In this document: positions 1 through 22,827 of the stretch, one piece after another
Layout of the letters: each line of letters starts with the position of its first letter
Numbering within the stretch: position 1 is the stretch's first letter
Source of the DNA: a virus
Length of the DNA: 22,827 nt
Virus record (IMG/VR): IMGVR_UViG_3300006871_000024
Coordinates: 1 to 22,827 of that record
Reading direction: 5' to 3' (one strand)
Notes under the pieces: model-generated
Seen by the model: only the letters and a program-made list of their open reading frames with translations
Told to the model about the DNA's origin: nothing
The model's database searches: none
Translations under genes and position numbers: made by a program

Positions 1-1
1 C

Positions 2-124
2 CCTGTAAATTCGCCTGAGCCGTCAAACGGTCGATCAGACGGACATCAGCGCGCCCGGCCGGGAAAAACCGGGAGAACGGCACCACGAGCCAACGGGAGA
101 AGAAACCTTCAGTGGTATCCCTAG
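2..124 (+). CDS. possible C-terminal end of an upstream gene (partial)
   Basis: The frame starting at base 2 is open from the window edge to a TAG at 122-124, about 40 residues rich in Arg, Gly and Pro and ending in LQWYP. It is noticeably more GC-rich than the terminase genes that follow. In actinophages an HNH endonuclease or small regulator often sits just before the terminase, but nothing here identifies the family. An open run of 41 codons can occur by chance, so this could also be a non-coding leader or a packaging-site region. It contains the GC-rich self-complementary core CCCGGCCGGG near base 55. Confidence 0.25.
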   Translation, partial: PVNSPEPSNGRSDGHQRARPGKTGRTAPRANGRRNLQWYP

Positions 125-160
125 CGTCTGATTGCGGCCAGTGTGTACACTCGCCGATTT

Positions 161-604
161 ATGGCAGACCTTTCCCCCAAACTCCGAAGAGACCTTATCC
201 ATGCAATAGCTAGTAAGGAAGGTAACGCGCTATACATTTCAAGGAAGTTTGATAAGCCTGTCGCTTGGCTTAAGAAGTTTGTGGAAGATAATAAGGAAGC
301 ACTAGAGGAAGCTAGAGAAGCACTATCCAAAGAAGACCAAGAGCCCACTCCTACGGAGCTTGGGGAGCTTTGGATAAGCAACAAGACAGAAAGACTTAGA
401 CGCTATCAAGCAATAGCGGATGAACTGTTTAAAGAATCAATGGCTGACCCTACGGACGCAACCACATTAAGGGAATTCCGTAGCTACCTGGTAGCTGCTG
501 CTAATGAGCTTGGCCAACTACTCCATAGAGGATCGGGCGAAGTTAATCCTGATGACACGTTAGGTGTGGATATTGTAGGTGTTGATTTGGATAAGTTGAG
601 GTAG
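161..604 (+). CDS. probable terminase small subunit
   Basis: This protein of about 147 residues lies directly upstream of the large terminase, with two bases between stop and next start. The N-terminal third (residues 1-45 from MADLSPKL) is helical and looks like a DNA-binding helix-turn-helix: DLIHAIASKEGNALYISRKF is followed by a Lys-rich turn. A long charged helical region rich in Glu and Lys follows, as expected for an oligomerising small terminase that recognises phage DNA and hands it to the large subunit. A GTG at 143 in the same frame would add six residues. Neither start has a convincing Shine-Dalgarno (SD) sequence, so ATG 161 is chosen on codon preference. The call rests mainly on position and overall character, because small terminases diverge strongly. 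Confidence 0.7.
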   Translation: MADLSPKLRRDLIHAIASKEGNALYISRKFDKPVAWLKKFVEDNKEALEEAREALSKEDQEPTPTELGELWISNKTERLRRYQAIADELFKESMADPTDATTLREFRSYLVAAANELGQLLHRGSGEVNPDDTLGVDIVGVDLDKLR

Positions 605-606
605 CC

Positions 607-2040
607 ATGGTTAATACGCTATCAAGTAAACGTAAGGCAACAGGGACCAAGCATATTCACAGATATGAACCGAGAGGAGGATGCAAAGAAGCGTTTGAGT
701 CCACAGAGGAAGAGATCTTAGTAAGTGGTCCAGCCGGTACAGGCAAGTCGCGAGCTTGTCTTGAAAAGATCTACCTAGTGTGCTTGATGACTCCCAATGT
801 TCGCGCTTTGATTCTTCGTAAAACGTTGCGTTCTCTCGGTTCTACTGCTCTTGTGACGTGGCGAAATTGGGTGGTTAAAGAAGCGTTATTGACTGGTGAT
901 GTTGTCTACTATGGAGGGTCCAGCGAACAACCGCCCCAGTACCGTTTTAAGAATGGCTCTTCCGTCACCATTGGTGGTCTAGACCAGCCCACCCGGATCA
1001 TGTCATCCGACTATGACATCATCTATATCCAGGAAGCAACCGAGATCACGCTTGATGATCATGAAATGTGCACGACTCGGCTTCGCAACTGGACACTCCC
1101 ATTTCAACAGTTGATTATGGACTGTAACCCGGCCGGGGATAAGCACTGGCTAAAGCGGAGAGCTGATGACAGAGCTACCAGTCTGATCGAATCACGGCAC
1201 GAAGACAACCCGCGACTGTTCAATGTGGACGGAACGAAAACTCGTGAAGGCGAAAAGTACATCGCCATTCTCGATAAGCTCACCGGGGTGCGCTACCTCA
1301 GACTCCGTCTTGGTAAATGGGTTAGTGCTGAGGGCATTATTTACGAGGAATTCGATCGAGCAACCCATGTGCTACCTTGGTCTTATGACGATGAGGGTAA
1401 CCGACTCGCTCTGCCTTATGAGTGGCCGCGTTTCTGGTCAATAGACTTCGGATACGTACACCCGTTTGTGTTGAAGTGTTACGCATTAGGTCCAGACGGG
1501 GAATTGTATATGTACCGTGAGATCTACATGACTGGTCGCACGGTACAAGAGCATGCTGCAACGATTATGAATGAAGTAACCAGAGTTAAGAAAGTTGAAT
1601 GGATTGATCATTTTAATAAGGTAACTAGATTCCGTGAGGAGATTGAATGGATCGAACCACAACCACAAGCAGTTATCTGTGATCATGATGCTGAAGATAG
1701 GCGTACATTCGAGAAAGCAACAGGCTTACCTACCATTCCAGCAATTAAGAAAGTGAATGCTGGAATTAACGCAATGAAGGAACGTCTCAAGGTTGATGAG
1801 AATGGCTTGGCTCGCTTGTACTATATGGAGGATGCCCTAGTTGAACTTGATCAATCTCAAAAGGACAGTCTACTTCCGACGTGCACAGTAGACGAACATT
1901 CCTCGTACGTATGGAAGACAAACAGTGATGGTAGGAAACTTGATGAACCAGTGAAGCGAGACGACGATGGGGAGGATACAGACCGGTATATGGTTGCTTA
2001 CTTTGACCTTAGAGGAATAGCGCGCGCAACACAGATCTAG
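607..2040 (+). CDS. terL: terminase large subunit (packaging ATPase/nuclease)
   Basis: The DNA-packaging motor translocates genome concatemers into proheads and cuts them. At 477 residues it has the full family length. The ATPase domain shows a Walker A motif GPAGTGKS (residues 41-48), a Walker B motif IIYIQE (138-143) with the catalytic Glu, and a coupling motif DCNPAG (172-177). The RNase H-like nuclease domain starts near residue 275, with candidate metal ligands D280 (in SIDFGY), D359/D361 in the CDHDAED block, and acidic residues around D457-D459 just before YMVAYFDL. A Trp/Glu-rich segment at about 329-352 lies within the nuclease domain and looks like an insertion. The gene starts two bases after the small subunit, consistent with coupled translation. 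In-frame TTA leucine codons occur at least four times. Confidence 0.95.
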   Translation: MVNTLSSKRKATGTKHIHRYEPRGGCKEAFESTEEEILVSGPAGTGKSRACLEKIYLVCLMTPNVRALILRKTLRSLGSTALVTWRNWVVKEALLTGDVVYYGGSSEQPPQYRFKNGSSVTIGGLDQPTRIMSSDYDIIYIQEATEITLDDHEMCTTRLRNWTLPFQQLIMDCNPAGDKHWLKRRADDRATSLIESRHEDNPRLFNVDGTKTREGEKYIAILDKLTGVRYLRLRLGKWVSAEGIIYEEFDRATHVLPWSYDDEGNRLALPYEWPRFWSIDFGYVHPFVLKCYALGPDGELYMYREIYMTGRTVQEHAATIMNEVTRVKKVEWIDHFNKVTRFREEIEWIEPQPQAVICDHDAEDRRTFEKATGLPTIPAIKKVNAGINAMKERLKVDENGLARLYYMEDALVELDQSQKDSLLPTCTVDEHSSYVWKTNSDGRKLDEPVKRDDDGEDTDRYMVAYFDLRGIARATQI

Positions 2041-2075
2041 AACTAGTCCTGATTAGACTAACCAAGGAGAAGGAA

Positions 2076-2360
2076 ATGGCTACAGTGGAAGGTAACCCTA
2101 GTATTCTACAGTTCTTTGCTTGGAAGATTGGCAAGGCCCTTGACACCAAAGCTAGGAAAGAAAAGCGCGTGCGATCCTTTGTGGAAGCTTCTATCCGGGT
2201 GCTGCTGCATGTCGTTGGATTTTCGTGCTTGACAATTGCTGGGTTTTACTGGCATGTTATCGCTGGTTTGGTTGTGGCCGGTATCTCATGTTTCGTGATG
2301 GCTGAGTTGCTCACCCAATCCGACCAACCGCCGAACGACCGTCCGAACCAGACTCGATAG
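2076..2360 (+). CDS. small membrane protein, two predicted transmembrane helices
   Basis: This 94-residue protein has a polar, basic N-terminus (KARKEKRVR at 25-33), two adjacent hydrophobic segments (about 41-58 and 59-80) and a polar Pro/Asn-rich tail. It starts after the strong SD context AGGAGAAGGAAATGG, which recurs before the tail tube and tail chaperone genes. It lies between the large terminase and the portal. I do not recognise a family. The hairpin topology could fit a holin-like or superinfection-exclusion protein, but nothing in the sequence proves either, and the usual lysis genes are elsewhere (16153-17361). Confidence 0.8.
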   Translation: MATVEGNPSILQFFAWKIGKALDTKARKEKRVRSFVEASIRVLLHVVGFSCLTIAGFYWHVIAGLVVAGISCFVMAELLTQSDQPPNDRPNQTR

Positions 2361-2369
2361 GACTAGACC

Positions 2370-3638
2370 ATGCGCAATTTGATTTCTGCCCTCAGCGGCA
2401 CTTTGTCGCGTGGCAGCACCCTTCGTAACGACACTCCTGTACCCCAATCATCTAATCGGTCTGGTTTGTTTGATACTAGTGGTGAGTTACCGATGGGGGA
2501 GGCGGCTTATCAAGCCTACGGCTCAGTTGGCACATTGTTTGCCATTGTCACACAGATTACGAATGCATTTGCTAGTGTTGAGTGGCATTTGTACCGTAAG
2601 ACTTCTGTACGAGACAAAGCGCGGCGCACTGAGGTAATGACCCACGGATTTCTAGACGTATGGAACCGGCCCAATTACTTTTATACGGGTCGGTATTTTC
2701 GTATGTGCTGCCAGCAACATCTAGACCTAGTAGGTGAGACCATTATTGTCCTGGTTCGCGTTGGCGGATATGTAATTGAAATGTGGCCAGTGCGACCTGA
2801 TCGAGTTAAGCCTGTCAAGCACCCTAAGAAATTTCTCACTGGGTATATCTACACTGGACCAGATGGAGAGGAAGTGCCGCTAGCCCTTGAAGATGTAATC
2901 CAGATTAAGTATCCAAACCCAGCCGATCCGTATCGCGGAATGGGACCAGTTCAAACGGCAATGTACGATTTGGACGCTGCACGATACTCGGCTCAGTGGA
3001 ATAGGAATTTCTTCATCAACGGTGCGCAACCTGGTGGCGTGATTGAAGTTGATTACGTAATGGGGGATCAGGAATGGAAAGCATTTCTTGACCGTTGGAA
3101 TGAACAACATCGTGGGGTTGCCAATGCTCATCGTGTAGCAGTGCTGGAAAATGCACATTGGAAAGATACGAAGTTCAGCATGGAAGATATGCAATTCGTA
3201 CAACTTCGTGAATTGCCACGCGAAATCATTAGAGAAGCATTTGCATTCCCCAAGCCAATGCTCGGAACTGTTGACGATGTGAACCGAGCCAACGCGGATG
3301 CTGGAAAAGACATCATGGCGGAAGGGCAAACGATCCCACGTCTGTCCCTTTGGAAGGATGCGATTAATAACTTCCTTCTGCCACAATTTGCCAATGGTAA
3401 AACTCTTGAACTAGACCCCGATGATCCAACCCCCGTGAATAAAGAAGCTCTTAACGCTGAACGCAATAGTCAAACAGCCGGTGTGAGAAATCTAGTCCTC
3501 AGTGGATATCACCCGGATGATTCAGCAGAAGCAATGCAGCTTCCCCAAATGCGGTGGGTGGGAATCCCACAGCCTGGCCAACCGGCTAAGGATGAAGAGA
3601 ATGACAATGCAACTGCCGACGCACTTTTTAATCGATAA
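2370..3638 (+). CDS. portal protein (HK97/SPP1-like family)
   Basis: The portal forms the dodecameric channel at one capsid vertex that DNA passes through during packaging and ejection. The 422-residue length, the position between terminase and protease, and typical segments support the call: an N-terminal region with AYQAYGSVGTLFAIVTQIT, the wing region with FYTGRYFRM and IEMWPVRPDRVKP, the DVIQIKYPNPADPYRGMGP block near 180-195, AQWNRNFFINGAQPGG near 215, and REIIREAFAFPKPMLG near 285-300, a hallmark of phage portals. The C-terminal end is polar and charged, as usual. The start ATG 2370 is nine bases after the preceding stop. Confidence 0.92.
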   Translation: MRNLISALSGTLSRGSTLRNDTPVPQSSNRSGLFDTSGELPMGEAAYQAYGSVGTLFAIVTQITNAFASVEWHLYRKTSVRDKARRTEVMTHGFLDVWNRPNYFYTGRYFRMCCQQHLDLVGETIIVLVRVGGYVIEMWPVRPDRVKPVKHPKKFLTGYIYTGPDGEEVPLALEDVIQIKYPNPADPYRGMGPVQTAMYDLDAARYSAQWNRNFFINGAQPGGVIEVDYVMGDQEWKAFLDRWNEQHRGVANAHRVAVLENAHWKDTKFSMEDMQFVQLRELPREIIREAFAFPKPMLGTVDDVNRANADAGKDIMAEGQTIPRLSLWKDAINNFLLPQFANGKTLELDPDDPTPVNKEALNAERNSQTAGVRNLVLSGYHPDDSAEAMQLPQMRWVGIPQPGQPAKDEENDNATADALFNR

Positions 3639-3653
3639 CAGGAGGGAGGGAAA

Positions 3654-4553
3654 ATGCGACCAGGAAAGCGGTTGTTAAATCAAAGGGCTAAGATCCTTGA
3701 TAAGATCCGTAATGAGGATCCTCAGCTTGCTAATGCGCTTACCAATCTGAAATTGGATTGGTATCGGGTGAGGAATTCGGCGGATGGAGAGACGGCTGAT
3801 CTCTACATCTACGATGAAATTGTCCCGGCTGCAATTGCAGAGTGGTTCGGCGGTGTGTCTGCGGAAGGGCTCATTGAGCAGTTGAGTGAGATTACCGCGA
3901 GCACTATCAATGTCCGAATTAATTCGCCTGGTGGTTCGGTTTTTGAGGCTATCGCTATTTACAATACGTTGGTTAGTCACTCGGCGGTAATCAATGTGTA
4001 TGTGGATGCTTTGGCAGCTAGTGCGGCGAGTGTTGTCGCAATGGCAGGCGACAAGATCACGATGATGGTTGGATCGCAGATGATGATCCACGATGCTATT
4101 GGGATCGAAATGGGTAACGCGGCTGAAATGCGCGCCATGGCTGATTTCCTCGATAAGCAATCAGATAACATTGCTTCCATTTATTGTGCAAAGGCGGGTG
4201 GAGACAATGCTGATTGGCGAGCAATTATGCTTGCTGAAACGTGGATGTTCGCGGATGAGGCAGTAGAGCTTGGGTTGGCAGACGAAATTTACTCGGCTGA
4301 CAAACCAGAAGAGGAAGAGACTCAAGAGGACGAAGACGCCGAGACTCCCGATGAGCAGCAGCAAGAGGAAGAGGAAGGAACAGAGGAACCGATTCCCGAA
4401 GAGGATGAAGAAGATCCGGAGAATTTGATGAATCGCAAACATTCTCTGGTGAATCGCGGTTTTAAGTACGCTGGACGCCGCCGTGCTCCGCAACCTGTAA
4501 ATACCGCACAACTGTCTACAAGAGATATTGATCGGCTACTTGCCAATTGGTGA
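3654..4553 (+). CDS. prohead protease, ClpP-like (peptidase S14 family)
   Basis: This is the head-maturation protease that trims scaffold regions from the capsid protein. Residues 30-215 form a ClpP-type fold: INSPGGSVFEAIAIYNTL (90-107), nucleophile motif ALAASAASVVAMAG (119-132; S123 aligns with the ClpP serine), and H146 in MMIHDA. The third catalytic position (the ClpP Asp) is probably E196 in AETWMFADEAVELGLAD, a substitution I believe is common in phage members. Residues 218-258 are a strongly acidic Glu/Asp/Gln run. A short basic segment (RKHSLVNRGFKYAGRRR) and a helical end (STRDIDRLLANW) follow. This acidic-basic tail may act as an internal scaffold or bind the capsid delta domain, which is inference. 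An AGGAGGGAGGG-rich SD precedes the start. Confidence 0.9.
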   Translation: MRPGKRLLNQRAKILDKIRNEDPQLANALTNLKLDWYRVRNSADGETADLYIYDEIVPAAIAEWFGGVSAEGLIEQLSEITASTINVRINSPGGSVFEAIAIYNTLVSHSAVINVYVDALAASAASVVAMAGDKITMMVGSQMMIHDAIGIEMGNAAEMRAMADFLDKQSDNIASIYCAKAGGDNADWRAIMLAETWMFADEAVELGLADEIYSADKPEEEETQEDEDAETPDEQQQEEEEGTEEPIPEEDEEDPENLMNRKHSLVNRGFKYAGRRRAPQPVNTAQLSTRDIDRLLANW

Positions 4554-4568
4554 GAGAGGAAGTGAGTA

Positions 4569-5933
4569 ATGCCTGACACGATTACAATTCCTGAGAATGA
4601 AGATCAGCTTAGGGAAACGCTAACTAACAAGCGTGCGATGAGTGAACTGCTTAAGGATCCGGATAAGTTTACCAATTTCGTTAACGACCATGTCAAGCTC
4701 CGTCTCTCAAAAGACCCCGCTATTCTTGGCCAGGTTAGTGAGCAGCACGAACAGTTTATGATTAATTGGCTTCGTGACCACACCAATGAAGATTTGGACG
4801 TGGTGGCCAAGCGGCTGAATTTGGACAATCCTGGTGCCCGCAATCGTGTTCGTCCGAATACGGTGTACAACAAGAAAGCTGCCGGGGCTCCACACGATGG
4901 AATGTTCGCTAGTGCGGCTGATCTCGTTTACTCGATTTATAATGAGTCTTGGAAGGATGAGCGCACGGCGGCTAACCTTGGCACGCTGAAGAATGCGCTT
5001 TCTAGTCTCAAGCCTAGTGACGGTGGCTTCCTCATTCCGGAGATCCTCCGGGCGGAATTGCTCCGTGTTGCGCTGGAAAATGCAATTGTTCGTTCCCGTG
5101 CTCGCGTTATTCCTATGGACAGTCTCACTGTTCCGTTCCCTACTGTGGACAGTACTTCCAACGTGTCCAGTGTGTACGGTGGCGTTACGGGTTACTGGAC
5201 TGAGGAAGGAGCGACCCTCACTGAGTCCAAGCCGCGTTTCGGTCGTGTTGAATTGCGAGCCCAGAAGCTCGTTCTTTACACCGAAGTCCCGAATGAGCTT
5301 TTGCAAGACGCCAGTCCATCACTTGCTGCATTCATCGGCGATATTTTCCCTGAAGCTATCGCCTGGTTCGAGGATGTGGCATTCTTCGTCGGTGGTGGAG
5401 TTGGTGAGCCTCTCGGCTTCCTGAATGCGCCGTGTGCGGTTAACGTTGACCGTACGGGATCTAGCTCCGGTACCGTTGTGTGGGCCGACATTGTAAACAT
5501 GTATGCCCGGATGCTTCCGCAGTCTTTGCGGAATGCTGTCTGGATTGTTTCTCCGGACACCCTCCCCGCACTGTTCCAAATGGTCATGACCGGTGGTACT
5601 TCTCCAATCATGCTTGGTGGCCAGGCTGGTTTTGCTACTGGTTCAGCTGCTCCGCCTATGACCATGCTCGGTCTCCCGATTATCGTTTCGGAGAAGGCGC
5701 GTACGCTTGGAACAATTGGTGACGTTAACCTGGTGGACTTCGGTTTCTACTTGATCGGTGATCGCCAGGCAATGAGTGCCAAGCAGTCGGAAGATTACAA
5801 GTTCCAGAGTGACGTTACCGCCTTCCGTGTGACTGAGCGGCTTGACGGTCGCCCGTGGCTGCTTTCGCCCATCACTCCGCAGAATGGCAGCGCTAACACC
5901 CTTTCTCCGTTCGTTAAGCTCACTACAGCGTGA
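4569..5933 (+). CDS. major capsid protein, HK97 fold
   Basis: This is the shell protein. At 454 residues it has an N-terminal helical, charged domain of about 105-125 residues (delta/scaffold region), then a linker around NKKAAGAPHDGM that is a plausible protease-cleavage zone. The HK97-type core starts with the N-arm and E-loop region, where SSLKPSDGGFLIPEILRAEL at about 140-160 is a hallmark. Later landmarks are PFPTVDSTSNVSSVYGGVTGYWTEEGA, LVLYTEVPNELLQDASPSL, and the terminal P-domain/A-domain strands DFGFYLIGDRQAM and RVTERLDGRPWLLSP. The gene follows the protease directly. All of its roughly 45 leucines avoid TTA and favour CTC, CTT and CTG, unlike the flanking packaging genes, which points to selection for high expression. 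Confidence 0.95.
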   Translation: MPDTITIPENEDQLRETLTNKRAMSELLKDPDKFTNFVNDHVKLRLSKDPAILGQVSEQHEQFMINWLRDHTNEDLDVVAKRLNLDNPGARNRVRPNTVYNKKAAGAPHDGMFASAADLVYSIYNESWKDERTAANLGTLKNALSSLKPSDGGFLIPEILRAELLRVALENAIVRSRARVIPMDSLTVPFPTVDSTSNVSSVYGGVTGYWTEEGATLTESKPRFGRVELRAQKLVLYTEVPNELLQDASPSLAAFIGDIFPEAIAWFEDVAFFVGGGVGEPLGFLNAPCAVNVDRTGSSSGTVVWADIVNMYARMLPQSLRNAVWIVSPDTLPALFQMVMTGGTSPIMLGGQAGFATGSAAPPMTMLGLPIIVSEKARTLGTIGDVNLVDFGFYLIGDRQAMSAKQSEDYKFQSDVTAFRVTERLDGRPWLLSPITPQNGSANTLSPFVKLTTA

Positions 5934-5945
5934 GGAGAATTAATT

Positions 5946-6203
5946 ATGTGGCTTAAGCTGAAGAATGGTAATTATCATCTTCTTGAGTCAGACCTTTCGT
6001 TGGTGGTAGATGGCGGTGATGTCAAGGGTTACCGTGTTGGGATTCAGCGGTCTAATGTGTTCCCTCCTGTTGCAACTGTTCAGGACGGGTACGCAACTCG
6101 TGAGGATGCGCAAGCGGCACTTGATGAACTGATGGATAATTCGGACTTGGAATACTCCATTGTCCAGCCTCCGGTTCAGCCTGAGGAATTAGCAGCAGAG
6201 TAA
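5946..6203 (+). CDS. uncharacterised small protein after the capsid gene
   Basis: This 85-residue protein begins 12 bases after the capsid stop with an SD of the form GAGGAGAATTAATT. The N-terminal 50 residues look beta-rich (MWLKLKNGNYHLL, GYRVGIQR). A helical acidic segment (REDAQAALDELMDN) and a Pro/Glu-rich tail follow. No transmembrane helix or cysteine is visible. Its place between capsid and putative decoration protein suggests a head-related role such as cement or capsid assembly. I do not recognise the family. Confidence 0.75.
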   Translation: MWLKLKNGNYHLLESDLSLVVDGGDVKGYRVGIQRSNVFPPVATVQDGYATREDAQAALDELMDNSDLEYSIVQPPVQPEELAAE

Positions 6204-6212
6204 GGAATAATC

Positions 6213-6374
6213 ATGCTCGCTATTGTTGCTGCAATTGTTTTTTTCTTGGCTGTATTCGGTGTGAAGCTTGGAGAATTGAATGTAGTTGCCTTAGGTTTGG
6301 CAATTATGGCGCTCCACTTTGTGGTTCCCTTGGGAGACACATACATCAAGCGAATTCGTTCACCACGAGAATAG
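6213..6374 (+). CDS. short hydrophobic membrane peptide (53 aa)
   Basis: ATG 6213 to TAG 6372-6374 encodes 53 residues: two hydrophobic stretches (AIVAAIVFFLAVFGV at about 3-17 and VVALGLAIMALHFVV at about 24-38), then a short basic tail ending KRIRSPRE. The upstream AAGGAATAA is a moderate SD. The stop lies just before the GTG start of the next gene. A longer reading of the next gene, from 6319 in another frame, would overlap this ORF. This peptide plus the 6388 start gives a tidier, non-overlapping arrangement. The function is unknown. Confidence 0.6.
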   Translation: MLAIVAAIVFFLAVFGVKLGELNVVALGLAIMALHFVVPLGDTYIKRIRSPRE

Positions 6375-6387
6375 AAAGGAATTAGAC

Positions 6388-6912
6388 GTGCGTTCTTTGG
6401 GTTTTGTCACCGACTACACAGTCGGAATTAACCCCGTTGCTGATATCGCGGCGGGTGCCAACACGGGTAAGCGCGTTCACATGCGTAATTACGATACGCT
6501 TGGTGTGCTTTTCTTCAAGAATGCGGCCAGTGCCGGCACTGACACCGTGATCATCACTCTTCAGGAGCACAACGCCAACACCGGCGGTACTTCACAGAAC
6601 TTGGCCGCCATCACGGATTGGTATTACAAGTCCACTGCTGCTGCTCTCGCGGGTACTGAGGCATGGACTGAGGTTACTCAGGCAGCAGCCGCTACGCTTT
6701 CCATGGCGGATGCCGGCCCGATTAAGGCAGCTAACCAGGCAATGGTTTATTTCGATGTGGAAGCGGGGGCCCTTTCGGCTGGCTTTGAATGGCTTTCTGT
6801 TAACATCGCTGACCCTGGTTCTGGTGGCACCATTCTTGGTGGAGTTTTCTATATCATGAGTGGATTGAAGATGCAACGTCGGCCAGATCTTCTCGCTCAG
6901 CCGAATGCGTAA
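6388..6912 (+). CDS. putative capsid decoration or minor head protein
   Basis: The chosen GTG at 6388 has an SD AGAAAGGA seven bases upstream, giving 174 residues starting MRSLGFVTDY. Starts farther upstream lack an SD and run through the small membrane ORF at 6213. The protein is Ala/Gly/Thr-rich, beta-strand-like, without Cys, and ends with FYIMSGLKMQRRPDLLAQPNA. A region such as NYDTLGVLFFKNAASAGTDT resembles soluble virion beta-proteins. Its position two genes after the capsid suggests a decoration protein or head fibre. Leucine codons avoid TTA as in the capsid gene, consistent with high-level expression. The family assignment is inference. Confidence 0.7.
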   Translation: MRSLGFVTDYTVGINPVADIAAGANTGKRVHMRNYDTLGVLFFKNAASAGTDTVIITLQEHNANTGGTSQNLAAITDWYYKSTAAALAGTEAWTEVTQAAAATLSMADAGPIKAANQAMVYFDVEAGALSAGFEWLSVNIADPGSGGTILGGVFYIMSGLKMQRRPDLLAQPNA

Positions 6913-6921
6913 AGGAATCAA

Positions 6922-7278
6922 ATGGCTAAGTCAACGCATTCTCAGGAGATTCTCACGGGGACTCCTGATAGTTACACCGAACACGAGACTACCGATCCTG
7001 ATCCGGTAATTCGCAGGGAAATGTTGGGCGGTGATCCGTCATCGACGGCAGTTGGTATGGGCTCCTTGGAATCATCCGAGAACGAGAAGAAACCAAACGA
7101 CAGCGAGACGCCAGACCTCCAATCGCCTGCCCAGTTGACGGAGAGCCCCTCCAAGGGTACGGAGATACAGGAGCACTCCACTGTAGATATGACGGTTGGC
7201 GGTGGCCAGAAAACGACGCCACGGCGATCAAATAAACAATCGGCTCGTTCTCGTACGGTGAAAGACGAATTTGACTAG
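6922..7278 (+). CDS. disordered, low-complexity protein
   Basis: This 118-residue protein consists almost entirely of Ser, Thr, Glu, Asp, Pro, Gln and Gly with a basic C-terminal patch (TTPRRSNKQSARSRTVKDE). It has no hydrophobic core, cysteine or recognisable motif. The SD AAAGGAATCAA precedes ATG 6922, nine bases after the previous stop. It lies at the end of the first head module, just before a strong hairpin terminator. Such disordered proteins near head genes may be scaffold- or linker-like, but I can assign no function. Antisense ORFs here are composition artefacts. Confidence 0.65.
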   Translation: MAKSTHSQEILTGTPDSYTEHETTDPDPVIRREMLGGDPSSTAVGMGSLESSENEKKPNDSETPDLQSPAQLTESPSKGTEIQEHSTVDMTVGGGQKTTPRRSNKQSARSRTVKDEFD

Positions 7279-7298
7279 GGGGAATTAATAGTGGATAT

Positions 7299-7331
7299 GG
7301 GGAGGGTAGCCCGGACCCCGCAACCCTCCCC
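7299..7331 (+). terminator. hairpin terminator after the first head module
   Basis: A perfect 9-bp inverted repeat, GGGGAGGGT (7299-7307) and ACCCTCCCC (7323-7331), encloses a 15-base GC-rich loop and is followed by GTTTCC. It lies 21 bases after the preceding stop, before the membrane-protein cassette. The U-tract is weak, so it may attenuate transcription instead of ending it, or protect an mRNA 3' end. Confidence 0.6.
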
Positions 7332-7362
7332 GTTTCCATCCTACTAGTAGGCAGGACAATCC

Positions 7363-7638
7363 GTGCGTGACAACAAGAACCGAAAGAGCAATCGCAATAG
7401 GAAAAGACTTAGTGCTATTCTTGGGAGGTTTGGCTGGTATCTTTTATCAGCAATTGACAGGAAACGTAAATTTCGTTTTCCTAGCAATCTTCACAGCGAT
7501 GACTGGCGTTCCTGGACTTACCAACTTAATATCGATTTTGCGTGGGCCGGTTATAGGATCGGAATCACAATCGCAAGCGCAGCAGCCTTTGGAATCGGAG
7601 TCGGGCAACTCTACTTGAAAATGAATGGAATAAATTAA
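7363..7638 (+). CDS. alternative overlapping reading frame (91 aa), doubtful
   Basis: A GTG at 7363, six bases after AGGA, opens a second frame that covers the gene at 7367 and ends with TAA at 7636-7638, overlapping the ATG of the next gene as TAATG. The predicted product is very basic (RDNKNRKSNRNRKR at the start), with a hydrophobic end (GITIASAAAFGIGVG). The 7367 frame looks more like a conserved phage membrane protein, so this frame is probably a shadow. The coupling-type junction and good SD spacing are why it is recorded. Confidence 0.2.
   Translation: MRDNKNRKSNRNRKRLSAILGRFGWYLLSAIDRKRKFRFPSNLHSDDWRSWTYQLNIDFAWAGYRIGITIASAAAFGIGVGQLYLKMNGIN
7367..7618 (+). CDS. small membrane protein of the accessory cassette
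   Basis: This 83-residue protein starts at GTG 7367 downstream of AGGCAGGAC. Residues 12-28 (GKDLVLFLGGLAGIFYQ) and 33-60 (VNFVFLAIFTAMTGVPGLTNLISIL) are hydrophobic. The rest is a Ser/Gln/Glu-rich C-terminal tail. The pattern of a short amphipathic N-terminus, a helix ending FYQQLTG, and a second segment with MTGVPGLTNL resembles small membrane proteins I have seen in actinophages. The role could be holin-like or membrane-anchored, and I cannot choose. It opens a run of three small membrane genes between the 7299 terminator and the head-tail connector. Confidence 0.65.
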   Translation: MTTRTERAIAIGKDLVLFLGGLAGIFYQQLTGNVNFVFLAIFTAMTGVPGLTNLISILRGPVIGSESQSQAQQPLESESGNST

Positions 7639-7886
7639 TGAATGAAAGGAGATTACCTCATAATAAAGGAATCATTTATGCAGTGCTAATTTCCCTAGCA
7701 GCTTCAATTGTTGCAGCAGTAGTTTGCATAGTCTACACGGGAATTGTGGATAGAGAAAGTAATCAGCAATGGTGCGATTTAGTTGTTTTACTTGACAAAA
7801 CCTATATCGAGACTCCGCCAACCACAGAAATAGGAAGAAAGGTAGCTGAGGCTATGCACACCCTACGTATTCGATTTGAGTGCTAA
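7638..7886 (+). CDS. single-pass small membrane protein
   Basis: This 82-residue protein has a short basic N-terminus (MNERRLPHNKG), one transmembrane segment (about 12-34, rich in Ala, Val and Ile) and an outward-looking domain with QQWCDLVVLLDKTY, PPTTEIGRKVAEAM and a terminal Cys. A Cys pair (positions about 46 and 82) could form a disulfide outside the cell. The layout of one TM plus a short helical external domain would fit a spanin-like or lysis-accessory protein, though that is not demonstrated. Its stop TAA overlaps the next ATG (TAATG), so the cassette is translationally coupled. Confidence 0.75.
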   Translation: MNERRLPHNKGIIYAVLISLAASIVAAVVCIVYTGIVDRESNQQWCDLVVLLDKTYIETPPTTEIGRKVAEAMHTLRIRFEC

Positions 7887-8101
7887 TGCAGTGGGGAACT
7901 ATTGCAGGAATGATCACAGCAGCAGCTACATTGGTTACGGCGATTGGAGGACTGCTGTTGGCTATAAAAGTAATCATGCCAACGCATAAGATAGTTAATC
8001 AGCAACGAACGGACATGCTTCGATTTCAAACGGTCTTGATTAACACCCTTTCAGAGCACGGAATTGCTATACCTGAAGATCAAAGTAAGCTAGATATATA
8101 A
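7886..8101 (+). CDS. small membrane-anchored protein
   Basis: ATG 7886 shares its A with the preceding stop (TAATG), giving 71 residues. A GTG at 7880 would add two. An N-terminal hydrophobic helix (about 5-30, GTIAGMITAAATLVTAIGG onward) is followed by a polar helix (HKIVNQQRTDMLRFQTVLINTL) and a short tail. This topology is common among phage membrane proteins of unknown role. It is the last of the three cassette genes. The next gene, the head-tail connector, begins after a strong SD. Confidence 0.75.
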   Translation: MQWGTIAGMITAAATLVTAIGGLLLAIKVIMPTHKIVNQQRTDMLRFQTVLINTLSEHGIAIPEDQSKLDI

Positions 8102-8115
8102 AGAGAGGAGGAAAG

Positions 8116-8766
8116 ATGTGGGAGCCAGATTATGTGACCCTAGCACAGATGAAAGTCTACTTAGGAATTGAAACGTTAGACACGGCGGATGACATCGCAA
8201 TTGGGTATGACATTACCGCTGGTTCTCGTTCCGTAGATTTGGTGTGCAGCACCCTTCATAATGGATTAGGAGCTAAACGCCAGTTTGGTTTAGTGGATTC
8301 TGCCGAAGCACGATATTATACGCCACGGTGGGACTCCAAACTTCTTGCTTGGGTGGTTGAAATTGATGATCTCTCCGCTACTACTGGTCTAGCTATACAA
8401 GTAGCTCCCGGCAACACCCGGAGTTACACAGAGACTATTACTGATTATATTCCTAGGCCAATGAATGCACTTGTTCATAAACGAGTGTACACACAGCTTT
8501 TGATTAATAACACGTCAAGTGTCCAGCCTGACTATTTTGAAGATTCCGTCAAGATCACTTCTGATAAATGGGGGTGGGCTGCTGTTCCCTCTGTGGTTAT
8601 TAGAGCTACCTTTATTCAAACACACCGAATTAACAAGCGTCGTACAAGTCCCTTAGGTAAATCTGGCTCTCCGCAGAAGGGTACACAACAGCAGTTGTTA
8701 GAAGATATTGATCCTGATGTAGTTGAGATGCTTAAGAGTTATGTAAAATTGGGACGGACGCCGTGA
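8116..8766 (+). CDS. head-tail connector (gp6-like adaptor)
   Basis: This 216-residue protein is predicted to bind beneath the portal and form the adaptor ring. The N-terminal region (YVTLAQMKVYLGIETLDTAD, then DDIAIGYDITAGSRSVDLVC) matches the helical start of gp6/gp15-like adaptors, where a DDxxI segment precedes a helix bundle. The middle carries beta-hairpins (AEARYYTPRWDSKLLAWVVEIDDL), and the end is helical (PDVVEMLKSYVKLGR). The SD AGGAGGAAAG is near optimal. The next gene starts by overlapping this stop (GTGA), which fits connector and neck proteins made together. Confidence 0.8.
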   Translation: MWEPDYVTLAQMKVYLGIETLDTADDIAIGYDITAGSRSVDLVCSTLHNGLGAKRQFGLVDSAEARYYTPRWDSKLLAWVVEIDDLSATTGLAIQVAPGNTRSYTETITDYIPRPMNALVHKRVYTQLLINNTSSVQPDYFEDSVKITSDKWGWAAVPSVVIRATFIQTHRINKRRTSPLGKSGSPQKGTQQQLLEDIDPDVVEMLKSYVKLGRTP

Positions 8767-9182
8767 TCATCGAAAATGTAATGGACGAGATTGGAACTCA
8801 ATTAGACACTATTTCAGGATTACGAGTTAAGCCTTATGAGGCAGACGAAATCGCGGTTCCTGCTGCGCTAGTGAGCTTGCCAGGACTTATTGATTATCAG
8901 ACTACTTTCGGTCCAGGGTTTTGTAGATTTGGAATTGAGATCACAGTCTTGGTGTCTAAAGTGGATGACCGTATTAGACGCAAGCAGATTGCTCCTTATG
9001 GAGATACCACAGGGGCTAAATCGATCCGCTATGCCCTCGAATCTAAGGCCAGTTGGAATTCATTTGATAGTTTGGAAGTCCAAAATGGACGGTTCACGGT
9101 TGTTGGGATAGCCGACGATGCGGGGGGAAGTAATAACTATCTTGGTTTTGTTGTGCTAGTGGATATTCTCGCTCGAACGTAG
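8763..9182 (+). CDS. tail terminator / neck protein
   Basis: This 139-residue protein starts with a GTG that overlaps the connector stop by four bases. The N-terminal helix (NVMDEIGTQLDTISGLRVKPYEAD) followed by VPAALVSLPGLIDYQTTFGPGF, and a C-terminal FTVVGIADDAGGSNNYLGFVVLVDI strand pattern, match tail-completion proteins of actinophages that cap the tube and join it to the head. The position between connector and tail tube agrees. Confidence 0.75.
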   Translation: MIIENVMDEIGTQLDTISGLRVKPYEADEIAVPAALVSLPGLIDYQTTFGPGFCRFGIEITVLVSKVDDRIRRKQIAPYGDTTGAKSIRYALESKASWNSFDSLEVQNGRFTVVGIADDAGGSNNYLGFVVLVDILART

Positions 9183-9191
9183 GAGAAGGAA

Positions 9192-9599
9192 ATGGCAGGA
9201 AACCACAGTCGTTTAACAGTTGTTAAGATTGATGCGGTTGACATCTCTGCTTATACAAATACGGCGGAAATGTCTGATGAAACCGATATGAATGAAACCA
9301 CCTGTTTTGGTGCCGTTCGTAAAGCTTATGCCGCTGGTCTGGGAGACGGCACTTTCACAATCGGTGGGGTACATGACAACGGCGCCACTGGGCCAAGGAA
9401 AAAGCTTAAGGCAGTCAAGGCTGGACTTGTAGCTGTTGTTTTTCTTTACCAACCGAACGGAACAGGAACAGGTAAGCAGCAATCATCGGTGAGTGTGTTT
9501 GTTAAATCCTATGTGGACACATCAGCAGTCCAGGATGTAGTGCGGTGGAAAGCAGTTTTGCAAATGACGGGTGCGTTGGACGAAACAGATCAGACGTAA
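9192..9599 (+). CDS. major tail tube protein
   Basis: This 135-residue beta-rich protein begins MAGNHSRLTVVKIDAVDISAYTN. The conserved-looking stretch TAEMSDETDMNETTCFGA is followed by FTIGGVHDNGATGPRKKL, a pattern of short siphoviral tube proteins that stack into hexameric rings. The strong SD AGGAGAAGGAAATGG precedes the start, as expected for a highly made subunit. It lies between the tail terminator and the tail chaperone, the normal place. Length is short for the family but within range for small siphoviruses. Confidence 0.8.
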   Translation: MAGNHSRLTVVKIDAVDISAYTNTAEMSDETDMNETTCFGAVRKAYAAGLGDGTFTIGGVHDNGATGPRKKLKAVKAGLVAVVFLYQPNGTGTGKQQSSVSVFVKSYVDTSAVQDVVRWKAVLQMTGALDETDQT

Positions 9600-9616
9600 T
9601 CTAAGAGGAGAAGGAA

Positions 9617-9973
9617 ATGGTTAAGAAGAATGATCTTGATATCGCGACGATTGAAGAGATCGTCCAAAATCAATCCGAAGTAGAGGAAGTGCCCTTCCAA
9701 TTAAAAAGTGGTAAGTGGGTAGTCGTTAAGCCATTAAATCGAAAGCAAGCTCTTCGATTCCGCCGAGTCAAAATGGCTCGTGATGTGTTCGAACAAAAAT
9801 TAGTCTCCATGGCGTTAGTAGATCCCAAAATGACTGCTGCGCAAGTAAGCGCGTGGCAGGAAATTGATAAAGCTGATGGAGACCTCAGGGGAATTACAGA
9901 TTTGATTGTTGAAATCTCCGGGATGAAGGAAATGACGGAGGGGGCAAAGAACGGAACCAAAAGTAACGATTAA
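9617..9973 (+). CDS. tail assembly chaperone, short form (gpG-like)
   Basis: This 118-residue protein starts after the same SD context as the tail tube. The N-terminal acidic part and the VPFQLKSGKWVVVKPLNRKQALRFRRVK segment match tail assembly chaperones that coat the tape measure during tube polymerisation. The C-terminus (EGAKNGTKSND) overlaps a second open frame that continues to 10175 without its own credible start. The two products of the gene are therefore probably made by programmed frameshifting. Confidence 0.8.
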   Translation: MVKKNDLDIATIEEIVQNQSEVEEVPFQLKSGKWVVVKPLNRKQALRFRRVKMARDVFEQKLVSMALVDPKMTAAQVSAWQEIDKADGDLRGITDLIVEISGMKEMTEGAKNGTKSND

Positions 9974-10175
9974 GCTTGGCACTGCTGTCTATTACTGGTT
10001 CGAGAATTATCCGGGGGCTGAGTTAGAACACTACATTTGCCAGAAACTAGGGTGGAAGTCAGTTAGCAAAATGCGAGCCGGTATGAGTAACTTTGAGTAC
10101 ATGCGCTGGTGTATCTATTATGGACGGATCGCTCAGCGTGTCGAATTGGCTAATAAGGAAGCTAGGTCAAAGTAA
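9617..10175 (+). CDS. tail assembly chaperone, long form (gpGT-like, by +1/-2 frameshift)
   Basis: A second frame is open from 9936 to the TAA at 10173-10175. Its product, from VTIKLGTAVYYWFENYPGAE to MSNFEYMRWCIYYGRIAQRV, has the aromatic FEYMRW signature typical of the T part of lambda-like chaperones. The 0 frame (stop 9971-9973) and this frame differ by +1 (equivalently -2), and there is no SD-supported start in the second frame. The overlap 9936-9971 contains the GGGGGCAAAG run (9940-9949) and an AAAA run (9959-9962). Either allows P-site tRNA re-pairing in the +1 direction. The fused product would be about 185 residues. The long form's TAA overlaps the next gene's ATG (TAATG). Confidence 0.75.
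9938..9964 (+). promoter_or_regulatory. candidate frameshift slip sites in the chaperone gene
   Basis: In the 0 frame the codons read GAG GGG GCA AAG ... ACC AAA AGT. At GGG followed by G (9941-9944) and at AAA followed by A (9959-9962), the P-site tRNA can re-pair perfectly one base forward, entering the frame of the chaperone's second part. The five-G run with CAA also resembles the GGGGGCGA site I recall as used by phage Mu for a -2 shift. Sequence alone does not decide between them. Confidence 0.5.
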
Positions 10176-10576
10176 TGGATATTGATATTGGCGTAGAAGG
10201 GATGAACGAAGTCAACCGTGCTTTACAACGGCTTAATGATTCTATTCCTGCTGGAACACAGAACATTGCCTTGCTAGCCGCCGGTATAACGATTGATTCT
10301 GCTAAGCCTACCATTCCTAAGGTGACAGGAAAGACTTACCAATCGTTGCAGCACTATCTAACAGCCACCGGAGCAGTTGCCGAAGGCGGGTCCACAGTGG
10401 AGCATTACCGTTGGCTGGAGCTAGGCGGATTGTCTGGTCGGAAGCTCTCCAATAGACGTGACGTGGTGACAGATGGCCGTTATATCTACCCTGGCTATGT
10501 GAGAAAGCAAGCCGCAATTCAGGACATGATGGGAGTAGAGCTAGGTAAGCTTGTTGGTAAGTCTGGACTTTCTTAG
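10175..10576 (+). CDS. HK97 gp10-like protein (neck/tail component)
   Basis: This 133-residue protein carries the usual HK97 gp10-like plan: an N-terminal helix (GVEGMNEVNRALQRLNDSI), a helix with AAGITIDSAKPTIPKVTGKTYQSL, a beta part with EHYRWLELGG, and a C-terminal RYIYPGYVRKQAAIQDMMGVELGKL. These proteins sit at the neck or tail completion site. Placement after the tail chaperone and before the tape measure is less usual than the common place near the connector, and this is noted under findings. The start ATG overlaps the upstream TAA (TAATG). Confidence 0.65.
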   Translation: MDIDIGVEGMNEVNRALQRLNDSIPAGTQNIALLAAGITIDSAKPTIPKVTGKTYQSLQHYLTATGAVAEGGSTVEHYRWLELGGLSGRKLSNRRDVVTDGRYIYPGYVRKQAAIQDMMGVELGKLVGKSGLS

Positions 10577-10584
10577 GAGGTGAA

Positions 10585-11550
10585 ATGGGACCTACTGTCT
10601 CACTTGAATTCAAAGCGGATAATGCTGACTTGATGAGAGCAGTTGATCAGGCTTCAGATGGTATCGAAGAAATGGCTGATCAGGTTGGCAAGAGCACACG
10701 CGATATCCGTAGCCATGCCAAGGCATTTGATGCAATGGGGGAGAAGACAGATGCCGCCGAGAGCAAATTCACCGGATTTAAGGACGTACTAGATGGCGGT
10801 AAGAGCGCGCTTGAAGCGTGGGGTGATGAAAGCTTGTCCACAACGGACAAGTTGATTGCGTTTGGTCAAGCAGGCGCGGATATGGCGGGTGGTCTAACCG
10901 ACTTCCTCATTCCTGCAATTAGCAGTATGGCCACTCTGCTACGTGGTGGACTGGCTAGTGCCATGACATTCGTTGCTGCTCACCCGTTGATGATTGTGTT
11001 AATTGCTTTAGCTGCTGTATTCGTTCTGCTATGGATGAATTCGGAGAAGTTCAGAGACATTGTTATCGGAGTGTTCAACACCGTCGGTAGTTTTATTAAG
11101 GACACTTTTGGAGGTGCTATTAATTGGGTTAAAGATGCATGGAATACGATGGTTAGTTGGTTTAGTAGCTTGCCTCAAAAGATTGGCGCCGCTTTTGGTG
11201 CTCTAGGTGGAATTGTTGGTGATGTGTTCAAGGGTGCTCTTAATCTGGTAATTGGATATATTAACTGGTGGGTTGATCGGATTAACAACTTGATTTATGG
11301 AATCAATCTGATTAATCCATTCAGCGATATTCCAAACGTCCCGCACATTCCCCGCCTCCACACAGGAGTGGCCACGGTGCCCGGAGCACCCGGTACAGAA
11401 ACCCTTGCCCTTCTCCAGGCAGGGGAACGGGTGTCTACTGCCTCAGAATCGTCTAATGGAAACACTATCTACGTAGCAGGAGATAGCCGCTCATGGCTTT
11501 ATCAAGCTATTAAGGAAGGAATTCGAACTAAGCAGTTGGTGATCAGATAA
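10585..11550 (+). CDS. tape measure protein, unusually short
   Basis: This 321-residue protein has the tape-measure layout. An N-terminal helical region (SLEFKADNADLMRAVDQASDGIEEM) is followed by a long helical stretch, a hydrophobic segment (about 130-151: VAAHPLMIVLIALAAVFVLL) and Trp/Phe/Gly-rich amphipathic repeats (GVFNTVGSFIKDTFGGAINW, then NTMVSWFSSLPQKIGAAFG). It ends with a Pro/Gly stretch (PRLHTGVATVPGAPGTETLA) seen in many actinophage tape measures. It lies between the chaperone/gp10 genes and the tail-tip gene. Tape measures usually have over 600 residues. At about 0.15 nm per residue this would set a tail of about 48 nm, which is inference. Confidence 0.85.
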   Translation: MGPTVSLEFKADNADLMRAVDQASDGIEEMADQVGKSTRDIRSHAKAFDAMGEKTDAAESKFTGFKDVLDGGKSALEAWGDESLSTTDKLIAFGQAGADMAGGLTDFLIPAISSMATLLRGGLASAMTFVAAHPLMIVLIALAAVFVLLWMNSEKFRDIVIGVFNTVGSFIKDTFGGAINWVKDAWNTMVSWFSSLPQKIGAAFGALGGIVGDVFKGALNLVIGYINWWVDRINNLIYGINLINPFSDIPNVPHIPRLHTGVATVPGAPGTETLALLQAGERVSTASESSNGNTIYVAGDSRSWLYQAIKEGIRTKQLVIR

Positions 11551-14500
11551 TGTCCATTCCTATTACGCCTAATGACCCTCGTGTTAGGATTTTCGCTACT
11601 GACACTTGGCACGATGTAACTTTGAAAGTGCGACAAGCCGACGGCGGTATGATTAGCATTCAGGTAGGAAACGAGGATGAAGCTTTAGGGGATGAGATTA
11701 ACCCCGGTATTTGCACATTGACTTTTGATAATAATGATGGAACATTCACGCCTAATAATCCACATTCGTTGTTTTACCCGGACCTAGAAGTCAACACACC
11801 CATTTGTGTTCTATTGGATGAGATTAGGGATTACTATTCTCGTATCGCGAGCAATACATGGGGAAACACGACAACAGGAGAGACCTACCAAACAAAAAGT
11901 ATTGGTGGCGCTATTAACGCTACTGATTACAGCACTGATGGGGCAGTAGGAACCCACTCCGTTCCCGCCACTTCTGCTTATCGTATGAGCTACTTAGGCA
12001 GCACTTCACGAGCGCCACTAGCTTACAACGTTGTGCAAAAAATTCGTTATACACCAACTTTTAGTGATGTAACCGGGGGGAATATCGAGCCAGCAAACCT
12101 TCTATGTAGACTTCTTTCTGACACACAATATTATAATCTTCGGGCTGAGGTCACCACAGCAGAAGCTATTACATTGAAGATTATGAAGGATGCTTCTACC
12201 ACCCTGGCGGGACCAATTACAATACCAGGAATTACCCATACAATCGGACAACCTATCTGGTTTGCATTTGGAGCTTTCGATGATGGTCTATTTGCGACTG
12301 CTTGGCAAGGAGACGATATTGAGGACGAACCGACTGATTGGTTAGTTTCTGCGACAGACAGTAATTATGGTTATGGATGGTATGGTGTCCGATCGGGAGT
12401 GTCTAGCGGAAACAGCAACACCAAACCGATCCTATTTAACTATGATTATTACACGGTATATAATTCTGAATTCAATGGAGAGATTCCAGACTTTCCCCAA
12501 GAATTTAGCGATGATGGTCTGGACATGACTGTCCCAATTACGGCAGGCGGGGTGTTGCGCCGCCCGGCGGAAACCCCTAGCAAGCTAAAATCTTCCATGA
12601 GAAGGTTTTATGAGGTTACCGAGACGGACCTTAACAATCCTCCTGATTACTACTGGCCGCTAGATGAGGGGGAATTAGCTTCAGAAGGTGTGCCATCTAT
12701 TGGGACTCCAGAATCTGTATTCTTCTTTACGTTTGAGTTAAGCACGGACACTTCATCTGAAAAACACTTTGGGCAAGGCAAATTAGCTGCTTGGCTCCCT
12801 AATGGTGTGGAAATACTTGCAAATGGGGATTCCATTGAGCATTTAGTGGCTTATTTGTCGCCAGGTACTGCTAATTGTAATGGCGATTTTTGGACAATAC
12901 AGTGGGTACGGCGTGGTGGGGCGAAAACAGCCGATCATTTCTTTATGACAGGTGATTTAGATTCAGGAGTGACAATTGGGGGTGTTCCTCTTGATGCATT
13001 CGCTGTGACTTGTGATTCATTTGATGAAGAAATCACTATTAGTCCAGGACTATTGGAATCGGACGTTATAGTAGACACTACCACATTATCTTTTGACGTT
13101 TTTGACGGAGCAGCTCATCTTTTTCGTTGGCGAGCAAATGTAACCGGAGGGACTAACCTATTTTGGGAATTATTTGTTGATGATCACTCAATCGCTTCAG
13201 GTACTCTAATTGGGCATCCTTTCTTGCACAATATCGGTGCTCTACAGTACACAGTGGTTAATGGTGGGACTATTATCAGTCCCCTTCCTGCTACAGAAAA
13301 CACTACTTTTGCTCATGTAGCTCTGTACGTCACTCATGATTTTAATGATGGGAGTACAGCATTCGACAGGTTCAAGGGCTCGCCTGGTGAGACAGCGCAG
13401 GGCAGACAGCGCCGTATTTGCGCTGAAGAGGATTTCCCCTACTTCACTAACACAGACACAGGCGAGATAATGGGTCCACAATTCGAGGGATCCCTATTCG
13501 AACAATTCGAAGAGATATTACGGACCGACGGCGGAATGTTCCGAGAACTACTCAGTGCTCGTGCTATCGATTATGTTAGTTTGGAACAATTACGCACAAA
13601 GACAGTTGTGTTGACATTAGATATCGGTGCTGAAAATGTGGCTAAGGGGGGTTTCCGCCCTGTAAAGAACAGTCAACGTTTGAGGAATAAAATCACCGCG
13701 AAACGGCGTGGTGGGGGCGAATACACTTATGAGAAAACTACTGGTCGATTGGGTACCGCCGATCCGAAGAATGGGGGATCGGGAGTTTACGATGGGGGGG
13801 ACCTGAGTGTTAACCCAGAAACTGATCAGCAACTGATATCAATTGCACAACGAGAAGTCTCAGAAGGAACCGTAGAAAGTAATAGATATCCAGAAGTAGT
13901 TGTAGACATCATGTCAGACACAGTTAAAAATAATATGGCCTTGCGTCGTCAAATGCTCGATGTCTACATGTCCAGCCGCATCAAGCTCACTAACATGGAT
14001 GATTGGCATATTTACGATGATGCTGATTTGTTAGTGATCGGCCACAAGAGAATGATAACCCCCTTCTCACATATAATTTCATGGAATACAATTCCATTTG
14101 ACACACTCGATATTTTTCATGTGGAAACAGCAGGGTCCGTTTTAGCCACAAATTCTTCTACAATTGTAGATGCTATTGATAATGATGATACTGCACTTAA
14201 GGTAACTACGGTGGGAGAGTCATTATGGACAACCGCCGGAGGATCTCTACCTGTTCCAGTGCGGATTAATGGCGAAGATATGTCCGCCACTGCTATTTCA
14301 ACTCCTGCACCCTCATTTCGTTCTGTGGGCACTGCATCCCATGGAGATAATGCGACGACCACACCAGGGCTCCCCGCTGGACACACTACAAATGATTGTT
14401 TATTACTTTTCACAGTCATTAGAAATACAGCAGCCACCGCAAATGTTCCAAGTGGATATACGCAACTGATTTCGGGAGGTCATTACAAAGTTTGCGCAAA

Positions 14501-15008
14501 ACTCGATTCCGGTGCAGAGAGTGTTCCTAACTGCACTTATTCGGGTGGTGCAGTGGGAGACACTACTAGCTCGTTTATCATCGCAATGCCTAATTGTCCA
14601 TTAACGCAAACTGATAGTACTACACAGACTAACTCTAGCGCTCAGGATGTAGCCTACCCTGCATTGACAGTGACCAAGAGCAATACAATTGAAATTTGGT
14701 TGTTCTGGAAGCAGGATGATTACACTTCCGTGGCTGTTCCCGCTGGATTGACTGAAATTATTGAAGCCAGCACGACAACTGGGAGTGATCAATCTCTGTA
14801 CGCGGCATATCGCATTGTCACCCGTGCTGTGGATAGTGTGGCAGGGTCCTTTGTGGTCACTGGAGGTGCTTCCGCCATCAGCAAGGCAATTGTTCTTACA
14901 TTTAGCAACCCACAACAGATGACAGTCACTCGTTCAGTAAATGGAGTAGTTAGATCTCATGCGGCTGGTTCAGAAATCATAGTGGCACACCCTAAGGTCC
15001 TAGGATAG
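11550..15008 (+). CDS. large minor tail / tail-tip protein with LamG-like and inserted domains
   Basis: This 1152-residue protein starts TAATG-coupled to the tape measure. The N-terminus (SIPITPNDPRVRIFATDTWH, then TLTFDNNDGTFTPNNP at about 60-75) is typical of actinophage tail-tip proteins. Residues about 365-620 have a LamG/concanavalin-like character: YYWPLDEG start, several beta-strands, and TTFAHVALYVTHDF. Residues about 640-880 look like a tail-hub region (EEDFPYFTNTDTGEIMGPQF, then VVDIMSDTVKN). Near residue 905 the RINGEDMSATAIS motif is interrupted by about 206 residues (918-1123). The usual continuation MTVTRSVNGVVRSHAAG comes afterwards, which implies an inserted beta domain. Its role is probably receptor contact. 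Confidence 0.8.
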   Translation: MSIPITPNDPRVRIFATDTWHDVTLKVRQADGGMISIQVGNEDEALGDEINPGICTLTFDNNDGTFTPNNPHSLFYPDLEVNTPICVLLDEIRDYYSRIASNTWGNTTTGETYQTKSIGGAINATDYSTDGAVGTHSVPATSAYRMSYLGSTSRAPLAYNVVQKIRYTPTFSDVTGGNIEPANLLCRLLSDTQYYNLRAEVTTAEAITLKIMKDASTTLAGPITIPGITHTIGQPIWFAFGAFDDGLFATAWQGDDIEDEPTDWLVSATDSNYGYGWYGVRSGVSSGNSNTKPILFNYDYYTVYNSEFNGEIPDFPQEFSDDGLDMTVPITAGGVLRRPAETPSKLKSSMRRFYEVTETDLNNPPDYYWPLDEGELASEGVPSIGTPESVFFFTFELSTDTSSEKHFGQGKLAAWLPNGVEILANGDSIEHLVAYLSPGTANCNGDFWTIQWVRRGGAKTADHFFMTGDLDSGVTIGGVPLDAFAVTCDSFDEEITISPGLLESDVIVDTTTLSFDVFDGAAHLFRWRANVTGGTNLFWELFVDDHSIASGTLIGHPFLHNIGALQYTVVNGGTIISPLPATENTTFAHVALYVTHDFNDGSTAFDRFKGSPGETAQGRQRRICAEEDFPYFTNTDTGEIMGPQFEGSLFEQFEEILRTDGGMFRELLSARAIDYVSLEQLRTKTVVLTLDIGAENVAKGGFRPVKNSQRLRNKITAKRRGGGEYTYEKTTGRLGTADPKNGGSGVYDGGDLSVNPETDQQLISIAQREVSEGTVESNRYPEVVVDIMSDTVKNNMALRRQMLDVYMSSRIKLTNMDDWHIYDDADLLVIGHKRMITPFSHIISWNTIPFDTLDIFHVETAGSVLATNSSTIVDAIDNDDTALKVTTVGESLWTTAGGSLPVPVRINGEDMSATAISTPAPSFRSVGTASHGDNATTTPGLPAGHTTNDCLLLFTVIRNTAATANVPSGYTQLISGGHYKVCAKLDSGAESVPNCTYSGGAVGDTTSSFIIAMPNCPLTQTDSTTQTNSSAQDVAYPALTVTKSNTIEIWLFWKQDDYTSVAVPAGLTEIIEASTTTGSDQSLYAAYRIVTRAVDSVAGSFVVTGGASAISKAIVLTFSNPQQMTVTRSVNGVVRSHAAGSEIIVAHPKVLG

Positions 15009-15015
15009 GAATAAA

Positions 15016-15723
15016 ATGACTACTCCATTTGCAATTGGTGACCCCCTTCTAGCCGAACAACTGAATGACTTGACAATGGTTTTTGAAGTCCAAGTATTCA
15101 CCAGTGCAGGCACTTGGGTTAAACCGGCTGGATTGAGTCGCGCTCTCGTATTCGTGCAAGGGGCCGGTGCGGGCTCAGGCGGAATTGCAGCAACGGGTGT
15201 AGGTCAAACCTCCCTATCAGGTGGTGCTGGCGCAGGTGGGTTTGCACAAAAACTTCTACTAGCTTCTGCACTAGCCGCTAGTGAGACTGTAGACGTAGGT
15301 ACCGGGGGTGCCGGTGGCGCAGCAGGAGTGAACAATGGAACCAATGGAGGTAACTCTGTATTCGCAACAGGAAAAGCTTATGCAGTAACAGGAAATGGGG
15401 GTGTGGCGACTATTGGAGGCGGTGCCGGTGCGGGGTCGGGTACAGTAGCAGGCGGTATCGGTGGTACGGGCTCCGGTGGGGACTTCAATATGCAAGGTGG
15501 AAGTGGGGGCAATGGCATCTATTCTGCGAACATTCCTCTAGGCGTTCAATATGGTGGAGCAGGAAAGTTTAGCCGGCAAGTGAATGTGGATATTGCCGGT
15601 ACAGCAGCAGCAGGAAAATTGTACGGTGGTGGTGCTTCAGGAGCTTTCAATACCGCTTCATCGGGGACAAGGGCGGGGGCCGCTGGCGGAAACGGGATTG
15701 TAATCGTATTTAATTGCTACTGA
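15016..15723 (+). CDS. glycine-rich tail fibre / adhesin
   Basis: Of the 235 residues, about 30 at the N-terminus are ordinary (PFAIGDPLLAEQLNDL). Next comes FTSAGTWVKPAG, a recognisable strand at the start of phage glycine-rich fibre domains, followed by some 180 residues dominated by Gly, Ala, Ser and Thr with GGAGAGG-type repeats. It ends with the hydrophobic NGIVIVFNCY. Such repeats are known to form polyglycine II bundles in phage adhesins (for example T4-like gp38), so a host-recognition role is likely. It follows the tail-tip gene by seven bases. Confidence 0.75.
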   Translation: MTTPFAIGDPLLAEQLNDLTMVFEVQVFTSAGTWVKPAGLSRALVFVQGAGAGSGGIAATGVGQTSLSGGAGAGGFAQKLLLASALAASETVDVGTGGAGGAAGVNNGTNGGNSVFATGKAYAVTGNGGVATIGGGAGAGSGTVAGGIGGTGSGGDFNMQGGSGGNGIYSANIPLGVQYGGAGKFSRQVNVDIAGTAAAGKLYGGGASGAFNTASSGTRAGAAGGNGIVIVFNCY

Positions 15724-15732
15724 GGAGAGAAA

Positions 15733-15975
15733 ATGAGTAGAACTGCATTAATGACACAAACAATTTTCTTAGCAACGGTTATTATTCTTCTCTCAACAGC
15801 TAGCTTAGTTATTGGAGCGACCGATAATGCTACTCCTACAATTAAAACCGATTCCTATTGCACGAGAGTAGGTGATGATAATTGTGATGGTGTGATCATG
15901 TCTTACGAATCAGGCTGGAAATGTGTCCCACCTAATGGTGGTCCTCTATTGTGTGAGGTAGGAAATGACAAATAA
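15733..15975 (+). CDS. secreted or membrane-anchored small protein with four cysteines
   Basis: The N-terminal hydrophobic segment (residues about 8-29, TQTIFLATVIILL onward) reads as a signal peptide or anchor. It is followed by a short exported domain with four cysteines (C43, C51, C64, C74), which could form two disulfides. The SD is GAGGAGAGAAA. The C-terminal end overlaps the next gene by 11 bases. The position between the fibre and the lysin would fit a lysis accessory or a superinfection-exclusion lipoprotein-like protein. No lipobox is visible, and I do not recognise the family. Confidence 0.7.
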   Translation: MSRTALMTQTIFLATVIILLSTASLVIGATDNATPTIKTDSYCTRVGDDNCDGVIMSYESGWKCVPPNGGPLLCEVGNDK

Positions 15976-16147
15976 TGTTGTGGTAACTTATCCTGACAAC
16001 ACTACCGAAACGTACACTTGGAAAAGGCAGGATGGTTCGGAGCAAACTTACATTTCTAGTAATGTTCTTTATTGTTACCAAGGTGACGGGAGCTATACAG
16101 CCATCAACCTAGGCTCTACTTATAAGGTCACATTTGGAGTGGAGTAA
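15965..16147 (+). CDS. uncharacterised beta-rich small protein
   Basis: This 60-residue protein overlaps the preceding gene by 11 bases, in another frame. The sequence looks like a small beta-sheet domain (NNVVVTYPDNTTETYTWKRQ, then GSTYKVTFGVE) with a single Cys. It lies immediately upstream of the lysin. No motif supports a function. Possibilities are a small tail-related or lysin-associated protein. Confidence 0.6.
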   Translation: MTNNVVVTYPDNTTETYTWKRQDGSEQTYISSNVLYCYQGDGSYTAINLGSTYKVTFGVE

Positions 16148-16152
16148 CTCTT

Positions 16153-17106
16153 ATGGCACTTATGCCAAGCGCAGTTTACAAACCAATTAATTACAAGGGT
16201 GTTCCGTATATGCGGAGTGCCGGACCGAACGTCATTATATTCCACACAATTGTGGGCCATGATCCGGCTAATGCTGCCCACTTATCAGTAGGGGGATATG
16301 GAGAGTTAACCCAAAGTAGAGACACAATTTATCAATCAGCAGCATGTAAGGACGGTAATCCGCGTGCTATTGCTGTTGAGACAGAAGATTTAGGTGAACC
16401 ATTTCCTGTCTGGAACACGGACAATGGTCACGAGGTTCCCGCATGGTCGGAATGGCAGATTAGTCGGAATATTGAGATTTGTGTATGGGGTTTCCAGACA
16501 CACGGAATTCCGCTTGTGCCAGCGACAGATAGTAAAACTAGTTCAGCAGGAATTGCCTACCATCGGCAGGGTATCGACGGTAATTTTGAAGAGGAAGAGT
16601 TTGCTTATGGTGGCCGCGTTTCAGGTGGGGAGCATTGGTCAACTAGCACGGGTAAAGTTTGTCCAGGCGATAGGAGAATCACACAACTCCTTGAGATTAT
16701 TATTCCTAAAGCTAGACAAATTGTCGGTTTAGACCCTATTCCAAAGAAGGTATTTAATATGGCTTACCCGTACGATTTGCCGGCTCATTTCCCGGATGTA
16801 CCCAATACTGATCCCAATTATTTCACTGAAGTAGTTGTGCCTCTCACTCCGCAACACGGTTTTACGGGAGTGACTTCGGTATGGGTCAACATTGCTAATA
16901 AGAATGCTGAATTAAAAGTAGGCACGGCAGCGTGGCAATGTGGCTCACCTGATAATCACCATGCTGAGCCTTTTCTCACTGGGTCTTTCACAATTGACCC
17001 CCTTGGCTGCACAGGCGGGGTACGCGCTCCTGAGAGTGCTTATAGCTTGATTGTGGATTACCGCAGCCCTCTCGGTGCATCCGTAGTTATCGAGCCGGTT
17101 AATTAG
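16153..17106 (+). CDS. endolysin, N-acetylmuramoyl-L-alanine amidase (PGRP/Amidase_2-type) with C-terminal binding domain
   Basis: This cell-wall hydrolase is predicted to cut the MurNAc-L-Ala bond. Residues 20-190 are PGRP-like, with zinc ligands H31 (in NVIIFHTIVG), H161 (EHWSTSTG) and C170 (GKVCPGDRR). K168 matches the Lys two before the Cys in T7 lysozyme, and Y60 is a possible partner. The catalytic domain is followed by a beta-rich C-terminal region (about 198-317) that may bind the cell wall. There is no signal peptide, so export would need the holin. The start lies after a purine-rich GGAGTGGAG. ATG 16162 is another possible start. Confidence 0.88.
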   Translation: MALMPSAVYKPINYKGVPYMRSAGPNVIIFHTIVGHDPANAAHLSVGGYGELTQSRDTIYQSAACKDGNPRAIAVETEDLGEPFPVWNTDNGHEVPAWSEWQISRNIEICVWGFQTHGIPLVPATDSKTSSAGIAYHRQGIDGNFEEEEFAYGGRVSGGEHWSTSTGKVCPGDRRITQLLEIIIPKARQIVGLDPIPKKVFNMAYPYDLPAHFPDVPNTDPNYFTEVVVPLTPQHGFTGVTSVWVNIANKNAELKVGTAAWQCGSPDNHHAEPFLTGSFTIDPLGCTGGVRAPESAYSLIVDYRSPLGASVVIEPVN

Positions 17107-17124
17107 TAACTAGAAGGAGAGAAA

Positions 17125-17361
17125 ATGAGTACTCCAATTCAAGTTCCGATTCCTGAGGTAGTCCAAAAAGGAACAAAGGCAGTTGTGGCAACAATTACCC
17201 TGGTAGTAGGTGTAGTTGGTTTGTTTGCGGCTTCCATCTCGGATGGTTCGCTCTCGTGGGGTGAGGGCGGTGAGCTGCTGGGCGCTGTGGCAACGGCGAT
17301 TACCACAATCGCGGCTGTGTGGCGGGTGCCGAATGAGGTTACGTCCGTGACGATGCGTTAA
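17125..17361 (+). CDS. holin-like protein, two transmembrane segments
   Basis: This 78-residue protein has hydrophobic stretches at about 17-37 (TKAVVATITLVVGVVGLFAA) and 48-66, separated by a short acidic/Gly loop (DGSLSWGEGGE), and a short polar end. Placement directly after the amidase and the two-TM layout fit a holin that lets the lysin reach the wall. The SD GAAGGAGAGAAAA is strong. Other small membrane proteins (2076, 6213, 7367-8101, 15733) are competing candidates for parts of lysis. Confidence 0.8.
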   Translation: MSTPIQVPIPEVVQKGTKAVVATITLVVGVVGLFAASISDGSLSWGEGGELLGAVATAITTIAAVWRVPNEVTSVTMR

Positions 17362-17406
17362 GCCATCTTCAAGATCATTTATACCCCTTCTGACCAGCGC
17401 GTTTGT

Positions 17407-17473
17407 CCGCAGAGCCCCTGAAATGACTTCCCTAGGGTGACTGTACCGGGGAATGCATTTGGGGGCTCTGTGG
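17407..17473 (+). repeat. long interrupted hairpin after the lysis genes
   Basis: CCGCAGAGCCCCT (17407-17419) pairs with GGGGGCTCTGTGG (17461-17473), with two GU pairs. After a single bulged G the stem continues as AAATG/CATTT, then TTCCC with GGGAA. The structure spans 67 bases with about 23 pairs. No run of T follows, so an intrinsic terminator is not the simplest reading. Confidence 0.6.
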
Positions 17474-17600
17474 CGCTTCTAGGGGCCTTTACGGCCATGC
17501 CCTGGAAGCCCTCAAGGCTAGGAGGGACCGTCCACGGTCACTCTCCGTAGTGTGGCGCACGTCACACGAAAACAGACCCTGTTTAATGAATTTATTCGAT

Positions 17601-17697
17601 AGGCTCACGTTGTTCGGTTTTCCGGGTCCGATCCCCGGAGGGCGGGGACCACCGCTCACGCGAGGAATGGCGCTATGCGCACGCCGGACGTGAGCCT
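17601..17697 (+). repeat. multibranched inverted-repeat structure
   Basis: AGGCTCACGT (17601-17610) and ACGTGAGCCT (17688-17697) form a perfect 10-bp closing helix. Inside are TCCGGG/CCCGGA (17621-17626/17634-17639, 7-base loop TCCGATC), GGCG/CGCC (17641-17644/17682-17685) and GCGC-TAT-GCGC (17670-17680). The first inner hairpin resembles a tRNA T arm, but the rest does not fold as a tRNA. Confidence 0.5.
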
Positions 17698-17760
17698 TGT
17701 GAACCAGCATCCACCGCCTTAATTCCATAGTGAGAATTTCTCCCTCTAGATTTTGAATGA

Positions 17761-17795
17761 GGGGGAACGGTGACGCATAGCTAACCCGTTCCTCC
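17761..17795 (+). repeat. strong hairpin before the L7/L12-like gene
   Basis: GGGGGAACGG (17761-17770) pairs with CCGTTCCTCC (17786-17795), with one GU, around a 15-base loop. It ends about 28 bases upstream of the next start, whose SD is AGGAAGGAAATGGA. Either a boundary of the RNA region or a leader hairpin of the downstream operon. Confidence 0.5.
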
Positions 17796-17823
17796 AATTG
17801 AGGACCTAGAGGAAGGAAATGGA

Positions 17824-18174
17824 ATGTTCGTAACTAACGCAACAATTTATCTCAACGGGCAGGCTGTTGTGGTTGAAGCTCAAATTGAGATGCCGGAACC
17901 GCCCCCGGTCAACGTTGGTGAGGAAATTTACCAATTACAGTCACGGATGCGCCGATTGGAAGCTATCGCCACCAATCAAGGTGGAATGCGTGCCTCAGTG
18001 GAGAGGATTGGCGCACTGATCCAAGCTGTTCAACGGGGTGAGAAAATCCAGGCAATCAAGGCTTTGCGAGAGGCAACCCCCGGGTTGGGAATGAAGGAAG
18101 CAAAAGACATTATCGAGACCACTTGGGACACTTTTTACGCGAATGATGCTCAAAGAAGTCGGCCGCCGTTCTAA
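17824..18174 (+). CDS. protein with a ribosomal L7/L12 C-terminal-like domain
   Basis: This 116-residue protein has a beta-like N-terminus (MFVTNATIYLNGQAVVVEAQ) followed by a polar helical middle. Its C-terminal segment (about 66-100), with GEKIQAIKALREATPGLGMK followed by EAKDIIE, closely matches the bL12 C-terminal domain pattern of K-x2-IKxxRxxTGLGLKEAKDLVE. In ribosomes that domain recruits translation factors. In phages the fold may serve as a binding module, which is unproven here. It opens the early/accessory region after the structured RNA region, and its TAA overlaps the next gene's ATG (TAATG). Confidence 0.75.
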   Translation: MFVTNATIYLNGQAVVVEAQIEMPEPPPVNVGEEIYQLQSRMRRLEAIATNQGGMRASVERIGALIQAVQRGEKIQAIKALREATPGLGMKEAKDIIETTWDTFYANDAQRSRPPF

Positions 18175-18305
18175 TGCCCAAAACTCCAGGCCCATCCTGT
18201 AAACGTTGTTGGGGCAAAAGGGTTATCACCAAGAAACGGGGTGGTACGACTACTGAGGTTACTTGTCCACGATGTGGTGGAACGGGTAAGGAACCGCAAA
18301 GCTGA
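18174..18305 (+). CDS. small zinc-ribbon protein (43 aa)
   Basis: ATG 18174 shares its A with the preceding stop. The 43 residues carry two CxxC pairs (C9/C12 and C31/C34) about 18 residues apart, followed by GGTGKE, as in DnaJ-type or rubredoxin-like zinc ribbons. The rest is basic (WGKRVITKKRGG). It could bind nucleic acid or protein. The function is unknown. It is the first of several small Cys/His-rich genes. Confidence 0.7.
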   Translation: MPKTPGPSCKRCWGKRVITKKRGGTTTEVTCPRCGGTGKEPQS

Positions 18306-18313
18306 ATTGCAGT

Positions 18314-18355
18314 TGAACGCATTCTACGGAGTGCGTTCACTCGGCTATTCAGCCG
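18314..18355 (+). repeat. two tandem hairpins, first with UACG tetraloop
   Basis: TGAACGCATTC (18314-18324) and GAGTGCGTTCA (18329-18339) form an 11-bp stem with one GU, closed by C-TACG-G, a UNCG-type very stable loop. CGGCT-ATTC-AGCCG follows at 18342-18355. They sit in the 69-base gap before the gene at 18375 and end about six bases before its SD. No T-run follows, so RNA stability or processing is as likely as termination. Confidence 0.6.
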
Positions 18356-18374
18356 GTACGAGAGGAGAAATGAA

Positions 18375-18656
18375 ATGGGTAAGCACTCTGACCCGGACCT
18401 TGCACTGATCGATATACCGCCCACGCTGCAAAGTGTGGTGCTCCATGCGGAGAAGTACCGGGGAACGGTTCACGGTGACACGTCAACGGGTGAAATTGAC
18501 GTGGAATTTCCAACAATCAATGTGGCGGCTCTGTTCGCGGCTGATATGTGGGCTGCACTCGGCTGGAAAATCGAAATTCGGGAAGGTGATTCGGTGACTT
18601 CACTTAACGTGCCTGTCGTATTGACCGTGTTCACCGAGTACACCCCGGTTGTCTGA
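18375..18656 (+). CDS. uncharacterised protein (93 aa)
   Basis: The start ATG 18375 has the purine-rich SD AGAGGAGAAATGAA upstream. The protein looks like a small alpha/beta domain with strands HGDTSTGEIDVEFPTINVAA and WKIEIREGDSVTSLNVPVVL. There are no Cys, TM or known motifs. The gene after it starts in the stop codon (TGATG). Confidence 0.65.
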   Translation: MGKHSDPDLALIDIPPTLQSVVLHAEKYRGTVHGDTSTGEIDVEFPTINVAALFAADMWAALGWKIEIREGDSVTSLNVPVVLTVFTEYTPVV

Positions 18657-18844
18657 TGGCTAAGCCTGTTCCGGGACCGAGAGAGAAGTCCTCCAAGTGC
18701 TCTCACTCGAAAGTAAAAAAGGAGAGCGGTCCTCATTCATTCGAGGGACCTACCGGACCAATTGTGGCCTACAAATGGAAGTGCGATACCACAAAGGGCT
18801 GTAATCACTGGTTCTGGGGGAATAGTAAGGGAGGTAGACTATAA
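18656..18844 (+). CDS. small Cys/His-rich protein (62 aa)
   Basis: Coupled to the preceding gene by a shared A (TGATG). Cys and His residues C15, H17, C43, C49 and H51 (SKCSHSK, WKCDTTKGCNHWFW) suggest a zinc site. The rest is Lys/Gly/Pro-rich and looks flexible. Near its 3' end the sequence AAGGGAGGT serves as an SD for the next gene, and its stop TAA overlaps that gene's probable AUA start. The function is unknown. Confidence 0.7.
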   Translation: MAKPVPGPREKSSKCSHSKVKKESGPHSFEGPTGPIVAYKWKCDTTKGCNHWFWGNSKGGRL

Positions 18845-18981
18845 CCTCTTTCAAATTCCCTAAGTGCTCTTGGTGTCAGCGAGAATTCGTTACACCAGAG
18901 GGACGTGACCGGCACATGGTCAAGTGCCCTAAACGTCCAATTGAAACAGGTAAGAGAAAGAAGCCAAAAGGAGAGCGTTAA
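18841..18981 (+). CDS. C2HC zinc-finger microprotein with apparent ATA start
   Basis: The frame runs from after a TAG, through ATA 18841 and 46 codons, to TAA 18979-18981. It encodes KFPKCSWCQREFV and HMVKCP: C9-x2-C12-x12-H25-x3-C29, a classic C2HC finger, followed by a basic tail (KRPIETGKRKKPKGER). No ATG, GTG, TTG or CTG exists upstream of the finger in this frame. ATA is preceded by the near-perfect SD AAGGGAGGT (18827-18835) at the right distance and overlaps the preceding stop (ATAA). This mirrors the ATGA overlaps of neighbouring genes. An internal ATG at 18916 would lose three of the four zinc ligands. The coding call is firm on the finger motif; the start is inference. Confidence 0.6.
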   Translation: MTSFKFPKCSWCQREFVTPEGRDRHMVKCPKRPIETGKRKKPKGER

Positions 18982-19079
18982 TGGGTGCAGTACCCCGGAA
19001 GTGCCCTAGTTGTGGAGCCCCTACGGCGGGTATGTCCAAGAAGCATTATGAGCAGCACTTGGCTAGGTGTCTCGGATGA
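18981..19079 (+). CDS. C2HC zinc-finger microprotein (32 aa)
   Basis: TAATG-coupled to the preceding gene. The ligands C8-x2-C11-x14-H26-x3-C30 repeat the architecture of the neighbour at 18841 and of the gene at 20442. An in-frame SD (AAAGGAGAG) lies about 12 bases upstream, inside the preceding gene. Thirty-two residues is little more than the finger itself. It may bind nucleic acid or a host protein. Confidence 0.65.
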   Translation: MGAVPRKCPSCGAPTAGMSKKHYEQHLARCLG

Positions 19080-19207
19080 GTGCGAAAGATGGACGTGGTG
19101 TGAAAGCAGACGGGCACCAAACCCGTAAATACAGGCGTCAATACCGCAAATGCCACAAGCACGCGGATTGCCGTGCCATGAGTAACAGTATTTGGCGTAA
19201 GCGTTAG
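19076..19207 (+). CDS. small basic protein with Cys/His cluster (43 aa)
   Basis: ATG 19076 overlaps the preceding stop (ATGA). The 43 residues are strongly basic (RKYRRQYRK, WRKR) with a C26-H27-x-H29-x2-C32 cluster (KCHKHADC), possibly a small metal site. The basic character favours RNA or DNA contact. It ends just before the hairpin and tRNA. Confidence 0.65.
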   Translation: MSAKDGRGVKADGHQTRKYRRQYRKCHKHADCRAMSNSIWRKR

Positions 19208-19213
19208 CACAAA

Positions 19214-19231
19214 GGGAGCCCTTGGGCTCCT
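19214..19231 (+). terminator. small hairpin before the tRNA
   Basis: GGAGCC-CTTG-GGCTCC (19215-19230), with a GT extension. No T-run follows. The short distance to the tRNA start at 19234 makes processing or RNA boundary as plausible as termination. Confidence 0.35.
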
Positions 19232-19233
19232 GA

Positions 19234-19307
19234 ACCCCCTTAGCCCAATAGGTAGAGGCAGCGCATTTAAAATGCGTTTAGTACCGGTTCGAATCCGGTA
19301 GGGGGTA
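19234..19307 (+). tRNA. tRNA with anticodon UAA (Leu, UUA codon), short variable loop
   Basis: Seventy-four bases fold as a cloverleaf. The acceptor ACCCCCT pairs with AGGGGGT (19234-19240/19300-19306). The D arm is GCC/GGC (19243-19245/19257-19259) with GGT in its loop. The anticodon stem is GCGCA/TGCGT (19261-19265/19273-19277) around loop TTTAAAA, so the anticodon is TAA (19268-19270). The variable loop is TTAGT, five bases, and the T arm is ACCGG-TTCGAAT-CCGGT (19283-19299). The discriminator is A (19307), and CCA is not encoded. A UAA anticodon reads UUA leucine, but leucine tRNAs normally have a long variable arm, so charging identity is uncertain. Confidence 0.85.
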
Positions 19308-19329
19308 CTCGTTCGAGAGAGGAAAAGAA

Positions 19330-20229
19330 ATGGAATACAGAAAGATTCAGTGCCGTGAGCACGGTGGCACGTTCCAAATTCCCGTTAAGCGGGGGCGACC
19401 GCCGACAAAGTGCAGCGAAACTAATGTCTGTACCATGGTCGCAGGAACCAGCAAGCAACGGTCTAAGAGTCCTGCTGCTAAGGCACGCGCGGCTATCGCT
19501 GAATATGCCGCTCCCCAGGCTAGCGGTGGTCGGCGACCCGCCAAGGTGGTTGCTGCCGACTCTAAGCCCAAGCCGACGCTACGCGGTGTCAACCGCTCAG
19601 CTCTGCGGACCACCAAATGGTGTAATTGTGCGGAGGACATTGTTGGCATGCCCCCGCGTCACGAAAAGGGCATTGAGGGCTGTAAGTATGCCACTCGTGG
19701 TGCCCCCGCCGTGGTCCGTAATAACCCCTCTGTCCCGATCGCACGGGAACTGAGGGAGCAGCTAGAGCCCCTTGGTTGGACGTGCCACGCAAAAGGGTAC
19801 TTTACCGATTCAGACAAAATCGGTGTGGTGGATTTTAGTGCCACTCGCGACACGGAAATGATCACTGTTGAAATCATCGGCGGGAAGGTGATCAAGCAAC
19901 ATTATTCCATTTGGAATGATGACCGACCGGCACTCAACAAGAAACCGCAAGCAAAGCTTACCTTTGACCCCGAGGAATTGTCCGACGCCGAATTAGTAGG
20001 CAAGCTTGCCGGCAAGCGCGTTGCTTGGTGGAACCCTTTGGGTGGTAACCGGGAGTATGGCAGGCTCCCAGAGAGTGAGGGCAAAAAGATCACCGTTCAG
20101 CACGTGATCACAATGGACGATGGAAACCCGGACGAGCTACCAGGTTCCCGCATCGTGACCTTTGTGGATCAGGATGGAACGGGGTTCCGGTCGTTCAAGG
20201 TCGGTGCGCTTATGGCGGTGCGAGGATGA
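19330..20229 (+). CDS. uncharacterised protein with N-terminal zinc-like cysteines
   Basis: This 299-residue protein has an N-terminal C8-x2-H11 ... C28-x5-C34 group with KRGRPPTKC between. A low-complexity basic Ala/Lys linker (about 44-90) follows, then a second cluster (KWCNCAED at 97-103 and GCKY at 117-120). The C-terminal half (about 135-299) is folded, with REQLEPLGWTCHAKGYFTDS, VEIIGGKVIKQHYSIWNDDR, and the end TVQHVITMDD then GSRIVTFVDQDGTGFRSFKV. I recall similar uncharacterised proteins in actinophages but no function. The SD GAGAGAGGAAAAG is clear. It is the first gene after the tRNA. Confidence 0.75.
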   Translation: MEYRKIQCREHGGTFQIPVKRGRPPTKCSETNVCTMVAGTSKQRSKSPAAKARAAIAEYAAPQASGGRRPAKVVAADSKPKPTLRGVNRSALRTTKWCNCAEDIVGMPPRHEKGIEGCKYATRGAPAVVRNNPSVPIARELREQLEPLGWTCHAKGYFTDSDKIGVVDFSATRDTEMITVEIIGGKVIKQHYSIWNDDRPALNKKPQAKLTFDPEELSDAELVGKLAGKRVAWWNPLGGNREYGRLPESEGKKITVQHVITMDDGNPDELPGSRIVTFVDQDGTGFRSFKVGALMAVRG

Positions 20230-20375
20230 CACGAAGAGTTGATGAAGATTCATTTCCGGAAACATTGGAGCCAACACCAGAGGAACAAGAGGAAGCTAAT
20301 CGATATAACGAACAGTTGGAAAAGGACACGGAATGGGCTATTCGTAATTCGGGACGGTTAGCAAGAGGAGAGTGA
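20226..20375 (+). CDS. small acidic protein (49 aa)
   Basis: ATG 20226 overlaps the preceding TGA (ATGA). The 49 residues are rich in Glu (EPTPEEQEEANRYNEQLEKD) with a basic/Gly end (NSGRLARGE) and look helical. No Cys. The function is unknown. The hairpin at 20383 follows directly. Confidence 0.6.
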   Translation: MTRRVDEDSFPETLEPTPEEQEEANRYNEQLEKDTEWAIRNSGRLARGE

Positions 20376-20382
20376 ATGGCAA

Positions 20383-20420
20383 CCCCCTAGATTACCGGAG
20401 CAATTCGGTAGCCTAGGGGG
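20383..20420 (+). terminator. composite hairpin, tRNA-minihelix-like
   Basis: CCCCCTAG (20383-20390) pairs perfectly with CTAGGGGG (20413-20420), and inside TACCG (20393-20397) pairs with CGGTA (20406-20410) around an eight-base loop. The outer CCCCCT/AGGGGG matches the acceptor stem of the tRNA at 19234, and the inner stem resembles that tRNA's ACCGG/CCGGT T arm. No T-run follows, so it may be a terminator, a stability element or a degenerate tRNA minihelix. Confidence 0.5.
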
Positions 20421-20441
20421 CTATTCGCATTGGAGAAAAGA

Positions 20442-20561
20442 ATGGTAAAGCCCCCTTATAAATGCGCATGGTGGCCTAGTGGTTGTCGTTTTACTGCAAA
20501 AACTTGGCTTGCCATACTCAGACATCAAAGTGTCTGTGTGTACAGAAAAGGAAATAAATGA
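20442..20561 (+). CDS. C2HC zinc-finger microprotein (39 aa)
   Basis: ATG 20442 to TGA 20559-20561, 39 residues. Ligands C8-x6-C15-x12-H28-x3-C32 (YKCAWWPSGC, RHQSVC) share the H-x3-C end with the neighbours at 18841 and 18981. The SD GGAGAAAAGA is present. Its stop overlaps the next ATG (ATGA). The basic C-terminus (YRKGNK) fits nucleic-acid binding. The function is unknown. Confidence 0.65.
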   Translation: MVKPPYKCAWWPSGCRFTAKTWLAILRHQSVCVYRKGNK

Positions 20562-20758
20562 TTGCAATTAAGATAGTAGGGAACGAATTACCTTATACTC
20601 CTCCCCGATTGGAAGAGATTACTATTGGGACATATTGGCAATCAATGGAGCACACAGATGGAGGCATTGTTTTAATACGGCAAACTATGGAAAATCGACA
20701 GATTGAGACATTCATCCCCTACCACCGCGTATGGGAAATCGAAACGATTAGGGATTGA
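20558..20758 (+). CDS. uncharacterised protein (66 aa)
   Basis: ATG 20558 overlaps the preceding stop. The protein is a compact alpha/beta-looking chain (MIAIKIVGNELPYTPPRLEE, then GIVLIRQTMENRQIETFIPYHRVWEIETI) without Cys or TM. The C-terminal IETFIPYHRVWEIE resembles small beta domains that end in a strand. I do not recognise it. Confidence 0.6.
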   Translation: MIAIKIVGNELPYTPPRLEEITIGTYWQSMEHTDGGIVLIRQTMENRQIETFIPYHRVWEIETIRD

Positions 20759-20760
20759 TC

Positions 20761-20820
20761 ATGTACGAAATAGAGAGGCCGATTACTGGAAATGGAGTGA
20801 TCGTCTGTGATCAACCTTAA
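20761..20820 (+). CDS. possible leader peptide-sized ORF (19 aa), doubtful
   Basis: ATG 20761 follows the preceding stop by two bases and encodes MYEIERPITGNGVIVCDQP. It overlaps the helicase start at 20807 by 14 bases. The length, the weak SD (AGGG) and the overlap make it uncertain. It could couple translation into the helicase or be chance. Confidence 0.2.
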   Translation: MYEIERPITGNGVIVCDQP

Positions 20821-22792
20821 AAAGAAGGGACGACGGATCGAAATTCGTGCTAATGAGCCCTTGAAGGGAATGCGCACCACTATTCCGGGAGCCTATGAAA
20901 CGGTTGGCGGCTACTGGACGGTTCCATGTACCATTGAAACTCTCCAATTGCTACGGACAAAATTTGGTAACCGCCTTGTGTTGCATGATGAGCTTACACG
21001 TTGGGCTCAGGCCATTATGGAGAGTCGTGAGTCTATGTCCAAGCTCGCGGCATCCTCCGATGCCAAATTAGAGCACCTAAGTAGGGTTGCTCCTAAGCTA
21101 GCGCGTGCCATGCGGAAACGCACCTACCAACGTGTAGGAGCACGCTTTATTGCAGACAGTTCCGCTAGTCTGGTCGCCGATGATCCTGGTTTAGGTAAGA
21201 CCCTAGAAGCAATGGGAGGGCTGTTAGAGGGGCAAATTCCAGGACCCTACTTAGTAGTTGCTCCCAAAACTGCAGCAGATACCGTCTGGCGACGCCACAT
21301 CAACGAATGGCTTCCCGCCGATCATCGTGCGGTTATTTTGCCAGAATTGTGGCAGGATCGCGATTACACAATCCGGATCACTCGATACACAGAGAAAACC
21401 TGGTTAATCGTCCACCCCGATATCCTTTTAGTACAGTCCTATTGGGTGTGTCATATCTGTGGTAAGTGGACAGTTGAAAATGAGAAAAAGAAACTGGAGT
21501 GTGGTAATGGAATCAGAAGCAAATATGTAGCACATGAGCGGTCTAGAAAAACGAAAAAAATCTTGAAACCCCGGTACCCCAAACTGTTTGATATTGAATG
21601 GGGTGCTGTGATCATTGATGAATCACACGAAATGCTCATCAAGCGAAAAGGGCTCCCTACACAACGTCGCCGTGGTGCAGACATGCTTAAGCTCCGTCCT
21701 AGTGGGACGAAAATCGCTATGTCTGGAACACCATTCGAGGATTCTCCCCATTTGCTTTGGGGAACGCTTAATTGGTTGGACCCCAAGACATATTCCGCTT
21801 TCTATCGTTGGGCGGAAATGTTTTGGACTAAGGGCGGGTATACCGGGTGGGAAATCGGCGAATTCCGTGAGGACAGAGAGCAACTTTTGTGGGACTCTCT
21901 TAAATCTGTCTGCATTAGACGAACCAAAGCTGAGGTAGCTAAAGATCTTCCGCCCAAGCTTTACGTAGGGACTCATCTGGACCCCAAGGACGAAAACAGC
22001 CCTGTAGGTATCTGGCTCCCTATGGAAGGGAAGCAACTAGACGCCTACCAACAAATGGAGGAACAGAGTTTAGCTGATTTAGAATCTGGACGGCTTGAAG
22101 CCATTTACGCTCTAGAGGAGTTGACTCGATTAAAGCAAATGGCGTGCGCATATGGAGATATCGAAACACGAATTGTGAATTACAAAGACAAGATCACGGG
22201 ACGCCAAATTAGAGGACCAAAACACTTCTATGTACCTAGTCTACCATCAAATAAATTCAATTGGATTGTCAATAGTTTGGAGGAATGGGGCTACCCTCGT
22301 CGTCCAATTGATAAAGTGGTAATCGTGAGTTTTTACACAGGAATTCTGAATATGATGCGGCGAGGTATCGAGACCCATTTTAAGAGAAAAGAGAGTAATG
22401 CATTATGCACTGCTATCACTGGACTCACTGCTAGTCATGATCGACGCCGTATTATTGACGATTTTAATCGTCGTGACCGTGGCACGCCGCAAATCATGAT
22501 GTTGAATGTACGTGCGGGTGGAACAGCAATTACAATTGACAGCGCTGATCGGATGGTATTCATTAGCGAAACCAAGAAACCTTCACAGCAGCAACAAGCG
22601 GAGGATAGAATCCATAGGGTTAGTAATCCAAGACATTGTATGTACTATTACCTTCGTTCTAAAGAGACAGTGGACATTGGAACATCCATTGTGAACCAGC
22701 AATCGGATAGAGTTTCCAAGCGGTTACTTGATGGTCGCCGTGGTGTGGAGTATGTCCGTCGAGTGCTGGACCTTAGTAGAGGTTTCGACTGA
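20807..22792 (+). CDS. SNF2-family helicase/ATPase (SMARCAL1-like, with zinc-binding insert)
   Basis: This superfamily 2 DNA-dependent ATPase likely acts in replication or repair by remodelling or annealing DNA. The 661 residues have helicase motifs in order: motif I DPGLGKT (126-132), motif II DESH (271-274), motif III SGTPF (306-310), motif V NVRAGGTAI (567-575) and motif VI QAEDRIHR (597-604). The N-terminus (GAYETVGGYWTVP) resembles the HARP-like region of SMARCAL1. Between motifs I and II a Cys group (C215, C218, C232: CHICGKWTVENEKKKLEC) suggests a zinc-binding insert. Start GTG 20807 has GGAG nine bases upstream. The coding region uses at least ten TTA codons, including the Leu of motif I (GGTTTAGGT). 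Confidence 0.9.
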   Translation: MINLKKKGRRIEIRANEPLKGMRTTIPGAYETVGGYWTVPCTIETLQLLRTKFGNRLVLHDELTRWAQAIMESRESMSKLAASSDAKLEHLSRVAPKLARAMRKRTYQRVGARFIADSSASLVADDPGLGKTLEAMGGLLEGQIPGPYLVVAPKTAADTVWRRHINEWLPADHRAVILPELWQDRDYTIRITRYTEKTWLIVHPDILLVQSYWVCHICGKWTVENEKKKLECGNGIRSKYVAHERSRKTKKILKPRYPKLFDIEWGAVIIDESHEMLIKRKGLPTQRRRGADMLKLRPSGTKIAMSGTPFEDSPHLLWGTLNWLDPKTYSAFYRWAEMFWTKGGYTGWEIGEFREDREQLLWDSLKSVCIRRTKAEVAKDLPPKLYVGTHLDPKDENSPVGIWLPMEGKQLDAYQQMEEQSLADLESGRLEAIYALEELTRLKQMACAYGDIETRIVNYKDKITGRQIRGPKHFYVPSLPSNKFNWIVNSLEEWGYPRRPIDKVVIVSFYTGILNMMRRGIETHFKRKESNALCTAITGLTASHDRRRIIDDFNRRDRGTPQIMMLNVRAGGTAITIDSADRMVFISETKKPSQQQQAEDRIHRVSNPRHCMYYYLRSKETVDIGTSIVNQQSDRVSKRLLDGRRGVEYVRRVLDLSRGFD

Positions 22793-22808
22793 CTCCCCAA
22801 GGAGGGGC
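22793..22808 (+). terminator. possible hairpin after the helicase
   Basis: Immediately after the TGA stop, CCCC-AAGGA-GGGG (22795-22807), or alternatively CTCC-CCAA-GGAG, can pair. It is short, with no T-run visible. The window ends shortly after, so downstream context is missing. Confidence 0.3.
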
Positions 22809-22827
22809 ACCGACCACTCTTGACCGG

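Follow-up and report, generated by a model that had tools for sequence, protein, structure and literature searches.

The gene-free stretch at positions 17362-17823 of an uncultivated viral genome probably belongs, in a reduced form, to an as yet undescribed family of structured phage RNAs. Its fold goes beyond chance, about 15 relatives carry syntenic folds, and these folds lie mostly behind a regulator-type box, so that a new family of working phage RNA is probable. As to its nature, we lean slightly towards a structured noncoding RNA, which would be produced from a rightward operon's leader. Throughout, 'the window' denotes the whole 22,827-nt IMG/VR record IMGVR_UViG_3300006871_000024 and not only the structured region, while L007-L028 are labels of related uncultivated phage loci. 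Actinobacterial hosts are indicated by the window's tail, helicase and endolysin proteins and by the best portal match; judged from these proteins, the group probably consists of uncultivated tailed phages of actinobacteria. The features discussed are collected in Table 1.

Table 1. Genes and structural features in and around the structured region, in window coordinates.
Feature	Position	Strand	Description
Amidase-like endolysin gene	16153-17106		upstream of the holin-like gene
Small holin-like membrane protein gene	17125-17361	+	last of the lysis cassette; ORF of 78 aa; similar proteins in L007 and L011
Module 1	17362-17512	+	conserved TTCAAGATCA...TGACC lead, long hairpin, second hairpin
67-base interrupted hairpin	17407-17473	+	inner strands AAATG/CATTT and TTCCC/GGGAA conserved
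Conserved CTAGGGGCCTTTACGGCC	17479-17496	+	small hairpin GGCC/GGCC
Putative CRP/GlxR-type operator	17551-17566	.	TGTGGCGCACGTCACA; one arm base off TGTGA-N6-TCACA
Candidate -10 elements	17591-17605	+	TTTATT (17591-17596), TAGGCT (17600-17605)
Module 2	about 17601-17823	+	downstream of the box
Module 2, 5′ domain	17601-17697	+	97-base multibranch element; closing helix AGGCTCACGT/ACGTGAGCCT
Hairpin CCGGG-TCCGATC-CCCGG	17622-17638	+	T-loop-like 7-nt loop
Module 2, 3′ domain	17740-17813	+	helix CCTCTAG/CTAGAGG around GGAACGG/CCGTTCC
First gene 3′ of the structured region	17824-18174	+	116 aa; C-terminal part like the ribosomal L7/L12 C-terminal domain

Folded as the plus strand, the region reaches -193.7 kcal/mol, compared with -161.1 ± 6.6 kcal/mol for dinucleotide-shuffled sequences, none of which, out of 100, was as stable (z = -5.0). 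When the whole window was scanned in subwindows of 180 nt, 252 on each strand, the two lowest plus-strand z-scores (-5.2 and -5.3) were located within the region, at 17641 and 17731. These values bear out an earlier note on this DNA, which had described a gene-free, strongly structured stretch after the lysis cassette and proposed the comparison with shuffled sequence. The stems which it had listed were likewise found in place, namely the 67-base hairpin, a 10-bp helix, the 97-base multibranch element and a final helix, and its remark that none of them carries a clear U-tract agrees with the result that no intrinsic terminator (GC-rich hairpin plus U-tract) occurs within 17000-18400. Elsewhere in the window, low-energy plus-strand subwindows were observed at 18811-18990 (z -4.8) and 20251-20430 (z -4.3); the gene-poor stretch 18845-19233, taken whole, gives a z of -1.4 only.

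The region holds no believable gene, as its short ORFs have weak relatives only (E > 0.01). Coding by a minus-strand ORF of 102 aa or a plus-strand ORF of 47 aa was considered and rejected: neither has more than weak similarity in L010 (E about 0.1-0.2), and in the plus-strand case this is interrupted by 1-nt indels. The best homologous stretch in L010 contains 1-nt indels. Rfam searches at gathering and relaxed thresholds returned tRNAs only, plus chance microRNA-like matches, which supports the earlier note's view of a novel phage RNA candidate. With blastn, the window region and the corresponding regions of three relatives found no match among 50,697 isolated phages. The only tRNA- or tmRNA-type match in the window (ARAGORN, Rfam) is a tRNA-Leu at 19234-19308, and neither program detects a complete cloverleaf or tmRNA fold in the structured region.

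About 20 close uncultivated relatives were recovered with the helicase as bait, the helicases being 54-66% identical; the portal was also effective as a bait, and the endolysin and the 116-aa protein retrieved none. In most relatives the order is endolysin, holin, gene-free stretch, small genes, usually a tRNA-Leu, a conserved protein and the helicase. The name 'holin' for the window's gene is given from its position after the endolysin and its hydrophobicity. The tRNA-Leu lies within approximately 1-2 kb downstream of the structured slot in most relatives; its anticodon is TAA or TAG (L008, L010, L011, L012, L014-L017, L019, L023, L026 and L028).

At least 15 phages, the window counted, have a gene-free stretch of 240-700 nt between the holin and the replication genes, and this stretch is mostly folded beyond chance. 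Downstream of the box it is 257 nt long in the window, and in ten relatives its length ranges from 288 to 699 nt; the structured segment tested in L013 comprises 243 nt. The z-scores of the syntenic stretches against shuffles are -8.3 (L017), -8.0 (L023), -6.8 (L016), -5.2 (L018), -4.4 (L013), -3.8 (L026), -3.7 (L007), -3.6 (L011), -3.5 (L012), -2.9 (L008) and -2.6 (L028). As measured, module 2 of L010 (-1.0) and the stretches of L014 (-1.2) and L015 (+1.4) fold no better than shuffled sequence.

Several of these stretches display peculiarities of their own. Within that of L018, positions 4880-4995 resemble the 3′ part of a tRNA, with a CGGGTTCGATCCCCG arm and an 8-bp acceptor-like helix. A small hairpin, ACACAGC..GCTTGA, occurs in two to three copies within the RNA of L017 (7180-7260) and L023 (7550-7760). 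In L028, AT-rich helices of great length, such as ATGTTTTTGGTATGTG with CACATACCAAAAACAT, occur at 7190-7370 in the structured stretch.

Six relatives (L008, L012, L014, L015, L016 and L026) share a core, CCGGTAGACACCC..GAGGTTAGG, with a helix on either side. The core occurs in five distinct versions, in which 60 of 60 pairs are canonical, and 9 of the 12 pair positions have changed on both sides, a result matched by 0 of 5000 shuffles. For this count the strands were tabulated explicitly, L012 being misplaced in the MAFFT alignment; they were chosen after their complementarity had been seen, and their register is fixed by constant spacers in five of the six. A covariance model built from L014, L015 and L016 only recovers L008 (E 5e-9) and L026 (E 2e-8) at the same place. 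Among 2.9 million viral contigs, the exact core motif is confined to this phage group. A scan of a genome collection gave one match, in an archaeal MAG, which we judge to be due to chance because of the number of bases scanned. L008 contains a second copy of the core motif, and in L007, L013 and L014 a motif resembling its two strands appears in swapped order (GAGGTACA..CGGTGAATCGCCC).

Where the core has G-U pairs, they fit the plus strand. This is consistent with an RNA and speaks against the view that the inverted repeats act as DNA, as a replication origin, an integration site or some other site of single-stranded folding. The same view is disfavoured by the promoter just upstream in most members, by the highly variable length of the stretch and by loops of T-loop-like and GNRA type. 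The location between late and replication genes would suit such an element, and both strands fold well (z = -3.8 for the minus strand in the shuffle control); overall we consider it very improbable.

The window itself lacks the six-member core, according to both the covariance model and the motif search. It is therefore tied to the family by place, by the box and by motifs shared stepwise with L010, L011 and L007. What it has in common with the other members is the slot between holin and rightward operon, the box and structure beyond shuffles.

The box is a TGTG-N8-CACA palindrome, which 18 of the 20 close phages, the window included, carry at the syntenic position. Twelve of these match TGTGA-N6-TCACA strictly and six nearly; the window is of the latter kind, with TGTGG in one arm instead of TGTGA. 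Strict boxes are rare elsewhere (2 in the group's 389 kb and 3 in 1.24 Mb of other fetched loci). The two closest relatives of the window, L010 and L011, have no box. The palindrome was also considered as an RNA hairpin; it is instead read as a DNA site because its TGTG/CACA arms never change compensatorily. GlxR, the regulator of CRP type in Corynebacterium, has TGTGA-N6-TCACA as its consensus (PMC7999487). In most relatives the box matches this sequence of the actinobacterial CRP/GlxR operators, with the difference that it sits in a phage. A phage-encoded CRP was rejected as binder, since 12 related phage records searched contained no CRP-like protein; the putative binder would thus belong to the host.

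Furthermore, -35/-10 pairs are enriched behind the box, with a summed score of 104; random stretches score 19 ± 9, and none of 1000 reached the observed value. The slot would thus hold a promoter whose operator resembles the sites bound by host CRP/GlxR. In the window no -35 is recognisable. The candidate -10 element TTTATT would place the RNA start at about 17602, which is the start of the first helix of module 2, and TAGGCT at about 17612. Because the box is one base off, a -35 is missing and L010 and L011 lack the box, the start of the window's transcript is uncertain between these two positions. L020-L022 retain box and promoter, and the large RNA is absent there. In L020, a sequence that resembles a tRNA, its anticodon loop being unusually long, lies at 8958-9057 directly behind the CRP-box promoter and occupies the spot of the structured RNA of other relatives.

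Since the palindrome looks like a DNA operator, the 460 bases do not form one uninterrupted RNA element. The earlier note had seen in them a single functional RNA. Its general idea is supported by the folding and by the syntenic structure in relatives; the unity of the region is not, as the probable operator and promoter split it into two modules, and module 1 is present in just 3 of about 20 phages.

Module 1 has homologues only in L010 (5409-5560) and L011 (6337-6488). In the window, 17362-17549 folds with a z of -3.65. The outer stem of the 67-base hairpin shows compensatory differences between the window and L010, and a 12-mer, TAGGGGCCTTTA, is identical in the window, L010 and L011 and found in no others. 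CTAGGG within the conserved element at 17479-17496 could form a pseudoknot with CCCTAG at 17430-17435. In the alignment of the window with L010, 0 of 38 pairs are broken and five have changed on both sides, compared with 2.4 ± 1.3 in column shuffles; the two-sequence consensus energy lies at z = -7.4 against such shuffles. With L011 included, the strict three-sequence count gives no significant covariation (53 of 500 shuffles do at least as well), because L011 fits the outer stem only in part.

These features bear on an improbable alternative, in which module 1 and the adjacent stems serve the late lysis operon as a terminator or processing region, module 2 being ordinary 5′ UTR structure. A terminator would hardly be expected to conserve the inner sequences of a 67-base hairpin and TAGGGGCCTTTA while its outer stem varies. 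No terminator-like site was found, and in relatives without module 1 the holin runs straight to the box. In addition, the large RNAs of the relatives contain conserved internal motifs and compensatory helices. What the alternative does account for is that module 1 adjoins the holin gene directly. Also in its favour, actinobacterial terminators can be without a U-tract.

Module 2 opens with a perfect 10-bp helix (17601-17610/17688-17697). The start of the multibranch element, GGCTCACGTT, is conserved in L010, where the partner strand is imperfect. In the T-loop-like hairpin, the loop TCCGATC is kept in L010 and the stem has changed on both sides (CTCCGG-TCCGATC-CCGGAG). This hairpin was considered as part of a tRNA or a permuted tmRNA and rejected, no acceptor partner being seen. 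The final helix (17743-17749/17806-17812) runs into the ribosome binding site that serves the next gene. An alternative hairpin, CTCCCTC/GAGGGGG (17740-17765), excludes this 3′ helix, and of the two folds it is the hairpin that is conserved in L010. The alignment of module 2 between the window and L010 gives z = -5.0 and 14 two-sided changes against 7.2 ± 2.2 in shuffles; it is given less weight because its second half aligns poorly. A scan with the module-2 pattern returned L010 and two contigs which are apparently unrelated. The covariation proposed as a check by the earlier note is thus clear in the core helices of the relatives, and for the window's own stems it comes directly from L010 in the main.

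In most relatives the slot would begin with a promoter and its host-CRP/GlxR-type operator, followed by a structured RNA of 240-700 nt and then by the first gene. In the window, module 2 would begin just 3′ of the operator and module 1 would lie 5′ of it, at the end of the late (lysis) transcript. The RNA would be a noncoding product in its own right, which the phage would make from the rightward operon's leader once the host regulator allows it. Its action may depend on its fold, through contact with a protein, with a host RNA or with further copies of the same RNA.

With no terminator between the RNA and the gene that follows, the RNA could also serve as a leader. In its pure form, which we regard as rather unlikely, such a leader would be cis-acting and the RNA would work on its own transcript alone, for example by protecting it, by carrying the polymerase past terminators in the manner of the put RNA of phage HK022 or by controlling translation of the first gene. 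The placement between promoter and first gene agrees with this, as do the last helix of the window ending at the ribosome binding site, its two mutually exclusive 3′ folds and the small hairpins immediately 5′ of the Shine-Dalgarno sequence in L007, L008, L017, L023 and L026. However, at 300-700 nt and with internal motifs that recur, the RNA would be large for a leader of this kind. The first ORF 3′ of the RNA stretch differs among many genomes; that of the window, whose C-terminal end matches Pfam PF00542 (E 3e-7), has no tblastn match in the relatives and no counterpart behind their RNA stretch. Because the first gene varies and L020-L022 have the promoter without the large RNA, an RNA working for itself is favoured over a control element of one gene.

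Tentatively, and with rather less confidence than in the family itself, we could go further and see here a new class of large ornate phage RNA. Its members would reach up to about 700 nt and be assembled from exchangeable modules, the same two-strand motif occurring in either order and being repeatable. A switch based on the host cAMP regulator would read the metabolic state of the host for an RNA machine or assembly, and the window would represent a pared-down form. Large structured phage RNAs are few, and this family offers many divergent members, a fixed slot, covarying helices and an apparent host-regulator switch. It makes testable which RNA is made, when, and whether under the control of host cAMP. 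More generally, conserved RNAs missed by current models can hide in the gene-free stretches of uncultivated phages.

Among known phage RNAs, the put RNA of phage HK022 is an antiterminating leader RNA. The region described here would resemble it as a structured leader just 3′ of a phage promoter; on a comparison drawn from general knowledge, it is much longer and the genes behind it vary.

GOLLD is a large structured noncoding RNA of phages and prophages, located near tRNA genes, for which phage-linked expression was reported (PMC12286853). The gene-free stretches of the present group, 240-700 nt in length and structured, would yield RNAs of a similar kind, partly variable in size and parts as GOLLD is, and most relatives have their tRNA-Leu downstream; the sequence and the core motif are unlike those of GOLLD, and the form in the window is shorter. 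ROOL is a phage-borne RNA with no known protein partner; like GOLLD, it is large and structured, lies near tRNA genes and is of unknown function (PMC12286853). Both assemble into RNA-only multimers. The present family would also be phage-borne, with another core and no Rfam match. The Rfam models of GOLLD and ROOL, at gathering threshold, found no match in the window, L007, L008, L010-L018, L020, L022, L023, L026 and L028. By these models the family belongs to neither; GOLLD and ROOL are its nearest known counterparts in type.

Follow-up and report, generated by a model that had tools for sequence, protein, structure and literature searches.

Leucine tRNAs with and without a long variable arm

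According to passages of two reviews, leucine tRNAs other than those of animal mitochondria are characterized by a long variable arm. The relevant part of PMC4033280 describes the arm as specific to serine, leucine and bacterial tyrosine tRNAs, and finds the tRNA genes of bacteria 'surprisingly uniform'. Excerpts of a 2023 review (PMC9976931) list A73, the A15-U48 pair, G18G19 and A20a as the leucine determinants of Escherichia coli and U8:A14 as crucial for one bacterial leucyl-tRNA synthetase (LeuRS), and report that tRNA-Leu variants lacking the long arm were leucylated. The same excerpts describe the animal mitochondrial tRNA-Leu(UUR), an armless UUR reader charged via A73 and A14 (PMC9976931). 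Compared by description only, it differs from the tRNA considered here in being organellar, in its use of a mitochondrial LeuRS and in its unstable anticodon arm. Amongst openly licensed PMC papers, no listed title or abstract opening dealt with bacterial or phage leucine tRNAs of class I, and earlier notice elsewhere is possible. A leucyl tRNA of Streptomyces coelicolor was reportedly the subject of a paper by Trepanier et al. (Gene, 1997), who may have noted a short arm.

The gene analysed here lies in the DNA of a soil phage, 22,827 bases long (48% G+C), the whole of IMG/VR record IMGVR_UViG_3300006871_000024 and referred to below as the window. Its features are as follows.

19234–19307, plus strand: class I (short variable loop) tRNA-Leu with anticodon UAA (ARAGORN, RF00005 and stem pairing)
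19247–19255, plus strand: D-loop of leucine type, A14 A15 U16 N17 G18 G19 U20 A20a G21 (from the sequence)
19268–19270, plus strand: anticodon TAA, which reads UUA (ARAGORN)
19278–19282, plus strand: variable loop TTAGT, five bases, the last of which is U48 (from the sequence)
19307, plus strand: discriminator base A73 (from the sequence)

The window tRNA resembles class II bacterial tRNA-Leu(UAA), including Streptomyces bldA, in its anticodon, A73, U48 and a D-loop with A14, A15 and G18G19. In contrast, the class II leucine tRNAs that were scored have arms of 12–17 bases, compared with five in the window, and the A9 and C12 C13 of the window tRNA differ from the G9 and the D-stem of class II Leu(UAA).

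Structure and leucine identity elements of the window tRNA

ARAGORN predicts a tRNA-Leu(taa) at 19234–19308 with the anticodon at position 35, in agreement with the UAA anticodon given in the initial annotation, and this UUA reader looks functional. The 74 nt at 19234–19307 match Rfam model RF00005 with 62.5 bits, against a gathering score of 29, and bases pair at all 20 scored positions of the acceptor, D, anticodon and T stems; the gene is intact. The 3' CCA is not encoded. A stable hairpin of about -12 kcal/mol (19214–19231) ends two bases 5' of the tRNA and appears terminator-like in a scan of the minus strand; it may act in processing or as a terminator.

The initial annotation had remarked that a five-base variable loop is odd for a leucine tRNA, and this oddity has become the main finding. 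Class II tRNAs have a variable arm of at least 10 bases, and the window tRNA has five. It combines a variable loop within the 5–7 bases of the class I tRNA-Leu family with the leucine D-loop and A73 that characterize that family, and a leucine anticodon with all of the determinants listed above (A73, A15-U48, G18G19, A20a and U8:A14).

These features recur in a set of 72 distinct short leucine tRNAs of phage and bacterial origin. U8, A14 and A15 are present in 72/72, and U48, A73 and the G18G19-A20a spacing each in 71/72; for bacterial members identified through a pattern, that pattern fixed the D-loop letters and left U8, U48 and A73 free. At 19 of the 20 stem positions the type of pair varies, with changes on both sides. 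The anticodons, in a set limited to leucine calls, are UAA (42), UAG (14), CAA (9), CAG (5) and GAG (2). In Lentzea cavernae, amongst tRNAs found with RF00005 alone, the leucine D-loop, U48 and A73 occur together in 8/8 leucine tRNAs and in 0/52 others. A further argument for leucine comes from phage relatives of the same group, found by a search in which the anticodon was unrestricted, where UAA and UAG replace each other. Leucine is the only amino acid common to these two anticodons.

Short leucine tRNAs in phages

A blastn search with the window tRNA matched 362 phage records, including phages of Mycobacterium, Streptomyces, Thermobifida, Pseudomonas, Rhizobium and enterobacteria. At least one short leucine tRNA was present in 12 of the 15 named phage loci that were read; of the other three, one carries a long-arm leucine tRNA only and two proved to be methionine and arginine tRNAs. 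In the records read, the short genes of named phages are annotated plainly as tRNA-Leu. Those of Kykar, Genie2, Moogle, JLBYU32, ZC08, LPCS28 and NoPa share the short form and the D-arm of the window tRNA, but belong to phages of other hosts and have UAA, UAG or CAA anticodons; the short leucine tRNA of the Felixounavirus type has a variable loop of up to 7 bases, compared with 5 in the window. The tRNA cluster of Pseudomonas phage ZC08 contains both forms, a long-arm Leu(UAG) and, 180 bases away, a short Leu(UAA), a natural pair in which charging and nuclease resistance could be compared.

Within the window's own phage group, nine long relatives (whole or nearly so) were available. ARAGORN finds a leucine tRNA in six, three with UAA and three with UAG, and their variable loops are of 5, 5, 5, 5, 5 and 6 bases. 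No leucine tRNA was found in the remaining three, which indicates that the tRNA is dispensable in this group. The UAA tRNA of one phage, G011, pairs at 17/20 stem positions in a genome with only 1.6% TTA, and is perhaps decaying. In viral contigs, a 16-base anticodon-arm pattern gave six loci with one ARAGORN tRNA amongst them, a class II Leu(UAA) of 86 nt, and stricter D-arm patterns gave just 2 and 0 loci.

Short leucine tRNAs in chromosomes and plasmids

The short form also occurs in bacterial genomes. In the family that includes Lentzea cavernae, 45 of 297 genomes contained a match to a UAA-form pattern. A pattern for all leucine anticodons matched 44 of 246 sampled Actinomycetota genomes, 2 of 149 Acidobacteriota and 7 of 32 named genomes, the last being Amycolatopsis, two Lentzea, Umezawaea, two Nonomuraea and one Acidobacteria MAG; reversed controls gave 0 matches in each of these searches. 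None of nine Streptomyces genomes was matched, yet one of them (G347) has a class I Leu(CAA) whose D-loop is longer by one base, so that the numbers obtained by pattern are minima. For complete genomes of E. coli, a single query gave no class I leucine match at E <= 1e-3, which is weak evidence.

BLAST detected related genes on nine PLSDB records, including plasmids of Mycobacterium, Curtobacterium, Bifidobacterium and Nostoc. The Mycobacterium avium plasmid pS2b carries 25 tRNA genes in 12 kb, one of them a short Leu(UAA); the PLSDB table gives no tRNAs for this array. In the Acidobacteria MAG42, contig C140 carries short UAG, CAA and UAA leucine tRNAs clustered with a long-arm GAG tRNA, perhaps a phage or mobile tRNA cluster.

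The chromosomal class I leucine tRNAs (Lentzea, Amycolatopsis, Umezawaea and the CAA tRNA of Streptomyces) have the class I shape, D-loop, A73 and U48 of the window tRNA, and the Leu(UAA) of the Lentzea family is 0.77–0.79 identical to it with the anticodon and variable region masked. They differ in being chromosomal and in being the only form detected for some anticodons.

This last point was examined in four genomes, in which tRNA genes were searched with RF00005 at E <= 0.001 and a single search tool. Lentzea cavernae gave 63 RF00005 hits, and ARAGORN identified 60 distinct tRNAs in their stretches. The long-arm leucine genes are one CAG and two GAG; UAA, UAG and CAA occur in the short form only, and there are extra short CAG and GAG genes. 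For G408 and G519, two Actinomycetota genomes with all hits on contig C1, all eight hits of at least 80 nt in each were read together with the two pattern-found short leucine genes of each: UAG, GAG and CAG are long-arm, and UAA and CAA short. Of 74 hits in Streptomyces sp. Ag109_O5-1, the eleven of at least 80 nt and four shorter ones were read. Here two GAG, a CAG, a UAA (bldA-like) and a UAG have the long arm, and CAA is short. This class I Leu(CAA) lies at C1:8785069–8785143, no other Leu(CAA) was found in that genome, and its D-loop resembles that of the Leu(CAA) of Streptomyces phage Genie2.

Leu(CAA) was thus found as class I only in 4/4 genomes and Leu(UAA) as class I only in 3/4. Unless another finder yields long-arm copies, these four bacteria rely on an armless leucine tRNA to read UUG. 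That class I genes are the sole detected readers of UUG in these genomes is the strongest reason to regard the phage gene as functional and leucine-charged. Most likely, the class I leucine tRNAs of this family are charged with leucine and needed.

Gene content and host of the viral record

The window encodes a terminase, portal, head protease, capsid, tape measure, endolysin-like protein and SNF2-type helicase, and no end repeats were found in its 22,827 bases. An identical terminase is encoded on two further contigs. Three genes are central to the codon counts.

607–2040, plus strand: terL, with 4 TTA amongst 41 leucine codons; used as the query for finding relatives
4569–5933, plus strand: major capsid gene (Phage_capsid, PF05065), with TTA at 0/46 leucines and poor in all A-ending codons
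20807–22792, plus strand: SNF2-type helicase gene, with 11 TTA amongst 60 leucine codons, including one within motif I (21191)

An ORF at 17824–18174 (116 aa) partially matches the C-terminal domain of ribosomal protein L7/L12 (PF00542, 31 bits, cut-off 25.9) and would be a second translation-related gene close to the tRNA; tblastn found no match to it in nine relatives. The tape-measure-like protein (10585–11550) is of just 321 aa; the tape measure gene of Thermobifida phage P1312 has 4,974 bases.

The same phage, P1312, has the nearest named terminase (50%). The best cellular terminase matches are in a Thermomonosporaceae MAG (53%), Amycolatopsis, Lentzea, Umezawaea and Streptomyces; other phyla give weaker matches. 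No leucine tRNA was present in the stretches examined around 36 terL loci of cellular genomes, so the host is not tied to the phage through the tRNA. On the terminase matches, the host is likely to be a soil actinobacterium.

Codon use in the window and in related phages

Codons were counted over 30 ORFs picked by hand from the ORF list. TTA accounts for 73 of 521 leucine codons and is present in 21/30 ORFs. Its use differs between ORFs (permutation P = 0.0002), and the counts bear out those of the initial annotation, which had reported no in-frame TTA in the capsid gene (about 45 leucines) or in the gene at 6388, at least four in terL and about ten in the helicase, including motif I. The gene at 6388, read from its GTG, has 0/13 TTA, which is not unusual given 73/521; the longer ORF from 6319 has 1/14, at 6382. 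Of the capsid, terL, helicase and 6388 genes, the capsid gene alone is unusual by itself (0/46 leucines, binomial P = 0.001 against 73/521).

The further suggestion that TTA as such is avoided in capsid genes was not upheld. In four-fold boxes, A-ending codons make up 22/253 in the capsid gene and 860/3180 elsewhere (P = 2e-12), and the difference persists without the CTN box (21/214 vs 786/2886, P = 1e-9). The depleted codons include GTA, CAA, CTA, ACA, GCA, AAA and AGA. A TTA-specific avoidance was rejected, since the whole class of A-ending codons is depleted in this gene. Avoidance of A-ending codons is common in highly expressed genes, and the capsid pattern looks like the codon choice of such a gene rather than avoidance of UUA.

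In an alignment of 37 terminase sequences, 49 of 60 TTA codons and 195 of 228 CTA codons fall in majority-leucine columns; for the window terL alone, 2 of 4 scorable TTA sites do so. Ten phages were compared for leucine codon use. The three with a UAG tRNA rank highest in CTA use after correction for A-ending codons (1/120 groupings, with shared ancestry uncorrected). Thermobifida phage P318, which has a UAG tRNA, fits this match; in P1312, which uses little CTA, the 50 kb read contained no leucine tRNA. The raw TTA share of leucines is 10–14% in three phages with a UAA tRNA, compared with 2.7–4.8% in six without one. A match of UAA to TTA was nonetheless rejected, as it is lost after the A-ending correction (30/120 groupings without G011, 149/210 with it). 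The comparison supports codon supply for UAG, in three phages, and is only compatible with it for UAA.

Proposed function and alternative explanations

It is highly probable that the gene encodes a real class I leucine tRNA that is charged by LeuRS, reads UUA and adds to the host pool as one member of a wide family. Three parts of this reading are inferred: that LeuRS charges the tRNA, that codon supply is what it is selected for, and that the host is an actinobacterium. The host LeuRS would recognize the tRNA through A73, U8:A14, the A15-U48 Levitt pair, G18G19 and A20a, and would charge it with leucine in spite of the missing arm. The charged tRNA would then decode UUA in phage mRNA and supplement the host pool; the phage appears to use A-ending leucine codons freely, and an extra UUA reader could serve such codon use. 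The family to which the tRNA is assigned is found in phages, on some plasmids and on actinobacterial chromosomes, and includes UAA, UAG, CAA, CAG and GAG anticodons.

The initial annotation had proposed that a phage copy of bldA might free infection from the developmental stage of the host. In a fuller form of this idea, the phage's own UUA reader would stand in for a developmentally regulated host tRNA, and the late genes would avoid TTA on the same account. The window tRNA does read UUA, and relatives of its terL include Streptomyces prophages and Streptomyces phages. This is very unlikely to be the explanation, because the avoidance in the capsid gene covers all A-ending codons, TTA is present in 21 of the 30 ORFs, and relatives have UAG in place of UAA at the same position or no leucine tRNA at all. 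Nor is the gene a copy of bldA; the Streptomyces Leu(UAA) is a class II tRNA of 84 nt, unlike the 74-nt window tRNA. The proposal also needs a Streptomyces host, for which only distant terminase kinship speaks, and an advantage tied to development, for which nothing here speaks. Still less probable is a pseudogene, or a tRNA of different amino acid specificity whose anticodon has changed. When the anticodon and variable region are masked, the Asn and Thr tRNAs of Lentzea (0.74 and 0.73) score almost as close to the window tRNA as does the class I Leu(UAA) (0.77), and part of PMC8450103 describes a human tRNA with a leucine anticodon and no long arm that scores as methionine. Against this stand the leucine identity elements, the intact stems, the leucine anticodons across the family and the chromosomal class I genes, which are the only UUG readers detected.

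An armless tRNA might instead serve to evade defence, replacing host leucine tRNAs that a nuclease has cut in the long arm or elsewhere. We know of no nuclease directed against the leucine tRNA arm. The same armless form on many Actinomycetota chromosomes indicates that the form is no mark of a phage trick, and the match of UAG to CTA points to codon use, so that we regard evasion as improbable. It is quite unlikely that the tRNA makes up for a tRNA gene of the host that was lost when the prophage integrated. Such tRNA-dependent lysogeny is known in mycobacteriophages, including a case with tRNA-Leu-CAA in phage Gaia, according to a passage of PMC10865867. Such a system would place an integrase and a short attP core together in one genome; in the window, two overlapping sets of ten scanned proteins contained no integrase, a weak point given that the record is a fragment.

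Implications for leucine tRNAs of bacteria and their phages

Taken beyond this phage, the comparisons make it probable that class I leucine tRNA is a standing second form in bacteria, the sole reader of UUG and often of UUA and CUA in many Actinomycetota, including Streptomyces, with phages and plasmids across phyla carrying this form with anticodons that suit their own codons. The rule that every bacterial leucine tRNA has a long arm would then be wrong, and one LeuRS would accept both shapes. If so, LeuRS must charge two shapes within one cell, something other than the arm must separate leucine from serine identity, and an isotype call based on the arm would flag true genes as suspect. Streptomyces, as a model genus, and laboratory phages would allow a test of these predictions, and the armless tRNAs of phages would offer a natural set for testing codon supply and escape from arm-cutting nucleases.
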